DNA from: Aliiroseovarius sp. M344
GTDB lineage: Bacteria; Pseudomonadota; Alphaproteobacteria; Rhodobacterales; Rhodobacteraceae
Length of the DNA: 64,000 nt
Assembly (NCBI RefSeq): GCF_025140835.1
Contig: NZ_CP081153.1
Span: 1,922,001-1,986,000 of the forward strand
Direction: 5' to 3'
The notes beneath the pieces were generated by a model. The model was not told where the DNA came from, made no database searches, and worked only from the letters and a program-made list of their open reading frames with translations. Made by a program: the position numbers and the translations under genes. This document shows, piece after piece, positions 1 to 64,000 of the stretch (positions are counted from its first letter, which is position 1; each line of letters begins with the position of its first letter).

Positions 1-1392
1 CATCCGCTCACGTTCGGGGTCGTAATCGAGATAGACCTTGCCGCCAGTGAATTTCACGGGTTTCGCCTCGGGATCAGGCGACAGACGGCCCGCGCCGAAC
101 TCCAATGTGCCGGCAAGTCCAGACACGACGCCTGTTTCGTCAATCACGGTGCGCAACGCACCCGAGATCGGCGCATCCACCAACCCCAGAAAGGTTAAGA
201 GCGGAGTCTGGGCGGCGATGTCGCGCGCCAAGGCATTCTTGAATGTCGCCGTCAGACGGGCAGATGAATTGCCCTTGGTCGACCGGAACCCCAGCACGGT
301 TTCGGCCAATTCTTCGGTCTGGTTAAAAACATCAAACGACAAAGTCATGTCGACTAATGTCGCGGTCTGGCTGATCTTAAGCGAGCCGTCCGTGACCTGC
401 CACAATCGCCCGGTCCGCGCGTCTTCCAACGTAATCGTCAGGTTCGAAGCCGTAATGCGGTCGGTATTCGACAGGATGCCCGTCATGAAAACTGCGTCAA
501 TGCGATCAAGGACCGAGGCCAGATCGCCGCTCGCCCCGATACCTTGTCCAAGGCTCATATCGAATGACCCGTCACGGCTGCGCCGTATGGTGATCTGTGC
601 ACCTCTCAGAGACAGGGACGCAGGCTCGACCCGCCCCGAGAAGACCGGCCCCAGCAACAACGCCCCTTCGACCGCATTCAATCGCCCGATCTCAAGCCCG
701 GTTTCGTCACGCACACCCAGATCGACAAGTCGCAATCGGGGCAGCCCCAGTTTGGTGACACCCAGTTCGACTTGCGACAAAGAAAGCTTCACGCGGTTGG
801 TCTGAGCGTTAATTTTTGCTTCGATCCGTTCCGTTGCCCATTTTGGCAGAACAAAAACGTGACCCGTCACCGACATGGACAAAAGCGACAGAAACACCGC
901 CGCCGCCGCAACCATCACGAACGACCAGAAACCAAAATGCCATTTCAACCGTTTCCGGCGGCGCGCACGAAGATCGGGTGGCACGTGGTCGCTGTCCTGC
1001 GACGCCTTGCGGCCACGCCAGCGTCTGTGTGCTACAGGCACGACCAGCACCTCAGCACCAATACCCTGTGGGTCGACGAGGGCTGCATCGACATTACCTT
1101 CAGCGGTGCCGGACTTCTCGTCCGAAAAGTCATCATCTCGGTCTGGATCGGGCGTCTCTATGTCCGATGCGACAGAATCTTCCCCACTGGACACATCGTC
1201 GGCAGTCGCCTCGACAGCGGCTTCGTCTTCTGCGTCATCGCTTTTCTCTGTGTCATCGGAACGATCTTTCGACTGCAACAGCGCAACCTCTGCCTTGGAC
1301 AGTTCTTTTTTGTCAGACGGCAGATCACCAGCCGTGTCCGAGGGCGCGCCCTCGACATCATCTTGTTGTGCTGGCTTGTCGTCTTCGTCCAT
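1..1392 (-). CDS. AsmA/YhdP-like (DUF3971) envelope protein, N-terminal part
   Basis: Partial gene; 464 codons are visible and the frame is open through base 1, so the C-terminus lies outside the window. The first ~135 residues are strikingly acidic and low-complexity (Asp, Glu, Ala, Ser). A basic patch and one membrane segment (about residues 155-180) follow, then a beta-rich region typical of large AsmA-like/DUF3971 inner-membrane proteins thought to take part in lipid transport or outer-membrane homeostasis. The start is ATG 1390-1392, with only a weak GGGC upstream and no better in-frame start. It is divergent from bcp across a 117-bp gap, an arrangement I recall in Rhodobacteraceae. The family call is an inference from architecture. 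Confidence 0.7.
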   Translation of the reverse strand, partial: MDEDDKPAQQDDVEGAPSDTAGDLPSDKKELSKAEVALLQSKDRSDDTEKSDDAEDEAAVEATADDVSSGEDSVASDIETPDPDRDDDFSDEKSGTAEGNVDAALVDPQGIGAEVLVVPVAHRRWRGRKASQDSDHVPPDLRARRRKRLKWHFGFWSFVMVAAAAVFLSLLSMSVTGHVFVLPKWATERIEAKINAQTNRVKLSLSQVELGVTKLGLPRLRLVDLGVRDETGLEIGRLNAVEGALLLGPVFSGRVEPASLSLRGAQITIRRSRDGSFDMSLGQGIGASGDLASVLDRIDAVFMTGILSNTDRITASNLTITLEDARTGRLWQVTDGSLKISQTATLVDMTLSFDVFNQTEELAETVLGFRSTKGNSSARLTATFKNALARDIAAQTPLLTFLGLVDAPISGALRTVIDETGVVSGLAGTLEFGAGRLSPDPEAKPVKFTGGKVYLDYDPERERM

Positions 1393-1509
1393 ACAGATTG
1401 CCCAAATGCCGCTTGGCTGCGCTGCCTCGTGCCTTTCATCCCAATGCGAAACGGCATAGAAGGAAAGTCAACAGAACACTAGAGACTCAGCACCAAGAAA
1501 GCCAAGACA

Positions 1510-1992
1510 ATGACGGATAACATGCTGAAGACAGGCGATATTGCGCCGGATTTCACCCTGCCGCAAGACGGCGGCGCAGATGTGACATTGTCGCTGCTCG
1601 CGCCAGCACCAGTGGTGCTCTATTTCTACCCAAAGGACAGCACCCCCGGATGCACCACAGAAGCGCTGGATTTCTCAGCCCTTTTGCCAGAATTTCAGGC
1701 CCTTGGCGCGCATGTCTTCGGTGTCTCAAAAGACAGCCTGAAGCGGCATGAAAACTTTCGCACCAAGCAAGACCTCAGCGTTCCGCTGCTGTCCGATGCT
1801 GACAGTGACGTGTGCGAGCGCTATGGCACTTGGGGTGAGAAGATGAACTATGGCCGCACCTATATGGGGATCACCCGCACCACCTTCCTGATTGGTGCCG
1901 ATGGCAAGATTGCGCGGGTCTGGAACAAGGTGAAGGTCAAAGACCACGCCGACGAGGTGCTTGCCGCCACGCGCGACCTGGCCAAGGCATGA
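1510..1992 (+). CDS. bcp: Thioredoxin-dependent thiol peroxidase (Bcp/PrxQ family peroxiredoxin)
   Basis: A 160-residue peroxiredoxin that reduces peroxides in the cytoplasm. The peroxidatic Cys48 lies in the canonical TPGCT motif after YFYPKD. E. coli Bcp has a resolving cysteine five residues later; here that position is not Cys. The only other cysteine is Cys102, in DVCERYG. The protein therefore belongs to the PrxQ subgroup without the helix-2 resolving Cys, and may act as a 1-Cys enzyme or use Cys102. A second in-frame ATG lies four codons downstream at 1522. The stop overlaps the next start by four bases (ATGA), so the two genes are probably co-translated. Confidence 0.93.
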   Translation: MTDNMLKTGDIAPDFTLPQDGGADVTLSLLAPAPVVLYFYPKDSTPGCTTEALDFSALLPEFQALGAHVFGVSKDSLKRHENFRTKQDLSVPLLSDADSDVCERYGTWGEKMNYGRTYMGITRTTFLIGADGKIARVWNKVKVKDHADEVLAATRDLAKA

Positions 1993-2873
1993 GCCGCGTC
2001 GACCAGCCCTTGTCACGACCCTTGGCCGAAATGGCCGACGCGGTGTTGCGCACCGCGGACGGGCGCGCCAAAACGGCGCTGGCGCGAACCTACGCTGCCG
2101 AATGGTTTGCTGCACGCGACGCAGGCACAATCGGCAGCCCGCTAACGGATCGCGAAAAGATCGTCGGCGCGGCCACACCGCCCGATTTCCCGGCCCGGCC
2201 CGACAAGCCCGAATTGAAAGACCCGCGTGATGTGCCGCGCCGCCGCCCCGGCAGCCGGGACGGCCAGATCGCGCTGCTTCACGCCGTCGCACATATCGAA
2301 CTGAACGCGGTGGACCTGCACTGGGACATCATCGCCCGCTTCACAGACACGCCGATGCCGCTTGGGTTTTACGACGATTGGGTGAAAGCCGCAGATGAAG
2401 AGGCCAAGCACTTCAACCTTGTCAGCGATTGCCTGGAAGCACTGGAAAGCCACTACGGCGCGCTGCCAGCCCATGCCGGCATGTGGAAAGCAGCTGAAGA
2501 CACGGCGGATGATCTTCTGGGGCGGTTGGCGGTTGTCCCGATGGTGCTGGAAGCGCGCGGCTTGGACGTGACACCCGGCATGATCAAGGTGTTTCGCAAC
2601 GCCAAGTTGGAGGACACGGTCGCTGCCCTGGAGGTGATCTATGCCGAAGAGGTCGGCCATGTCGCCTATGGGTCGAAATGGTTCCACTTTCTGTGCGGGC
2701 GTCACGAGCTGGACCCGAAAGACACGTTTCACGACCTTGTTCGCACCTATTTTCACGGTGCACTCAAGCCGCCTTTCAACGAAGAAAAGCGTGCCGAGGC
2801 CGGATTGCCGCCAGACTTCTATTGGCCGCTGACGGAAAAAACGCCTGCTCAGACGCGCGGAACGCCCAGCTGA
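1989..2873 (+). CDS. DUF455 family ferritin-like protein
   Basis: A 294-residue protein of the DUF455 ferritin-like family. Helical segments carry the diiron-type signatures EL near HIELNAVDLHWD (about residues 100-112), EEAKHF (about 137) and EEVGHVAYG (about 220), as expected of a four-helix-bundle carboxylate-bridged iron site. The family's reaction is not settled to my knowledge. Its translational coupling to bcp (ATGA overlap) suggests a link to oxidative stress or iron handling. There is no signal peptide, so it is cytoplasmic. Confidence 0.85.
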   Translation: MSRVDQPLSRPLAEMADAVLRTADGRAKTALARTYAAEWFAARDAGTIGSPLTDREKIVGAATPPDFPARPDKPELKDPRDVPRRRPGSRDGQIALLHAVAHIELNAVDLHWDIIARFTDTPMPLGFYDDWVKAADEEAKHFNLVSDCLEALESHYGALPAHAGMWKAAEDTADDLLGRLAVVPMVLEARGLDVTPGMIKVFRNAKLEDTVAALEVIYAEEVGHVAYGSKWFHFLCGRHELDPKDTFHDLVRTYFHGALKPPFNEEKRAEAGLPPDFYWPLTEKTPAQTRGTPS

Positions 2874-3074
2874 CATCAGATTTCTGGTGAAATTGATCGG
2901 CAATATCTCGCTTGAAACCACGATGATCGTTGAGGAAATTCAAAATTCCTTGCGTGAATGTGTTCGCCACGCTAATCACCACGGGTCTGGATGGGTCGCC
3001 ACAAGAAGCAAAACTGCCAACAGACAAGGGATCAAAGGGATAAATTCGGGGCTTCAGACTTGCATACTAGCTTG

Positions 3075-4379
3075 ATGAACAAGGTTAATCACCTTCTTGA
3101 ACGCGTGTTCCCAGAACAACGCCTTTTTCTGCGTTCCGAAGATGGTACACGCTTTGTTCGACTGTCACCGCTGACCCAAGCATTGGGTTGGACCGGTTCA
3201 GCCGCGTTTTTTGCATGGTCGATTATTGCGACCGCCGTCCTTTTGATGGATTCCATCGGCTCGGGCAATCTGCGCGATCAAGCGCAGCGCGAGAAGCTGC
3301 TGTATGAACAACGTCTGCAATCACTGTCCGAAGAGCGTGATGCACGTGCGTCCGAAGCCGCCGCCGCGCAGGAACGCTTCAACCTGGCACTGGCCGAGAT
3401 TTCGGATATGCAAAGCGAACTGCTGGCATCTGAAGAAAGCCGCAAGGAATTTGAAACCGGCATCGGCGTTATTCAAGCCACATTGCGCCGCACAATGGGC
3501 GAACGCGACAAAGCCAAGGACAGCTTGGAAACCATGCTGGCCGCTGCACAGCAAGACAGTGCCGCTGGTGCAAAGGGCTCAGTCCCTGTTCAGGCAACCG
3601 CCACATTGGACTTCCTGACCACAGAACTGACACGCACCGCCGCCGAACGCGACCTTGTTGCGCAGAACGCCGTCGAAGCCGAGCGCTTCGCACAGGACAT
3701 GCTGTATGAGGCCCGCCTGCGCGATGAGCGCAACGACCAGATTTTCCGCCAGCTTGAGGACGCCGTGACGATCTCGCTGGAGCCGCTGGATAAGATGTTT
3801 TCCAAATCCGGCATGTCGGTTGATCACATATTGGATCAGGTACGCCGGGGGTATTCCGGTCAGGGTGGTCCGCTGACCCCGATGATTCTGTCGACCCGCG
3901 GCCAGGGCCCCGACCCCGACGCGGAACGCGCCAATAACATCTTGGGCGAACTGGATAAAATGAACCTGTATCGCATCGCGGCACAGAAAATGCCATTTGG
4001 TATGCCGGTCAAATCCGGGTTCCGCTTCACGTCGGGCTTTGGCTCGCGTTGGGGCCGGATGCATAATGGCACTGATTTCGCCGCGCCGGTTGGCACACCT
4101 GTCTATGCTCCTGCCGACGGCGTCGTGATCAGCGCCTCTTGGAGCTCGGGCTACGGGCGACTGATCAAGATCCGCCACGAATTCGGGATCGAAACGCGCT
4201 ATGCCCACCTTTCGCGCATGAATGTGCAAAAGGGACAAAGGGTCTCGCGCGGAGAGAGAATTGGTGATATTGGAAACTCCGGGCGTTCAACCGGCCCGCA
4301 TCTTCACTATGAAGTGCGCATCGGTGGCAAGCCCATCAACCCGATGATCTATATCAAGGCAGCAAAAGATGTTCTCTAA
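3075..4379 (+). CDS. M23 family metallopeptidase (membrane-anchored, LytM domain)
   Basis: A 434-residue peptidoglycan peptidase. A short N-terminal cytoplasmic segment is followed by one membrane helix (about residues 37-57), a long heptad-rich coiled coil (about 65-150) and a C-terminal LytM/M23 domain. Zinc ligands are visible: His330 and Asp334 in HNGTDF, and the HLH motif at 409-411. I chose ATG 3075 because the homologous N-terminus (RLFLRSEDGTRFVRLSPLTQ) follows it; an upstream ATG at 2991 adds 28 unconserved-looking residues. There is no clear Shine-Dalgarno before 3075. The gene overlaps the bactofilin gene by 11 bp. M23/bactofilin pairs are known morphogenetic partners, such as LmdC-BacA in Hyphomonas. 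Confidence 0.9.
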   Translation: MNKVNHLLERVFPEQRLFLRSEDGTRFVRLSPLTQALGWTGSAAFFAWSIIATAVLLMDSIGSGNLRDQAQREKLLYEQRLQSLSEERDARASEAAAAQERFNLALAEISDMQSELLASEESRKEFETGIGVIQATLRRTMGERDKAKDSLETMLAAAQQDSAAGAKGSVPVQATATLDFLTTELTRTAAERDLVAQNAVEAERFAQDMLYEARLRDERNDQIFRQLEDAVTISLEPLDKMFSKSGMSVDHILDQVRRGYSGQGGPLTPMILSTRGQGPDPDAERANNILGELDKMNLYRIAAQKMPFGMPVKSGFRFTSGFGSRWGRMHNGTDFAAPVGTPVYAPADGVVISASWSSGYGRLIKIRHEFGIETRYAHLSRMNVQKGQRVSRGERIGDIGNSGRSTGPHLHYEVRIGGKPINPMIYIKAAKDVL

Positions 4380-4893
4380 AAGCAGGATCAACGAACCGGG
4401 ACCCAAAGCCGGTGACAAGGAAACCCAATCCGAGGCAGTGGCTGACAAGCCCGCATCCTCTGCCCCGGCAGTTCCACCCGCGCCATCCTCGGCTGCTCCA
4501 AAGGTTAAGCCGCCCGCATCTACTCTGTCGTCAGACATTGTGATCAAGGGTGACATCAAGTCGACCGGTGACATTCTGGTCGAAGGCACCGTCGAGGGCG
4601 ACATTCGCGCCCACCAACTGACCATTGGCGAAAGCGCCACGGTGCGCGGCGAAGTTGTCGGCGATGATGTCGTCATCAATGGTCGCATCATTGGTCGCCT
4701 GCGTGGCCTGAAAGTGCGCCTGACATCATCGGCGCGCGTCGAAGGCGACATCATCCACAAGACCATCGCCATCGAAAGCGGCGCGCATTTTGAAGGCTCG
4801 GTGCAACGTCAGGACGATCCGCTTGGGGGCTCCAAGCCGGCGGCACCACAGGCCGCCGCTGCTCCGGTTCCACCAAAGGCCGACAAAAGCTAA
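4369..4893 (+). CDS. Bactofilin (polymer-forming cytoskeletal protein)
   Basis: A 174-residue bactofilin. A disordered Pro/Ala/Lys-rich N-terminus (about 1-48) precedes a beta-helical core with the repeating pattern of the family (IVIKGDIKSTGDILVEGTVEGDI, IGESATVRGEV, VINGRIIGRL, ARVEGDI; about 55-145), and a Pro/Ala tail follows. Bactofilins polymerise into membrane-associated scaffolds that position cell-wall enzymes. The 11-bp overlap with the upstream M23 peptidase gene makes it the likely partner scaffold. A strong terminator follows. Confidence 0.95.
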   Translation: MFSKSRINEPGPKAGDKETQSEAVADKPASSAPAVPPAPSSAAPKVKPPASTLSSDIVIKGDIKSTGDILVEGTVEGDIRAHQLTIGESATVRGEVVGDDVVINGRIIGRLRGLKVRLTSSARVEGDIIHKTIAIESGAHFEGSVQRQDDPLGGSKPAAPQAAAAPVPPKADKS

Positions 4894-4916
4894 TTCGTTC
4901 CCCATAAGGAACTGAA

Positions 4917-4941
4917 AAAGGCCGCCCATTGGGCGGCCTTT
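4917..4941. terminator. Bidirectional rho-independent terminator
   Basis: A perfect stem GGCCGCCC (4920-4927) / GGGCGGCC (4931-4938) with a 3-nt loop, flanked by AAA and TTT that extend the pairing. It lies between the convergent bactofilin and DUF2189 genes and can end transcription from both sides. Confidence 0.9.
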
Positions 4942-4985
4942 GTTGTGTTCCGGTTGGTCAGATACGGGCTTTGACCTTTGCGCGG

Positions 4986-5774
4986 CTATTCCTCGAAACT
5001 CATGACCCGGCGATACAGATGCCATGTCGCATGGCCCAATACGGGCAACACGACGAACAATCCCACAAAGAACGGCAGCATCCCAAGCAGCATCAGCAGA
5101 GAAATCAGAATGCCCCACCCGATCATCGGCACGAGGTTCTGTAGAACCGACTGGAATGAGTAGATCATCGCAGTAATGAAATCGAGTTCGCGATCCAGCA
5201 GCAAAGGCAGGCTGGTGACGGTCAGCGAAAACAGGCAAAATGACAACACGGCCCCGACGCCGGTTCCGACGATCAGCATGGTAATCCCATTGCGGTTCAG
5301 CAACGCGTCTTGCCAGTTAGAGGTGATGTTGGTCAACGGCTCCAGCCCCATGAAAATCGCAAAGACCAGATGCGCCACGAAGACCCAGAACATGAAGATC
5401 ATGATGATCACCATGGCGATGGACGGCATTTGCCGATCTTTCTGGTTCACCACAACGCCCAGCACCTGGGCCCAATCAAGCGGCTCACCGGCTTCCATCC
5501 GGCGGCTGACTTCGTACAGGCCGACCGCCAGAAACGGCGCAAGCAGCGGAAAACCAAGCGCGACCGGAATGATCCAGTAGCTTTGCTCCAGCACATCCAA
5601 TTGCAAATAGATCACGATCCCCATGATCACATAGAAGGCCGCGAAAAAAAGCCCAAAAGCCGGGGCGCGCATGAAGTCCCGAAAGCCGGCTTTCAATGCG
5701 GAAATGATATCTTCAAAACCGATGGATTCGATGTTTGGCGGCGCGGACGCCTCCAAGGTTGTCGAGTCTGTCAT
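4986..5774 (-). CDS. DUF2189 domain-containing integral membrane protein
   Basis: A 262-residue polytopic membrane protein with about six hydrophobic segments. The N-terminal motif FEDIISALKAGFRDF and the overall length fit the DUF2189 family (function unknown; inner membrane). The start is ATG 5772-5774, preceded by GGGAGG at good spacing; a start five codons further upstream lacks such a site. It stands alone, convergent with bactofilin. Confidence 0.85.
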   Translation of the reverse strand: MTDSTTLEASAPPNIESIGFEDIISALKAGFRDFMRAPAFGLFFAAFYVIMGIVIYLQLDVLEQSYWIIPVALGFPLLAPFLAVGLYEVSRRMEAGEPLDWAQVLGVVVNQKDRQMPSIAMVIIMIFMFWVFVAHLVFAIFMGLEPLTNITSNWQDALLNRNGITMLIVGTGVGAVLSFCLFSLTVTSLPLLLDRELDFITAMIYSFQSVLQNLVPMIGWGILISLLMLLGMLPFFVGLFVVLPVLGHATWHLYRRVMSFEE

Positions 5775-5998
5775 ATGTCCTCCCAGCACGTATTAAATTT
5801 TCGCGCGTAAGAAGAGTGTCGCGGTTGCAGTGCAAATCGTCAAGCTTATGAACATGTGAATATGAAGTAAGATTCAGGAAAACAGACGCATCAAACACGC
5901 ATTTCATGCTACACACCTCGGACCCCTTTACTTCGCGCTTGGGCAATCTTGCGCTATTCTGGGTGCAACCAACACCGATGGAACTAGGAGGTTGCGCT

Positions 5999-6493
5999 AT
6001 GACGTGGGAAGAACGGACCAAGGTTGGGGCAACTCTTTTGTCACTTGTTGCCATCGTCGTAGGCGGCTCACAATTCATCCAAAATCAGCGCATTTTGGCT
6101 GCCACGCCGTTTCTGCAAAAGAAGCTGGAGTGGTGTGAAAAAGCTGTCACAACAGTGTCTGCTTTAGCCGTGAGCGATTTCCCCAGCCCGGAAGTCGAGC
6201 AAAATTTCTGGCAGCTTTACTGGGGGCTGATGGTGCTGATCGAAAATGAGAGCATCGAGAAGGCAATGGTCGAATTTGGAGAAGCACTGGAAGGGTCGCG
6301 CCAAATTGAAAGTGGCGCTAAAGACAGCGCCACGCCCGTGATCGGGCTGCGAGGAGCCTCGCTTGGCGTCGCACGTGCTTGCCGAAGGGAACTTGCCGAA
6401 GAATGGTCGCCATCTTGGTTGCGGCAGGCCGACACAACAGAGGCGACAAGCCCACAGAATAGCGCGTTCCCGTCATCCCCAAACAGCAAATGA
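5999..6493 (+). CDS. Hypothetical single-pass membrane protein
   Basis: A 164-residue protein that I do not recognise. The start is fixed by a perfect AGGAGG at 5986-5991, seven bases before ATG 5999. The N-terminus holds one membrane segment (about residues 9-25, VGATLLSLVAIVVGGSQF). The rest looks soluble and helical, with a low-complexity Ser/Pro C-terminus. The topology (short N-terminal anchor, soluble remainder) resembles small accessory-genome membrane proteins. It converges with prfB; the gap is 12 bp. Confidence 0.7.
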   Translation: MTWEERTKVGATLLSLVAIVVGGSQFIQNQRILAATPFLQKKLEWCEKAVTTVSALAVSDFPSPEVEQNFWQLYWGLMVLIENESIEKAMVEFGEALEGSRQIESGAKDSATPVIGLRGASLGVARACRRELAEEWSPSWLRQADTTEATSPQNSAFPSSPNSK

Positions 6494-6505
6494 ACCCGCC
6501 AGAGT

Positions 6506-7633
6506 TTATTCTTCCGCGTTCGCTTCAGCTCGCGACTTACCAGCCACATCCTGCGCCAGCACTGCCGCCATGAACGCATCCAGATCACCATCCAGCACGC
6601 CTTTGGTGTCCGATGTCTCGTGCCCGGTGCGCAGGTCTTTGACCATCTGATAGGGCTGCAGAACGTATGACCGGATCTGGTTGCCCCACCCCGCGTCGCC
6701 CTTGTTTTCATGGGCCGCGTTGATGGCTTCGTTCCGTTTATCCAGCTCCATTTGGTATAGTCGCGACTTCAGGGCCTTCATGGCGATATCGCGGTTCTGG
6801 TGCTGAGACTTCACCGAACTGGTGGTGACGATCCCGGTCGGGATGTGGGTGATCCGAACGGCCGAATCCGTCGTGTTCACGTGCTGGCCGCCTGCACCCG
6901 ACGACCTATAGGTGTCGATGCGAATGTCAGACGGGTTCACATCGATCTCGATATTGTCGTCGACCACCGGATAGACCCAGACCGAGCTGAAAGAGGTGTG
7001 GCGTTTGGCGGCGCTGTCGAACGGAGAAATCCGAACAAGACGATGCACACCACTTTCCGACTTTAACCAGCCGTAAGCGTTATGGCCGGAAATCTTATAG
7101 GCGGCGGATTTGATGCCCGCTTCTTCGCCCGCACTTTCCGATTGCAGTTCGACCTTATAGCCCTGCTTTTCCGCCCAACGAACATACATCCGCGCCAGCA
7201 TCGACGCCCAGTCGCAGCTTTCCGTGCCACCGGCACCAGAATTGATCTCAAGAAACGTGTCGTTGGCATCGGCTTCCCCGTCCAGCAACGCTTCTAACTC
7301 AGCAGCCGCCGCCTTTTTGGCCAGCTTCCCGAGCGAGGCTTCCGCTTCCGCGACAACCTCCGCATCATCTTCCATTTCGCCCATTTCGATCAGGTCGATA
7401 TTGTCCTGAAGGTCCTGCGCCATCGCTTTGTAATTGTTTACGGAATCCAAAAGGCCCTGACGCTCGCGCATCAGCTTCTGCGCGCGTTCCGGGTCGTTCC
7501 AAAGGTCCGGGTCTTCGGTCATCGCGTTGAATTCCTCCAACCGATGTTCTGCCGTGTCCCAACCGATCCGCTGACGCAGCAGCGCCAGAGATTTCTCGAT
7601 TGCGTCAACGTTGTTCTGAGCCTCTGCCCGCAT
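6506..7633 (-). CDS. prfB: Peptide chain release factor 2
   Basis: A 375-residue RF2 that recognises UGA and UAA stop codons and triggers peptidyl-tRNA hydrolysis. The catalytic GGQ motif is at residues 248-250 (E. coli RF2: 250-252) inside [16 protein letters not shown]. The SPF anticodon tripeptide specific to RF2 appears in VRISPFDSA. The frame is continuous from ATG 7631-7633 (MRAEAQNN), so the programmed +1 frameshift of many prfB genes is absent here. An upstream in-frame extension of 20 codons looks unconserved. Confidence 0.97.
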
Positions 7634-7722
7634 GGGTGCGTCCCTTGTCCGAAAACCTGCCCCCGCAATATCAACAGGGGCGCGGATGAGCAAGATGATC
7701 AGTTGTTGGGCGTTGGCTCACC

Positions 7723-8163
7723 CTATTTGTTTGCGCCTGCAGATATGTGTGTGATTCTACCTTTGAACATCGATATCCCAACGGTGGCATCGCACCGGTA
7801 AAAGAACAGACGCCCTGGCAATTTTCGGGGTCTGCAAAAGGCAATGACTTGATCACGTTCAAATTGCTTTGATGCTGGACCATTCACGGAGTATCCTATG
7901 GACTCCCCTGATAGCTCACATCCTGCGCGTTCGAAATAACTGGAGATCTGCTCGCTTGTGCATTGGACGCCTAGAAGCGACTGCCCTAAGCGGTCGCTGG
8001 CAATTTGCCAGAAATTTGCGCCGTCATTGTCTAAAAACAGATTCTCAATCGGAGGTGCGTTTATTATCCTTGAGCAGGCATACTTGTCAGTTTCGGCAAG
8101 CGCGGCGATGATTGATCCTCCATACAGGCCCGCCGCGCCGATCACGGCCAATATCAGATTCAT
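7723..8163 (-). CDS. Hypothetical exported or membrane-anchored protein, Cys-rich
   Basis: A 146-residue unknown protein. The start is ATG 8161-8163, with GAGGTG about eight bases upstream. The N-terminus is a signal peptide or anchor (residues 1-23, ending ALAE). Five cysteines (30, 68, 82, 110, 124) sit in the predicted exported part, consistent with disulfides in the periplasm. Codon use and base composition look more AT-rich than in the neighbours, suggesting an accessory gene. It is on the same strand as prfB, 89 bp upstream, and is not obviously linked to it. Confidence 0.65.
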   Translation of the reverse strand: MNLILAVIGAAGLYGGSIIAALAETDKYACSRIINAPPIENLFLDNDGANFWQIASDRLGQSLLGVQCTSEQISSYFERAGCELSGESIGYSVNGPASKQFERDQVIAFCRPRKLPGRLFFYRCDATVGISMFKGRITHISAGANK

Positions 8164-8260
8164 CAATTCACCTCGAACAAACCTCGTGCTGTTAGCCTAG
8201 GACGGGTGATATTGATCAATCAATGGTAGATCAGCGCAATAGATGATTGCCGTGGGTCGC

Positions 8261-9370
8261 TCACCCCCGCATCGTCACACCGTCATGAAAAATCTGAAGC
8301 TTCGATGGGTCCGCGGTCAGCTTGACCGTCTTGTTTTTCAGATCATCATGGATGCCCGGTACCTTGGCGATCAGGTGAGTTTGATTGGCGCTGTCCGCCC
8401 CCTCGCCCACCGACATATTTGCAGGCAGGTACAGCAGTGTGACCTCACCCAAGGCTTCGACGATTTCGACCTTGCCGGTGAAGATCGCGTCGCCGTCGGT
8501 CTGCACGAAATCCTCGGGCCGTACGCCAAGATTGACGGGCTTGCCCATGTCGGCGTCGGTGGTGGCAACGTCCGCGCGCCCGAGGCCACCTGCATCCAGC
8601 GTTACCTCGGTCTGCGAACCCGTGCCGGTGATCTTGCCGGGCAGCAGGTTCATGGCAGGCGAGCCGATGAACTGCGCCACAAATTCGGTGCGGGGACGTT
8701 CATAAAGCTCCAGCGGGCTGCCGACCTGCGCGATGCCTTTGTTGGCAAGCACCACGATCCGGTCGGCCAGCGTCATCGCCTCGACCTGATCATGGGTCAC
8801 ATAGATCATCGTGCTGTCCGGCATCGCCTCTTTCAGTTGAGAGATTTCAATGCGCGTGGCCACCCGCAACGCCGCGTCGAGGTTTGAGAGCGGTTCGTCG
8901 AACAGATAGACTTTCGGGTCGCGCACAATCGCCCGCCCAATGGCGACACGCTGGCGCTGCCCGCCAGACAGGGCCTTGGGCAGTCGATCCAGATAGGGTT
9001 CCAGCTGCAAGGCCTTGGCGGCTTTGTCGACCGCCGCGTTGATCTCGGCCTTGGGTTTCTTCGCGATGTTCAGGGCAAATGCCATGTTGTCGCGCACCGT
9101 CATATGCGGATAAAGCGCATAGGACTGGAACACCATCGCGATCCCGCGCTGGCTGGGGGGCACGTCGTTGACGACCTCGCCATCAATTTCCAGCGTGCCG
9201 TCTGAAATCCTTTCCAGCCCCGCTATCATCCGCAACAGCGTGGACTTGCCACAGCCTGAGGGGCCAACAAACACGACCAGCTCGCCGGTTTTAATGTCCA
9301 GATTGATATCGCCAAGTACGTTGACTTTGCCGTAATCTTTGCCAACTGCGGACAGCTTCAGATCAGCCAT
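8261..9370 (-). CDS. aglK: Alpha-glucoside ABC transporter, ATP-binding protein AglK
   Basis: A 369-residue MalK/UgpC-type ATPase that energises the AglF-AglG permease. Walker A GPSGCGKST is at 36-44, the signature LSGGQ at 134-138, Walker B YLFDE at 155-159, and the C-terminal part is a TOBE/OB regulatory domain. It is the last gene of aglEFGAK; its ATG follows the aglA stop directly (TAAATG), so translation is coupled. The order matches the aglEFGAK operon of Sinorhizobium meliloti. Confidence 0.93.
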   Translation of the reverse strand: MADLKLSAVGKDYGKVNVLGDINLDIKTGELVVFVGPSGCGKSTLLRMIAGLERISDGTLEIDGEVVNDVPPSQRGIAMVFQSYALYPHMTVRDNMAFALNIAKKPKAEINAAVDKAAKALQLEPYLDRLPKALSGGQRQRVAIGRAIVRDPKVYLFDEPLSNLDAALRVATRIEISQLKEAMPDSTMIYVTHDQVEAMTLADRIVVLANKGIAQVGSPLELYERPRTEFVAQFIGSPAMNLLPGKITGTGSQTEVTLDAGGLGRADVATTDADMGKPVNLGVRPEDFVQTDGDAIFTGKVEIVEALGEVTLLYLPANMSVGEGADSANQTHLIAKVPGIHDDLKNKTVKLTADPSKLQIFHDGVTMRG

Positions 9371-11029
9371 TTATTCGTCCCCTTTTGGTGTCATAACAAG
9401 CGATTGCCAACCGCCAAGGTCATAGTTGGTTGCGCCTGCGATGGGAGTGTCGGGTTGCGTCACGTCCACCCAAGCCCCATCAGGCAGTAAGAATTGATGG
9501 GCACTGGCCCCGATATTGAAGACGCAAAGCAGGTCCTCATCCGCCAGTCGTCGGCGGAAGCTCAAAACGGTACCATCGACGCGAATACCCTCCATCCCCC
9601 CATGCGCAAGCGCGGGGTGGGCGCGGCGAAGCGCAATCGCCTGTCGGTAATGCTGAAGCAGGCCATCCGGCTCGGCCTCGGACAGCTCGACCGCGTGGTG
9701 AAGATGTTCGGGCGCTACGGGTAGCCACGGTTTCGGTGCTGCTGTGAACCCGCCATTGCCGTTCGAAGCTTCCCACACCATCGGTGTGCGACAGCCATCG
9801 CGGCCTTTGAATTCTGGCCAAAACTCGATGCCATAGGGGTCTTGCAGGTCGTCAAAACCCACATCGGCCTCGGTCAGGCCCAGCTCTTCGCCTTGATAGA
9901 TGCAAGCCGACCCGCGCAAACACATCAGAAGCGTTGCCAGAAGCTTCTGGCCTTCGGGCGGCAAGCTCCAGCGCGTCGCGTGGCGCACCACATCGTGGTT
10001 GGAATAAGCCCAGCAGGCCCAGCCATCTTCGGCAACCCGCGCCACATGCGCCATCACCTCTGCCACACGGGCCGCGTCAGGTTGATCGCCGGACAGAAGT
10101 TCGAACGCGTAACACATATGGGCCAGATCATCCCCGGCGGTGTATTCGCCCAGTATCTCCAACCCGCGCTGTGCATCACCGACCTCGCCCAGAATGGCGC
10201 CGTTGGTCGGTGCCATGACCATGCGCAATTTGCGCAGAAACGCCAAGGTTTCGGGCCGGTTCTTGTCATAGACGTGATCTTGATGGTTATACGGGTTCAC
10301 CGCAGGCGCGATCGAGGCATTGCGATCCTCGGGCGCAAGCGGCGGATTGTCCCGCAGTTGCGCGTCATGGGTATAGAAGTTGATCGTGTCCAGCCGGAAC
10401 CCATCCACGCCCCGTTCAAGCCAGAACCGGGCCACATCCAGCAGTGCGTCCTGCACGTCAGGTTCGTGGAAATTCAGGTCCGGCTGCGAGGTCAGGAAGT
10501 TGTGCAGATAATACTGGCAGCGCCGCGCATCCCAGGTCCAGGCCGACCCGCCGAAAACCGACAGCCAGTTGTTGGGCGGTGTCCCGTCCGGTTTCGCATC
10601 CGCCCAGACATACCAGTTTGCTTTGTCGTTTTCGCGGTCCTTGCGGCTTTCGGAAAACCATGGGTGCTGGTCCGAGCTGTGGCTGAGCACAAGGTCGGTC
10701 ATCACCTTCAACCCCAACCCGTGCGCCGCCTGCACAAGTGCATCGAAATCTGCGAGCGTGCCGAACATCGGGTCCACATCTCGGTAATCGGAGACGTCAT
10801 AACCGAAGTCTTTCATAGGCGAGGTGAAGAACGGCGAAACCCAGATTGCGTCCACGCCAAGACTGGCGACATAGTGCAACCGACGCGTGATGCCGCGCAG
10901 ATCCCCAATACCGTCGCCATTATCGTCCTGAAAACTGCGCGGATAGATCTGATAGATTACTGCGCCACGCCACCAGTCTGCCTGTTTGGCCAGATGCGTC
11001 AGCGCGCTGTTTGCGACGGTTGCATTCAT
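9371..11029 (-). CDS. aglA: Alpha-glucosidase AglA (GH13)
   Basis: A 552-residue cytoplasmic GH13 enzyme that hydrolyses imported alpha-glucosides (sucrose, maltose, trehalose-like). The catalytic triad is visible: nucleophile Asp214 in GFRLDT, acid/base Glu282 in ILGEVGD, and transition-state Asp346 in SNHDVVRH. The N-terminal WWRGAVIYQIYPRSF is typical of oligo-1,6-glucosidase/alpha-glucosidases. A GGAGG at the end of aglG serves as its ribosome site. It lies between the permease and ATPase genes, as in S. meliloti agl. Confidence 0.94.
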   Translation of the reverse strand: MNATVANSALTHLAKQADWWRGAVIYQIYPRSFQDDNGDGIGDLRGITRRLHYVASLGVDAIWVSPFFTSPMKDFGYDVSDYRDVDPMFGTLADFDALVQAAHGLGLKVMTDLVLSHSSDQHPWFSESRKDRENDKANWYVWADAKPDGTPPNNWLSVFGGSAWTWDARRCQYYLHNFLTSQPDLNFHEPDVQDALLDVARFWLERGVDGFRLDTINFYTHDAQLRDNPPLAPEDRNASIAPAVNPYNHQDHVYDKNRPETLAFLRKLRMVMAPTNGAILGEVGDAQRGLEILGEYTAGDDLAHMCYAFELLSGDQPDAARVAEVMAHVARVAEDGWACWAYSNHDVVRHATRWSLPPEGQKLLATLLMCLRGSACIYQGEELGLTEADVGFDDLQDPYGIEFWPEFKGRDGCRTPMVWEASNGNGGFTAAPKPWLPVAPEHLHHAVELSEAEPDGLLQHYRQAIALRRAHPALAHGGMEGIRVDGTVLSFRRRLADEDLLCVFNIGASAHQFLLPDGAWVDVTQPDTPIAGATNYDLGGWQSLVMTPKGDE

Positions 11030-11032
11030 TTC

Positions 11033-12166
11033 TCAGCCTCCTTTGACCGAGCCGGCCAACAGACCGCGCACAAGATAGCGTTGTAGTGAGAAGAACACCG
11101 CAATTGGCACAGCGATGGACACAAAGGCCGACGCGGCAAGGATTTCCCAATCCCCCCCACGGGATCCAAGAAGGTCCACGATCCGGCCGGTCATCACGAC
11201 CTGATCCTCGCCAGTGCCAAGGAACACCTTGGCCACCAGAAGGTCATTCCAGACCCAAAGGAACTGGAAGATCGCGAAAGAGGCCAGCGCGGGAAAGCTA
11301 AGCGGCAGGATGATCTTGCGGAAAATCGCGAAGTCGGACGCGCCGTCGACGCGGGCGCTTTCAATGATCTCGCCCGGCAGACCCGCCATGTAATTTCTGA
11401 GCAGGAACACCGCCAAGGGCAGACCAAACCCGGTATGCGCGAGCCATATCCCGATATAGCCTTTGCCGATCCCGATATTGTTATGCAGCTTCAGAAGCGG
11501 GATAAACGCGACCTGAAGCGGCACGACCAACAGGCCCACAATGCCCGCGATCAAAAGCGCGCGGCCCGGCATCTCCATCCATGCCAGCGCATAGGCTGCA
11601 AACGCCGCGACAAGGATTGGGATGATGGTGGCAGGAATCGTGACAGTCAGCGTGTTCAGAAGCGCCTTGCCCATGCCTTCGGCAAACAAGACCTCGCGGT
11701 AGTTATCCAGCGTGAAGCTGGGCGGGCTTTCTGCGCGCACGAACAGGCGTTGACCGCGGCTGCCTGACGGTTGCTCGCTATACGTGATCCGGTAATCCCC
11801 GTTGGCTTCAACACTGATCTGGTGCCCTTTCGCGTGGGTCGCGATCTCGCCCGGCGCGAAAGCTTCTGGTTCGCGAGAGGTGATACCGAAGGCGGTCACG
11901 TCACCCGAACCACTTTCAAAAACACTGCCAGACAGGACCCAGCCGGCACCGTCTGGTGTGGCATTGTCCGGGGCATCAGCGCGCACGATGATGTTTTGTT
12001 CCGAAGCAGACATTGCAGTCCACCAGCCCGACGTCGAAATCGCATCACGATCACGAAACGAACTGACCAAAAGGCCAAATGTCGGGATGATCCAAAGAAG
12101 GACCAGAAATCCGACCGACAGGTTGACCGCCCATGTCAGGCGGGATTTTGTACCAGCCATTTCCAT
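11033..12166 (-). CDS. aglG: Alpha-glucoside ABC transporter permease AglG
   Basis: A 377-residue inner-membrane permease of the MalG type. The EAA loop appears as GLPGEIIESARVDGASDFAIFRKIILP. An unusually long periplasmic insertion (about residues 45-150) separates the first membrane helix from the rest, a feature I associate with AglG proteins. The start codon overlaps the aglF stop (TGATG), giving coupling. An alternative ATG lies two codons downstream. Confidence 0.92.
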   Translation of the reverse strand: MEMAGTKSRLTWAVNLSVGFLVLLWIIPTFGLLVSSFRDRDAISTSGWWTAMSASEQNIIVRADAPDNATPDGAGWVLSGSVFESGSGDVTAFGITSREPEAFAPGEIATHAKGHQISVEANGDYRITYSEQPSGSRGQRLFVRAESPPSFTLDNYREVLFAEGMGKALLNTLTVTIPATIIPILVAAFAAYALAWMEMPGRALLIAGIVGLLVVPLQVAFIPLLKLHNNIGIGKGYIGIWLAHTGFGLPLAVFLLRNYMAGLPGEIIESARVDGASDFAIFRKIILPLSFPALASFAIFQFLWVWNDLLVAKVFLGTGEDQVVMTGRIVDLLGSRGGDWEILAASAFVSIAVPIAVFFSLQRYLVRGLLAGSVKGG

Positions 12167-13161
12167 CAGCGGTTCTCCTTATGTGCGTTCGAGATGTTCC
12201 AGATCATGACCGGCGTGACCAGCAACATGATCACCATGACTATCGCAGAGCCGCGACCAAAATCTGGCGAACCGCGGAACATCCAGTCATACATGAGATT
12301 GGCCAAAACCTGCGTGCCCCATTGCCCGTTGGTCATGGCAAAGACGATGTCGAAGACCTTCAGGACGGTGACAGTAATGGTCGTCCAGACCACCGCGATC
12401 GTCCCCCAGATTTGCGGGATCTTGATCTTGAAAAAGATCTGCATCGGCGTCGCGCCGTCAAGATAGGCTGCTTCAATGGTTTCCTCGCTGATGCCCTTCA
12501 GGGCGGCGGACAGGATCACCATCGCAAAGCCGGTCTGGATCCAGATCAGGATGATCATCAGGAAAAGATTGTTCCAGAACGGGACCGTGATCCAAGTTTG
12601 AGCGGATCCCCCAAACACTTCGACAATCGCGTTCAGAAGACCGATTTGCTCGCCCTGATTCTCGCCGCGATAGTCATAGATGAACTTCCAGATGACCGAA
12701 GCGCCCACAAAGCTAATTGCCATTGGCATGAAAACCAGGCTCTGCGCGATGGATCCCCATTTGATCCGGTCCGTCAATCCGGCGGCGACAAGGCCGAAGA
12801 AGGTCGAAGCCGCAGGCACGATCACCAGCCACAGAAGGTTGTTTCCAAGGCTTTCCCGGAACTTCTCGTCTCCGGCAAGCCAGGTGTAATTATCGGCCCC
12901 GATAAACGCGCCACGCGTGTCGCGCATGGACAGAAAGAAGGTCGAGAACACTGGGTAGACAAGGTAAAGTCCCAAAACCAGCAGCGCAGGCAGGACGAAC
13001 AGCCACGGGCGGATCGCATTGGCCTTGTTTATGTTGGCCCCAGCGTTCGGGCCACTGGCCGGAAGCAAGCGATCCAGAAGGATGTTTGAGAAATAGAAAT
13101 AGGCAACACACCCAAACACGCCCACAACAATTGTCGAAACAGCGAACAGAAGCTGATCCAT
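12166..13161 (-). CDS. aglF: Alpha-glucoside ABC transporter permease AglF
   Basis: A 331-residue MalF-type permease; the EAA-like loop is GISEETIEAAYLDGATPMQIFFKIKIPQ. The start is ATG 13159-13161, with GGGGG 5-9 bases upstream; an upstream in-frame TTG at 13173 is less likely. It follows aglE after an 86-bp gap that contains a stem-loop, and overlaps aglG by one base. Confidence 0.92.
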   Translation of the reverse strand: MDQLLFAVSTIVVGVFGCVAYFYFSNILLDRLLPASGPNAGANINKANAIRPWLFVLPALLVLGLYLVYPVFSTFFLSMRDTRGAFIGADNYTWLAGDEKFRESLGNNLLWLVIVPAASTFFGLVAAGLTDRIKWGSIAQSLVFMPMAISFVGASVIWKFIYDYRGENQGEQIGLLNAIVEVFGGSAQTWITVPFWNNLFLMIILIWIQTGFAMVILSAALKGISEETIEAAYLDGATPMQIFFKIKIPQIWGTIAVVWTTITVTVLKVFDIVFAMTNGQWGTQVLANLMYDWMFRGSPDFGRGSAIVMVIMLLVTPVMIWNISNAHKENR

Positions 13162-13206
13162 GACGTCCCCCAATCACCGGTTTTCGGCGTTTTGATATTG
13201 GCACAG

Positions 13207-13229
13207 TCCGGCGGCACATGACCGCCGAA
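13207..13229 (-). other. Intercistronic stem-loop between aglE and aglF
   Basis: Read on the minus strand, GTTCGGCGG / CCGCCGGAC can form nine pairs (one G-U) around a 7-nt loop. It begins 18 nt after the aglE stop and has no T-run. Such hairpins behind the binding-protein gene commonly shield the upstream message from 3' exonucleases; that role is inferred. Confidence 0.7.
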
Positions 13230-13247
13230 CCTGTTGATGTTGTGGGT

Positions 13248-14600
13248 TTACTTGATCGAGTCCCAGGTCGATTGGATCGACGCGGCCACTTCACCGGCAT
13301 CCTTGCCGCCGGCATAGTCCACCATACCAGTCCAGAACACGCCGGTCCCGATTGCACCGGGCATCAGGTCAGAGCCGTCAAAGCGGAACGTGTCTGCGTT
13401 CAACAGAATATCGTTCATCTTGGCGACGGTCGGATCGGTGTAAACCTCAGTGTTGACACCCTTATGAGGAGTCAGGAAGCCCTTTTGCGCCATCCAAATT
13501 TCATGCGCGATCGGGGATTTCAGGAACTCCATAAAGGCTTGCGCCCCTTTTGAATCGCTGGTCACGCCCCAAACGGTGCCTGCCCCAAGGACCGGTTTGC
13601 CAAGGTCTTTGTCCGCATAGGCCGGGAAATAGAAGAAATCCGCATCTACGCCCACTTCTGTGCCTTCAGGGAAGAAGGTGGGGATAAAGCTCGCCTGACG
13701 GTGCATGTAGCACTGTGGCGGTGAGGCAAACATGCCCTGGGGGCTGTCACGGAAGTCCGTTGTGGCAACCGCGCCCGCACCACCCGAGACATAGGCATCG
13801 TTGCGCGCAAAGGCGCCGAATTCCTCAATCGCGGCGACCACTTTGGGGTCGTCGAACGCAAGCTCGTTCTTGGTCCACGCGTCGTAATCTTGCGGCGTAT
13901 TGATGCGCAGCATCATATCTTCGACCCAGTCGGTTGCAGGCCAGCCCGTCGCACCACCTGATCCCAGACCGATACACCACGGCACGCCGCCATCGGCGAC
14001 GATCTGATCAGTCAGCGCCTTCAGCTCTTCCATCGACTGCGGCACGTCATAGCCGGCATCTTCGAAATTCTCAGGTACATACCAAACCAGCGACTTCACA
14101 TCGACTTTGTAGAAAAAGCCGTAAAGCGCATCTGCCCCGTCTTTACCGGCATAGGTCCCAAGATCGACCCAGCTTTGGCCAGCGGCATAGTTGTCACGCA
14201 CCCAATCGGCCGTTTCGGCTGGCAAGGGCGCTAAAAGCCCCTTGGATGCCAAGTCGGCTGCCAGACCCGGCTGCGGGAAAATCGCGATATTGGGTGGGCT
14301 GCCCGCTTCCGTGTCGATGACAATCTGCTGCTCGAAACTGTCAGACCCGGAATATTCCACATCTGCGCCAGTTGCGTCTTCGAAATAATGCACAACGCTT
14401 TCGATTAGTTCCTTGTCCGGCCCAAGCCACGGCCCGAGGATCGAAATTTCTTCGCCCGACAGATCCATTGATTTCAGCGCTTCAAAGCTGTCCCAGCTAA
14501 ACGCCCCCTCGCCCGGCGCGAATTTCAAATGGCCGTCGGCCTGCGCCATACCAACTGTCAGCGCCAGCGCTGCTGCGCTTGCGTAAAATGCGTTCTTCAT
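13248..14600 (-). CDS. aglE: Alpha-glucoside-binding periplasmic protein AglE
   Basis: A 450-residue ABC solute-binding protein. A Sec signal peptide (MKNAFYASAAALALTVGMAQA, residues 1-21) precedes the mature family-1 type binding fold. Homology to AglE is supported by the phrases EISILGPWLG and TGADVEYSGSDSFEQQI and by its place at the head of aglEFGAK. It captures alpha-glucosides in the periplasm. A LacI-type operator and promoter lie upstream, and a stem-loop lies downstream. Confidence 0.94.
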   Translation of the reverse strand: MKNAFYASAAALALTVGMAQADGHLKFAPGEGAFSWDSFEALKSMDLSGEEISILGPWLGPDKELIESVVHYFEDATGADVEYSGSDSFEQQIVIDTEAGSPPNIAIFPQPGLAADLASKGLLAPLPAETADWVRDNYAAGQSWVDLGTYAGKDGADALYGFFYKVDVKSLVWYVPENFEDAGYDVPQSMEELKALTDQIVADGGVPWCIGLGSGGATGWPATDWVEDMMLRINTPQDYDAWTKNELAFDDPKVVAAIEEFGAFARNDAYVSGGAGAVATTDFRDSPQGMFASPPQCYMHRQASFIPTFFPEGTEVGVDADFFYFPAYADKDLGKPVLGAGTVWGVTSDSKGAQAFMEFLKSPIAHEIWMAQKGFLTPHKGVNTEVYTDPTVAKMNDILLNADTFRFDGSDLMPGAIGTGVFWTGMVDYAGGKDAGEVAASIQSTWDSIK

Positions 14601-14720
14601 TGTTTCCTCCCTACGGCCCTCGCGGACCTCCCAGGTTTTGAGATCGGATGACCGACCCCGGCGCCTATGCGCCTGATGACTTCACCAAAGCGGATCGGAT
14701 GGCAGATTCGCCAAATTCCC

Positions 14721-14732
14721 CAAAGCGCTTTG
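14721..14732. promoter_or_regulatory. Perfect LacI-type operator upstream of aglE
   Basis: CAAAGCGCTTTG is a perfect 12-bp palindrome with the central CG typical of LacI-family operators. It sits in the aglE-aglR divergent region, about 20 bp downstream of a TAGAAT -10-like element, where bound AglR would block aglEFGAK transcription. Confidence 0.8.
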
Positions 14733-14752
14733 AACACCTCAACTTCGCGTAG

Positions 14753-14758
14753 ATTCTA
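14753..14758 (-). promoter_or_regulatory. Possible -10 element of the aglE promoter
   Basis: On the minus strand the bases read TAGAAT (5 of 6 to consensus). The matching -35 is weak. A TTGACA at 14764-14769 lies too near for the usual spacing, so the exact promoter is uncertain. Confidence 0.35.
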
Positions 14759-14838
14759 CAACCTGTCAACGATCACGTTAGCGCAAACAGCCTTTTTGCC
14801 TAATTTCTTTATTTAACAGGAAAAGTATCATTCTCGAT

Positions 14839-14867
14839 TTGACGTTCCGGCTTGCCCTCAGTAACGT
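14839..14867 (+). promoter_or_regulatory. Candidate aglR promoter
   Basis: TTGACG (14839-14844), a 17-bp spacer, then TAACGT (14862-14867). The predicted start of transcription falls a few bases before the second operator, so AglR could repress its own gene. Confidence 0.5.
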
Positions 14868-14877
14868 TAAGGTCATT

Positions 14878-14889
14878 CAAACCGCTTTG
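14878..14889. promoter_or_regulatory. Second LacI-type operator, upstream of aglR
   Basis: CAAACCGCTTTG differs from the perfect site at 14721-14732 by one base. It lies 16 bp before the aglR start, and together the two sites bracket the divergent promoters. The 146-bp spacing would also allow looping. Confidence 0.7.
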
Positions 14890-14905
14890 GAAACCAACCG
14901 TCGCC

Positions 14906-15946
14906 ATGACTTTGAAAGAACTCTCGGATTTGTTGGGCCTGTCCCCGACCACCGTCAGCCGCGCGCTGAACGGTTATCCGGAAGTGTCCGAAGCCACGCG
15001 CAAGAAGGTGACCGCCGCCGCCCGTGTACATGGCTATGCGCCCAATACCCGCGCCCGGTCGCTGGCCACGGGGCGCGCCATGGCCATTGGCCACGTGATC
15101 CCGATCAGTTCCAAACATGAGATGGTGAACCCGGTGTTCGGCGACTTCATTGCGGGCGCAGGCGAGGTCTATTCCCGCAACGGGTATGACATGCTGCTTT
15201 CCGTCGTGCCGGACGCTGATGAGGATGAGGCCTATCGCAGTTTTCTGACCAAACAGAACGTGGACGGCATTATTCTGCACGCGCCCACGCTGAACGATCC
15301 CCGCATTCCTCTATTGAACACTCTGGGCTTGCCCTATGTGGTACACGGGCGCAGCTCTGAGACCACGGCGTCTTATGCTTGGGTTGACGTCAATAACAAG
15401 CGGGCTTTTCAACGGGCGACCGATTTCCTGTTGGATCTTGGCCATCAGCGCATTGCACTGGTAAACGGGCTTGAACATATGGACTTCGCTATTCGTCGTC
15501 GCGCGGGTTACGAGGCGGCGCTTAAAGCACGCGGCATCACGCCCGACCCGGACCTGATGTTCTCGGGCGAGATGACCGAAGCGCAAGGGCATGACATTAC
15601 CCGGACATTGTTGACCCAGCCCGACCCGCCAACCGCCCTTCTGGTCAGCTCGATGATTACCGCCATCGGCGTGCGGCGCGGGATCGAGGAATTGGGCCTG
15701 ACGATGGGTCGCGACGTCTCGTTGATCACACATGATGATGATCTGAGCTATTTCCGGAACGGGGCAGACATCCCCGTCTATACGGCCACACGATCTTCGG
15801 TGCGAGATGCGGGTCGCAAAGCCGCCCAGATGTTGATCGATATCATTCAAAGGCGCGATTCCACGCACGAGATCCTGCTTGAGGCCGACCTGACGCTGGG
15901 CTTGTCGACAGGCCCAGTCGCCCGAACCAGGGTCGAGACCGGCTGA
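14906..15946 (+). CDS. aglR: LacI-family regulator of alpha-glucoside use, AglR-like
   Basis: A 346-residue LacI-family repressor. The N-terminal helix-turn-helix is MTLKELSDLLGLSPTTVSRALNG with hinge region through about residue 60, followed by a periplasmic-binding-protein-like sugar domain. The start is ATG 14904-type reading at 14906; an in-frame TTG 54 bases upstream would run through the operator and is rejected. It is divergent from aglE with two matching operators between, so it most likely controls aglEFGAK and itself, released by an alpha-glucoside. The glucosidase and glucokinase genes follow on the same strand. Confidence 0.92.
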   Translation: MTLKELSDLLGLSPTTVSRALNGYPEVSEATRKKVTAAARVHGYAPNTRARSLATGRAMAIGHVIPISSKHEMVNPVFGDFIAGAGEVYSRNGYDMLLSVVPDADEDEAYRSFLTKQNVDGIILHAPTLNDPRIPLLNTLGLPYVVHGRSSETTASYAWVDVNNKRAFQRATDFLLDLGHQRIALVNGLEHMDFAIRRRAGYEAALKARGITPDPDLMFSGEMTEAQGHDITRTLLTQPDPPTALLVSSMITAIGVRRGIEELGLTMGRDVSLITHDDDLSYFRNGADIPVYTATRSSVRDAGRKAAQMLIDIIQRRDSTHEILLEADLTLGLSTGPVARTRVETG

Positions 15947-16007
15947 GAGAACGGCGCGTATTACGGGCCACAAATTCACGAATACCAGCGCAAAGAGATA
16001 GATTACG

Positions 16008-17351
16008 ATGCTGCCACATCGCACTGAATTTCCATATGATTTCCTGTTTGGCGCGGCGACGTCCGCCTATCAGATCGAAGGCCATGCCAATGGCGGTGCC
16101 GGGCGCACCCATTGGGATGATTTCGCCGAAACCCCCGGCAACGTAGCTGGTGCCGAAACGGGCGCACGGGCCTGCGATCACCTGACCCGGTGGGCCGAAG
16201 ATCTGGATCTCGTGCGCGACGCAGGGTTCGATGTCTATCGCTTCTCGACCTCGTGGGCGCGGGTACTGCCCGATGGGCGCGGCACGCCAAACACGGCAGG
16301 TCTGGATTTCTATGACCGGCTTGTGGATGGCATGTTGGAGCGCGGCATCAAGCCGGCGGCGACGCTTTACCATTGGGAACTGCCCTCGCCGCTGGCGGAT
16401 TTGGGGGGCTGGCGCAATCGCGACATTGCGGGTTGGTTTGCCGATTTCACCGAAGTGATCATGGGGCGGATCGGGGATCGCCTGTGGTCGGCTGCCCCGA
16501 TTAACGAGCCTTGGTGTGTTTCGTGGCTCAGCCATTTCGAAGGCCACCATGCCCCCGGACTGCGCGACATCCGCGCCACCGCGCGCGCGATGCACCATGT
16601 TCTGCTCGCGCATGGACGCGCGACCGAAGTGATGCGTGGACTTGGCATGTCGAACCTGGGAGCCGTTTGCAACATGGAGTTCGCAGCCCCCGTCGATGAC
16701 ACGCCCGAGGCCTTGCGCGCCGCCCGTGTGCAAGACGCGATCTATAACCGGTTCTTCATCTCTGGCATCACCAAGGGCGCGTATCCTGACGAGGTGCTGG
16801 AAGGGATCGAACCGCATCTGCCCCGTGGTTGGCAGGATGACTTTCCCACCATCACCGCACCGATCGACTGGATCGGCGTGAATTACTACACCCGCAAACT
16901 CTATGGCCCCGCCGCCACGGCGCACGATGCGCCCGCCCCTTGGCCCGCAACATCCGAGCACGAAGGCCCCTTGCCGAAAACCGCGATGGGCTGGGAAGTC
17001 TACCCGGACGGCCTTTCGCATTTCCTGAAGATGGTGGCGCGCGACTATACAGGCGAGTTGCCAATCTATGTGACCGAAAACGGGATGGCCGGACTTGTAG
17101 AACGTGACGCCGCCCCCACACATGACCCAGACCGCACGGCTTTCCTGGCAGAGCATTTGAAGGTCGTCAAAAAGGCCATAGCAGAGGGACTTCCGGTAAA
17201 AGGCTACTTTACGTGGTCGCTTCTGGACAATTATGAATGGGCTTTGGGCTATGCGCCGCGCTTTGGGCTGGTCCATGTCGATTTCGAAACGCTGAACCGC
17301 ACGCCGAAAGCGTCCTATCACGCACTCAGAAAGGCCCTGTCTCGCCCATGA
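16008..17351 (+). CDS. Beta-glucosidase (GH1)
   Basis: A 447-residue cytoplasmic GH1 enzyme that hydrolyses beta-glucosides such as cellobiose to glucose. The N-terminal signature FLFGAATSAYQIEG is present, the acid/base is Glu167 in INEPWC, and the nucleophile is Glu357 in YVTENGM. The length is normal for the family. It lies 61 bp after aglR and overlaps glk by four bases (ATGA), so glucose released by both AglA and this enzyme is phosphorylated by the next gene's product. Confidence 0.95.
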   Translation: MLPHRTEFPYDFLFGAATSAYQIEGHANGGAGRTHWDDFAETPGNVAGAETGARACDHLTRWAEDLDLVRDAGFDVYRFSTSWARVLPDGRGTPNTAGLDFYDRLVDGMLERGIKPAATLYHWELPSPLADLGGWRNRDIAGWFADFTEVIMGRIGDRLWSAAPINEPWCVSWLSHFEGHHAPGLRDIRATARAMHHVLLAHGRATEVMRGLGMSNLGAVCNMEFAAPVDDTPEALRAARVQDAIYNRFFISGITKGAYPDEVLEGIEPHLPRGWQDDFPTITAPIDWIGVNYYTRKLYGPAATAHDAPAPWPATSEHEGPLPKTAMGWEVYPDGLSHFLKMVARDYTGELPIYVTENGMAGLVERDAAPTHDPDRTAFLAEHLKVVKKAIAEGLPVKGYFTWSLLDNYEWALGYAPRFGLVHVDFETLNRTPKASYHALRKALSRP

Positions 17352-18307
17352 CCACATATTCGCTTGTCGCCGATGTTGGCGGCACCAATACCCGTGTCGC
17401 TCTGGCCATCGGGACAGACCTTCTGCCGGACAGCATCATCAAGCATCGAAATACCGACTATGATGGCCTGCCACAGTTGCTCGCGGCCTATCTTCAGGGG
17501 CAGCACAGCCCCAATTGCAAACGGGCCGCTGTCGCCATTGCGGGACCGGTCAAGGATGGCGCGGGTCGCCTGACCAACCTGAATTGGGAGATCGACAAAA
17601 CCACGCTGGCCGACGTCTCGGGCGCAAAGCGCGGTGCGGTCTTGAATGACCTGCAAGCGCAGGGCCATGCGTTGGGGCATATTGCCGACACCGATCTGAG
17701 CACCCTGAAACTGGGCGAAGACGAGAACCCCAACGCCGCCATGCTGGTCATCGGCGTGGGCACAGGGTTCAACTGCGCGCCGGTGTTTCAGACCGCCAAA
17801 GGGCGGTTTGTGCCCCCGTCCGAAGCCGGGCACCTGACCTTCGCCGCACGCGGGGACGAACAATTGGCATTGTCCCAGTTCCTTGAACAGAAATTGGGCC
17901 ATGTCGCCGTCGAAGACGTCCTGTCAGGGCGCGGGCTTGAACGGTGCTATGCATGGGCGTCAAGCGAAGCTGGCGATGCCAAGACAGCAACAACCGCCGA
18001 GGTTTTTGCCGCCGCTGCGGCCGAAGACCCGGTCGCAGTGCGCGCGATTGGAGCCTTTGTCACCGCCTTGGGCAACGTAACCGGTGATCTTGCCCTGACG
18101 CTTTTACCTTTTGGCGGCATTTACCTTGTCGGCGGCATGTCCCGTGCCGTCGCCCCATGGTTTGAGCGCTGCGGATTTGATACGGCCCTGACCGACAAGG
18201 GGCGGTTTGGCGACTTCCTGAACGCGTTTTCAGTCAGGTTGGTCGAGGATGATTATGCCGCGCTGTCCGGCTGCGCACATTTTCTGGCGCGCTCAGACAA
18301 TCAGTAG
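17348..18307 (+). CDS. glk: Glucokinase
   Basis: A 319-residue glucokinase of the Glk (non-ROK) family, catalysing glucose + ATP to glucose-6-phosphate. The phosphate-binding motif DVGGTNTR is at residues 8-15, and LVIGVGTGFN and EAGHL near the substrate site are visible. The start is ATG 17348, overlapping the beta-glucosidase stop; longer in-frame starts lie inside that gene. It joins the glucosidases to central metabolism. Confidence 0.94.
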   Translation: MTTYSLVADVGGTNTRVALAIGTDLLPDSIIKHRNTDYDGLPQLLAAYLQGQHSPNCKRAAVAIAGPVKDGAGRLTNLNWEIDKTTLADVSGAKRGAVLNDLQAQGHALGHIADTDLSTLKLGEDENPNAAMLVIGVGTGFNCAPVFQTAKGRFVPPSEAGHLTFAARGDEQLALSQFLEQKLGHVAVEDVLSGRGLERCYAWASSEAGDAKTATTAEVFAAAAAEDPVAVRAIGAFVTALGNVTGDLALTLLPFGGIYLVGGMSRAVAPWFERCGFDTALTDKGRFGDFLNAFSVRLVEDDYAALSGCAHFLARSDNQ

Positions 18308-18346
18308 CGAGACCTCACAGGCAAATAGCCGAGATCGGAGACAACG

Positions 18347-19003
18347 ATGACCGGATGGGTCGAATATGGTCTGGCATTCATCGCGTTCTTCCTGACGCAT
18401 TCCATCCCGGTGCGACCGGCGGTGAAATCGCGTCTGGTTCGGGTGCTCGGCGGGCGAGGTTTTACCATCGCCTATTCGACATTATCCACGGCTGTGCTGG
18501 CTTGGGTGATTGTCGCGGCAGGACGCGCGCCATTCGTCGGACTTTGGGATTGGGCGCCGTGGCAAAACCACCTCACATTGACCGTTATGTTTCTGGTTTG
18601 CCTGATCGCAGCATTGGCCATCGGTCGCCCCAACCCCCTGTCCTTCGGCGGCGCGAACAACGACCGCTTTGACCCCAGCCACCCCGGCCTGATCGGTTGG
18701 ATACGTCACCCGTTGCTGGTGGCGCTGTTTCTTTGGGCGTTCGGGCACATGATCCCCAACGGAAACCTCGCGCATGTGATCTTGTTCGTGGTGTTCGGGG
18801 GCTTTGCGCTTTTGGGCATGTGGATCATCGACCGGCGGCAAATCCGCCTTCTGGGCGCTGATCAATGGGCCGCACTGACGGACACCCGGCGTGAGATCAT
18901 TGTGACGCGCGGTGGGCTTTTGCGCGTTGCGATTGGCATCCTTGTCTATGCGCTGCTGCTGACCCTGCACGGCCCTGTCATCGGCGTCGAGCCTCTGCCC
19001 TGA
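18347..19003 (+). CDS. NnrU family membrane protein
   Basis: A 218-residue polytopic protein with five to six membrane segments. The motifs RPNPLSFGG and GWIRHPLLVALFLWAFGH are characteristic of NnrU. The family was named from denitrification loci, but many members lie elsewhere and the function is unknown. No nitrogen-oxide genes are present here. It follows glk by 39 bp and its 3' end overlaps the convergent glxA-type gene by 26 bp. Confidence 0.9.
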   Translation: MTGWVEYGLAFIAFFLTHSIPVRPAVKSRLVRVLGGRGFTIAYSTLSTAVLAWVIVAAGRAPFVGLWDWAPWQNHLTLTVMFLVCLIAALAIGRPNPLSFGGANNDRFDPSHPGLIGWIRHPLLVALFLWAFGHMIPNGNLAHVILFVVFGGFALLGMWIIDRRQIRLLGADQWAALTDTRREIIVTRGGLLRVAIGILVYALLLTLHGPVIGVEPLP

Positions 19004-19952
19004 CCGGCGCTCCACGTGCGATAGCGCGCGGCGTCAGGCCAAATTCCACTCGGAAAGCGCGGCTGAAGGCGCTGGCATCCGAATAACCGGCCCGAACGGC
19101 GACCTCAGCAATCGACAGCCCGCCCGCCGCCAACATCCGGCGCGCTGAATTCAGCCGCACACGCCGATAGACTTTCTGCGGTGGCGCGCCGAAATGTGTC
19201 TCAAACCGCTGCTCCAGATCGCGTTGCCGACAGGCTGATCGGCGCGCCAGCTCCGGGATCGATAATGGGGCCTCGATATTCGCCTCCATCTCGCGCAGGC
19301 AGGCCTCTACCCGGCGATCACCCCGCACCCGCGCCAAAGGGTGAGACATGGTCGCGCTTTCAGACATGAACATCTGGGTCAGCCCAAGCAGCAACGCGGC
19401 GCCGTGCTCTTCTCCGATCAACTCGCACGCCAATTCGAACGCAGCCATACCGCCGCTGCAAGACACACGTGGGCCATCACGCACCCATCTGGCACGTTCG
19501 ACATCCACCGCAGCAAACCGTTCGGCGAACTCATCAAGCAGATCGAAATGGATGGTGGCCCGGTGCCCGTCCAGCAAACCGGCAGACGCCAACAACCAAC
19601 TGCCGGCATCCACCCCGATCACAACCCGAAACTGTCGTGCAAGAACACGCAGTTTCGCCAAGATCGCCGGCTTTGCATGCGCCAGGTAATCATAGCTTGC
19701 CACCACAAAAAGCGCGTCCCCCACCCCGGCGTCGGCCAGTGACGCCGTCGGCATAACGGGCAACCCACTGGAGGTGTGGGCGGCAGCGCCATCCGGCGTG
19801 AAGATGCGCCAGTCATAGGCTTGCCGGCCCAGCAGCGTATTGGCGGCGCGCAAAGGCTCCAGCAGGTTCGCCAATGCCAGGTTCGAAAAGCGGTCGAACA
19901 ACAGAAAGCCGACCTTGCGTGTCCTCGTGCTTGATTTTGACCAATTCTGCAT
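18978..19952 (-). CDS. GlxA-family AraC-type regulator (probable carnitine regulator, CdhR-like)
   Basis: A 324-residue regulator. An N-terminal DJ-1/PfpI-like amidotransferase domain (about 14-185, KVGFLLFDRFSNLALANLLEPLRAAN) is joined to a C-terminal AraC helix-turn-helix pair (about 215-310, SIAEVAVRAGYSDASAFSRAFRVEFG). This is the architecture of CdhR and GbdR, activators of carnitine and betaine genes in Pseudomonas. It is divergent from the carnitine-type genes. There is no Shine-Dalgarno before ATG 19952 and an inverted repeat abuts it, so the message may be leaderless and self-controlled. It overlaps nnrU tail to tail. Confidence 0.88.
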   Translation of the reverse strand: MQNWSKSSTRTRKVGFLLFDRFSNLALANLLEPLRAANTLLGRQAYDWRIFTPDGAAAHTSSGLPVMPTASLADAGVGDALFVVASYDYLAHAKPAILAKLRVLARQFRVVIGVDAGSWLLASAGLLDGHRATIHFDLLDEFAERFAAVDVERARWVRDGPRVSCSGGMAAFELACELIGEEHGAALLLGLTQMFMSESATMSHPLARVRGDRRVEACLREMEANIEAPLSIPELARRSACRQRDLEQRFETHFGAPPQKVYRRVRLNSARRMLAAGGLSIAEVAVRAGYSDASAFSRAFRVEFGLTPRAIARGAPVRAEARRR

Positions 19953-19968
19953 AGTTTTGTCTAAAACT
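19953..19968. promoter_or_regulatory. Candidate operator AGTTTT-GTCT-AAAACT
   Basis: A perfect inverted repeat with 6-bp arms and a 4-bp centre, immediately upstream of the glxA-type start codon and 67 bp before the first carnitine gene. Its place in the divergent region suggests a binding site for that regulator or an autoregulatory block. No experimental counterpart is known to me. Confidence 0.5.
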
Positions 19969-20034
19969 GCACATCACGCTGGTCAATCCCGCACATGATA
20001 AACGGGTGAAATTGCGCATCTCAGGGAGGAACCG

Positions 20035-20946
20035 ATGCCCCTTACCATGAACAACGAGGTCTTCATCACCTGTGCGGTTACTGGCTCGGGATCGACGCAG
20101 GATCGCTCCCCCCATGTGCCGCGCAGCCCAAAACAGATCGCCGACAGCGCGATTGCTGCTGCCAAAGCGGGAGCAGCCGTTGTGCATTGCCATGTGCGCG
20201 ACCCGGAAACCGGCACCCCGTCGCGCGACCTGAAATATTACCGCGAAGTGACCGAGCGTATTCGCGACGCCGATGTGGACGTGGTTCTGAACCTGACCGC
20301 GGGCATGGGTGGCGACATCACCTTCGGCCCGACCGAAGCGCCCTTCCCGGTGAACGCCGCGGGCACGGATATGGTCGGTGCCGCCGAACGCGTGGCTCAT
20401 ATCGCCGACTGTCTGCCCGAAATCTGTACGCTGGATTGCGGCACGATGAACTTCGCCGAAGCCGATTACGTGATGACCAACACCCCAGGCATGTTGCGCG
20501 CCATGGGGCAAATGATGACGGATTTGGGCGTGAAGCCCGAGATCGAAGCCTTTGATACCGGCCACCTTTGGTTCGCCAAGGAACTGGTCAAGGAAGGCGT
20601 TCTGGAAGGCCCCGCCCTTGTGCAACTGTGCATGGGTGTGCCGTGGGGCGCGCCGGATGACCTGAACACGTTCATGGCGATGGTTAACAATGTGCCGGAC
20701 GATTGGACCTTCTCGGCATTCGGATTGGGCCGCAATCAGATGGCCTATGTCGCTGCCGCCATTTTGGCGGGCGGCAACGTGCGCGTGGGGCTGGAGGACA
20801 ACCTGTGGCTTGGCAAAGGTGAGTTGGCCACCAACGAACAACTTGTGACACGGGCCCGTGGCATTATCGAAGCGATGGGCGCGCGGGTCATCGGCCCGGA
20901 CGCTGTGCGCAAGAAGCTCGGCCTGACCAAACGAGCCCCTGCATGA
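20035..20946 (+). CDS. BKACE-family 3-keto acid cleavage enzyme (dehydrocarnitine cleavage, CdhC-like)
   Basis: A 303-residue member of the DUF849/BKACE family, which condenses a beta-keto acid with acetyl-CoA to give acetoacetate and a new acyl-CoA. Family motifs are visible: HCHVRDPETG (zinc-binding His), ITCAVTGSG, and GLEDNLW near the C-terminus. Next to a carnitine-dehydrogenase/thioesterase fusion, the likely reaction is 3-dehydrocarnitine + acetyl-CoA to betainyl-CoA + acetoacetate. A GGGAGG ribosome site precedes ATG 20035. The stop overlaps the SDR start (ATGA). Confidence 0.9.
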   Translation: MPLTMNNEVFITCAVTGSGSTQDRSPHVPRSPKQIADSAIAAAKAGAAVVHCHVRDPETGTPSRDLKYYREVTERIRDADVDVVLNLTAGMGGDITFGPTEAPFPVNAAGTDMVGAAERVAHIADCLPEICTLDCGTMNFAEADYVMTNTPGMLRAMGQMMTDLGVKPEIEAFDTGHLWFAKELVKEGVLEGPALVQLCMGVPWGAPDDLNTFMAMVNNVPDDWTFSAFGLGRNQMAYVAAAILAGGNVRVGLEDNLWLGKGELATNEQLVTRARGIIEAMGARVIGPDAVRKKLGLTKRAPA

Positions 20947-21719
20947 ACAGTCTTGCGGGCAAACGCGTCCTGATCACGGCAGGTGGCAGCGGCATTGGGG
21001 CCTGTTTTGCCCGTCGGTTTCACGCCGAAGGCGCGAAGGTCGCAATCTGCGACATCGATTCAGACGCGCTGACCGCCACGGCAAGCACCCTGCCCAGTGT
21101 CATCGCCGTCGCCGCCAATGTGACCCAACCTGATGAAATGCAGGTCCTGTTTGACCGGTTGGACCGCGACTGGGGCGGCGTCGACATGCTCTGCGCTAAT
21201 GCGGGCACAGGCGGCCCGGCTGGCGCGATCGAGGATTTGTCACTTGATGATTGGCGCGCCTGCATCTCGGCCAACTTAGACGGCGCGTTTCTGGCCTGCG
21301 GCTGGGCTGCGCGCCACATGAAGGCACAAGGCAGCGGCAGCATGCTGTTGACCTCCTCCACCGCGGGGCTTTGGGGCTATCCGATGCGTTCGCCCTATGC
21401 GACCGCGAAATGGGGCGTGATCGGGCTCATGAAAACGCTGGCGTCTGAACTGGGGCCCTACGGTGTCCGCGTGAATGCGCTTTGCCCCGGTGCGGTCGAA
21501 GGGCCACGCATGGAGCGCGTGATCGAGCGGGAGGCAAAGGCGCATGGGCTGGATCCCGAAGAGATGCGCCAGCGCTATGTCAAAGGCATCGCGATGAAAA
21601 CATGGGTCACGGCGGATGATCTGGCCGACACGGCGCTGTTTCTGGCATCTGATGCCAGTCGCAAAATCTCGGGTCAGGCTTTGGCCGTGGATGGACATAC
21701 TGAAAGCTTGGTTGGGTAG
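20943..21719 (+). CDS. SDR-family oxidoreductase
   Basis: A 258-residue classical short-chain dehydrogenase. The cofactor motif GGSGIGACFA is near residues 14-23, NAGT at about 87, and the active-site Ser...Tyr-x-x-x-Lys (TSSTAGLWGYPMRSPYATAKWG) near 140-160. The substrate is unknown. Between BKACE and carnitine dehydrogenase genes it might oxidise D-carnitine or a related 3-hydroxy quaternary amine to the same keto product; this is inferred from position only. Confidence 0.85.
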   Translation: MNSLAGKRVLITAGGSGIGACFARRFHAEGAKVAICDIDSDALTATASTLPSVIAVAANVTQPDEMQVLFDRLDRDWGGVDMLCANAGTGGPAGAIEDLSLDDWRACISANLDGAFLACGWAARHMKAQGSGSMLLTSSTAGLWGYPMRSPYATAKWGVIGLMKTLASELGPYGVRVNALCPGAVEGPRMERVIEREAKAHGLDPEEMRQRYVKGIAMKTWVTADDLADTALFLASDASRKISGQALAVDGHTESLVG

Positions 21720-21725
21720 ACGAAA

Positions 21726-23126
21726 ATGACGATGAAAGCAGCAATCATTGGCGGTGGCGTAATCGGCGGCGGATGGGCCGCGCGCTTCCTTCTGAACGGA
21801 TGGGACGTGGCGGTTTTCGACCCCGACCCCGAGGCCGAGCGCAAGATCAGCGAAGTGCTGGCCAATGCTCGCCGCGCGCTTCCCGGGCTTTACGAAACCG
21901 CGCTGCCGCCTGAGGGCAAATTGATCTATCACACTGATCTCGCCGAGGCTGTCGCAGGTGCAAATTGGGTGCAGGAAAGCGTGCCTGAGCAGTTGGAGTT
22001 AAAACACAAAGTGTTTGCCGACCTCATGGTGTTTGCACCGGAAAACGCCATCATCGGCTCGTCAACATCGGGCTTCAAGCCTTCGGAACTAAACGAAAAA
22101 GGTGCAAACGCTATTGTCGCGCATCCGTTCAATCCGGTCTACCTTCTGCCGCTGATCGAACTGGTCGGCGACGCAGATACTTGCGCGCGCGCAGCCGACA
22201 TCCTCAGCGGCATCGGCATGTTCCCTTTGAAGGTCCGCAAGGAAATCGACGCCCATATCGCTGACCGTTTCCTTGAAGCCGTTTGGCGCGAAGCGCTGTG
22301 GTTGGTCAAAGACGGCATCGCTACCACAGAAGAGATCGACGAGGCCATCCGCATGGGCTTCGGCCTTCGCTGGGCGCAAATGGGCCTGTTTGAAACCTAC
22401 CGCGTGGCTGGCGGCGAAGCGGGTATGAAACACTTCATGGCCCAGTTTGGCCCCTGCTTGTCATGGCCTTGGACCAAGCTCATGGACGTTCCGGAGTTCA
22501 CCGACGAGCTGGTGGATTTGATTGCTGGACAATCCGATGCGCAATCCGGCCATATGTCGATCCGAGAGCTGGAACGCCTACGCGACGACAACCTCGTGTC
22601 AATGCTGCGCGCGCTGAAAGCACGCGGTGACGGGTCTGGCGCAGGTCGGGTGATCCGCGACCATGAAACCGGTCTCTGGCCTGCCATGACGGATCAGACC
22701 CCGATGCGCACCGTCGCGCGTGACGTGCCCATCGACTGGACCGACTATAACGGCCACATGAACGAAGGGCGCTATGGGCAAGTCTTCTCGGACGCCGCCG
22801 ACCGCATCATGATCCATGTGGGCGCTGACCCAGACTATATCGCTTCGGGACTCAGTTATTTCACGGCCGAAACCAACATCAAATACATTGATGAATGCCA
22901 CGCGGGAGAAGCGGTTTATGTGGAGACGACCGTCACGCTCGGCGAGGGCAAGAAGCTGCGCCTGTGGCACGAGATGAAACGCACATCGGATGATGGGCTT
23001 CTGGCTACCTGCGACCAGTTCCTGCTGCACGTGGACTTAAAAACCCGGAAGTCCTGCCCGCCCCGTGCGAACGTGGAAGCGAAAGTCGAGGCGCTGGCCG
23101 CCCTGCATGCCAAAGGAGACGCCTGA
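21726..23126 (+). CDS. Carnitine 3-dehydrogenase fused to betainyl-CoA thioesterase
   Basis: A 466-residue fusion. Residues 1-~320 have the 3-hydroxyacyl-CoA dehydrogenase fold, with NAD motif GGGVIGGGW (9-17) and AHPFNPVYLLPLIELV, as in L-carnitine dehydrogenase. Residues ~327-466 are a hotdog thioesterase (DWTDYNGHMNEGRY; TFTAETNIKY-type core) like Pseudomonas CdhB. One polypeptide would thus oxidise L-carnitine to 3-dehydrocarnitine and release betaine from the betainyl-CoA made by the BKACE protein. Such fusions occur in rhizobia and roseobacters. It lies 6 bp after the SDR gene and shares one base with the next gene. Confidence 0.92.
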   Translation: MTMKAAIIGGGVIGGGWAARFLLNGWDVAVFDPDPEAERKISEVLANARRALPGLYETALPPEGKLIYHTDLAEAVAGANWVQESVPEQLELKHKVFADLMVFAPENAIIGSSTSGFKPSELNEKGANAIVAHPFNPVYLLPLIELVGDADTCARAADILSGIGMFPLKVRKEIDAHIADRFLEAVWREALWLVKDGIATTEEIDEAIRMGFGLRWAQMGLFETYRVAGGEAGMKHFMAQFGPCLSWPWTKLMDVPEFTDELVDLIAGQSDAQSGHMSIRELERLRDDNLVSMLRALKARGDGSGAGRVIRDHETGLWPAMTDQTPMRTVARDVPIDWTDYNGHMNEGRYGQVFSDAADRIMIHVGADPDYIASGLSYFTAETNIKYIDECHAGEAVYVETTVTLGEGKKLRLWHEMKRTSDDGLLATCDQFLLHVDLKTRKSCPPRANVEAKVEALAALHAKGDA

Positions 23127-24286
23127 TGCATTTCGGCCTGTCTGAAGAACAAGAAATGATCGTCTCTACGGTGCGCAGCTTTGTCGAGAACGAGATTCAC
23201 CCCCACGAAGACATGGTCGAGCGGACCGGGCAAGTTCCCCATGAACTGGGACAGCAGATCAAACAAAAATGCGTCGATCTGGGCTTCTACGCCTGTAACT
23301 TCCCAGAAGAAGTTGGCGGTGCAGGCCTGTCCCACCTCGATTTTACACTGGTCGAACGTGAACTGGGGCGCGGCTCCATGGCGCTGACGCATTTCTTCGG
23401 ACGGCCCCAGAACATCCTGATGGCCTGTGACGCAGATCAACGCGAGCGTTACCTTCTGCCCGCGGTTCGCGGTGAGCGGATGGATGCGCTTGCGATGACC
23501 GAACCAGATGCCGGCTCGGACGTACGGGGCATGAAATGTTCGGCGGTGCGTGACGGTGGCGATTGGGTCGTTAACGGCTCAAAACACTTCATCTCTGGCG
23601 CGGAACACGCTGACTTCTTTATCGTTTTTGTCGCAACAGGTGTCGATGATACGCCCAAGGGGCCAAAAAAGAGGATCACCTGCTTCCTTGTCGATCGCGG
23701 CACACCGGGCTTTGAGGTGCGCGAGGGGTATGCCTCGGTCAGCCACAAAGGCTACAAGAACTACGTGCTCGATTTCGACAACTGTCGCCTGCCCGACGCG
23801 CAAGTTCTGGGCGAAGTTGATGGCGGTTTTGCCGTGATGAACGAATGGCTCTATGCCACCCGCCTGACCGTCGCCGCCTTTTGCGTTGGCCGTGCACGGC
23901 GCTGTTTTGACATGGCGCTGGACTACGCGGCTGAGCGCAAACAATTTGGCCAGCCCATCGCCAAGTTCCAGGGCGTCAGTTTTCAGGTCGCCGACATGAT
24001 CACCGAAATCGACGCCGCCGACTGGCTCACCCTTTCTGGCGCGTGGCGGCTGGATCAGGATCTGCCCGCAAACCGCGAGATCGCGTCTGCCAAGCTCTAC
24101 GCCTCTGAAATGCTCGCCCGCGTCACCGACACGACGCTGCAGATCTTTGGTGGCATGGGTTTGATGAACGACTTTCCGATCGAACGGTTCTGGCGCGATG
24201 CCCGTGTTGAACGCATCTGGGATGGTACATCAGAGATTCAACGCCACATCATCAGTCGCGATCTGTTCCGCCCCTTGGGAGCATAG
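23126..24286 (+). CDS. Acyl-CoA dehydrogenase (CaiA-like, gamma-butyrobetainyl-CoA type)
   Basis: A 386-residue FAD acyl-CoA dehydrogenase. Motifs visible are AMTEPDAGSDVRGM (FAD-binding region, about 121-134), AAERKQFGQPIAKFQ (about 270) and QIFGGMGLMNDFPIERFWRDARVERIWDGTSEIQ near the C-terminus. Family members in carnitine loci interconvert gamma-butyrobetainyl-CoA and crotonobetainyl-CoA. An AAAGGAG site precedes the start, which shares one base with the fusion gene's stop. The exact substrate is inferred from the neighbourhood. Confidence 0.88.
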   Translation: MHFGLSEEQEMIVSTVRSFVENEIHPHEDMVERTGQVPHELGQQIKQKCVDLGFYACNFPEEVGGAGLSHLDFTLVERELGRGSMALTHFFGRPQNILMACDADQRERYLLPAVRGERMDALAMTEPDAGSDVRGMKCSAVRDGGDWVVNGSKHFISGAEHADFFIVFVATGVDDTPKGPKKRITCFLVDRGTPGFEVREGYASVSHKGYKNYVLDFDNCRLPDAQVLGEVDGGFAVMNEWLYATRLTVAAFCVGRARRCFDMALDYAAERKQFGQPIAKFQGVSFQVADMITEIDAADWLTLSGAWRLDQDLPANREIASAKLYASEMLARVTDTTLQIFGGMGLMNDFPIERFWRDARVERIWDGTSEIQRHIISRDLFRPLGA

Positions 24287-24295
24287 AGACTTCAT

Positions 24296-24480
24296 GCCTT
24301 CGGCGAGGATATTTTGGGCCAGAAGAAACGCAGGAGGATCGTCTCGACCCTCCTGCGTGTTGAAACACCTGATCGTGCTTCTTCTGGCGCGGCCATCGGC
24401 GTCCCCGCCTGTTCCGCCCCTAAGTTCTGATCGAATTTGGTTAACAAATCGTTGCTTCTTCTGGCCAGAAATATCCCGGG
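24296..24480. repeat. Intergenic repeat cores GGATATTT-GGCCAGAAGAA, inverted copies
   Basis: The core GGATATTTTGGGCCAGAAGAA (about 24308-24327, plus) recurs inverted at 24450-24477 (reverse strand GGATATTTCTGGCCAGAAGAAG). A third partial inverted core (GCTTCTTCTGGC) is at 24376-24387, followed, like the second, by GGCCATCGGC. I recall this motif as widespread between genes of Rhodobacteraceae; I could not verify that here. The facing copies could fold into a long RNA hairpin. Confidence 0.65.
24328..24358. other. Perfect 10-bp stem-loop inside the repeat region
   Basis: ACGCAGGAGG (24328-24337) pairs perfectly with CCTCCTGCGT (24349-24358) around an 11-nt loop. There is no T-run. It lies 42 bp after the acyl-CoA dehydrogenase stop, and may stabilise the upstream transcript or be part of the repeat. 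Confidence 0.7.
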
Positions 24481-24502
24481 GTGAATTGGCCATCGGCCAA
24501 GA

Positions 24503-24521
24503 GGGGCAGCGCCCCTTTTTT
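24503..24521 (+). terminator. Rho-independent terminator before the acyl-CoA ligase gene
   Basis: GGGGC-AGC-GCCCC followed by TTTTTT. It lies 44 bp upstream of the ligase start, so it separates the first carnitine transcript from the ligase-hydratase pair or acts as an attenuator. No clear promoter is visible between it and the ligase gene. Confidence 0.8.
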
Positions 24522-24564
24522 CAGACTCCCATTCTTGGCACCTTGTACCCGGGGGTCTGGTCCC

Positions 24565-26595
24565 ATGCCGCGTGACCTCGCCCGCCTGCTCCAGCCACGA
24601 TCACTCGCTATCATAGGTGGTGGCGCGTGGTGCACAAACGTGATCGATCAGTGCCGCAAAATCGGCTTTCAGGGGGATATCTGGCCCGTTCATCCCACAC
24701 GGGGCAATGTGAACGGACTGCCCGCGTTTGCGTCGATTGATACCCTGCCCGACGCGCCAGATGCCTGTTTTATTGGCGTAAACCGTCATACGACACTGGA
24801 AGTGGTTGCGGCCCTGTCTGCCCGTGGCGCTGGCGGTGCGATCTGTTTTGCATCCGGTTTTGCCGAAGCAACCGCCGAAAGCGCGGACGGCAGCAGCCTG
24901 GAGGCGGCGTTGCTTCGAGCGGCCGCTGATATGCCGATCATTGGTCCAAACTGTTATGGGTTTTTAAACTATCTCGACGGTGCGGCTTTGTGGCCTGACC
25001 AACACGGTGGCGTGCCGCGTCAGACCGGCGTCGCGCTGATTACCCAAAGTTCCAATATTGCGATCAATCTGACGATGCAAAAGCGCGGGTTGCCAATCGC
25101 TTACGTGGTCACAGCGGGCAATCAGGCGCAGACCGGGTTGGCAGAGATCGGAATTGCCCTTTTGGACGACCCTCGGGTAAGCGCGTTGGGGCTTCATATC
25201 GAGGGCATCGGCAACATCCGCGCTCTGGAAGCACTGGCCGCGCGAGCACGGGCGCTAGGAAAGCCGATTGTCGCGTTGAAAGTCGGCAAGTCCGACCACG
25301 CGCAAACCGCCACGATCTCTCACACAGCGTCGCTCGCAGGCAGCGACGCAGGGGCACGCGCCTTGCTGTCTCGGCTTGGCATCGGACAAGTTGACTCGCT
25401 TCCTGCGCTGCTAGAAAGTCTGAAGCTGCTTCATGTTGCCGGCCCGCTGGCCTCGGACCGGATCGCGTCAATGTCTTGTTCCGGTGGGGAGGCAAGCCTT
25501 GTTGCCGATACGGCGCATGGGAAGGGCGTAACACTCCCAGCGCTTGACCCCACGCAGCGGACGTCACTACGTAAGGCGCTTGGCCCGATGGTCGCCCTCG
25601 CCAACCCATTGGATTATCATACTTATATCTGGGGCGATCGGCAGGCGATGACCGAGACGTTCACAGCGATGATGTGCGCGGATCTGGGGTTTGGATTTGT
25701 CGTTCTGGACTTCCCCCGCCCAGATCGCTGCACCGCCGAAGCCTGGGATCTTGTGATCGACGCGGTTGAAAGCGCCCGTGATACCAGCGGCGTTCCGATG
25801 GGGATCCTTGCCTCTCTGCCAGAAACCATGCCGGAAGAGGTCGCGGAGCGCCTTGTTGGAATGGGCATTGTGCCGTTTTCCGGTTTAGATCATGCCCTGG
25901 ACGCGATCGAAGTGGCTGCTTTGCTCGGCCAGAACCAGCCAGTCCCGGAGCCCCTGTTTCAGGCCGAACCGATCGGCGCAGGCACGCTGAGCGAAGCTGA
26001 GGCAAAGGAAGCATTGGCCCACCACGGCGTCCGCATTCCACAAGCGCACCGGGCGCAAACCCCGGCGGAGGCAGCGCGCCGGGCATTGGAAATCGGCTTT
26101 CCAGTTGTGCTGAAAGGTGAAGGCATCGCCCATAAAAGCGAGGCTGGGGCGGTCAAACTGAATCTCACCAGTGAGGATGCGGTTCTTAAGGCCGCGCAGA
26201 CCATGGGTAGCGACAGTTTTCTGGTCGAAGAAATGGTGACAGGCGGCATCGCGGAGTTGCTGATTGGCGTGACCCATGACCCGGCACATGGTTATGTGCT
26301 GACGGTCGCTGCAGGCGGCATCCTGACGGAACTCATGAGTGACAGCCAATCGCTATTGGTGCCTGCTCAACGCACAGATATTCATGCAGCCCTGATGCGC
26401 CTGAAGATCGCGCCGCTTTTGACGGGGTATCGCGGTGCCCCTGCTTGCAACATGGATGCAGTGCTTGACACCGTGATGGCGGTGCAGGCCCATGTGATGG
26501 ATGCACCCGCTGCAGAGATCGAAATAAACCCCCTTATCGTCACGCCTGACGGTGCCGTGGCCGCAGATGCCCTGATCCGGATTGGAGATATTTAA
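24565..26595 (+). CDS. ADP-forming acyl-CoA synthetase (acetate-CoA ligase family)
   Basis: A 676-residue fused alpha-beta NDP-forming acyl-CoA synthetase. In order: a CoA-binding Rossmann domain (about 1-130, PRSLAIIGGGAWC), a succinyl-CoA-ligase-like flavodoxin domain with the phospho-His motif ISHTASLAGSDAG (about 278-290), and a C-terminal ATP-grasp (about 460-676, FPVVLKGEGIAHKSEAGAV and EIEINPLIV). It would activate a carboxylic acid with ATP and CoA. Beside CaiA- and CaiD-like genes the substrate may be gamma-butyrobetaine or carnitine. The chosen ATG 24565 follows the terminator; a longer in-frame start would run through it. Confidence 0.85.
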   Translation: MPRDLARLLQPRSLAIIGGGAWCTNVIDQCRKIGFQGDIWPVHPTRGNVNGLPAFASIDTLPDAPDACFIGVNRHTTLEVVAALSARGAGGAICFASGFAEATAESADGSSLEAALLRAAADMPIIGPNCYGFLNYLDGAALWPDQHGGVPRQTGVALITQSSNIAINLTMQKRGLPIAYVVTAGNQAQTGLAEIGIALLDDPRVSALGLHIEGIGNIRALEALAARARALGKPIVALKVGKSDHAQTATISHTASLAGSDAGARALLSRLGIGQVDSLPALLESLKLLHVAGPLASDRIASMSCSGGEASLVADTAHGKGVTLPALDPTQRTSLRKALGPMVALANPLDYHTYIWGDRQAMTETFTAMMCADLGFGFVVLDFPRPDRCTAEAWDLVIDAVESARDTSGVPMGILASLPETMPEEVAERLVGMGIVPFSGLDHALDAIEVAALLGQNQPVPEPLFQAEPIGAGTLSEAEAKEALAHHGVRIPQAHRAQTPAEAARRALEIGFPVVLKGEGIAHKSEAGAVKLNLTSEDAVLKAAQTMGSDSFLVEEMVTGGIAELLIGVTHDPAHGYVLTVAAGGILTELMSDSQSLLVPAQRTDIHAALMRLKIAPLLTGYRGAPACNMDAVLDTVMAVQAHVMDAPAAEIEINPLIVTPDGAVAADALIRIGDI

Positions 26596-27381
26596 ATGAC
26601 TGACAGCCCTATCAAAACCCAGCGTGACGGACATGTATTGGAGGTCACTTTGGATCGCCCGAAGGCGAACGCAATTGATTTGGCCACCAGCCGCATCATG
26701 GGCGAGGTGTTTACGGGATTTCGCGACGACCCGGATTTACGGGTGGCGATCATCACTGGCGCTGGTGACAAGTTTTTTTGCCCCGGTTGGGATTTGAAGG
26801 CCGCAGCAGAGGGGGACGCCGTCGATGGCGACTACGGACTGGGCGGATTCGGTGGGCTGCAGGAACTGCGCGGGCTGAACAAGCCGGTTATCGCCGCCGT
26901 GAACGGCATTTGCTGTGGTGGCGGGTTGGAACTGGCCTTGTCCGCCGACATTATCCTTGCAGCGGATCACGCCAGTTTTGCCTTGCCGGAAATCCGGTCT
27001 GGCACTGTCGCCGATGCGGCGTCGGTCAAACTGCCCAAGCGCATCCCCTATCACATCGCGATGGAGATGCTGTTTACTGGGCGTTGGCTTGATGTTGACG
27101 AAGCCGCGCGCTGGGGCATGGTGAACCAAGTTCATCCAGCTGCAGATCTGATGTCTGAGGCACGCAAGATGGCGGCTTTGCTCGCTTTTGGTCCGCCTCT
27201 GGTCTATGCTGCGATCAAAGAGATCGTGCGCGAAGCTGAGGATATGAAGTTTCAGGACGCGATGAACCGGATCACCAAAAGCCAGTTTGAAACGGTTGAA
27301 ACGCTCTATCGCTCCGATGACCAGCTGGAAGGAGCGCGCGCGTTTGCCGAAAAACGCGACCCGGTTTGGAAGGGCAAATAG
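26596..27381 (+). CDS. Enoyl-CoA hydratase family protein (CaiD-like, crotonobetainyl-CoA hydratase)
   Basis: A 261-residue crotonase-fold enzyme. Oxyanion-hole motifs are visible (ITGAGDKFFCPGWDLKA about 51-67; AVNGICCGGGLELALSADI about 98-116), with Glu near LPEIRSG. The sequence resembles CaiD, which hydrates crotonobetainyl-CoA to carnitinyl-CoA. It starts directly after the ligase stop, with GGAGA 8 bases upstream. Its 3' end is 7 bp from the convergent SLC13 gene. It would close the route from gamma-butyrobetaine to carnitine. Confidence 0.85.
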   Translation: MTDSPIKTQRDGHVLEVTLDRPKANAIDLATSRIMGEVFTGFRDDPDLRVAIITGAGDKFFCPGWDLKAAAEGDAVDGDYGLGGFGGLQELRGLNKPVIAAVNGICCGGGLELALSADIILAADHASFALPEIRSGTVADAASVKLPKRIPYHIAMEMLFTGRWLDVDEAARWGMVNQVHPAADLMSEARKMAALLAFGPPLVYAAIKEIVREAEDMKFQDAMNRITKSQFETVETLYRSDDQLEGARAFAEKRDPVWKGK

Positions 27382-27388
27382 CGGGCGC

Positions 27389-29272
27389 TTAGAAGACGAT
27401 GTTCAGCATCACAAGCGATACCACAAGGAAGATCACGGTCATGATCCCCCCGCTTTTGACGAAGTCTTTCACTTTGTATCCCGCGGGACCCATGATCAGC
27501 GCATTGACCTGATGGGTCGGGATGATAAAGGAATTTGAGGTCGAGATCGCGACGGTCAGCGCAAACAGCGCCGGATCGCCACCTGCGGCCACCGCGATCG
27601 ACACGGCCAATGGCACAAGCAGCACGGTCGCCCCCACATTTGACATGACCAACGAAAAGGCGGTCGACAGAATGGCAATGCCGGTCTGCAACGCCCAAAG
27701 CGGCCAACCATCCAGAAGCGTCAGGATTTGCTGGGCAATCCACTCGGCCGTGCCCGTGTTCTGCACTGCTTGACCCAAGGGGATCAGGCTGGCTAACAGA
27801 AAGACCGTGTTCCAGCCCACCGCCTGATACGCCTCGTCGATCGAGATGACGCGGGCCAGAAGCATACCAACAGCGCCAGTTAGCAGGCACAGCGACAGGC
27901 GGATGTCTGTAAACAGGATCATCGAGATCGAAATGGCAAAGAACAGAAGCGCCCAGCCCACTTTATGCGGGCGCAGTTCTTCTTGGGGGAAATCCGAAGT
28001 GATGATGACGAAATCACGATTGTCTTTCAGCTGGGTCAGGTTGTCCCAGCGGGTGTGTGCGACCAGCATGTCACCAACCTGAAACTCGACCAAACCAATC
28101 GCTGTGGGCTTGTGTTCTTCAGTCTCCACATGGCTCAGGGTTTCTTCGCCCCGGTGAATGGCCAGAAGGGACAGGCCATAGTTCTTCCGCAAAACAAGCT
28201 CTCGTGGCGTTTTGCCAATCAGGCTGCTTTCCGGCGGGATGACGATTTCGGCGATGCCTGCGTTGGTCGCGGCGAATTCTTCAACGAAGACTTCAAGCTC
28301 GGGGAAGATCGACAACCCGTACTTCTTCGCAAATGCCTCGACCACCGTCTTTTTGCCAATGATGGCCAGCCGACACGGCGCCGCAATTTCAGCGGTCAAC
28401 ACCTGCACCATCGACGTCTTGCCGCGATAGAAGGTTGAGATGATGTAAAGGTTGTTCTCAAGGTTCACATCGGCAAGGATTTGCCCCACAAGCGGGCTGT
28501 TCGCGGGCACGTCTATCTCGTAGACATTGGCCCTGATGCCATAGACCCGTTTCAGGTAGGCGGACATGCCCTGCCCGACCGAGGCGCTGCTTGCAGAGCC
28601 ACCTTCGGGAAGCACCCAGCGCCCCAACAACAAGAAGTACAGAATCCCGCTCAGGATCAGAACGGCCCCGATGGGCGTTACTGCGAACAGACCAAACGCC
28701 TCCATTCGCTGAGCATCCGGCAAACTGTTATTTGCCGTGTCGATCAGGTCATTCAGCAAAATCAGCGGTGAAGAGCCAACCATTGTCATCGTGCCGCCCA
28801 AGATCGCGCAGAACCCCATCGGCATCGCCAAACGGTTCAGCGGAATACCGGACCGTGTTGATATCCGGCTGATCACGGGCAAAAACAGCGCAGCCGCCCC
28901 GACGTTTTGCATGAAGCTTGAAATCACGCCGACCGTGCCCGCCACGATCGGTTGGATGCGGGCTTCGGTTGCGCCGCCGCGTTTCATGATCGTTGCGGCC
29001 ACCTTGTTCATTAGCCCGGTCTTATCCAATCCGGCGCCAACGATCATCACCGCGATGATCGAAATCACCGCGTTCGAGGCAAACCCGTCAAATAGATGGT
29101 TCACCTCGGCCAGATTGGACATGGCGGGGATGTAGCTCAGGATACCAAGAATGACGAGGATCAGGATCGCGGCAAGGTCTATTCGGACAATCTCGGATAC
29201 GAACAGAAACACAGTGAAGGCCAGCATCGCGCAAACGACACCCATCTCCAGTGAAAAGACAATTGGATCCAT
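27389..29272 (-). CDS. SLC13 family permease with RCK_C domains
   Basis: A 627-residue integral membrane transporter. Two transport halves with many membrane segments flank a cytoplasmic stretch (about 205-400) that contains two TrkA-C/RCK_C domains (YEIDVPANSPLVGQILADV; EIVIPPESSLIGKTPREL). Such proteins are annotated as sodium/sulfate or dicarboxylate transporters; the substrate cannot be read from the sequence. The start is ATG 29270-29272, preceded by GGGAGGG at good spacing. An upstream extension of 18 codons lacks this. It is convergent with the CaiD-like gene and probably monocistronic. Confidence 0.88.
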   Translation of the reverse strand: MDPIVFSLEMGVVCAMLAFTVFLFVSEIVRIDLAAILILVILGILSYIPAMSNLAEVNHLFDGFASNAVISIIAVMIVGAGLDKTGLMNKVAATIMKRGGATEARIQPIVAGTVGVISSFMQNVGAAALFLPVISRISTRSGIPLNRLAMPMGFCAILGGTMTMVGSSPLILLNDLIDTANNSLPDAQRMEAFGLFAVTPIGAVLILSGILYFLLLGRWVLPEGGSASSASVGQGMSAYLKRVYGIRANVYEIDVPANSPLVGQILADVNLENNLYIISTFYRGKTSMVQVLTAEIAAPCRLAIIGKKTVVEAFAKKYGLSIFPELEVFVEEFAATNAGIAEIVIPPESSLIGKTPRELVLRKNYGLSLLAIHRGEETLSHVETEEHKPTAIGLVEFQVGDMLVAHTRWDNLTQLKDNRDFVIITSDFPQEELRPHKVGWALLFFAISISMILFTDIRLSLCLLTGAVGMLLARVISIDEAYQAVGWNTVFLLASLIPLGQAVQNTGTAEWIAQQILTLLDGWPLWALQTGIAILSTAFSLVMSNVGATVLLVPLAVSIAVAAGGDPALFALTVAISTSNSFIIPTHQVNALIMGPAGYKVKDFVKSGGIMTVIFLVVSLVMLNIVF

Positions 29273-29510
29273 CCCGTCCCTCCCAGTCTGGCGAGTTGCG
29301 ATCTTCGTGTCGCACGCTTCGACCATGGCTCAGCTTAGAGTGAACATCTGTAGGAAATCAATTTTTTAAGAGTTTCCACGCGTTGTGACGTTATCAAAAC
29401 GCCTCGTGCAGGTGTTTAGCGCGCCGGGATCAGGTCATCGGAATTTTTGGGGCGCGCGGAAGTTTTTACGGCTCGATGCGGTTTTGGTCGGCGCGTCTGG
29501 ACATTAAAAA

Positions 29511-29545
29511 GAAAAAGCCCGGCAGCTAGGGGTCAGCTGCCGGGC
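29511..29545 (-). terminator. Rho-independent terminator of the fasciclin gene
   Basis: An 11-bp perfect stem GCCCGGCAGCT (29517-29527) / AGCTGCCGGGC (29535-29545), 7-nt loop. Read on the minus strand it is followed by TTTTTCTTTTT. It lies 21 bp after the fasciclin gene. Confidence 0.92.
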
Positions 29546-29566
29546 GCCTCTGATAAGCCAATTGGC

Positions 29567-30049
29567 TTATTTCGGCATGATGACTGCGTCGATCACGTGG
29601 ATCACACCGTTCGAGGCCTCGATGTCTGCCTGAACGACGTTTGCACCGTCGATTTTCACGCCGTCAGTGGCATCAACCATGGCCATCGCGCCATTGACGG
29701 TGCCGACTTCCATGCTCTTGCCTGCAATGTCAGCCGACATCACTTTGCCTGGCATAACATGGTAGGTCAGGATCGCTGTCAGTTGATCCTTGTTTTCGGG
29801 CATCAGAAGGGTTTCGACCGTGCCTTCTGGCAGGGCTGCAAACGCTTCATCTGTCGGCGCGAAAACGGTAAACGGACCTTCGCCTTTCAGCGTGTCAACA
29901 AGACCAGCGGCCCCAACTGCGGCCACGAGTGTCGAGAAGCTGCCCGCTTCAACAGCGGTGTCGACGATGTCTTTTGAGTGGTTGTCAGCAAACGCTGGCG
30001 TTGCCAAAAGTGCGGCTGTGGTGATCGAAATGAAGGTTCTGCGAAGCAT
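29567..30049 (-). CDS. Fasciclin domain-containing secreted protein
   Basis: A 160-residue protein with a Sec signal peptide (about 1-22, ending TPAFA) and a single FAS1 domain. The two conserved FAS1 motifs are visible ([17 protein letters not shown] and [11 protein letters not shown]) as is the C-terminal [16 protein letters not shown]1 proteins are extracytoplasmic and often adhesive; the target here is unknown. The start is ATG 30047-30049 with AAAAGGA upstream, followed by LRRTF. Monocistronic with its own terminator. Confidence 0.93.
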
Positions 30050-30181
30050 GGTGTATCCTTTTCTGAGTACCAACATGATGTTGTAGTAGGGATACGGGGG
30101 CGGTCGAAAAGTGGATCACTTTGGTGGAAAAATATTTTCGAAAACGTGCGAAATCTTGCCGATAAGCCGGTATTGTTTCTG

Positions 30182-30195
30182 TTTTCTTAAGAAAA
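30182..30195. other. 14-bp palindrome just after nagA
   Basis: TTTTCTTAAGAAAA directly abuts the nagA stop codon. It is AT-rich and self-complementary; it may be part of an operon-end signal or a binding site upstream of the fasciclin gene. No firm role. Confidence 0.4.
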
Positions 30196-31335
30196 TTACC
30201 CTGCGGCCAGCGCGCCGTCAGGTTCGTTAAGAAGCGTGGCAAGGTCTGTGGTCACCAACAGGTCGTGATCCAACAGGATCAGATCCTCGGCCAAACGCCC
30301 GTCCAGACGTCCAATGTCAGGATGCCCAATGCACTCAGCGGGGACCGATGTGGCCATCCGCAGCGCTTCGGTCAACGATGTGCCGGTGCGATCAACCAGC
30401 CGCTTCACGCCTTCAGCTTGCGTGACATGCGCCCCCGCCAGACTGCCTTCTGCATTGATCAGGCGGCCGTCTTTCAACGTGATGTCTTGACCGTAAAGGT
30501 TAAAATGGGCCGGGCCACCGACGGTCGCCATCGCGTCAGAGACCAAAAACATCCGGTCCGGCACGGGGCGCGCGCGAATGGCCAGCCCGACCATCTCGTC
30601 CGCCACGTGATGTCCGTCGCAGATAATGCCGCTATAGCAGGTCGAATTGATCACGGCGCCGACAGCGCCGGGTTCGCGCCCCACCATCGGGGACATGGCG
30701 TTGAACAGATGGGTGGCACAGTTCGCGCCCGCCTTGAAGGCTGCAACCATCATCTCTGCCGTGGCATCTGTATGACCTAGCGAAACCACAGCGCCCAGTT
30801 TTACCAGTTGTTCAATCTGGTCCAGTGACGCGGCCTCTGGGGCCAGTGTCGTCATGACTGATACACCCGCTTCGCGCAGACGCGCCACGGTGTTCATGGT
30901 GCGCGCATCCAGTGGACGCACAAGGTCTGGCGAATGCGTGCCACGTCGCGCCATCGCGATATGTGGCCCTTCGATATGCAGCCCGATAATGCCCCGCTGC
31001 CCTTTTGCAGCAATTGCGGCATCAGCGGCGCGGTCGGTCACATCCGGCAGGTCGGTGATCACCGTGGGCAGGACCGCCACGGTGCCAAAACGTCGATGCG
31101 CATCCGCAATGGTCTGCATCCCGTCCACCGTCGGGGTCGAGTTCAATTGCACCCCGCCCCCGCCATTGACCTGCAAATCAACAAAACCGGGGGTGAGCAG
31201 CCCAGAGACCGCAATGGCATCCTTCGGCGCATCCGCCATGTCGACAACGCGGCCGTCGCTGATCCGCAACGCCTTGCCGGTATACAAATCGCGGCCATCA
31301 AACAGGCGGTCGGGGGTGATCCATTGGTCCATCAT
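30196..31335 (-). CDS. nagA: N-acetylglucosamine-6-phosphate deacetylase
   Basis: A 379-residue amidohydrolase that converts GlcNAc-6-P (and in some organisms GalNAc-6-P) to the amine and acetate. Metal and active-site motifs are visible: GLHIEGPHI, SLGHTDA, CATHLFNAMSPM, CDGHHV, and LVSDAMA with the catalytic Asp. Last gene of the ten-gene amino-sugar operon; the start overlaps the KbaZ-like gene by four bases. Cytoplasmic. Confidence 0.95.
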   Translation of the reverse strand: MMDQWITPDRLFDGRDLYTGKALRISDGRVVDMADAPKDAIAVSGLLTPGFVDLQVNGGGGVQLNSTPTVDGMQTIADAHRRFGTVAVLPTVITDLPDVTDRAADAAIAAKGQRGIIGLHIEGPHIAMARRGTHSPDLVRPLDARTMNTVARLREAGVSVMTTLAPEAASLDQIEQLVKLGAVVSLGHTDATAEMMVAAFKAGANCATHLFNAMSPMVGREPGAVGAVINSTCYSGIICDGHHVADEMVGLAIRARPVPDRMFLVSDAMATVGGPAHFNLYGQDITLKDGRLINAEGSLAGAHVTQAEGVKRLVDRTGTSLTEALRMATSVPAECIGHPDIGRLDGRLAEDLILLDHDLLVTTDLATLLNEPDGALAAG

Positions 31336-32573
31336 GCCGCCTCATCAAAGAAATAAGGGTCGAGCGCAAGTTGTATTTGCGCGTCTATTAGTCGCTGCAC
31401 CTGATCGCCAGACAGCACCTCGGCTCGGGCAAGCACGTCTTCGCTGAACACTTTTTGCAGGTCAGCGTCCGGGATCGGGCGGTGAAACCCGTCCCGCACC
31501 GCGGCAACTGCGGCCTGCGCTTTCGGGTTGGGCCAGTAATACCGGATCCGATCTGCGAGCCCAAAATGTCGCTGGTGGCGAAGCGCCACGTCGTCGCCGT
31601 GATAATGCCCCTTCCAGTTGGCGGGGTTCGCGGTCATCACCTGTTCCATCACCGCCTGCAGCGCACCGGGTGTGGCGCTGATCTGGTCCAGCGCATAGAG
31701 CGCCTGTCGATAGGCGAAGGTCAGCGCGGGTCCGATTTTCTGAAAGGCAAACCCCAGTTCCGCCAGACGCGGGAAAACGGCGGGGTGCTGATAGTCTGTC
31801 GAATGCGCCTCAAGGCAGACACCGGGCCAGCCGTCCAGCGCGGTCAGCAGCCCGGGGTCCCGGTCCAGCGGCATTTGTTGCACGTCGGTGGGGCTGAACT
31901 CCACACCCGGTTGCACGACCAGACCACCGATCATCAGGGACATATCGCCAAAGCTGTCGCCATGCGCAGCCAGCGTAGCCTTGGCCGCAGCCGGGTCGGT
32001 TGGTGGGATATCCTCATCCTCGTCCGCGCGTGCGCCACCCGGCGGCGGCACTTCAGTGCCAACGACAAAAAGCAACCCAGCGGTATCCCCCTCGCAGGCG
32101 TCAACACAAACGCGTGCCAGATCAGCGGACCGTGCAGCTGTTTGCCCATCATCCAGTTGCGCAGGCTCACCCGCGCACCCTTCTGAGCAATCCAGATGGA
32201 TCTTGCGAAACCCGGCTTTGACATAGTCGCGCACCAGCACGCGGGCCTTGTCCATCGCGGCGTCTGCGGGCATTGACCGCCATGCCTGCGGACCAAGGTG
32301 ATCACCGCCAAAGATAATGCGGTCCCGATCCACGCTGGCCGCATCCGCTATGCCATGGACATAGCCGATGAACCCATCCGGCGTGATACCGGTATAGCCG
32401 CCATCCTGGTTGACCTGATTGCTGGTCGCCTCGACCACCAAGGGGCGATCAAGGGTCTGCGCCTGCATCAGAGACGCCCGCAACACATCCGGTTGCGCCG
32501 AGCACACAGACGGGATCGCGGCCCGAGCGCCTGCCCGGTTGCGGGCGATGATATGGCGAAGCGTATCATCCAT
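31332..32573 (-). CDS. KbaZ/GatZ family protein (tagatose-bisphosphate aldolase subunit-like), solo
   Basis: A 413-residue protein of the GatZ/KbaZ family, long annotated as the non-catalytic subunit of class II tagatose-1,6-bisphosphate aldolase. Motifs include NQVNQDGGYTGITP, FGGDHLGPQAW, FRKIHLDCSEGC and WKGHYHGDD. No catalytic KbaY/GatY gene and no tagatose-6-P kinase is present in the operon, so the aldolase role cannot be met here. I recall a related solo protein in Agrobacterium being assigned tagatose-6-phosphate 4-epimerase activity. The start is ATG 32573, overlapping the ROK gene's end by 8 bp; a longer start would run deeper into that gene. Confidence 0.85.
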   Translation of the reverse strand: MDDTLRHIIARNRAGARAAIPSVCSAQPDVLRASLMQAQTLDRPLVVEATSNQVNQDGGYTGITPDGFIGYVHGIADAASVDRDRIIFGGDHLGPQAWRSMPADAAMDKARVLVRDYVKAGFRKIHLDCSEGCAGEPAQLDDGQTAARSADLARVCVDACEGDTAGLLFVVGTEVPPPGGARADEDEDIPPTDPAAAKATLAAHGDSFGDMSLMIGGLVVQPGVEFSPTDVQQMPLDRDPGLLTALDGWPGVCLEAHSTDYQHPAVFPRLAELGFAFQKIGPALTFAYRQALYALDQISATPGALQAVMEQVMTANPANWKGHYHGDDVALRHQRHFGLADRIRYYWPNPKAQAAVAAVRDGFHRPIPDADLQKVFSEDVLARAEVLSGDQVQRLIDAQIQLALDPYFFDEAA

Positions 32574-33477
32574 GTTGCGCGCCTTGGGTCTGCCACGCGG
32601 CATAGGCCGCGCCGCGCGCACCGCTGCTGTCGCCGCCTTCCGCCAAAACCAGTTTCGCGGATCCAAAATCGCCAATCTGAACCCGCAGCGCAGCGGCAGT
32701 CAGGTCTTCAACCACGCCGTCAATCTGGCTAAGACCGCCACCCAGAATGATCAGATTGGGATCAACGGTCATAGTGATCGTGTGCAACAGCTCGGCCGTC
32801 ATCTCGCACCAGACCGACCAGACCTGCGCCATATCGCCGGTGCGACGGGCCGCAATCTGGGGCGGATCGATATCCTCACCGGTCAGTGCTTTGGCCAGAC
32901 GGCACATCCCCGGCCCCGCAATATAAGTCTCGACACAGCCCTGCCGACCGCAACCGCAAGTGACGACCGGTAGATCGTATTTGGCAACCAGATGCGCAGG
33001 GGCGGCGGTGTGGCCGAACTCGCCCCCGGTCATGGTCGGGCCTTGCAGGATAGAGCCATCCACGGCGATCCCGCCACCAATGCCAGTGCCAAGGATCAGG
33101 GCAACAACCGTGCGCTGCCCCTGCCCGACGCCAAAGATCGCCTCGGACAAGGCCATGGCGCGACAATCGTTCACATAGGTGATCGGACGCCCGATCGCAG
33201 CCTCGATATCGCGCTGAAACGGTTTGCCGGACGCCGGAAGATTTGCCGTCAGAGCAAGCCCCGTCGCCGGGTTCAGAAGCCCGGCGGCACCGACGCCCAC
33301 GGGAACGGCCCCGCCTGCTAGGTCATCGGCCCAGCGAATTTGGTCGGCTATGGCTCTAACAAGCGGTTCATATTCGGTCGGCGTCGACACGCGATGGCGA
33401 TGCGCGACGCTCCAGTCGTCGCCAAACAATTGCACCTCGATCTTGGTGCCGCCAAGGTCAATGCCGGTTGCAATCAT
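32566..33477 (-). CDS. ROK family sugar kinase (N-acetylhexosamine kinase)
   Basis: A 303-residue ROK kinase. The phosphate-binding motif GIDLGGTKIEV is at the N-terminus, and the ROK zinc motif CGCGRQGCVE is near residues 178-187. In this context it would phosphorylate imported GlcNAc and/or GalNAc at C6, feeding NagA. There is no DNA-binding domain, so it is not a ROK repressor. It overlaps the neighbours by 4 and 8 bp. Confidence 0.9.
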   Translation of the reverse strand: MIATGIDLGGTKIEVQLFGDDWSVAHRHRVSTPTEYEPLVRAIADQIRWADDLAGGAVPVGVGAAGLLNPATGLALTANLPASGKPFQRDIEAAIGRPITYVNDCRAMALSEAIFGVGQGQRTVVALILGTGIGGGIAVDGSILQGPTMTGGEFGHTAAPAHLVAKYDLPVVTCGCGRQGCVETYIAGPGMCRLAKALTGEDIDPPQIAARRTGDMAQVWSVWCEMTAELLHTITMTVDPNLIILGGGLSQIDGVVEDLTAAALRVQIGDFGSAKLVLAEGGDSSGARGAAYAAWQTQGAQHG

Positions 33478-34526
33478 GACGCCACCGGATAGAGCTTCAC
33501 CCCGGACACAACGCGGCTGAGCGTGCCCTGCCCCGAAAACGGATCATCCACATTCAGCCCAAGCGCATTGGCCCATTCAACCCCCGTCACCTGCGCCAGC
33601 GCGACGCAAAGCGGCGCGGCCCAAGTGGCGCCAAAAGGCATCGGGACGTCAACATCGCCGCCCGGCCCGACCGAGGTGACACGCGCATTCGGAAACTGCG
33701 CCCGAAGCTCGGCCACAAGGTCAGCGTCATAGTTTTTTGTTGGCGCATCAGGACTGGTGAACACCGTGATCGCTGTGCCATCGGTGACGAAAGATTTCGG
33801 ACCATGGCGAAACCCCAATGTGCTGTCCCAAAGGGCCGGGATCTGGCCGGCGGACAATTCCATCACCTTCAGCGCCGCCTCGCGCGCCGCAAAGGCCAAG
33901 GGACCCGCGCCAACATAGACCGCGCGTTCGGGACGCGGCATGCCCCGCAACTGAGGCAACAGAGTTGACATCTGACCCGCCAGAACATCCATCCGCGCAG
34001 CCACATCGCACGGCGCATCAAACAGCGCCAACGCGGTCAAAAGCATGGTCGAAAAACTGCTGGTCATCGCAAATCCCGCATCATGCGTGGCGTCCGGCAA
34101 TACAATTACTTTTTGCGGGCCTTGAGACGGCCGCGTCGCCAAAGCCCCATCCTTGTTGCAGGTAATATGCAACCGCGGCGCGTTGGGCGCCAGCGCATCC
34201 AGCGCGTCCAATGTGCCGATGCTTTCGGTGCTGTTGCCGGATCGACCGAAGCTGACCACTAACGGCTTTACACCCGTTAAAAACGACTTTGGCGTTGCCA
34301 CCAGATCCGTGCTGGGCACCGCACGCACCCCCGGCACACCCGCCGCGATGATGTCACCGATATAGGCCGAGGTGCCCGCCCCGCAAAACCAAACCTCGTC
34401 ATGGTTCAGACTGCCCAACCAACCCCGCAATCCATCGACGTCCAGTGCTTTGCCCCACGCGGTCCAGATCTCGGGCTGACGGTGGATTTCAGCCCAGGTC
34501 GCCCAGTTTTCCAGTGCAGTGCTCAT
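33474..34526 (-). CDS. SIS-domain sugar isomerase/deaminase, AgaS-like
   Basis: A 350-residue protein with two SIS domains. Visible are the phosphosugar-binding loops FCGAGTSAYIGD (about 47-58) and SFGRSGNSTES (about 92-102), and a C-terminal domain with YVGAGPLAFAAREAALKVMELS and GFRHGPKSF. The pattern resembles AgaS, the galactosamine-6-phosphate deaminase/isomerase that yields tagatose-6-phosphate. Assignment to GalN-6-P rather than GlcN-6-P is an inference. It overlaps both neighbours by 4 bp. Confidence 0.8.
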   Translation of the reverse strand: MSTALENWATWAEIHRQPEIWTAWGKALDVDGLRGWLGSLNHDEVWFCGAGTSAYIGDIIAAGVPGVRAVPSTDLVATPKSFLTGVKPLVVSFGRSGNSTESIGTLDALDALAPNAPRLHITCNKDGALATRPSQGPQKVIVLPDATHDAGFAMTSSFSTMLLTALALFDAPCDVAARMDVLAGQMSTLLPQLRGMPRPERAVYVGAGPLAFAAREAALKVMELSAGQIPALWDSTLGFRHGPKSFVTDGTAITVFTSPDAPTKNYDADLVAELRAQFPNARVTSVGPGGDVDVPMPFGATWAAPLCVALAQVTGVEWANALGLNVDDPFSGQGTLSRVVSGVKLYPVAS

Positions 34527-35527
34527 GTTGTCTGTGTCACTTTCGTAAGGGTTTCAGGGGCGTCCGGGTCCAGACCCAGCGCAAGGGCTGTGTTCAGGAT
34601 AATCGGGTACATCACGCCCAGCAAAACCGCTGCCGCGGCCGCCGGGATCAGGTCAGACACGCCAATATCAGCAGGCGAGATACGATGCACGTCGCACCCG
34701 ACGCTTTTGAACCGGGCTTCGGCCTGATCAAGACTGTCCTGAATATGATCGGATCCGGTGTCGAGGATCAGCACCATCAACGGGTTGGTCGCCAATTGCA
34801 ACGGGCCATGCAGCACTTCGGAGGCCGAATAGGCCTCGGCATGCAAGGCACAGCATTCCTTCAACTTCAATGCCACCTCGATCGCCGCACCGTGACCGGT
34901 ATCGCGTCCGATCACATAGACATTGCGCGCCCGCAACAGGGCCGCTTGCAGCGCTTTGGCGCGCGGATGGGTGGTCGATGTGTCTTTCAACCCGGCCACA
35001 GATGCTGCAGTTCTGGCGGCATAATCGGGCACGATACCACCCAGCAGCGCCATGCCAGCGGCGACCGACCCAATAACAGTTTTTGTCGCGGGAACCGCCA
35101 GTTCTGGCCCTGCCCCGATGGGCACGGTGATTTCCGACACGGCTTCGACCGCGCTGTCGGGCTGGTTGGTGATCGCAACCACGCTGGCCCCATTGGCGCG
35201 CGCACCTTTGGCGGCCCGAACCAGGTCATCACTGGCCCCCGACTGGCTGATTACAAGCGCGCCGAAGCCGTCCATACTGACACCCTTACCCAGCGAAAAC
35301 ACCGAAGGCGGAAGCGACGTCACCGGCACCGACAACTCGCGCATCATTTCATAGGACAGGATGTTGGCCGCCGCGTCCGACGATCCGCGCGCAATGGTGA
35401 AGATCACCTTGGCCTTGGCCAAGCCGCCGGCGTCAACTTCTTGCGTGGCGGCGCGGCAAAACACATCCAACGCCTCGGCGCTTTCAGATGCCATCAGATG
35501 CCCGTGGGTTTTTGTCTCAATGCTCAT
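34523..35527 (-). CDS. SIS-domain glucosamine-6-phosphate deaminase, NagB-II-like
   Basis: A 334-residue protein with two SIS domains like the isomerase half of GlmS. Motifs: FTIARGSSDAAAN (about 43-55), ISQSGASDDL (about 93-102), YVIGRDTGHGAAIEVALKLKECCALHAEAYSASEVLHGP. NagB-II proteins convert glucosamine-6-P to fructose-6-P and ammonia. No classical NagB is present, so this likely fills that step. It overlaps both neighbours by 4 bp. Confidence 0.85.
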   Translation of the reverse strand: MSIETKTHGHLMASESAEALDVFCRAATQEVDAGGLAKAKVIFTIARGSSDAAANILSYEMMRELSVPVTSLPPSVFSLGKGVSMDGFGALVISQSGASDDLVRAAKGARANGASVVAITNQPDSAVEAVSEITVPIGAGPELAVPATKTVIGSVAAGMALLGGIVPDYAARTAASVAGLKDTSTTHPRAKALQAALLRARNVYVIGRDTGHGAAIEVALKLKECCALHAEAYSASEVLHGPLQLATNPLMVLILDTGSDHIQDSLDQAEARFKSVGCDVHRISPADIGVSDLIPAAAAAVLLGVMYPIILNTALALGLDPDAPETLTKVTQTT

Positions 35528-36660
35528 GTACGTAGTCCAAAACTGTCAAATTCTTCCCAGGTGCTGCGCAGATCGACCACGCCACCGCTCATCCGTGCCT
35601 CGTCCAGCGCCATTGCAGCCAGACCGGCTTCAAGCGCATCGACGACACCGACAGGCAGGCTGTCCGTCTCGCCGCGCAGGAAGGCGACGATATCGGCCAC
35701 CATCATGTGATCTGCCCCGTAATGCGCCGAGGCATGTTTTTGGTCCATCTTGGTATAGTCGTGATCCGCGATGATGGTCCCGTCGCGCGCCGTCGCTTTC
35801 AGATAGCCGCGCACAAAATCGCCCTCGGCCATCCCGAGGGCCCCAAACACGCAAAACCGCCGGTGGTCATCGGGCGCGTTCAGGTTGGTGTGGAACGACA
35901 TCGACGCCCCGCTTTCATAATTCAGGATCGCCGTCTGGAAATCGATGATATCGCCGTCCGAATTGTAGGGGTCGGGCGCGCTTTCCCAAACGCTGGTCTT
36001 ACGCTGCGAAATTTCGGTTTCCACATTGGAGGTCGGCGCGAACTCTGGGACAAAAGACTTCTTGCCGCCAAAGCTCGCCACCTGCATGGGCCGTGAGTGG
36101 GTTACCATGTTATAGATATCCAGATCGTGGCAGCATTTTTCCAACATGAAGCCACCGGACAACACGCTTTTGCGCCGCCAGTCGCGCATGAAAAACGCAC
36201 CATGATAGGGTGGGATATGTTCGTTTGCTTCCAGTGATGTGATGGGACCAAGCTGGTCCAGCACGGCGCGCAGATCGACCATGTGTTGCGAATAGCGCAA
36301 CACCAACCCGACCATCACCTGATCGGTGCCGTATTTGGCCAGAAGGCGCGCCAGCTCGAACGTGTCCGCGCGCGTGGTTACCACCGGTTTTTCGGTGAAT
36401 ATCCGCACGCCCGCTTCCAGCCCCAGCTTGATATGCTCAAGGTGAAAGCAATTGGGCGAGCCGACGAAGAACAAGTCAGGCTTGGTGTCGGCGAGCATTC
36501 CCGCGACGTCGTCAAACCGGGGGATATCAGCGCCAATCATGTCCAGATGGGACGGTTGCGGGTCAAAATAACCGACAAACTCGACCTCTGGCATGGTCTC
36601 TTTCAGAATGGAAAGGACGTGGCCTGCGCGCAGGCCCACGCCAGCGGTGACAACTTTCAT
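35524..36660 (-). CDS. Gfo/Idh/MocA family oxidoreductase
   Basis: A 378-residue NAD(P)-dependent protein. It has an N-terminal Rossmann domain (about 1-120; EKPVVTT is the conserved EKP motif at about 90) and a C-terminal substrate domain with CCHDLDIYNM, the usual His-x-x-Asp catalytic region. The substrate is unknown. In an amino-sugar operon it could oxidise a sugar at C3 or act as an NAD-dependent glycosidase like GH109 alpha-N-acetylgalactosaminidases; no signal peptide is present. It overlaps both neighbours by 4 bp. Confidence 0.88.
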   Translation of the reverse strand: MKVVTAGVGLRAGHVLSILKETMPEVEFVGYFDPQPSHLDMIGADIPRFDDVAGMLADTKPDLFFVGSPNCFHLEHIKLGLEAGVRIFTEKPVVTTRADTFELARLLAKYGTDQVMVGLVLRYSQHMVDLRAVLDQLGPITSLEANEHIPPYHGAFFMRDWRRKSVLSGGFMLEKCCHDLDIYNMVTHSRPMQVASFGGKKSFVPEFAPTSNVETEISQRKTSVWESAPDPYNSDGDIIDFQTAILNYESGASMSFHTNLNAPDDHRRFCVFGALGMAEGDFVRGYLKATARDGTIIADHDYTKMDQKHASAHYGADHMMVADIVAFLRGETDSLPVGVVDALEAGLAAMALDEARMSGGVVDLRSTWEEFDSFGLRT

Positions 36661-37757
36661 GCAACCATCTCCGGTGCGGCCTGACGGCGCAACACGTCGC
36701 CATTGGCATCAAAGACATGGCAGTTTTCCGGGGCCACGCTCAGGGTCAGGTTACGGCCTTCCTCAATTGCTGCGTCACCGGGAAGGGCTGCGCAAAACCG
36801 CGTGCCATTTCCAATGGTGCCATAGGTGATCGAGGTGCCGCCCAGACGCTCCAGCACGTTGACCGAGATGTCCAGACCGCTGTCGCCCATATTGACATGT
36901 TCCGGGCGAATGCCGACTTCGACCTTGTCGCCTTTGCTGACGGTGGACGAGGCCACTGGCAGCGCCATGCGGTGGCCACCATCCAGTTCAACCATGACAC
37001 CTTTGCCATCCACATCGGCAACGCTGGCCGGGATCAGGTTCATATTGGGCTGGCCGATGAACGAGGCCACAAATTTTGTGGCGGGGTGGTGGTAGAGTTC
37101 CATCGGCGTGCCAAACTGTTCCACCCGACCGCCGTTCAGCACGACGATACGGTCGGCCATGGTCATCGCCTCGACCTGATCGTGGGTAACATAGACCATG
37201 GTCGCGTCCAGATCGCGGTGCAACTGGCTCAGCTCGACCCGCATGTCACCGCGCAGGGCGGCGTCGAGGTTCGACAAGGGTTCGTCGAACAGGAATACTT
37301 TCGGATTGCGCACAATCGAACGACCTATGGCCACGCGCTGGCGCTGTCCGCCTGACAACTGCCCCGGCTTCAACTGCAACTTATCAGTCAGCTGCAGGAT
37401 CGCGGCGGCTTTTTGAACCCGGCTGTCCAACTCTGCCGCATCCATCTTCTGAACCCGCAGCGGGAAGGCAATGTTTTCATAAACACTAAGGTGCGGATAG
37501 AGCGCATAGGACTGGAACACCATCGAGATACCGCGGTCGACCGGATGGGCATCACTTACATCTTGCCCACCAATGATGATCTGGCCGGACGAGGCCTCCT
37601 CCAACCCGGCGATGATGCGCAGAAGGGTGGATTTACCGCAGCCCGACGGGCCTACAAACACAACAAATTCCTTGTCCTCGATCGCAAGACTGATGTCGTG
37701 CAGCACTTTGGCGGAACCAAAGGATTTGCTGATCGCATTCAGGTCAAGTGTCGCCAT
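36657..37757 (-). CDS. Amino-sugar ABC transporter, ATP-binding protein (UgpC/MsmX type)
   Basis: A 366-residue ATPase. Walker A GPSGCGKST is at 36-44 and LSGGQ at 134-138; the Walker B VFLFDE follows and there is a C-terminal TOBE region. The start is ATG 37755-37757 (MATLDLNAI) with AAGGAT upstream; an in-frame extension of 15 codons crosses the intercistronic hairpin zone. It pairs with the two permeases and binding protein upstream. Confidence 0.92.
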   Translation of the reverse strand: MATLDLNAISKSFGSAKVLHDISLAIEDKEFVVFVGPSGCGKSTLLRIIAGLEEASSGQIIIGGQDVSDAHPVDRGISMVFQSYALYPHLSVYENIAFPLRVQKMDAAELDSRVQKAAAILQLTDKLQLKPGQLSGGQRQRVAIGRSIVRNPKVFLFDEPLSNLDAALRGDMRVELSQLHRDLDATMVYVTHDQVEAMTMADRIVVLNGGRVEQFGTPMELYHHPATKFVASFIGQPNMNLIPASVADVDGKGVMVELDGGHRMALPVASSTVSKGDKVEVGIRPEHVNMGDSGLDISVNVLERLGGTSITYGTIGNGTRFCAALPGDAAIEEGRNLTLSVAPENCHVFDANGDVLRRQAAPEMVA

Positions 37758-37791
37758 GGTCTGGGCATCCTTATGTTGAAACTTATAGGGC

Positions 37792-37822
37792 GGTCTGGGC
37801 AACGACAGGCGCTGCCCAAACC
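37792..37822 (-). other. Intercistronic stem-loop behind the amino-sugar binding-protein gene
   Basis: On the minus strand GGTTTGGGCA pairs with TGCCCAGACC (ten pairs, one G-U), 11-nt loop. It begins 13 nt after the binding-protein stop and has no T-run. Likely a message-stabilising hairpin. Confidence 0.7.
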
Positions 37823-37835
37823 AGGGAGGATTGGC

Positions 37836-39041
37836 TTAAAGCGCTTCGTCCAGCTCTTCACCTGCGATGGTCACCAGATTGTCCACGGTGTCATCTTTCA
37901 GGATGATGCCTTGAACCATGTTGGTGAACACGGATTGCAGCGACTTGAAGTCTTCGACCAGCGGCTCTGGGCCACCGGTCGAGATTGAGGCCGTAAATGT
38001 CGGCCAGATACCGCTTTCGTAATACAGATCCGATTTGCCCAGAGCCGCATAATCAAGAATCGGTGTCAGTCCCCAGCTGCTGTCCAGATCATACTGGCTG
38101 TCGCCCGAGGTAATCATTTGCGCCAGCTCATGGGCCAGCTCTTCGTGACCTGTGCCTTTGAACACCACAATGCTGTCGGTGATCAGGATCGTGCCGCTTA
38201 CGCCCGATGGGCCTGCAGGCACCGGGGCCACCAGTTGGTTGATGTCTTCGTTATGCTGGCCATAGCCCCACGGGCCTTGGATATACATGGCGATCTTGGC
38301 GTCGTTGAACAGGTCTTTCAGCTGGTCGCGTTCCCATGCCGTCGGGCCTTCTTGTGCGACGTCCACAAGCTTGCCGTAAAACTCCAGCGTTTCGCGGGTC
38401 TGCTGGCTATCCAGCTTGTTTTCGCCCGTCGCTGAGTCGATCACGACGCCGCCGTTCGAATACAGATAGTTCAGGAACTGGTGCATCGTGTTGTCGAAGT
38501 CTTTACCGGCAAGGCCAACGCCAGCAGCATCGGTATTGTCGACCACACCTTTGGCCAAGGTATACATCTCGTCCCATGTTTTGGGTGCGACGCATTCCTG
38601 ACCTGACGCTTCGACGAGGTCACAGTTGATATACAGCGCTTTGGTCGAGAACGCGTGCGGATAGCCCCAAGCCTGCCCTTCGATGGTGACGGTGTTCAGA
38701 ACACCCGTTTGATAGGGCGTATCGGCCGAGATATTGGCCGGAACGATCAGGTCATTGTTGGCCATCTGGCGCAGGGTGCGCGAGCCCATATATGCGATCG
38801 AGGGCGGATCACCCGCCGCGGCCAGCGTCAGCGACTTGTCCTGACATGTGCCCCACGGCACAGCTTCCAGATTGACGGTGACGCCTTCGTGCTTGGCGAC
38901 AAATTCGTCCACGGTATTTTGATCCGCTTCGCGCACTTCGCCGCCGCACATGATAAAGTGCAGTTCAGCCGTATCAGCCGAGGCGCTCATCGCCGAGCCT
39001 GACAGCAGCAGTGCTGCCAATGACAGTTTGGTTACATTCAT
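37836..39041 (-). CDS. Amino-sugar ABC transporter substrate-binding protein
   Basis: A 401-residue extracellular binding protein (family 1). The signal peptide is residues 1-22 (MNVTKLSLAALLLSGSAMSASA). The mature part has ELHFIMCGGEVREAD and AYMGSRTLRQMA typical of sugar-binding proteins. The start is ATG 39039-39041 with GGGAGAG upstream. It lies third in the operon, after the permeases. The ligand is inferred to be GlcNAc, GalNAc or chitobiose from the enzymes around it. Confidence 0.9.
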   Translation of the reverse strand: MNVTKLSLAALLLSGSAMSASADTAELHFIMCGGEVREADQNTVDEFVAKHEGVTVNLEAVPWGTCQDKSLTLAAAGDPPSIAYMGSRTLRQMANNDLIVPANISADTPYQTGVLNTVTIEGQAWGYPHAFSTKALYINCDLVEASGQECVAPKTWDEMYTLAKGVVDNTDAAGVGLAGKDFDNTMHQFLNYLYSNGGVVIDSATGENKLDSQQTRETLEFYGKLVDVAQEGPTAWERDQLKDLFNDAKIAMYIQGPWGYGQHNEDINQLVAPVPAGPSGVSGTILITDSIVVFKGTGHEELAHELAQMITSGDSQYDLDSSWGLTPILDYAALGKSDLYYESGIWPTFTASISTGGPEPLVEDFKSLQSVFTNMVQGIILKDDTVDNLVTIAGEELDEAL

Positions 39042-39063
39042 TTTGGACTCTCCCTTGGTTGGA

Positions 39064-39906
39064 TTATTCCTTGACCGCACCGGCCGTCAGGCCTGCGACA
39101 AGGTATTTTTGCAAGAACAGGAAGATGACCATGACGGGCAACACGCCCACCAAGGCAGCGGCCATCATCTCGTTCCAGGTCACCGACTGATAGCCGATGA
39201 ATTCGTAAAGACCTGCGGGCAGCGGTTGCAGCTCGCGAGTCTGGTTGAAGGTGATTGCGAACAGGAATTGCTGTGCGTAAGCACCGATAAACACGGCCAC
39301 GCCGACCACGATCAGCCCCGGTGTTGCCAGCGGCAACACCACGCGGCGAAGGGTATAAAGGCGCGAGGCACCATCCACGAACGCGGCTTCCTCAAGCTCA
39401 CGCGGGATCTTTTCCAGATAAGAGCGCAGCAGCCAGATACCGGTCGGGATCAAAAACGCCACGCCCGGTACGATCATCGCCCAATAGGTATTCAAGAGCC
39501 CCATCGTCCGCAAAACACGATAAAGCGGGATCAAAAGCACCGCGCCGGTGAACATGTTGACGCCCAGAAAGATGCCCAGCGACAGGTTTTTGAACGGAAA
39601 CTCCAACCGGGCATAGGCATAGGCAGCCGGCACAACGAAGATCATCGTCAGCCCCGTCACCATGAACGAGATATAGATCGAGTTGAAAATATAGCGGCCC
39701 AAAAGCGGCACCGTGACCCACATCTGGCTGTAGGCGTCGAAGCTGAAGTCGTCCGACCAGAACTGATATGGGCTGCGAAACAGATGCTCCAGCGGGCGCA
39801 GCGACGCCATGAACATCTCGAAGAACGGCAACAAGATGAAGGTCAGGAAAACAGCGAGGCACGCATAGATCCCGACGATCTGCAATTTGGTGTAGCGGTC
39901 CATCAT
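39064..39906 (-). CDS. Amino-sugar ABC transporter permease (MalG type)
   Basis: A 280-residue inner-membrane permease with six membrane segments. The EAA loop is KIPRELEEAAFVDGASRLYTLRRVVLPLATPG. It starts one base after the preceding permease's stop region and is followed by the binding-protein gene. Confidence 0.93.
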   Translation of the reverse strand: MMDRYTKLQIVGIYACLAVFLTFILLPFFEMFMASLRPLEHLFRSPYQFWSDDFSFDAYSQMWVTVPLLGRYIFNSIYISFMVTGLTMIFVVPAAYAYARLEFPFKNLSLGIFLGVNMFTGAVLLIPLYRVLRTMGLLNTYWAMIVPGVAFLIPTGIWLLRSYLEKIPRELEEAAFVDGASRLYTLRRVVLPLATPGLIVVGVAVFIGAYAQQFLFAITFNQTRELQPLPAGLYEFIGYQSVTWNEMMAAALVGVLPVMVIFLFLQKYLVAGLTAGAVKE

Positions 39907-39907
39907 C

Positions 39908-40840
39908 TTACTTCGCTCCGTATTTCTTGTTCACCTTGTTCAGGAAGAACAGATAGGCGAGTGAGAACAGGCCAAGCAGCAGCACGATGATCACCGCACG
40001 GGCGGAGCCTTCACCGAATTTGTAATTGCCGATGGCGGTTTTATAGGTGTCCACAATCAGGGTGGTTGTCGCGCCGCGCGGGCCACCTTCGGTCAGGATC
40101 CAGATGATCTCGAAACTGTTGAAGGTGAAAATGGCGGACAGAAGCGACATCGACACGATCACCGGCATGATTTGCGGGATCGTGATGCGGCGGAACCGAT
40201 ACCAGCGCCCTGCCCCGTCGACCCAAGCGGCTTCGTACAGATCGCGGCTGACACCTTGCATCGCGGCCAGAAAGAACAATGTGACCATCGGCACGCCGAC
40301 CCAGACATCGGTGGCAATCGCGGAATAGAAGGCCGATTGTTTTTGGGCGAGGAATTCAAACGGCGCATCGGTGATGCCAAGACGCATCAACGTGCCAGAC
40401 AAGACGCCGAAATACCCGTTGTAAAGCCACAGCCACCCGATACAGCCGATCGCGATCGGGATCACCCAAGGCGGCATGACCAGAACGCGAAACAACGCAC
40501 GACCCGGCACGGCGGCGTTTAGTAGCGTCGCGCCGATCAGACCCAGCACCAATTTCAGCGCGACGGACAGAAACATCCAATAGAAGGTGCGCACGATGGT
40601 TTGATGGAACTTTCGGCTGCCCGCAAGGTCTTCGTAGTTGGCCATGCCGACAAATTTCTCGCCGCCAAGCCCGGCCTCCATAAAGGACAGCCGAATGGTT
40701 TCAGCCAGCGGCCAGGCCACGATAACAGCGATGAACATCATCGCCGGTCCTACAAGAAGCCACGCGAAAAGGCTTTCGGATATGGCTTTGCGGCCATTGG
40801 CTTCGACCGCCCGTCCAACTGCTTGCGTCACGTCTGTCAC
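39908..40840 (-). CDS. Amino-sugar ABC transporter permease (MalF type)
   Basis: A 310-residue inner-membrane permease. The EAA-type loop is VSRDLYEAAWVDGAGRWYRFRRITIPQI. I chose the GTG at 40838-40840 because GGGGGAA lies 5-6 bases upstream; an ATG 22 codons earlier falls in the regulatory region and encodes an unlikely N-terminus. It is the first gene of the amino-sugar operon. Confidence 0.88.
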   Translation of the reverse strand: MTDVTQAVGRAVEANGRKAISESLFAWLLVGPAMMFIAVIVAWPLAETIRLSFMEAGLGGEKFVGMANYEDLAGSRKFHQTIVRTFYWMFLSVALKLVLGLIGATLLNAAVPGRALFRVLVMPPWVIPIAIGCIGWLWLYNGYFGVLSGTLMRLGITDAPFEFLAQKQSAFYSAIATDVWVGVPMVTLFFLAAMQGVSRDLYEAAWVDGAGRWYRFRRITIPQIMPVIVSMSLLSAIFTFNSFEIIWILTEGGPRGATTTLIVDTYKTAIGNYKFGEGSARAVIIVLLLGLFSLAYLFFLNKVNKKYGAK

Positions 40841-40879
40841 TGATTTTCCCCCACAGATACCCCGAGCGAATCGAGGCGC

Positions 40880-40929
40880 ATACCAATTGATACCAAAACA
40901 CAGCAACTTTGCCTACCATTATAATACCA
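40880..40929. promoter_or_regulatory. Cluster of ATACCA half-sites and -10 of the amino-sugar operon
   Basis: ATACCA occurs at 40880-40885, 40890-40895 and 40924-40929. On the minus strand the last abuts a perfect TATAAT (40918-40923), the likely -10 of the ABC/nag operon; the -35 is weak. These half-sites match the arms of the inverted repeat before the GntR gene, so the same repressor probably acts here. Confidence 0.6.
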
Positions 40930-41034
40930 CTTTGATCGAGACTCTGGTTTCGATTATTATTTTCTTATTTACCAATTGTTTATTTGGTCTAAAAGTTGAT
41001 CATGACAAAATGGGCATTGCAATTCAGATCACTT

Positions 41035-41055
41035 TGGTATTACTTTTGAATACCA
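41035..41055. promoter_or_regulatory. GntR-type operator TGGTATT-N7-AATACCA
   Basis: A perfect inverted repeat with 7-bp arms, ending 17 bp before the GntR start codon. It fits autoregulation by the adjacent GntR/UTRA protein. Confidence 0.75.
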
Positions 41056-41072
41056 AATAAATTGGACATGTT

Positions 41073-41828
41073 ATGCCGACGCACCCAAATTGGTTAAACC
41101 CTGCCGCGTGGTTTCACCCCGGCCGTGGACCGCGGTACCTGCAATTGCACCGGCATATCCGGTCGGCCATCCAGTCGGGTGACCTCGCTCCGGATGATCA
41201 ACTGCCCGCCGAGCGTGACTTGGCCGACGCCGCCGAGGTCAGCCGCGTTACCGTGCGCAAAGCCATCGCAGAGCTGGTCAGCGATGGGTTGATCGACCAA
41301 AGGCAGGGCGCCGGGTCTTTCGTCCGCGCCGCTGCGCCGAAACTGGAACAATCGCTGTCGTCGCTGGTGTCCTTTACCGAGAACATGCAGGCGCGCGGTA
41401 TGACCTCGACCAGCGAGATCTTGTCGCTTGGCCTGTATCGCCCCACCAGTGAAGAGATGATGTCGCTGGGTCTGTCATCCAATGATCGGGTTGCCCGGAT
41501 CGAGCGTCTGCGCAGCGCCAGCGGCACACCGATGGCGCTGGAGCAGTCTTCACTGCCCGGTGATATTCTGCCTCATCCCGAACAGATCGACGTATCGCTT
41601 TATGCCCTGCTGCGCAAAACTGGTCAGGCCCCGACCCGGGCCATCCAACGGGTGACCGCGACCAATCTGTCAGCGTCAGATGCCCAGATGTTTCACCTGC
41701 CCGAAGGGGCCGCAGTGCTGAAGATCGAGCGGACAGGATACCTGACCACCGGTCGCCCGATCGAGTTTACAAGTGGCCTCTATCGTTCTGATATTTATGA
41801 TTTTGTATCCGAACTGAGATTGGACTGA
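41073..41828 (+). CDS. GntR-family (HutC/UTRA) regulator of amino-sugar use
   Basis: A 251-residue regulator. The N-terminal winged helix (about 18-85; QLPAERDLADAAEVSRVTVRKAIAELVSDGLIDQRQGAGSFV) is joined to a UTRA effector domain (about 105-245; RIERLRSASGTPMALEQSSLPGDILP). This is the class of NagR/NagQ/DasR, which sense amino-sugar phosphates. It is divergent from the nag operon with matching repeats between, and directly upstream of the hexosaminidase gene. Confidence 0.92.
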   Translation: MPTHPNWLNPAAWFHPGRGPRYLQLHRHIRSAIQSGDLAPDDQLPAERDLADAAEVSRVTVRKAIAELVSDGLIDQRQGAGSFVRAAAPKLEQSLSSLVSFTENMQARGMTSTSEILSLGLYRPTSEEMMSLGLSSNDRVARIERLRSASGTPMALEQSSLPGDILPHPEQIDVSLYALLRKTGQAPTRAIQRVTATNLSASDAQMFHLPEGAAVLKIERTGYLTTGRPIEFTSGLYRSDIYDFVSELRLD

Positions 41829-41829
41829 C

Positions 41830-43608
41830 ATGGACTATAGCTGTCGGCTGGATGGTGCAAAAATGATGTGCTCCATCACTTCGGATCGGGACCTGTCGGC
41901 CCCGGTCTTTTGCTTTTCAGGCATGGCTCCGATGACGGCCACTTTGGGCGGCACGCGGCTCGGCGGTATGGGAAGCTTCACCGAAGTTGCGCTGCCAGAC
42001 CTCATCGCCGGACAACCGCACGAGGTGGTCGTAGAATACACCCATGGCCACAAAGCGGCGAACCGGGCGTGGTTGCCGCAGGGACCTTACCTGCGGACAC
42101 GGGACGATGTGTTTGCCTTGCCATACCAACCCAAGGGCTGCATTCCGCCCGCCCTGCCCGACCTTGGCCCCTTTGACGGGTTGCCGCTGGTGCCGCAGCC
42201 TGTTGCATGGACGCCGAGCGGCGGCACTGTCAACGTGAGCGGCGTACAATGCAGCGACGATGCGTTAGGTGCAGTCGCCGACCTGGCGAAACGGCGGGGG
42301 TGGTCCTTCGGCGGGTCATTCCCGGTTACGATCACGTCCGCTGACATGCAAGCGGATGCCTATCGGCTGGAAATCACACCGACCGGCATTCAGATCACAG
42401 TGGGCGATTATGGGGGACGGTTTTACGCTGGCATCACCCTGCTGACCCTAATGCAAGCCGGGCCTTTGCCTTGCGGTGTCCTGATCGACGCGCCCCGGTT
42501 TAGCTGGCGCGGGCAGCATCTGGACACAGCACGCCACTTTTACCAACCGCAGACCATTCTGGACCTTCTGGACCTGATGGCGCTGTTGAAATTGAACCGC
42601 TTTCATTGGCATTTTGCCGATGACGAGGCGTTCCGGCTGCAAATCGACAGCTATCCCGAGCTGTGGCGCAAGACCGAGTTCTGCGGTGAAGGGCATCTTC
42701 TGCCTGCCCTGTTCTCCGGCGCGATTGAGGCTGGCGGCAGCTACTCCAAGGATACGGCGCGGGCGATCATTGCACATGCTGCCGCCCTGAATATCGAGGT
42801 TCTGCCCGAAATCGAGGCCCCGGCCCATGCCATCGCCATCACGCAAGTGTTTCCCGAAACACGGGATCCGGCCGACAATGGACCTGAGGTCTCGGTCCAA
42901 GGGTATCGGGGCAACAGCCTGAACCCTGCCATGTCTAAGACCTGGGACGTGCTGGAGGCCGTGGCCCGCGAAGTCGGCGACCTTTTCCCGTTTGGCCATC
43001 TGCATCTGGGATGCGATGAGTTGCCAGAGGACACATGGATGGGATCCCCCAAAGCGCGCGCGCTGATGGCAGAGGAAGGGTTGGAGACAACACAAGACCT
43101 GCAAGGCTGGACCATTGCAAAGCTGGCGCAAACCGTCGTGCAGAACGGCCAGCGCCCGGCAGCGTGGGAAGAAGCCGCGCAAGGGTCAAACGGCGGCATC
43201 GGCCACAACGCCATTCTGTTCAGTTGGACCGGACAGGGACCCGGTCTGCAGGCCGCCCGCGCGGGCTATGACGTGGTGATGTCGCCCGCACAGCATGTCT
43301 ATCTGGACATGGCCCATAGCGCCGATCCCGACGATTGGGGGGCCAGCTGGGCCGCCTTCATCTCGCTGGCTGACACGATCAACTGGAACCCGGTGCCGGA
43401 CCCGGCACTGGCGGACAGGATCATCGGTGTGCAGGGCACATTCTGGTCCGAGTTCACAACAAAAGATGAACAGCTTTGGCCGATGCTAATGCCACGGCTG
43501 CTGGGGGTTGCTGTGAAAGCCTGGCAAACGTCGGATATCACCGCAGATGATCTGACCCGCCTTGCGGTCAGCTATCAGGACATCTGGCCGGTTGAAACGC
43601 CCGCCTGA
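41830..43608 (+). CDS. Beta-N-acetylhexosaminidase (GH20)
   Basis: A 592-residue GH20 enzyme that removes terminal beta-linked GlcNAc or GalNAc. There is a non-catalytic N-terminal half (to about 210), then the barrel beginning FSWRGQHLDTARHFYQ. The catalytic pair Asp396-Glu397 is in LGCDELP, as required for substrate-assisted catalysis. No signal peptide is present, so it acts in the cytoplasm on imported oligosaccharides such as chitobiose. It starts one base after the GntR stop and is convergent with ugpC (3 bp gap). Confidence 0.93.
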   Translation: MDYSCRLDGAKMMCSITSDRDLSAPVFCFSGMAPMTATLGGTRLGGMGSFTEVALPDLIAGQPHEVVVEYTHGHKAANRAWLPQGPYLRTRDDVFALPYQPKGCIPPALPDLGPFDGLPLVPQPVAWTPSGGTVNVSGVQCSDDALGAVADLAKRRGWSFGGSFPVTITSADMQADAYRLEITPTGIQITVGDYGGRFYAGITLLTLMQAGPLPCGVLIDAPRFSWRGQHLDTARHFYQPQTILDLLDLMALLKLNRFHWHFADDEAFRLQIDSYPELWRKTEFCGEGHLLPALFSGAIEAGGSYSKDTARAIIAHAAALNIEVLPEIEAPAHAIAITQVFPETRDPADNGPEVSVQGYRGNSLNPAMSKTWDVLEAVAREVGDLFPFGHLHLGCDELPEDTWMGSPKARALMAEEGLETTQDLQGWTIAKLAQTVVQNGQRPAAWEEAAQGSNGGIGHNAILFSWTGQGPGLQAARAGYDVVMSPAQHVYLDMAHSADPDDWGASWAAFISLADTINWNPVPDPALADRIIGVQGTFWSEFTTKDEQLWPMLMPRLLGVAVKAWQTSDITADDLTRLAVSYQDIWPVETPA

Positions 43609-43611
43609 CCC

Positions 43612-44667
43612 CTAACTATCGATCCTAAGCTGCGTGTTTGGGTCAAACAAATGCGCGTGTCCGGGCTGAACGGACAGGCGCAACTCGTGACCTTTGTTTT
43701 GCGACACATGCACGCCGGGCAAACTGGCCGTGAAATCTGCGTTCGAACCCTCGAGCCTGCCGTGCAGCAAAGTATTGGCACCCAGCGGTTCGGACAAGTG
43801 AACCTTCAGGGTCAGTGGACCGTTGTCATCCGGGGTGACATGTTCCGGGCGAATGCCCAGTTTGACAGGTCCATCCTGATGGTTGGACGTTGTGATATCC
43901 CCGCCATCGATCCGCACCATGCCGCCCGCCACGTCAGCATCCAGTATATTCATCGCGGGACTGCCGATGAACTGCGCGGCAAATAGCGTGCGCGGCGTTT
44001 CATAGACCTCAAGCGGGGTGCCAATCTGTTCGGCCACGCCCCCGTTCATCACAATCATCCGGTCCGCCATGGTCATCGCTTCGACCTGATCATGGGTCAC
44101 GTAAAGCGCGGTGATGCCGAGTTTGGATTGTAACTCTTTGATTTCCAACCGCATCTGAACACGCAGCTTCGCATCGAGGTTGGACAGCGGCTCGTCAAAC
44201 AAGAACACCGCCGGTTCGCGCACAATGGCGCGGCCCATGGCAACCCGCTGACGTTGCCCACCAGACAGCTGCTTGGGCCTGCGATCCAACAATGCTTCCA
44301 GCTGCAAAAGCTCGGCTGCCTCGTGCACTTTTCGGGCAATCTCGTCCTTCGGAAGACCTGCAATCTTCAGCCCATAGCCCATGTTCTGCGCCACAGACAT
44401 ATGCGGATAAAGCGCGTAATTCTGGAACACCATCGCAATGTCGCGGTCCATCGGCTCTTTGTCGTTGGCACGTTCGCCGCCGATCAGAACCTCACCCGAG
44501 GTGACGGTCTCCAACCCAGCGACCATACGCAACAGTGTGGACTTCCCGCAGCCAGACGGGCCGACAATCACAATGAACTCGCCATCAGCGATTTCCGCGC
44601 TGATCCCGTGGATCACATCCGTTGGGCCAAAACTTTTCTTGATGTCTTTCAGCGTTACAGTCGCCAT
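43612..44667 (-). CDS. ugpC: sn-Glycerol-3-phosphate ABC transporter, ATP-binding protein UgpC
   Basis: A 351-residue ATPase with Walker A GPSGCGKST (36-44), LSGGQRQR and FLFDEPLSNLDA motifs and a C-terminal regulatory domain. It is last in ugpBAEC, 3 bp after ugpE. It energises import of glycerol-3-phosphate and glycerophosphodiesters. Convergent with GH20. Confidence 0.92.
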   Translation of the reverse strand: MATVTLKDIKKSFGPTDVIHGISAEIADGEFIVIVGPSGCGKSTLLRMVAGLETVTSGEVLIGGERANDKEPMDRDIAMVFQNYALYPHMSVAQNMGYGLKIAGLPKDEIARKVHEAAELLQLEALLDRRPKQLSGGQRQRVAMGRAIVREPAVFLFDEPLSNLDAKLRVQMRLEIKELQSKLGITALYVTHDQVEAMTMADRMIVMNGGVAEQIGTPLEVYETPRTLFAAQFIGSPAMNILDADVAGGMVRIDGGDITTSNHQDGPVKLGIRPEHVTPDDNGPLTLKVHLSEPLGANTLLHGRLEGSNADFTASLPGVHVSQNKGHELRLSVQPGHAHLFDPNTQLRIDS

Positions 44668-44670
44668 GAG

Positions 44671-45528
44671 TTATTTCTCGCTGTCTACTAAGCCACGGAT
44701 AAAGAGCTTCTGCATCGACACCACGACGATCACCGGCGGGATCATCGCAAGGATCGAGGTCGCCATGATGACCGGCCAATCTGCCACGTCGTCGCCAGAT
44801 GGGAACATCTGCTTGATGCCCATCACAATGGTGTTCATTTCCGGGTCTGTGGTGATCAGAAGCGGCCAGAGGTATTGGTTCCAGCCATAGATGAACAGGA
44901 TCACAAACAGGGCGGCGACATTCGTGCGGCTCATGGGGACCACGATGTCCCAGAAAAACCGCATCGGGCGGGCGCCGTCGACGCGCGCGGCCTCGGCCAG
45001 TTCATCGGGGATGGTCAGGAAAAACTGACGAAACAGGAAAGTCGCAGTGGCCGAAGCAATGAGCGGGAAAATCAGCCCGGAATAGCTGTTCAGCATCCCG
45101 AACCCTGCCACAACCTCATAGGTCGGCACGATCCGCACCTCGACCGGCAGCATCAACGTCAGGAAGATCAGCCAGAAGAACATGTTACGGCCCGGAAATC
45201 GGAAATAGACGATAGCGAAAGCGGACAGAAGCGAGATGACGATCTTGCCCACTGCAATCCCGATGGCCATCACCAGCGAATTGAACAGCATTGTCGCCAC
45301 AGGGACATTGACGCCCGAAAACAGCGCAGCCTTGTAGTTTTCAAAGAACTGATCGCCGGGCCAAAGCGGCATTGGCGGGCGTACAATTTCGGGTTGGGTG
45401 ACAGTGGACGCGACAAAAGCGAGCCAGATCGGGAAGAAGATCACCAACACGCCAAGGATCATCAAAACATGGGTCAGCCACAGGCCAGCGCCGCGTTTTT
45501 CCACCATGCCATGTATTTCGCGGGCCAT
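44671..45528 (-). CDS. ugpE: sn-Glycerol-3-phosphate ABC transporter permease UgpE
   Basis: A 285-residue inner-membrane permease with EAA loop [28 protein letters not shown]. The start shares a base with the ugpA stop (TGATG), so translation is coupled. Confidence 0.93.
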
Positions 45529-46409
45529 CAGTAATGCACCCTTTTCTCAACGAATTTAAACTGAAGCACGGTCAGCAACCCGACCACGATCAACAAGATC
45601 ACCGATTGCGCCGAGCTCGAGCCCAGATCCTGCCCCACGAAGCCGTCAGAGAACACTTTATAGACCAGGATGGTCGTCGATTGCTGCGGCCCGCCCGAGG
45701 TTATGGTGTGGATCACACCAAAGGTTTCAAAGAACGAATAGACCACGTTGACCACCAGCAAAAAGAAGGTGGTGGGCGACAAGAGCGGCAGCACGATGGT
45801 GAAGAACCGCCGCCAGAAGCGTGCGCCGTCAATCGCAGCCGCCTCGATCACCGACCGGGGCACGGCTTGCAGGGCGGCGAAGAAAAACAGGAAATTGTAA
45901 CTGATCCGCCCCCAAGCGGAGGCGACCACGACCAGCCCCATCGCCTCGCCGCCGTTCAACACGTGGTTCCAGTCATAACCGAGCTGGCCAAGATACCACG
46001 ACACAACGCCGACACGGGTGTTGAACATGAAAAGCCACAGCACGCCTGCGACGGCGGGCGCCACGGCATAAGGCCAGATCAAAAGCGTGCGATAAGCCCC
46101 CGAACCTTTGATCAGACGGTCCGCCAGCACGGCCAAAAACAGCGCCGGGATCATCGAGGCCAGTGTGACCAAAAGCGAGAAGACCCCAGTCGTCACAAAG
46201 GACGCGCGATAGAATTTATCAGACAGAAGGTATTCGAAGTTGCCCAGCCCGACGAACTGCTTGGACAGACCAAACGGGTCGGGAATGAACAGCGATTGCC
46301 AGACCGCCTGCCCGGCAGGATAGAAGAAAAAGACTGCAGAAATAATGACTTGTGGCGCGATCAGGCACAAAGGCAACAACCAGCCACGGAAGGTCACGCG
46401 TTTTTCCAT
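45528..46409 (-). CDS. ugpA: sn-Glycerol-3-phosphate ABC transporter permease UgpA
   Basis: A 293-residue permease; EAA-type loop [30 protein letters not shown]. The start is ATG 46407-46409 with GGGGGAA a few bases upstream. It follows ugpB after a gap carrying a terminator-like hairpin. Confidence 0.93.
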
Positions 46410-46429
46410 CACTTCCCCCGGAACGAAAA

Positions 46430-46454
46430 AAGGCGGGCCATGACAGCCCGCCTT
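46430..46454 (-). terminator. Terminator-like attenuator between ugpB and ugpA
   Basis: A perfect 9-bp stem AAGGCGGGC / GCCCGCCTT, 7-nt loop, followed on the minus strand by TTTT. It lies 11 nt after the ugpB stop. Because ugpA follows at once, it probably gives partial termination or 3'-end protection so that more UgpB than permease is made. Confidence 0.8.
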
Positions 46455-46465
46455 CTGGTTGGTCT

Positions 46466-47779
46466 TTACATGTTGGCTTGCTCGAACCGGCGCAGCAGCG
46501 CGTCGCCACGCTCTTTCGCGCTGTCCATGGCTTCTTGTGCGGTTTTGTCACCCGACCAGATGCCTTCCAGCTCTTCGTCGATGATGCCGCGGATCTGGTC
46601 AAACGACCCCAGACGCAAGCCCTTTGAGTTGGCAGTGGGCGCCTTGGCTGTCATCTGGATTACCGCCACGTCAGTGCCTGGGTTTTCGTCATAGAACCCG
46701 GCTTCCTTGGTCGCCTCGCCTGCCGCGATGGTGATCGGCAAGTATCCAGTGTCCTGATGCCATTGCGCCTGAACCGGGGTCGAGGACAGGAAGGCCAGGA
46801 ATTCGCCTACGCCCTTATATTCCTCGGCCTCGTGACCCTGCAACACCCACAGAGACGCACCACCGATGATGGTGTTTTGCGGGGCGTTGCCCACGCCGTC
46901 CCAATACGGCAGCGGACGCACGTCAAAAGCAAACTGCGCTTCGTCCTTGATACCCGCATATCCTGCCGAGCTTTCGGTAAACAACGCACAGTCGCCAGCA
47001 CGGAAGTTTGCACCGCCTTCGTTGCGGCGGCCGGTATAGATGAATTTGCCGTCCTTAGCCCATTCGCCCATCTTACTCAGGTGCGCCACCTGCGCTTCGC
47101 CGTTCAGCGCAAGCTCAGTGTCCAGACCCGCAAACCCGTTGTCTTTCGTGGCAAACGGCACGTCATGATAGGCCGACATGTTCTCCAGATGGATCCAGCT
47201 TTGCCAAGCGGTGACCAGCGGGCATTCTTCGCCGCCGGCCTTCAGTTGTTCCAGCACAGCATCCACATTCTGCCATGTCGACAGGTCGGTGTCCGGGTCG
47301 ACGCCCGCTGCGGTCATCGCATCACGGTTGACCCACAGAACGGGCGTAGAGGAGTTGAACGGCAGTGACAGCATCTGGCCGTCGGTGGTGGTGTAATACC
47401 CTTTCACCGACCCGATATAGGCGTCGGGATCAAACTCGGCACCGCTTTCGGCCATCACTTCATAGACAGGTTTGATCGCCCCGCCTGCCGCCATCATGGT
47501 CGCCGTTCCGACTTCAAACACCATCAAGACATGCGGCTGCTCATTCGCGCGGAACGCCGCAATCCCGGCGTTCAGCGTTTCGGAATAATTACCTTTGTAG
47601 CTGGCCACCACGGTATAGTCGCTTTGGCTGCCGTTGAACTGGTCAACCTGTGCGGCCACAAGCTCGCCCAGACGGCCGGTAAAAGCGTGCCAGAATTGGA
47701 TTTCGGTTTGCGCATAGGCCCCAATCGGAGACATCGCGGTTGTTGCGGCAGCAATTGCGCCAAGCACGAGCTTTTTCAC
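46466..47779 (-). CDS. ugpB: sn-Glycerol-3-phosphate-binding periplasmic protein UgpB
   Basis: A 437-residue binding protein closely resembling E. coli UgpB, with signal peptide at residues 1-21 and shared phrases [45 protein letters not shown] and TGYLPIT. The start is GTG 47777-47779, preceded by a strong AAGGAGG; an upstream ATG gives a non-signal N-terminus. It heads ugpBAEC, divergent from a LysR gene. No ugpQ is present. Confidence 0.95.
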
Positions 47780-47910
47780 ATTATCCTCCTTGCACCAGCA
47801 GCGGTGCGTTTCCCAAGTCAACAACGCGGGCTGATTGGCCCAATTGCGTGTCTTGCAAAAAGGTTACATCCCACCTGACATAATGCAAGAGTATTTACTG
47901 TAACGGTTTT

Positions 47911-47925
47911 ATAACATCATATTAT
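47911..47925. promoter_or_regulatory. Candidate LysR-type box between ugpB and the LysR gene
   Basis: ATAA-N7-TTAT (a T-N11-A type dyad) lies in the AT-rich divergent region, 38 bp before the LysR start. I could not recognise a clear Pho box in this region. Confidence 0.4.
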
Positions 47926-47962
47926 GCTGTTAGGGATAACGTGACAAACAAGGGGACTTTGC

Positions 47963-48865
47963 ATGACACACCCGTTGCGGTTGCGCCAGCTAGAGGCGCT
48001 TATGGCCGTTACCCATCACGGTTCCATGACACGGGGTGCACAAGAATTGGGCATCAGCCAACCCGCCGTGAGTCGCCTTTTGTCCGACCTGCGCGACGTG
48101 CTGGGGTTCAACCTGTTCAACCGGCGCGACGGACGGTTGGTGCCGACACAGGAAATTCGCTTCCTGCTGCCAGACATCCGGCGGGTCTTGGACATGATGC
48201 ATCAGATTTCCGAGGCCAGCCAGAACATCACCGACAAGAAGGCGGGACATCTTAGAATTGCCTGCCTTCCGGGCTTCGCGACCAGCCACCTGCCCGGCGT
48301 GGTCGCGGCCTTCCTGCGCGACCGGCCGGGCGTCAGCATCACGCTGGAACCCGACCGGCCCGAGCGAATTCTGGAATGGATGGTGGGCGAACAGTACGAT
48401 TTCGGAATCACTGACGGGTTCGAAGGCCACCCTGCCGTCGAAAGCGAACATATCGACATTCGGACTGTCTGCGTCTTTCCAACCGGTCATCACCTGGCAT
48501 CGCTTGAGGTCATCCGCCCACGTGACCTGGCCGACGAAAACCTTATCCACACCCGCCGCGACAGCTCCTTTTTCCGCGATCTGAATGAAGCGTTTCAAAA
48601 AGAGAATACCGGTATAAATTCATTGGTGGAATCGCGTCAATTCACCGCCGCATGTGAAATGGTCTGCAGCGGCATCGGCGCTTCAGTCGTCAGCGCACTG
48701 GACGCCGCGAAATATGTTGGCCATGGCCTTGACCACCGGCCATTCGCCCCCACCATTCCACACCGGCTTTCCTTGGTCCGCCCCACGCTGAAGCAACCCT
48801 CCATGCTCTCGCTAGAGTTTATGGAGATGTTTGCGGCCAGTCTTGCGCCTTACCGAATAAGCTGA
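47963..48865 (+). CDS. LysR-family transcriptional regulator
   Basis: A 300-residue LysR regulator. The N-terminal helix-turn-helix (about 1-62; LRQLEALMAVTHHGSMTRGAQELGISQPAVSRLLSDL) precedes an effector domain with IACLPGFATSHLPGVVAAFL. Its divergence from ugpB suggests it controls ugpBAEC, which is unusual because ugp is classically under PhoB. AGGGGA precedes the start. The effector is unknown. Confidence 0.9.
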   Translation: MTHPLRLRQLEALMAVTHHGSMTRGAQELGISQPAVSRLLSDLRDVLGFNLFNRRDGRLVPTQEIRFLLPDIRRVLDMMHQISEASQNITDKKAGHLRIACLPGFATSHLPGVVAAFLRDRPGVSITLEPDRPERILEWMVGEQYDFGITDGFEGHPAVESEHIDIRTVCVFPTGHHLASLEVIRPRDLADENLIHTRRDSSFFRDLNEAFQKENTGINSLVESRQFTAACEMVCSGIGASVVSALDAAKYVGHGLDHRPFAPTIPHRLSLVRPTLKQPSMLSLEFMEMFAASLAPYRIS

Positions 48866-48931
48866 CAGTCGGGCGCCCTAGACGCCGACGCCACCCGGTC
48901 CAAGCAATGGCCCCTTTTCAAACCTGCTGAG

Positions 48932-49186
48932 TTACATGTCGCGAATTTTTTCTTCCAGCCAACGGGCGCGTTTTCGCTGTTCTTCGACCAGCTCTAGCTT
49001 GCGCTCCAGCCGCTCCCGTTTGGTTTCTTTTGTGGTTTCTTCAAGCTCCGTTTCCAGCAGCTGCGCCTTAGCTTCGAGCTTACGAAGAACTTTCTCCACA
49101 TGCGCGGGTTTAATCTTCTGAGCTTTGCCCTTTTCGAGCCGACCATAATACTTGTCGAGTTTCTCGATCGCGCTTTCAAGTCCCAT
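48932..49186 (-). CDS. Small coiled-coil protein, unknown function
   Basis: An 84-residue highly charged protein that is almost entirely one predicted long coiled coil (Lys, Glu, Arg, Leu heptads from about residue 20 to 84). I do not recognise a family. The start is ATG 49184-49186 with AGGAG nine bases upstream; a GTG three codons earlier is a less likely start. It lies between the LysR and Na/Pi cotransporter genes, 69 bp from the latter. Confidence 0.75.
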   Translation of the reverse strand: MGLESAIEKLDKYYGRLEKGKAQKIKPAHVEKVLRKLEAKAQLLETELEETTKETKRERLERKLELVEEQRKRARWLEEKIRDM

Positions 49187-49255
49187 GGCACACACTCCTG
49201 TTTCGGGGCGGATAATACTGCCCTAATGTAATGGCAATATGACAACTTCTGTGGG

Positions 49256-51085
49256 TCATCGCGCTTCGTCCCCTTGTTTCTCGCCTATGGCCCCCATGAC
49301 AATCGAGGCAAGCTCTTCGTCATCAAGCGCCAAAATTCGCTCCACCTCGGCCATGGCGTCCTCGGCTTCGATGTAATAGGTGCGCGCCGCACCAAGCAGG
49401 TCCCGCATTGCTTCGTAGGCGTAGTTGGAATCATTCAGAAATGATGTCGCCACCGAGGCATCAAGTTTACGGTTTCGGATCATGGCTTCGATGCGGTTGT
49501 TGGTTTCATGCGCATCGCTTTCCACCTGAACCCGTTCCTGATCCAGCCAAAGGCTCGACCGGTCCTCGGGATCTGCCAGATCAAGCTGCCTGATTTCGAC
49601 AAGGATGCGAACGATCTCGATCCGAAGCTGATTATAAAGTTCCGTAATGGCCCCCTGCGGCCGCTCGGTGTATCGGGTCGCATTGCGCCTGAGGTGCTTG
49701 ACGGCCTTCACCGCCCTGACAATCCGACCCGCCACATCGCGCAGCGAATAAATATCGTCCATGACATTCTCGGGCACATCCGTTGAACCAATGCGCGTGG
49801 CAAACTCGACAATCGCCGAATAAAGCGTCTTGATCCGCGCTTCGTATCGTTCGTCAATGTCGAACTCGAACGGCCTGCGACTGGCCCGAACCGTCGCGGC
49901 GATGTCCTTCGTATCAAAGATTTCATGCCGGTGAAGGTTCAACCCGTGCACGATCACTTCTACCGCGTTGTCATACAGGTGTTTGACCTCTTGGCGCATC
50001 GCAAACTCAATGGTTTGCGGAAATTCATCCACGGCTTGCGACAGATATTTCGGCTTGCTGAGATCTTCTTCGGGCTGCTTGATCGCCCGTTCCAAAAAGG
50101 CGATCAGGCGCTTAAGCAAGGGCAACATAATCACCACGCCCAGCGTGTTGAACACTGTGTGGAACACCGCGAGTTTCAGGGTGAAATCATTGTCCGGAAT
50201 GCCGATCCCCGCCGAGATGAAGTCGACGGACATCCGGATTGGCCCAATAAACACCAAGGCCACCCCGGCGGTCACGACGTTGAAGATCAGATGCGCCAGT
50301 GCCAACCGCTTGCCCTGATAGTTGGCCGTGAACGAGCCAATGATTGCGGTGATCGTCGTGCCGATATTGGCCCCAATGGCCAGCGCCAGGGCGTTCTCAT
50401 AAGATATTTGTCCCGCCGCAAGCGCGGTGATGATCAGGGTCATCGTGGCGTGACTGGACTGCATGACCACCGTCGCCGCACCGCCGATCAACGTATAGAC
50501 CACCAGACCCAAAAGCCCTGTCAAAGCAAAACGGGTGAGATCGAACTGGTCCTTGAAGGATTCAAAGCCCTCTTTCATGTGGTGGATGCCAAGGAACAAG
50601 AACCCCAGACCAGCAAGCACAAAACCCGCACCGCGCAGATACTTGTTTTTCTGGAACACGAGCACGATGGCTATCGCCAGCATTGGCAAGGCATAGGCCG
50701 AGATTTTCACCTTGAGACCAAACCCCGCCACCAGCCATGCGCCGGTGGTCGTGCCGATATTGGCCCCAAAAATGATCCCTACGCCTGCGATAAGCGAGAT
50801 CAGCCCGGCAGACAGGAAAGAAATGGTGATCACCGACACCAGCGAACTGGATTGCATGATCGTCGTCGACAGGATGCCAAACCCCATGGATTTGGCGACC
50901 GAACCGGTTGCTTTTTCCAATGCGACTTCAAGAAAACCACCGCTGAACAGCTTAAAGCCATCTTCGAGCATCAACATGCCAAAGAGAAAAATGGCAACTC
51001 CCGCGGCAATTTCCTGAAAATCGCTGCTGGCCCAGAACCCAAAGCTCAGGACCAGCAGGATGACCGGAAGTAAAAATTTCTTCAT
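49256..51085 (-). CDS. Na/Pi cotransporter family protein (NptA-like, with PhoU-like domain)
   Basis: A 609-residue membrane protein. Two Na/Pi-cotransporter repeats are visible with their QSS motifs (TIMQSSSLVSVITI and VVMQSSHATMTLIIT; about 80 and 205) within some eight to nine membrane segments. A C-terminal cytoplasmic helical region (about 370-600) is PhoU-like. It would import phosphate with sodium. The start is the ATG at 51083-51085; upstream TTG codons are alternatives. It lies 18 bp after the PiT gene, probably in one operon. Confidence 0.9.
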   Translation of the reverse strand: MKKFLLPVILLVLSFGFWASSDFQEIAAGVAIFLFGMLMLEDGFKLFSGGFLEVALEKATGSVAKSMGFGILSTTIMQSSSLVSVITISFLSAGLISLIAGVGIIFGANIGTTTGAWLVAGFGLKVKISAYALPMLAIAIVLVFQKNKYLRGAGFVLAGLGFLFLGIHHMKEGFESFKDQFDLTRFALTGLLGLVVYTLIGGAATVVMQSSHATMTLIITALAAGQISYENALALAIGANIGTTITAIIGSFTANYQGKRLALAHLIFNVVTAGVALVFIGPIRMSVDFISAGIGIPDNDFTLKLAVFHTVFNTLGVVIMLPLLKRLIAFLERAIKQPEEDLSKPKYLSQAVDEFPQTIEFAMRQEVKHLYDNAVEVIVHGLNLHRHEIFDTKDIAATVRASRRPFEFDIDERYEARIKTLYSAIVEFATRIGSTDVPENVMDDIYSLRDVAGRIVRAVKAVKHLRRNATRYTERPQGAITELYNQLRIEIVRILVEIRQLDLADPEDRSSLWLDQERVQVESDAHETNNRIEAMIRNRKLDASVATSFLNDSNYAYEAMRDLLGAARTYYIEAEDAMAEVERILALDDEELASIVMGAIGEKQGDEAR

Positions 51086-51103
51086 CAACAAACCGGTAAA
51101 CTC

Positions 51104-52678
51104 CTATGGCAGCATCATGCCGCGCAGCACGAAATAGAACATCGCAGCCAAAAGGGCGGACACCGGAACGGTGATGATCCATGCCGACACGATCTTCAGA
51201 AGCGAGGAACGATGCACCAATTGGCGTTTCAATGCCTTTTGAAGCATCTTGCGCTCGGCCGCGTCAATAACCGCCTCCGGGCCCATCTTCTTCAACTGGT
51301 CCAACATACGCTGTTTGTCTTCAGGTGGCGCGTTCTGGAACGACATCAACACTTGCTCAGCCACGCCGAAGTCCTTTTCGCCTTCGTGCTTGTTAAGCAC
51401 ATCCTCGACCACCTTGCCCAAACGGGTTTCAAGGAACTCTCGCAGGAACCCGACACCAAAGACAGCGCCCAATGCGACGTGGGTCGAACTGATCGGCATG
51501 CCCAATTGGCTTGCGATGATGACGGTGATGGCCGCCGCCAGCGCGATGCAGAACGCCCGCGAGCGATCCAGTTCGGTGATCTCGGACCCGACAGTGCGGA
51601 TCAGTTTCGGCCCAAACAGGGCTAGCCCGACAGAAATACCCAAAGCACCGATCACCATGACCCAAATCGGGATCGCAACCTTGGATGACCCCCCTTGCGT
51701 ATGGGTCAGCGCGTCGACCACGCCAGCCAGCGGACCGACCGCATTGGCCACATCATTGGCACCATGCGCGAAACTGAGCAGCGCCGCCGAAATGATCAGC
51801 GGGATGGTAAACAGCTTGTTCACGCCGTCCCTATTATTTTCAAGTTTTGGCGCGGCTTTGTTGATCATCGGACGAACCAGAACAATCGCAACCAAACCGA
51901 CGACAAGGCCGATCAAGAGCGCGTTGACAAAATCAATCTTGATCAAAGATTTGATGCCCTTTAGCGCGATATAGGTGGTAAACGCCCACGCCATCACCCC
52001 GATCATAAACGGCACGACCTTGCGCGCGGCTTCCACGGGTTCAGTTTTGAAAAAGATTGTCTTTTTCAAAAGATACAAGAACAGCGCGGCAATGATGCCC
52101 CCGGTCAGCGGTGAGATTACCCAACTCAGCGCGATCTTCCCCATCGCATCCCAGTTGACGACATCCCAGCCAGCCGCAGCGATCCCTGCGCCCATGACCC
52201 CGCCGACGATCGAATGCGTCGTCGATACTGGCGCGCCAAACCACGTGGCCGCGTTCAGCCATAAGGCTGCGCCAATCAACGCCCCCATCATCACCCAGAT
52301 AAAGACATTCGGATCCGCCACATTGGCCGGATCAATGATGCCTTTCTTCACGGTGGAAACCACATCCCCACCCGCAATGATCGCACCGGCCGCTTCGAAA
52401 AAGGCAGCGATAACGATCGCGCCGGTTAACGTGAGTGCAAATGAACCAACCGCCGGGCCTACATTGTTGGCGACGTCATTCGCGCCGATGTTCATCGCCA
52501 TGTAAGCGCCGATCACAGCGGCTGCGATCAGAAGGTATAATTGGTCCACATGTGCAAACCGCGAGCCCGTGTAGATCATCACGCCGACGATAAACAGGAT
52601 CGCCGTGCCCAACCGCCCGACCTCCGAGCGACTAAGGTCCGTCGCGTTTTCGATCTTCAGATATTCTTTCACTTTCAT
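51104..52678 (-). CDS. PiT-family inorganic phosphate transporter
   Basis: A 524-residue low-affinity phosphate permease. The PiT signature repeats are visible as NIGANDVANNVGPAVG (about 56-71) and FAHGANDVANAVGPLAGV (about 300), each at the start of a transport half. The cytoplasmic segment between repeats is short, and a charged stretch lies near the C-terminus (KHEGEKDFGVAEQVLMSF). The start is ATG 52676-52678, with GGGGGGA upstream. It heads the pit-nptA pair. Confidence 0.94.
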   Translation of the reverse strand: MKVKEYLKIENATDLSRSEVGRLGTAILFIVGVMIYTGSRFAHVDQLYLLIAAAVIGAYMAMNIGANDVANNVGPAVGSFALTLTGAIVIAAFFEAAGAIIAGGDVVSTVKKGIIDPANVADPNVFIWVMMGALIGAALWLNAATWFGAPVSTTHSIVGGVMGAGIAAAGWDVVNWDAMGKIALSWVISPLTGGIIAALFLYLLKKTIFFKTEPVEAARKVVPFMIGVMAWAFTTYIALKGIKSLIKIDFVNALLIGLVVGLVAIVLVRPMINKAAPKLENNRDGVNKLFTIPLIISAALLSFAHGANDVANAVGPLAGVVDALTHTQGGSSKVAIPIWVMVIGALGISVGLALFGPKLIRTVGSEITELDRSRAFCIALAAAITVIIASQLGMPISSTHVALGAVFGVGFLREFLETRLGKVVEDVLNKHEGEKDFGVAEQVLMSFQNAPPEDKQRMLDQLKKMGPEAVIDAAERKMLQKALKRQLVHRSSLLKIVSAWIITVPVSALLAAMFYFVLRGMMLP

Positions 52679-52975
52679 AGGTCCCCCCATCCGGTTTTTG
52701 CACAGCAAAACCAAACCGCCGACGGTTTCCCATCGGGGGTTATGCTGCATGTGGGGAAATTGGCACGCACTATTGCGGCGGAAACTGAGGTGGATCAACG
52801 ACAGCAGTTATCTGCGCGCTCTGTTCTATTTTTGTAACGCTCTGTGTGGCGCTAGCCCTTGCCGTTGGGTTCGGCGCTGCGTCTGCGTGTCGCAGTTGGC
52901 GTTCATAATATGCACACATTCGTTTCCTTTTATGTTTTCTTGAGTGACGCGCAAAACACAAGGAGAACAAACGAA

Positions 52976-53641
52976 ATGTTTAAAGCAGGTGTATTGAGTG
53001 CAGCCATTTTCACTGCATGTCTGGTGGCCCCTCTTGAAGCGGGAACCGCAACGTTGACCGCGGAAGCCGAGGCCGCGGTCATGGAGGCTCTGAACGACGA
53101 ATACCACGCACAGGCCTTCTATAGCGCCTTGGTCGACAAATACGGGGCCAATACGCCTTTCACCAACATTTTGGCTGCCGAGGAAACGCACGCAGATCGG
53201 CTGATCGACCTGCTAACAAAATATGGCGTCGAAGTCCCTGAAAACGGCTATCTGGACGGCACGCTTCCCTTGGCATCTATGCCAGTGACTTTGGATCAGG
53301 CTTATGAAGACGGCGTTGCCGCTGAGATCGCCAATATCGCGCTTTACGAGCAGACACTTTTACCAGCCGTCGCAGGCTACAACGATGTGACCCGCGTTTT
53401 CACCTCGCTTAAAAACGCATCTGAACGCAATCATCTGCCCACATTTGAAAAATGTAGCAGCGGTGGCTGTCAGACGGCGGCAGCAACCGGCGGCCAAGCT
53501 GACAAGCGCAAGTTATCGCAAAGGAAGGCTCTGGGAACGGGCGCTGAGAAAGCCTCTGACACCCGAAATGGCATGCCCAAGGGTCAGGCCAAGCGAGTGG
53601 GTCAGGGCAAGCGAACCGGAAAAGCTAAAGGCCGCAGTTAA
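52976..53641 (+). CDS. DUF2202 ferritin-like secreted protein with basic tail
   Basis: A 221-residue protein with a signal peptide (about 1-22, ending APLEA). The DUF2202 domain (about 28-160) has ferritin-like helices with EYHAQAFY, AEETHADRL, EIANIALYEQ and NASERNHLPTFEK, the E/H pattern of a diiron bundle. The last ~60 residues are low-complexity and rich in Lys, Arg, Gly and Gln after a CSSGGC motif, an odd basic tail that may bind nucleic acid or the envelope. An AAGGAG precedes ATG 52976. Divergent from pit across 297 bp. Confidence 0.85.
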   Translation: MFKAGVLSAAIFTACLVAPLEAGTATLTAEAEAAVMEALNDEYHAQAFYSALVDKYGANTPFTNILAAEETHADRLIDLLTKYGVEVPENGYLDGTLPLASMPVTLDQAYEDGVAAEIANIALYEQTLLPAVAGYNDVTRVFTSLKNASERNHLPTFEKCSSGGCQTAAATGGQADKRKLSQRKALGTGAEKASDTRNGMPKGQAKRVGQGKRTGKAKGRS

Positions 53642-53973
53642 CCTGGCCAAAGCCCGCTGAGGTTGTGCAATGAACGCGCGGCTCCAAGCGACCTGCCTAG
53701 CCCCCAAGATTTGGGGGCTGGGTCACATAAAGGTCAGGTAAGTGGCCCCAGCAAAGCGTGTCATTGTGAAAGCGTGAAAGAATACACGCTCAAATTGTGT
53801 GAAAATGGCAACAAATTTTCCTTTTTCAACGAATTCCCGTTTCGGTTCACCCCGATTGACCGATATCAAATCATATTATTCGCATGTGAATATGCTGGCC
53901 ACGACACCCTGCGTATGTGTCAGTTGTTTTTGTTTTCAGGGTGAGGGGAATAATTTTTTTTGAAGAGGCAAAA
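53642..53973. other. 332-bp intergenic region, AT-rich in its second half
   Basis: No gene is seen. The first part holds the hairpin at 53699-53719. From about 53760 the composition becomes markedly AT-rich, with an inverted repeat CATATT (53872-53877) / AATATG (53889-53894). It presumably contains the promoter of the anchor-F gene; no good -35/-10 pair stood out. Confidence 0.5.
53699..53719. other. Perfect 9-bp stem-loop downstream of the DUF2202 gene
   Basis: AGCCCCCAA-GAT-TTGGGGGCT, 58 bp after the stop. There is no T-run on either side, so it is not a canonical terminator but may protect the message end. Confidence 0.6.
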
Positions 53974-56196
53974 ATGCGCAAAAATTTAACCAGATACGCG
54001 ACAGTCGCGCCGACTGCACTTTTGGTGATGCTGAACGGACCGCTGAACGCAGGGACGTTTGAGGACATCGCACTACAACAAGTCATCGGTGATGGGTACG
54101 TGTATGTCGATGCAGAAGAAGGTGTGGTAGAGCCGGGCTTGCAGGCCATAACCGGCGCGGTGAACGCTGACTATCCGAATACAGACAGCCCGAAAAACAT
54201 GGAAAACTGTCTGATGGCGAGCAATCCAGACGTCATCTGTACGTCAGAGCGCGGATCGGGCAAGCGCATCAAAACCAGACTGACCGGACAAAACGGCATG
54301 GACATGCTTTTGCAAACCCGGCCGAGCAACGGTATCACCGAGTATTTCCTGTACGGCAAAACCTCCAATCTTACCGGTGCACGCATAACGGGGATGGATA
54401 TCCAATTGGGAACGGGCAGTGGTGCGGACTTTGTTCCGATGGATCCAAGCGATCCAACGATTGCGGCCCTGTTTGACCCCGACTTCAATTCGAAATTCAA
54501 CCTGCCGGATGGCTTGTTCGGAAATGGCGGCAACGAAGGTGCTGGCACCGGTTTCTTTGACGACACCAAGGCGATCATGACCGCTGTGCTGACAAACCCA
54601 ACCCTTGCGGTCAGCAACCTGACCAACGCGACCCACAGCCTGTACTTTGGCGATGCACTTCTGGACAACAGCATGGTGCCCGATGGGTATTTCTGGGATG
54701 CCGCTGGCACACCGCTTGAATCAGACGAGGCTGTCTTGATTGCGTGGTACCATACCGGTCAAGGAAAGTGGCTTTATGGCACATTGGGTACGGATACACC
54801 GGATCCCGGTGTTCTGTCGCAGGACGAAAGGGTGGCCGAGCTTGCCAAAAGCCTTGGCGTAACCGTTGCGCAACTTGGTTATACAAGTGGCGGCGAAATC
54901 CCCCCTGCCATTCTGGCAAAGATGGAAGCGGATAGTATTTTCTCGGTCGATGTGATCGAGGATCTCCGCAACTTGAACCTCAACTTCATCATCGATCTTG
55001 GTGATGTTGCAGGCAATCAGGTGACGTTGCGCTTGCTGCCAACATTCGCCCCGATCGTGCAACAGGCCAATACGCCTTATCAATTTACCGTCGCCGGACA
55101 CTTGGATGGCGCTGCAAACGTTCCTTATCTAGATCTCGGGAATGCCGCGACCTATGGCGCTGCGATCAATAGCCTGCTTGCGATGGACGCCGTCCAGCGC
55201 GCTGAGCAGCTGGAACGGATCGGCTTTAGCTTCATGCCCGCCTTTTCGAGCCTTGGGTTCGAATTCTCGCGCAGCCAGGTTAGTGCCTTCAACAGTTCGT
55301 CTGGCCCGGCCTCCGGCGCTGGTGAGACTGTAAGCTCTCGTGGGGCCCCCAGTAAGTGGCAGATGGGCAGTGACCTGAATGCAATCATGTCGATCTCAGG
55401 GACGCGCACGCAATATGCGACTTCTCTGAACAACATTGGCTACGACCTCGATTTTGCCAATGTCAGCGTCGGCGCTGAGAAAACTGTGAACAACGACAGC
55501 TCGGTTGGAGTGATGCTGGGGTGGTCCAAGGGTACTGCCGATGCCTTCAACGATCGTGGTTCAGTCGAGGCCACTGGCCTGTCGGTCGCTGCATTCGGGC
55601 GCACCACCTTCGGTAAGTCTGGCAATCTGCAAGGCATCATCGGCTACCAAGGTCTGTCGTACGACTCGACACGTAACGTGATGGGGCAAACGGCCACCGG
55701 AAGCACCGACGGATCACAATTCTTTGCAGCTGTTCGCGGGGATTACATGATCGAAAAAGGAGCACTTTCCTTTGGCCCGACCATGGCGCTTGAGTATTAT
55801 GGGCTCAATGTGGATGCCTTCGACGAAACAGGGGCTGGACCATGGAACCTGACCGTGGGCGATCAGTCCAGCGATGTGTTTCTGGCCTCAGTCGGGATGC
55901 GGGGCGCATATGATCTGCCCAGCAAGCGTGGCAACACGAAGCTGACAGGCAGTGTCGCTTTCACCAAGGCCTCTGGCGGTGATTATATTGTCGAAAACGG
56001 TTTCGTTGGCTTGTCTGGCAACCCAATCCCCGTCGACGGGTTTGATGACAGCTGGGTGGACGTGAGCGTCGGCATCTCGACCGAGCTGGCGCGCTCAAAC
56101 GGGTCCCAGACCATCCTTCACGGTGGATATTCCGGCTCGTTCAGTGACAATTATGAAAGCCACGGCTTGCAAGTTGGCGTGCAGATGGTGTTCTGA
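53974..56196 (+). CDS. Choice-of-anchor F family protein with autotransporter-like barrel
   Basis: A 740-residue exported protein. There is a signal peptide (about 1-27, ending LNAG), then a region with the choice-of-anchor F pattern (about 60-250; DVICTSERGSGKRIKTRLTG, ITEYFLYGKTSNLTGARITGMDIQLGTG). The C-terminal ~280 residues (from about 462) look like a 12-strand autotransporter beta barrel with alternating aromatic strands, ending VQMVF with the terminal Phe needed for outer-membrane insertion. It may be surface-displayed. AGAGG precedes ATG 53974. A strong terminator follows. Confidence 0.82.
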   Translation: MRKNLTRYATVAPTALLVMLNGPLNAGTFEDIALQQVIGDGYVYVDAEEGVVEPGLQAITGAVNADYPNTDSPKNMENCLMASNPDVICTSERGSGKRIKTRLTGQNGMDMLLQTRPSNGITEYFLYGKTSNLTGARITGMDIQLGTGSGADFVPMDPSDPTIAALFDPDFNSKFNLPDGLFGNGGNEGAGTGFFDDTKAIMTAVLTNPTLAVSNLTNATHSLYFGDALLDNSMVPDGYFWDAAGTPLESDEAVLIAWYHTGQGKWLYGTLGTDTPDPGVLSQDERVAELAKSLGVTVAQLGYTSGGEIPPAILAKMEADSIFSVDVIEDLRNLNLNFIIDLGDVAGNQVTLRLLPTFAPIVQQANTPYQFTVAGHLDGAANVPYLDLGNAATYGAAINSLLAMDAVQRAEQLERIGFSFMPAFSSLGFEFSRSQVSAFNSSSGPASGAGETVSSRGAPSKWQMGSDLNAIMSISGTRTQYATSLNNIGYDLDFANVSVGAEKTVNNDSSVGVMLGWSKGTADAFNDRGSVEATGLSVAAFGRTTFGKSGNLQGIIGYQGLSYDSTRNVMGQTATGSTDGSQFFAAVRGDYMIEKGALSFGPTMALEYYGLNVDAFDETGAGPWNLTVGDQSSDVFLASVGMRGAYDLPSKRGNTKLTGSVAFTKASGGDYIVENGFVGLSGNPIPVDGFDDSWVDVSVGISTELARSNGSQTILHGGYSGSFSDNYESHGLQVGVQMVF

Positions 56197-56213
56197 ACCA
56201 ACACCCATCCGAG

Positions 56214-56250
56214 AATGAAAGCGGCGCCCTATCGGGCGCCGCTCTTCATT
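56214..56250 (+). terminator. Strong hairpin terminator after the anchor-F gene
   Basis: AGCGGCGCCC (56220-56229) pairs with GGGCGCCGCT (56234-56243) around TATC. AATGAA/TTCATT extends the stem by six pairs beyond one bulged C. The T-run is imperfect. Confidence 0.75.
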
Positions 56251-56456
56251 CATCACACGCAGGTCGACATCTGGCAGAGGTCATACACGCAGTGTTCAGC
56301 AGGCCTGATGTGCTTCGGATCGACAGGCTTTGCACCTCTGAACGAGCCGCCACCAAACAGGCCGCAATGGAGCCTGAACCTCGAAAAGGCTCCCCGTCTC
56401 AAGATCCGCCGCCGACTTCGGCAACGGTCAAGGACAAACTCGCCGCGCTGCAATAA
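56250..56456 (+). pseudogene. Possible gene remnant (C-terminal fragment), origin unknown
   Basis: A stop-free stretch of 68 codons ending at TAA 56454-56456 reads like real protein (HLAEVIHAVFSRPDVLRI, then a Pro/Ser-rich segment and TVKDKLAALQ) but lacks a start codon and ribosome site. It may be the 3' remnant of a lost gene. The opposite strand also carries a 79-codon frame at 56253-56492. I recognise neither. The rest of the 264-bp gap shows nothing else. Confidence 0.3.
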
Positions 56457-56514
56457 GTTGACCATTGAACCGCGGCAACGTGAAGTGATCAACAGTCCGC
56501 TCCCCTTGACCCAG

Positions 56515-57600
56515 TCAGTCGTTCAGCACGGCCATGTTTTCTGCTTCCCAGCCGATCCAAACCGGATCGCTGCCGACCGATTGGCCGGTTTCTGCATCCA
56601 CATAGGCTTTCAAAAGCGCGTCGCCGGCCTCACCCACCGCGATTTCCATCGCCATGCGTGACCCTAGAAAGGTTCTGCCAACCACACGTCCCTGCACCGC
56701 GTTGCCGGATTTCGGACGCTCTGCATGGAAGTCCAGCTTTTCCAAACGCACCGAGGCGGTGATCTGTTGCCCCTCGCCGGGCAAGGTGTCGGGTGCTGTG
56801 CCCCTGAGGGTCGTCCCTTCCCAATCCATCACCACTTTGCCGCCTTCTGTGCCTCGCATCCGACCCGAGAGCAAGTTGGTTTCCCCAATGAATTCGGCCA
56901 CGAAACGGCTGGTGGGGTGGAAATACAATTCTTCCGGTGTGCCATCCTGTTCCACCCGGCCTTGGTTCATCACGACGATCCGGTCAGACATGGTCAGCGC
57001 TTCTTCCTGGTCGTGGGTGACGAAGAAGAATGTCTTGTGAGTGCGACGCTGGATTGACTTCAGCTCTTGCTGGACCTGTCCGCGCAGTTTGGCGTCCAAC
57101 GCCCCTAGCGGTTCGTCCAACAGCAAAAGTGCTGGGTCGGGCGCCAGCGCACGGGCCAACGCAACACGCTGCCGCTGTCCACCGGACAATTGCACCGGAT
57201 ACCGATCGCCGTAGGTATCAAGCTCAAGAAACGACATGATCTCGTCCGAGCGGCGCTTGATCTCTGTCTTGCCCATGCCCTTCAGCTCCAACCCGAACGA
57301 GATGTTCTGCGCCACAGTCATGTGCGGGAACAGGGCATAATCCTGAAACACCATATTCACGTGCCGCTTTTCGGGCGGCTGGTTCGTCACATCTTCACCG
57401 TCGAGGATCACACGGCCGGTGGTCGGACGTTCGAACCCGCCAAGGATGCGCAGCGTTGTGGACTTGCCGCAGCCCGACGGACCAAGGAAGGTCACAAACT
57501 CGCCCTGTGCTATGTCCAAGGTCAGGTTCTCCAGCGCGACGGTCTTGCCGAAATGCTTGGACAGGCCCTCAATTCGGACGAGTGGAGTTTGATCGGTCAT
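56515..57600 (-). CDS. Polyamine-type ABC transporter, ATP-binding protein (PotA-like)
   Basis: A 361-residue PotA-family ATPase with Walker A GPSGCGKST (about 40-48), LSGGQRQRVALARAL, LLLLDEPLGALDA and a C-terminal TOBE domain (EFIGETNLL is typical of PotA). It is the last gene of an eight-gene operon, 3 bp after the second permease. Substrate class (polyamine or related amine) is inferred from family. Confidence 0.92.
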   Translation of the reverse strand: MTDQTPLVRIEGLSKHFGKTVALENLTLDIAQGEFVTFLGPSGCGKSTTLRILGGFERPTTGRVILDGEDVTNQPPEKRHVNMVFQDYALFPHMTVAQNISFGLELKGMGKTEIKRRSDEIMSFLELDTYGDRYPVQLSGGQRQRVALARALAPDPALLLLDEPLGALDAKLRGQVQQELKSIQRRTHKTFFFVTHDQEEALTMSDRIVVMNQGRVEQDGTPEELYFHPTSRFVAEFIGETNLLSGRMRGTEGGKVVMDWEGTTLRGTAPDTLPGEGQQITASVRLEKLDFHAERPKSGNAVQGRVVGRTFLGSRMAMEIAVGEAGDALLKAYVDAETGQSVGSDPVWIGWEAENMAVLND

Positions 57601-57603
57601 GGA

Positions 57604-58407
57604 TTAGCTTTCCTTGTTCATGCGGCGGGTGAAGCGTTCGGCCCATATGCCGATCGCGGCCGTCAGGACCAGCGCAACAGTTGCAATGGCGTTAATCTCC
57701 GGGCTCATGCCTGAACGAAGTTTTGCAAAGATCAGCACCGGCAGCGTCGGTTCGTAACCGCCTAGAAAGAACGAGCGCACAAAATCGTCGAACGACAGCA
57801 ATAGGCAGAAAATCGACGCGCCAAGAACGGCGGGCACCAGATACGGCAAGGTGATCCGAACAAACGTGACCAGCGGGTCAGCGCCAAGGTCGCGAGCGGC
57901 TTCAATCTGGCTTCTCGGCAGAGTCGACAGTCGTGCCATCACCACAAGCACCACGAAGGGAACGTTGTGTACCGCGTGGGCCCAAACAATCGCGCCCATA
58001 CCGGGTTCGATCCCGAGATAGCGCGCGTAGATACGAAAGGCGATGGCCGAGATGATGCCCGGCACCAACGCCGGCAAAACCGTCATCCCGAACACCGCTG
58101 CCCGACCGAAGAACTTCCGCCCCTCCAGCAGCACGGCAATCCATGTGCCGACAAGGACCGAGATCAGTGTCGACATAACCGCGATGGCCAGAGAGTACCC
58201 GAAGGTCGATAATACCTGAGCGTCTGCAAAAACACCGGTGTACCAATCCAGCGTCCAGGACCGGATCGGGAAGCCGATGAACTTCGAATCCTTGAAGCCC
58301 ATCATCACCATCAGGAACAACGGCACAAAGACATACAGGACAAATGCCCAATAAATGCAGCTTAGGAAAATGCGGTTGCCGCGGAAAACTTCTTCGCGAT
58401 CATTCAT
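57604..58407 (-). CDS. Polyamine-type ABC transporter permease (PotC-like)
   Basis: A 267-residue inner-membrane permease; EAA loop LPRSQIEAARDLGADPLVTFVRITLPYLVP. The start is ATG 58405-58407 (MNDREEVF), overlapping the upstream permease by four bases; longer starts lie inside that gene. Confidence 0.92.
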   Translation of the reverse strand: MNDREEVFRGNRIFLSCIYWAFVLYVFVPLFLMVMMGFKDSKFIGFPIRSWTLDWYTGVFADAQVLSTFGYSLAIAVMSTLISVLVGTWIAVLLEGRKFFGRAAVFGMTVLPALVPGIISAIAFRIYARYLGIEPGMGAIVWAHAVHNVPFVVLVVMARLSTLPRSQIEAARDLGADPLVTFVRITLPYLVPAVLGASIFCLLLSFDDFVRSFFLGGYEPTLPVLIFAKLRSGMSPEINAIATVALVLTAAIGIWAERFTRRMNKES

Positions 58408-59384
58408 TTCCGCTCTCCTTTTCGCAGCGCGTTCATCAACTTCTGGAACGTCGCCGTGATGATAAGTGCCGCCATGAACATGATCGTGGCAAAGGCCGCG
58501 CCCGTAGGCCATTCGTCACCCGCCACGTGGAAGAAACCCGCGATGGTTTCGGCAAACACCGTGGTCGACGGCCCCCCCAGCAGAACCGGCGTCGCGTAAA
58601 ACCCGGTTGAGATCAGGAACACCAGCGTGCAACCCGACGAGATGCCTTCGATGGTCAGCGGTAGAGACACGCGGCGAAACCGGGTCCACGCGCCTGCGCC
58701 CAGATCGGCCGCAGCCTCGTTCATGCTTTGCGGCAGTTTCTCAAGCGCGGAATATAGTGGAAGCAACATGTAAAGCGCCGTCAGGTAGACGATACCAACC
58801 CCCATGGAAAAGCTCGTGTACATAAACGGAATGGGACGGTCGATTAGGCCCAGCCACTTCAAGACCAAATTGACAGCCCCCGTATTGCCCAACAGGATCA
58901 TGATCGCATAGGTGCGCACGATCTCGCCCACCCAGAATGGGATCAACAGAAGCAGCAGAAACAGCATCTGGTTTTTGCGGCTGACATGACGGGCAAGAAA
59001 ATAAGCCACCGGATAGGTTATAATCAGAGTGCAGAAAGTAAACACCCCGGCAAACGCCAATGTTCGAAAGAACGGCATCCAGAAAATGCTGTCGCCAAAG
59101 AAGCGGGCGTAATTATCCAACGTAAAATGTTGCTCGACCCCTGGCGCGACCGGATAGGCATCCGTCAGCGAAACACGAAACATCTGCAACATCGGACCAA
59201 GATGCTGTGTCAGCACCCACAAGATCGGAAAGGCGGCAAGAATAAGGAACTGGCGGCGGGGCGATGCGGTCGCCAAACGCATCAACGTATGATACGGCCC
59301 CCATCCCATCAGGCGGCCCCAAAATGTGCGGCCCGAGCTGTCATTCATCATGGCGCGCTCGTCTTGCTGTGCGTCAATGGTCAT
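58404..59384 (-). CDS. Polyamine-type ABC transporter permease (PotB-like)
   Basis: A 326-residue permease with EAA loop LPQSMNEAAADLGAGAWTRFRRVSLPLT. A long N-terminal cytoplasmic segment precedes the first membrane helix. I chose ATG 59382-59384; a TTG five codons upstream and ATGs downstream are alternatives, and no clear Shine-Dalgarno decides. It overlaps the PotC-like gene (ATGA). Confidence 0.88.
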   Translation of the reverse strand: MTIDAQQDERAMMNDSSGRTFWGRLMGWGPYHTLMRLATASPRRQFLILAAFPILWVLTQHLGPMLQMFRVSLTDAYPVAPGVEQHFTLDNYARFFGDSIFWMPFFRTLAFAGVFTFCTLIITYPVAYFLARHVSRKNQMLFLLLLLIPFWVGEIVRTYAIMILLGNTGAVNLVLKWLGLIDRPIPFMYTSFSMGVGIVYLTALYMLLPLYSALEKLPQSMNEAAADLGAGAWTRFRRVSLPLTIEGISSGCTLVFLISTGFYATPVLLGGPSTTVFAETIAGFFHVAGDEWPTGAAFATIMFMAALIITATFQKLMNALRKGERK

Positions 59385-59412
59385 GCGGATTTCTTTCAAG
59401 GGTGAGTGCGCC

Positions 59413-59437
59413 CCTGCCCCGCAGGTGGCGGGACAGG
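59413..59437 (-). other. Intercistronic stem-loop behind the polyamine-type binding-protein gene
   Basis: On the minus strand CCTGTCCCGC pairs with GCGGGGCAGG (ten pairs, one G-U), 5-nt loop. It begins 22 nt after the binding-protein stop and lies 28 nt before the permease start. No T-run. Confidence 0.75.
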
Positions 59438-59459
59438 GACAAGGCTCAGAAGCAAAAGA

Positions 59460-60569
59460 TCAGGCGGCTTTGATCGCCTCGACAGCGGGATCAACAAGGC
59501 CATACTTCATATCGTTCGCTTCCGCGCGGAAGAACTGCAGGTTCGCCAGCTGCTCTTCCGGGAACGATGTCGACTTTTTCTCAAGGTCGCTCAGATGCTG
59601 CGAGGCATCCTTGTAGGTCGAGATGAAGCCTGACGCCTTCGTCATAGCCGCACCGATCTCGGACGACGCAAGGATGGCATCAAGGAAGGTATAGGCGTTA
59701 TCCACATTCGGTGCATTATTGGCGATGTTGTAGGTGTAAACAAAGCCATAAGACCCTTCGCGTGGGATGGTCATTGCGAGCGGGAAACCATCATTGATCA
59801 AGGCTGCCGCCGGACCGTTCCAGGAATGGCCCAACGCGATATCCTGATTGACCATCATTTGCTGGAACTCGGCGCCACCATCATAGTATTTCCGCACCAG
59901 CGGTTTCTTGTCGATCAGGAACTGCTTGGCTTCTTCGACGATCTGGGCGGCCTTCTCGGGGTCGTCCATATACTCAACCATATTGCCGTCATATCCCTTC
60001 ATCAGCATCACGATCGACATCATGTCCTGAATGATATAGGCAGTCTGGCCGCTGTATTTCTCGCTAAACAGCGTGTCCCAGGTCATCGCTTCTTCTTCGC
60101 TCACCAGCTCGGTGTTGTAAGACAGAACTTCCATCCCCGACAGGATCGGCGCGCCCCATTTGTTGTCATTGATCGTCGACCAGTCGCTTTCCGAGAAGGT
60201 CGGGTTAATGTTGCCCCAATTGCTAAGACGGCCTGTATCAAGCGGCGCCAGAAGGTCGCTGTCGATGAACTGCAGGAACCGGTGGCCAGCGACGGTCATG
60301 ATGTCCACGGTCGGGTTTGGTTGCTCGGCCGCCAGCAGATTAAACTGTTTGCCCTGATCATCCACGAGGCGGACATTGACCTTGATGCCGGTTTCGGATT
60401 CGAACTGTTCTTTGAACGCTTCTGGTACGAAATCGTTGTAGGTCCAGATATTAACCTCGCCGCCCGACTGGGCTGCGGCCCGTCGCAAATAAAAGGGCGA
60501 AGCAAGCGCTGCGCCAGTGGCAGCGGCGGTGCCAAGAAAGCGGCGACGGTTATAAATCAATTTTGACAT
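59460..60569 (-). CDS. Polyamine-type ABC transporter substrate-binding protein (PotD/F-like), Tat signal
   Basis: A 369-residue periplasmic binding protein. The N-terminus carries a twin-arginine motif (NRRRFLG, residues 7-13) followed by a hydrophobic stretch and AAAQ, so export is probably by Tat. The mature part begins VNIWTYNDFVPEAFKEQFESETGIKVNV, typical of the PotD/PotF family. AGGAG precedes ATG 60569. It lies 56 bp after the opine-dehydrogenase-like gene. Confidence 0.9.
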   Translation of the reverse strand: MSKLIYNRRRFLGTAAATGAALASPFYLRRAAAQSGGEVNIWTYNDFVPEAFKEQFESETGIKVNVRLVDDQGKQFNLLAAEQPNPTVDIMTVAGHRFLQFIDSDLLAPLDTGRLSNWGNINPTFSESDWSTINDNKWGAPILSGMEVLSYNTELVSEEEAMTWDTLFSEKYSGQTAYIIQDMMSIVMLMKGYDGNMVEYMDDPEKAAQIVEEAKQFLIDKKPLVRKYYDGGAEFQQMMVNQDIALGHSWNGPAAALINDGFPLAMTIPREGSYGFVYTYNIANNAPNVDNAYTFLDAILASSEIGAAMTKASGFISTYKDASQHLSDLEKKSTSFPEEQLANLQFFRAEANDMKYGLVDPAVEAIKAA

Positions 60570-60625
60570 CTTAAGTCTCCTTGTTGGTTCAGTGGTCTTC
60601 TTCTTGGTTAATATCTTGTCACAGG

Positions 60626-61723
60626 TCAGGCGGTCGCGGGGTGCTGAAGCAGCCCGGTCTTTGCGGCCCGCTTCAAATCATCAAGGCTGAAGCGACCTAG
60701 GTCCAGCGCTTTCAAAATTTCGTTTTCTTCCCCGAAGTCTCGTCCATACATGGCTGAGAAGATGCGTATGCCAGCCTCGTGCAGAGGCGCGGGGTGGCCA
60801 GTAAGTCGGCCAAGCTCTGCTGTCAGAACCAGCCCATAGGGCACATCTTCGGTCACATACCGGCTGTCCGCTGTGGCAGGCCCAATGCCGCCATTTCCCT
60901 GTGCGTGCATCTGCTGGTTCATTTCCGAAATCGAGGCGACCGGCACGTGGAAAGACAGGTGAAAATGTTCGAAAATCGTCTTCACATCCAGCCCTAACGC
61001 CCGTGCAATCTCCAGACGCTCCCGATCCAGCTCTTCCAACAGCTTGCCCACTTTGGGCGTCACGTTCTGACCTTGCGACCACGTTTCGCCCTGCTCCATC
61101 CGGGTGATGTTACCCAAGGCAATACCCATATGGTTTTGCGGGTTCAGGTTGGACAGCGAGATCGCAAGAAGGCCATCGCGCGGTTGAAACCGGTCGCCGA
61201 ACAGGGTTTGGCACAGGCTCAAAGCTTCTTCGGACCGTATATCCGGCACAGTGCACAGATCTACCCGGCTGCGCACGGTGTTCACTTTTACCTCGGTGCC
61301 CGATTGCCGCCGCCCGGTGCAAATCGTGGTGCCCCAAGCGGTGATCGGAACGATCACGCCACGTGCGGACAGAAGCTGCATCAGATAGACAGCCCCAAGC
61401 GAGGCATGGGATGACATAATCACCTGATGGTGCGGCTTGATATGCGGGGCCAAGGCGTCCAGTACGGCCTTATGGCCGTAACCGGGCAGCGCGATGATCA
61501 GCACTTCATTGTCCCGCGCCAGCATTGCCGCGCTGTCAGCAATGCGCGGCGCCAGCTTGACCTCGACCGCGCCCACGGCGGTCAGGGCTGCGCCCCCCGC
61601 AAGCTCTGACGTGCCTTTGCCCGACGGCGACCACAGCATCGGATCATGGCCTGCCTTGTGCAACAGCGCCGCAGTTGCGAATGCGATGGATCCCGCGCCT
61701 GCCAGTCCGACCATTTTGCCCAC
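60626..61723 (-). CDS. Opine/octopine dehydrogenase family protein (NAD/NADP-dependent)
   Basis: A 365-residue enzyme. There is an N-terminal Rossmann domain (GLAGAGSIAFATAALL; about 5-20) and a C-terminal NAD_octopine_DH domain (about 180-345, with NPQNHMG and the conserved His region). Relatives join an amino acid to a 2-oxo acid, or oxidise the resulting opine back. I chose GTG 61721-61723 because GGGAG lies five bases upstream; the ATG at 61735 has no such site. The gene sits between the AhpD-like gene and the binding protein, so the importer may bring in an opine-like secondary amine. This is inference. Confidence 0.82.
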   Translation of the reverse strand: MGKMVGLAGAGSIAFATAALLHKAGHDPMLWSPSGKGTSELAGGAALTAVGAVEVKLAPRIADSAAMLARDNEVLIIALPGYGHKAVLDALAPHIKPHHQVIMSSHASLGAVYLMQLLSARGVIVPITAWGTTICTGRRQSGTEVKVNTVRSRVDLCTVPDIRSEEALSLCQTLFGDRFQPRDGLLAISLSNLNPQNHMGIALGNITRMEQGETWSQGQNVTPKVGKLLEELDRERLEIARALGLDVKTIFEHFHLSFHVPVASISEMNQQMHAQGNGGIGPATADSRYVTEDVPYGLVLTAELGRLTGHPAPLHEAGIRIFSAMYGRDFGEENEILKALDLGRFSLDDLKRAAKTGLLQHPATA

Positions 61724-61768
61724 GTGCTCTCCCATTATCTTGCTACATTAACCTTATCTTCGTCGCGC

Positions 61769-62359
61769 CTATGTGCCGCCCTCAGACACGCGCACCGGAT
61801 CACCCAGAACGTGCATCAACCGATTGGCCCAACCAAAAAGCGCAGCCGACAGGATCAGATCCAGCACCTCCGCCTCTGCCAAACCGGCGGCCTTTAGCGC
61901 GTCCATATGCTTTGGCGCCGCCTGTGACGGCGTTTCGGACAAGGCCACCGCGAAATCGAAAATCGCCCTGTCGCGTGTACTGAGATCCGCCTTTGCCCCA
62001 TCGCGAAACAACCTGTCCGTCACCTCGGTCGATTTCTCAAGCTGCGCATGGCGCGCGGCATGAACGGCGGCACAGTAAATGCAATGGTTGACCATCGAGG
62101 CCCCAAGCGCGCCCAACTCCCGTTCGGCCCTACTCATCCCACCCTTGTCATACATAATGGCATTAAACAGCGGCGAACGCACCTTCAGGCTTTCCACATC
62201 ATGCGCCAGCGTCAGAACATATTCCGACACTTTGGTGTTTGACGGGGTGACCTGTAACGCGTCCAACTGCGCCTCGGTCGCTTCGGACAGGTCGACCGGC
62301 GTCACCCGCGGCTGCCAATACGGGACATTGCGGGTGAATTTCGTGATCACCTTGGTCAT
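61769..62359 (-). CDS. AhpD-like peroxidase-related protein (CMD family)
   Basis: A 196-residue carboxymuconolactone-decarboxylase-fold protein. The redox motif CIYCAAVH gives Cys93, Cys96 and His100, as in AhpD alkylhydroperoxidases. The preceding SRAERELGALGASMVNH is typical of the AhpD-domain proteins that occur paired with a CMD protein beside flavin monooxygenases. It probably removes peroxide or an oxidised intermediate. It overlaps the next upstream gene by four bases. Confidence 0.87.
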   Translation of the reverse strand: MTKVITKFTRNVPYWQPRVTPVDLSEATEAQLDALQVTPSNTKVSEYVLTLAHDVESLKVRSPLFNAIMYDKGGMSRAERELGALGASMVNHCIYCAAVHAARHAQLEKSTEVTDRLFRDGAKADLSTRDRAIFDFAVALSETPSQAAPKHMDALKAAGLAEAEVLDLILSAALFGWANRLMHVLGDPVRVSEGGT

Positions 62360-62835
62360 GCAAACGCTCCCTTCATCAACCGCAGCCCAGCAATCACCCG
62401 GATCTGATAGGCCAGAAAAGCGTTCAACTCGGCCAGCCTCACGATGTCTGCATCTGCCACACCAACCGCTTGAAGACCCGCGATGTCGGCGGCGGCGACA
62501 TTGCGCGTGTCGGCGGCAACTTTGTCCATGAACCCCACGACCTCGGCCATACCTTGCGCGGCCCCGTCACTACTTGGGTCAACCAAATCGCCAAACGCGC
62601 CAGCGTCTTGCGCATAAAGGTCTGCAAGGTCCGTTTCGCCGTTTTTCTTTGCGATCCGTGCCGCCAGCGCCGCCCGCAATTCATGCGACCACGGGCCTTC
62701 ATCCTTCGGACGAAGCACGGCCTCTTCTGCAGCCTGGGTCATTTCAAAGATGTTGGCGCGCCCAACGACAGCCGCCCCCAAGTCGCCATCGGGCGAGATG
62801 CCCGAAAATCTCATCGCTGTCGTATCAAGCGCCAT
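62356..62835 (-). CDS. CMD-domain protein (AhpD-like fold, no CxxC)
   Basis: A 159-residue, mostly helical protein. The region ELRAALAARIAKKNGETDLADLYAQ resembles the helical core of CMD-domain proteins that accompany the AhpD-like partner. No cysteine is present, so it cannot itself do CxxC redox chemistry and may be a structural or regulatory partner. It shares one base with the monooxygenase stop (TGATG) and overlaps the AhpD-like gene by four bases. Confidence 0.75.
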   Translation of the reverse strand: MALDTTAMRFSGISPDGDLGAAVVGRANIFEMTQAAEEAVLRPKDEGPWSHELRAALAARIAKKNGETDLADLYAQDAGAFGDLVDPSSDGAAQGMAEVVGFMDKVAADTRNVAAADIAGLQAVGVADADIVRLAELNAFLAYQIRVIAGLRLMKGAFA

Positions 62836-64000
62836 CAGGCGACCTCCCCCTTCTCACTTTCCGTGATCAGGTCGGTGGGCACCCATTCGCTGCCATCCAG
62901 CTCTGGTTTGTCGTAATCCAGCATGGCTTGCCAATGCTCGGAGACATCCTCGACATACAGCTTCGCGGCAATCTCGCGCGCCATCCAGTTTGCCCCGTCC
63001 GATATCCCCGGAATATCCCCCGAAACCTTACCCAGACTGGCCGAAGCGCCGTAATTGAAGCAATAAACATTGGAGAGCCACGGCGCGGTGCCCGACACTT
63101 TTTCGCGGAAAGTGAAATCGTCATTCAGATAAGGGAACCGCCCCAGATCGCGCGACGGCTCATCCGCGGGCGGCGTGTAGACATCCTGCCAAAGCAGAAT
63201 ATTGGTGGCCGCGTCCCCAAATTCGGTCCGCGACAAGGGGTCAATGGTGAAGCCGGTGCCAAGGATCACGAAATCAGCCTCATAGGCCGTGCCATCGGCA
63301 AAGCCCACTTTCACTGCGCCATTCTGCTCGACCGTCGTTTGCACCGCCTTGCCGAAATGGAAATGCGCGTTCGGATGGCGGCTGACCCGGTTGGTCGAGC
63401 CATGCGGCGGCGGCGTCTGAGTGGCAAAGGAATACTGCATGAAGCGCCAGCGCCATTCATCTGGCAGACTGGCATAGCCAGCGGTGAACCCGAACGAACC
63501 GATCCCCATCATCTTATTGATGGTCGGCATTTCGGTGCGCCGGATCAGGTGGCGCACTTCAGTCGCGCGATGCTCCAGCGCTTCGGCCGCATTATCGACG
63601 GCTGACGCCCCCACGCCCACAACGGCCACCCGCTTGTTCTTCAGCGCGGCAAAGTCGATCTCGTCCGCACTATGCGCCCAGAACTTGCGATCCAGACCCT
63701 GCACAAAACCGGGAATGTTGGGTTGCCCGGTGCCATCACGACCGGTTGCAAAAACCAGCTTGCGACACAGGATTGATTTTTCCTCGGCACCAGACAGATG
63801 TAGGCGGAGCAATTCCCCCTCGGGCTCAACCAAATCGACGGCCACGCCGTTTTCGGTCGGGATGTCCAACACCTGCCGATACCATTGTAGGTATTCCATC
63901 CACATCGGACGCGGGATCTTGTCCAGTGCGTCCCAACCCTCGGTGCCAAACTGCGCGCGATACCACGCCTGAAAGCTCAACGCGCCATGACCAAAGGCCG
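62835..64000 (-). CDS. Flavin-dependent monooxygenase / NAD(P)-binding protein, C-terminal part
   Basis: Partial; the frame is open through base 64000, so the N-terminal FAD-binding region lies outside. The visible ~388 codons include KLVFATGRDG (FAD-side), the NADPH motif VVGVGASAVDNAAEA, and ILGTGFTIDP near the C-terminal third, as in class B flavin monooxygenases (FMO, N-hydroxylating or Baeyer-Villiger). An internal TTG at 63980 is not the true start because coding similarity continues upstream (AFGHGALSFQAW). First visible gene of the operon leading to the polyamine-type transporter. Confidence 0.88.
   Translation of the reverse strand, partial: AFGHGALSFQAWYRAQFGTEGWDALDKIPRPMWMEYLQWYRQVLDIPTENGVAVDLVEPEGELLRLHLSGAEEKSILCRKLVFATGRDGTGQPNIPGFVQGLDRKFWAHSADEIDFAALKNKRVAVVGVGASAVDNAAEALEHRATEVRHLIRRTEMPTINKMMGIGSFGFTAGYASLPDEWRWRFMQYSFATQTPPPHGSTNRVSRHPNAHFHFGKAVQTTVEQNGAVKVGFADGTAYEADFVILGTGFTIDPLSRTEFGDAATNILLWQDVYTPPADEPSRDLGRFPYLNDDFTFREKVSGTAPWLSNVYCFNYGASASLGKVSGDIPGISDGANWMAREIAAKLYVEDVSEHWQAMLDYDKPELDGSEWVPTDLITESEKGEVA

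Follow-up and report, generated by a model that had tools for sequence, protein, structure and literature searches.

A conserved alphaproteobacterial operon with a possible role in the breakdown of a substituted cysteine

The eight genes located at 56515-64000 of the window (the whole stretch of Aliiroseovarius sp. M344 DNA analysed, 64,000 nucleotides in length) belong to an operon, which is confirmed here and is longer than the eight genes first described. On the basis of sequence comparisons, we tentatively favour, without holding it to be probable, a role of this operon in the import and breakdown of a small cysteine derivative substituted on the nitrogen and/or the sulfur; the substrate class, the order of the steps, the regulation, and the reactions proposed below are predictions.

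Gene organization and conservation

All eight open reading frames in the ORF list are on the minus strand and are separated by short gaps or overlap, confirming the spacing described in the sequence-only reading:

56515..57600, minus strand: ABC importer ATPase, PotA-type, 361 aa (profile matches)
57604..58512, minus strand: ABC permease 2, PotC-like (profile matches)
58404..59399, minus strand: ABC permease 1, PotB-like (Pfam BPD_transp_1, below cut-off)
59460..60569, minus strand: periplasmic substrate-binding protein, SBP_bac_8 (Pfam; PotD polyamine-binding residues partly kept)
60626..61735, minus strand: OpDH, opine-dehydrogenase-family enzyme (Octopine_DH domain; H202/D297 aligned with CENDH 1bg6)
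61769..62359, minus strand: AhpD/CMD-family thiol enzyme (AhpD; profile matches, CxxCxxxH)
62356..62835, minus strand: CMD-like partner protein without CxxCxxxH (CMD; sub-threshold profile, motif count)
62835..64000, continuing past the window, minus strand: FAD/NAD(P) monooxygenase-like protein (FMO), 488 aa (full copy in L009)

A 3-base gap separates the ATPase gene from that of permease 2, and the AhpD/CMD and CMD/FMO pairs overlap by 4 bases and 1 base, respectively. The start of permease 2 is likely an internal ATG near 58407, overlapping permease 1. The FMO gene is complete in locus L009 (6836-8302), where its start codon corresponds to window base 64301, and thus extends 301 bases beyond the window. 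The rightward extension recommended earlier recovered the rest of this gene, followed by a gene for a SufS-like PLP enzyme (AT5; equivalent to 64390-65850) and, ~100 bases past it, a divergent Lrp/AsnC regulator gene. This regulator probably controls the operon; promoter-like sites were no more common than expected by chance (5 found versus 4.6 expected).

The order FMO-CMD-AhpD-OpDH-SBP-permease-permease-ATPase is intact in 64 of the 80 named loci, and the whole gene order is intact in all 20 close loci of the order, including the window locus (the two sets overlap by ten contigs, and loci cut by contig ends were counted as misses). The arrangement is not due to chance, and the earlier proposal of a single conserved unit was borne out. 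Failure of the genes to co-occur in other genomes had been set as part of a refuting test; in a survey of 292 genomes from the order, the 20 with FMO (at least 68%) were also the 20 with OpDH (at least 61%), and therefore the co-occurrence half of the test went in favour of the unit. The eight gene families originally named agree with our assignments, but the set was incomplete: AT5 and the regulator also belong to it, as does an MFS gene accompanying OpDH and the importer in 55 of the 80 named loci.

The association of an MFS gene with OpDH and the importer would fit an opine-type metallophore system, in which OpDH would build a metal chelator, the MFS protein would export it, and the ABC importer would recover it. 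However, the window genome contains no MFS gene between AT5 and FMO, though a 45% relative is encoded elsewhere, no nicotianamine-synthase Pfam match was obtained among the nine operon genes to which that scan was limited, the regulator is of the Lrp/AsnC type and not Zur or Fur, and the desulfurase and kbl/tdh links described below do not match such a system. We regard this explanation as extremely unlikely.

AT5 is absent from 27 of the 80 named loci, 18 of which include >5 kb of upstream sequence. Among these AT5-less loci, a gene for an L-cysteine-desulfhydrase-like protein (Cds1) was found only in L129, and therefore the others work without AT5 or Cds1 nearby. In the four Rhizobiales-type genomes lacking AT5 in the cluster, a 58% copy is located elsewhere in G673 and a 57% piece of 154 residues in G674, and none was found elsewhere in G672 and G675. 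Two loci (L100 and L113) contain FMO but lack CMD and AhpD. A sample of 32 more remote FMO loci from the class contained no AT5, OpDH, or Cds1 and had CMD plus AhpD only in L224, and of 10 distant loci of the order, four contain AT5 and two CMD plus AhpD; these two samples rule out a wide partnership of the whole FMO superfamily with the genes of the operon. Both the FMO loci without CMD and AhpD and the distant class loci, mostly without partners, speak against a substituted cysteine as the substrate, as does the absence of AT5 from the 27 named loci.

The importer and the oxidative enzymes

The importer genes named earlier were recovered: the ATPase exceeds the TIGR01187 (potA) cut-off (363.5 versus 355.6 bits), and permease 1 falls just under that of Pfam BPD_transp_1 (24.1 versus 26.4 bits). 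The potA score, together with the distant relationship of the binding protein to PotD-type proteins, would be consistent with uptake of a polyamine and its degradation by the adjoining catabolic genes. The binding protein, however, scores far below the PotD equivalog cut-off (65.6 versus 582). We take W34, Glu36, W229, W255, and Asp257 of PotD to be its polyamine-binding positions, and the residue set is not matched in the 99 binding proteins compared: the W229 position is Trp in all 99, the W34 and W255 positions are Tyr and Phe, respectively, in all 99, and an acidic residue occupies the Glu36 position in 57 (Asp in the window protein). Because the Asp257 position is Tyr in 99/99, a polyamine ligand is disfavoured, and we consider the polyamine explanation, and with it the ligand class first assigned to the importer, very unlikely.

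OpDH contains an Octopine_DH (PF02317) domain (127.6 bits versus a gathering score of 30). Although it is distant from the opine dehydrogenase CENDH (PDB 1bg6; E 3.8e-44 with the family profile), the two belong to the same family, and the His202/Asp297 pair of CENDH, presumably catalytic, is retained in the alignment and invariant in 22/22 cases, in agreement with the initial description of the enzyme. FMO is FAD/NAD(P) oxygenase-like by Pfam-type profile match. Its structural model shares the fold of the PvdA/SidA N-hydroxylases, and the nearest folds are those of ornithine/diamine N-hydroxylases (PvdA, SidA, and DesB), tied with small FMOs; sequence identity to the N-hydroxylases and small FMOs (PDB 3s61 and 4usr) is 13-22%. 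The modelled fold thus supports the predicted flavoprotein monooxygenase. Assignment as ArsO was rejected (45.7 versus a cut-off of 425).

AhpD scores above the TIGR01926 cut-off (193.1 versus 81.8 bits). The CxxCxxxH motif is present in 96/96 AhpD copies but in 0/96 copies of the CMD partner (a pool of two overlapping locus sets), and the partner itself is therefore probably not a peroxidase; it matched no Pfam family. The pair resembles in kind the TIGR04029/TIGR04030 proteins (Avi_7170/Avi_7169), and also in neighbourhood, as the latter presumably adjoin a monooxygenase and an ABC transporter. In contrast to that pair, both operon proteins are below the respective cut-offs (CMD, 63.4 versus 100.75 for TIGR04029, CMD_Avi_7170; AhpD, 156.6 versus 233.15 for TIGR04030), and their partner is an FAD-type enzyme.

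Gene replacements and the threonine link

AT5 aligned with SufS over EHHxNxxPW, HK, and the catalytic Cys, and the HHxNxxPW, HK, and CAC residues are invariant in 15/15 AT5 family members; the PLP lysine, the HH loop, and the catalytic cysteine are, we assume, the functional residues of SufS-type desulfurases. AT5 thus resembles these enzymes in its active-site motifs and catalytic Cys position but is ~70 residues longer and fails the SufS TIGR01979 cut-off (121.7 versus 475.1 bits). Each of the eight genomes searched with AT5 also yielded a separate 28-32% SufS-type match, presumably the housekeeping SufS.

Two loci are particularly relevant to the substrate. The gene order is AT5-MFS-OpDH-SBP-perm-perm-ATPase-UroD in L136 and RidA-Cds1-MFS-OpDH-SBP-perm-perm-ATPase-UroD in L129, such that RidA and the Cds1-like gene occupy the AT5 slot in the latter, and both loci carry a UroD/MtaA-like gene in place of FMO-CMD-AhpD. 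In the L129 genome, no AT5 orthologue was found, only a 32% SufS-type match. The L129 Cds1 is 71% identical to an L045 protein that scores 570 bits with the L-cysteine desulfhydrase Cds1 profile, under the cut-off of 600. Because RidA and a Cds1-like gene replace AT5, we favour cysteine chemistry. UroD/MtaA-like genes were found in five of 150 scanned loci, four of which contain OpDH (the fifth, L256, was picked for its UroD), and no FMO match was obtained in any of the five. Four aligned UroD/MtaA-like proteins exhibit an HxC..C or HxH..C pattern, and the two that were scored are far below curated cut-offs. In L044 and L045, Cds1 and RidA occur together with FMO, CMD, AhpD, and a BisC-type S/N-oxide-reductase-like gene (587 bits versus a cut-off of 1018 in L045). 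The swap evidence thus comprises four loci with Cds1 and four OpDH loci with UroD. The AT5/Cds1 exchange, the SufS residues of AT5, the UroD loci without FMO, and the content of L044 and L045 argue for a cysteine substrate, as does the yxe/cmo precedent (see below); the small number of swapped loci, the sub-cut-off Cds1 and UroD scores, and the N-hydroxylase-like FMO model argue against it.

Both kbl and tdh lie within or next to the operon in 17 of the 80 named and 8 of the 20 order loci. No other close kbl copy accompanies the linked one in the window genome (next best match, 37%) or in any of the four Rhizobiales-type genomes (one match at E 1e-60 or better), and other tdh matches in the window genome are at 24-33% or are short 36-47% pieces; specialised kbl/tdh paralogues are thus unsupported. 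Because a sole-copy kbl adjoins or sits within some operons, a threonine link is suggested. In L187, OpDH adjoins a threonine ammonia-lyase gene (625 bits versus a cut-off of 496). Both OpDH neighbourhoods point to threonine and thus count against cysteine.

These data can also be accommodated by a nitrogen-centred pathway without sulfur, in which the imported compound would be an opine-like, N-substituted amino acid (perhaps threonine-based), FMO would N-hydroxylate the amine, OpDH would oxidise the secondary amine, threonine or 2-amino-3-ketobutyrate would pass to Tdh and Kbl, and AT5 would act on another beta-substituted amino acid. The N-hydroxylase-like fold of the FMO model, the CENDH-type His/Asp pair, the kbl/tdh linkage and sole-copy kbl, the L187 arrangement, and the loci without AT5 favour this pathway, whereas the catalytic Cys kept in AT5 and its replacement by Cds1 in L129 do not. 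We judge it somewhat unlikely. The amine- or opine-like substrate first suggested is a live alternative; the replacement evidence favours cysteine chemistry.

Proposed pathway and comparison with known systems

In the cysteine pathway that we prefer, the ABC importer would take up a small amino acid derived from cysteine and carrying a substituent on N and/or S, OpDH would oxidise the secondary amine on the C-N side, and FMO, for which the AhpD/CMD pair would serve as partner or thiol reductase, would attack the sulfur side. AT5 would then strip the sulfur from the freed cysteine, yielding alanine, and at kbl/tdh-linked loci a C4 fragment (2-amino-3-ketobutyrate or threonine) would be converted to glycine and acetyl-CoA.

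A broader, and in our estimation improbable, proposal is a modular pathway that frees cysteine blocked on both N and S (thiomorpholine-, thiazolidine-, or methyllanthionine-like compounds) by interchangeable modules. C-N cleavage would be performed by OpDH here and by the hydantoinase-, M24-, or M19-type genes carried by sister clusters, C-S cleavage by the N-hydroxylase-fold FMO with AhpD/CMD or by the UroD/MtaA-like protein, and desulfuration by AT5 or by Cds1 plus RidA. At loci with linked kbl/tdh, the partner on the sulfur side would be released as 2-amino-3-ketobutyrate, the product expected from a beta-methyl thioether, e.g. 3-methyllanthionine. If the cysteine reading is correct, marine and other Alphaproteobacteria, along with what seem to be a few Gammaproteobacteria, would possess a dedicated route for recovering the carbon, nitrogen, and sulfur of modified cysteines of an unrecognised class, and a function would be given to the AhpD/CMD pair and to orphan desulfurase-like and opine-dehydrogenase-like subfamilies.

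Among the titles and abstract openings of the literature matches listed, no described pathway combines these enzymes, and profile searches of the nine operon genes revealed no acetyltransferase or deacetylase. According to the cited reports, a lyase can replace the flavin monooxygenase of the yxe locus for S-(2-succino)cysteine (PMC9706529), and C-S cleavage by CmoJ produces a sulfenic acid that is reduced afterwards (PMC10863075). By these accounts, the operon resembles the yxe and cmo S-alkylcysteine salvage operons of B. subtilis in having a flavin monooxygenase for the C-S bond with release of cysteine, as proposed here (PMC9706529, PMC10863075), and resembles yxe loci in that a non-oxidative enzyme can stand in for the monooxygenase (PMC9706529). 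The same accounts describe pathways that acetylate and then deacetylate the substrate and use FMN-type monooxygenases such as YxeK (PMC9706529, PMC10863075), whereas the monooxygenase of the present operon is of the FAD class-B type and is accompanied by a desulfurase-like enzyme and a member of the opine dehydrogenase family.

Gene content of the operon in the host genome

The eight ORFs of the operon (56515–64000 of the window, minus strand) lie at the coordinates and on the strand proposed by the sequence-only reading, and Pfam and NCBIfam profile scans placed their products in the expected families. The window corresponds to G000:C1:1922001-1986000, and positions in L009, the host-genome stretch spanning the operon, become window positions by adding 55999. 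Rightward extension of the contig, suggested earlier as a check, located the rest of the monooxygenase and a probable regulator, with one gene between them: the FAD/NAD(P) monooxygenase-like protein (FMO) is complete at 488 aa and is followed by a 486-aa, SufS-like aminotransferase class V protein (AT5). An Lrp/AsnC gene comes next and is divergently oriented, its probable ATG lying 100 bases from the AT5 start. Past this gene are tdh and kbl, scoring 537 and 631 bits against curated cut-offs of 380 and 460, respectively. Two nearby genes were assigned by eye, namely a cysteine-synthase-like PLP gene approximately 4 kb upstream of kbl (L009 16403–17452) and a 759-aa ORF convergent with the operon (window 53917–56196, plus strand), which resembles an autotransporter-type outer-membrane protein.

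Conservation and limits of the gene set

A search of 292 genomes of the order gave FMO hits with E-values of 1e-30 or below in 27, and in 20 of these the hit is at least 68% identical; the opine-dehydrogenase-family enzyme (OpDH) is at least 61% identical in exactly the same 20 genomes and 26–46% identical in three others. The order FMO–CMD–AhpD–OpDH–SBP–perm1–perm2–ATPase (CMD, CMD-like partner of AhpD; SBP, substrate-binding protein; perm1 and perm2, ABC permeases) is kept in all 20 loci, including that of the window, and the expected co-occurrence of these genes in other genomes was thus borne out. The class as a whole was sampled thinly: of 385 genomes, 5, again including the window's own, encode OpDH at E 1e-50 or better.

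A named-genome set comprised the best 80 of 147 stretches encoding an OpDH relative; according to their record titles, Roseobacter-group genera, Stappia, Roseibium, Pseudochrobactrum, Rhizobium, Shinella, and Granulosicoccus are among the sources. Because ten contigs, matched by their length, are common to both, this set and the order set are not independent. Gene order is complete in 64 of these 80 loci and kept in the five genes remaining on the contig of L077; in the remaining 15 it is truncated at a contig end (e.g. L090 and L116) or rearranged. FMO is present in 77, CMD and AhpD each in 76, SBP in 79, AT5 in 53, an MFS gene in 55, and Lrp in 52. A divergent Lrp gene adjoins AT5 in 52 named and 16 order loci, the arrangement AT5–MFS–FMO occurs in 46 and 12, and the window type, AT5–FMO with no MFS gene between, occurs in 6 and 5, respectively. 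The window genome encodes, away from the operon, an MFS protein (L257, G000:C1:710441-711769) 45% identical to that of locus L065. A cluster 72–95% identical to the window genes in a record titled Enemella evansiae (Actinomycetota; L086) probably reflects contamination or mislabelling.

The association has limits. None of AT5, OpDH, and the L-cysteine-desulfhydrase-like gene Cds1 was seen at 32 FMO loci sampled further afield in the class, and one of these loci (L224) has CMD with AhpD. Two metagenome-assembled genomes (L100 and L113) keep FMO and OpDH and lack CMD and AhpD, with FMO placed after the ATPase gene in L113, and in genome G306 the OpDH-importer and FMO/CMD/AhpD sets lie on separate contigs.

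In sister clusters (L042, L043, and L046), FMO (46–49%) and AT5 (56–59%) are joined to a different ABC importer, with hydantoinase-type genes in L042 and L043; HyuB of L042 was confirmed by Pfam. For relatives in general, a number of genes (Opp, LysR, and HyuA types) were identified by visual inspection of translated ORFs. In L179 (9435–18033), the neighbours of a 46% OpDH relative include Opp-type transporter genes, called by eye, and flavoproteins, of which one matches sarcosine-oxidase-alpha below threshold; this setting suggests ordinary opine use.

The operon is real and conserved and is probably catabolic; no description of it was found in the literature searched.

Threonine-related genes and loci lacking AT5

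We tentatively favour breakdown of a cysteine-derived substrate. The main evidence for its rival, a nitrogen-centred pathway linked to threonine and involving no sulfur, is the linkage of kbl and tdh, which 17 of the 80 named loci carry. In the window lineage the pair lies just beyond Lrp; in L067–L069 it is close to the operon (in opposite orientation in L067), and in five Rhizobiales-type loci with no AT5 in the cluster it comes immediately after OpDH. The linked kbl is the sole close copy in the window genome and in all four Rhizobiales-type genomes searched, and a threonine ammonia-lyase gene adjoins OpDH in L187. Speculatively, this link would be compatible with the sulfur reading if C–S cleavage yielded 2-amino-3-ketobutyrate.

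AT5 was not found in 27 of the named loci. The upstream sequence available is shorter than 3 kb in nine of them and longer than 5 kb in 18, the latter including L082, L096, L111, and L115, whose cores are otherwise normal, and the Rhizobiales type; Cds1 occurs in one of the 27 (L129). Linkage of the desulfurase step to the operon is therefore not universal, and the cysteine reading is weaker for it.

Gene replacement around a common core

L129 and L136 are built on the same MFS-OpDH-importer core, with no FMO, CMD, or AhpD; 3′ of the ATPase gene, both carry a UroD/MtaA-like (UroD-family) gene and a 3-hydroxyisobutyrate-dehydrogenase-like gene, assigned by Pfam in L136 and by 86 and 70% identity to these in L129. 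The two UroD-like proteins scanned scored 54 and 70 bits against the cut-off of 244 for the best NCBIfam model, and all four aligned contain an HxC..C or HxH..C pattern, which may be a zinc site of the kind present in thiol methyltransferases. UroD also accompanies Cds1, RidA, and a 42% OpDH in L180, and M24-type and BisC-type genes with a 48% OpDH in L189.

Immediately 5′ of the MFS gene, L136 carries AT5 and L129 carries RidA-Cds1, and a search for an AT5 orthologue elsewhere in the L129 genome found none. Cds1 and RidA occur alongside FMO, CMD, and AhpD in L044 and L045; the two Cds1-like proteins scanned scored 561 and 570 bits, under the curated cut-off of 600. RidA-Cds1 replaces AT5 in the same slot, and the two kinds of enzyme found there thus both come from families whose names refer to activity on cysteine. 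A published precedent for such enzyme swaps is that of yxeK versus 2SL lyase (PMC9706529).
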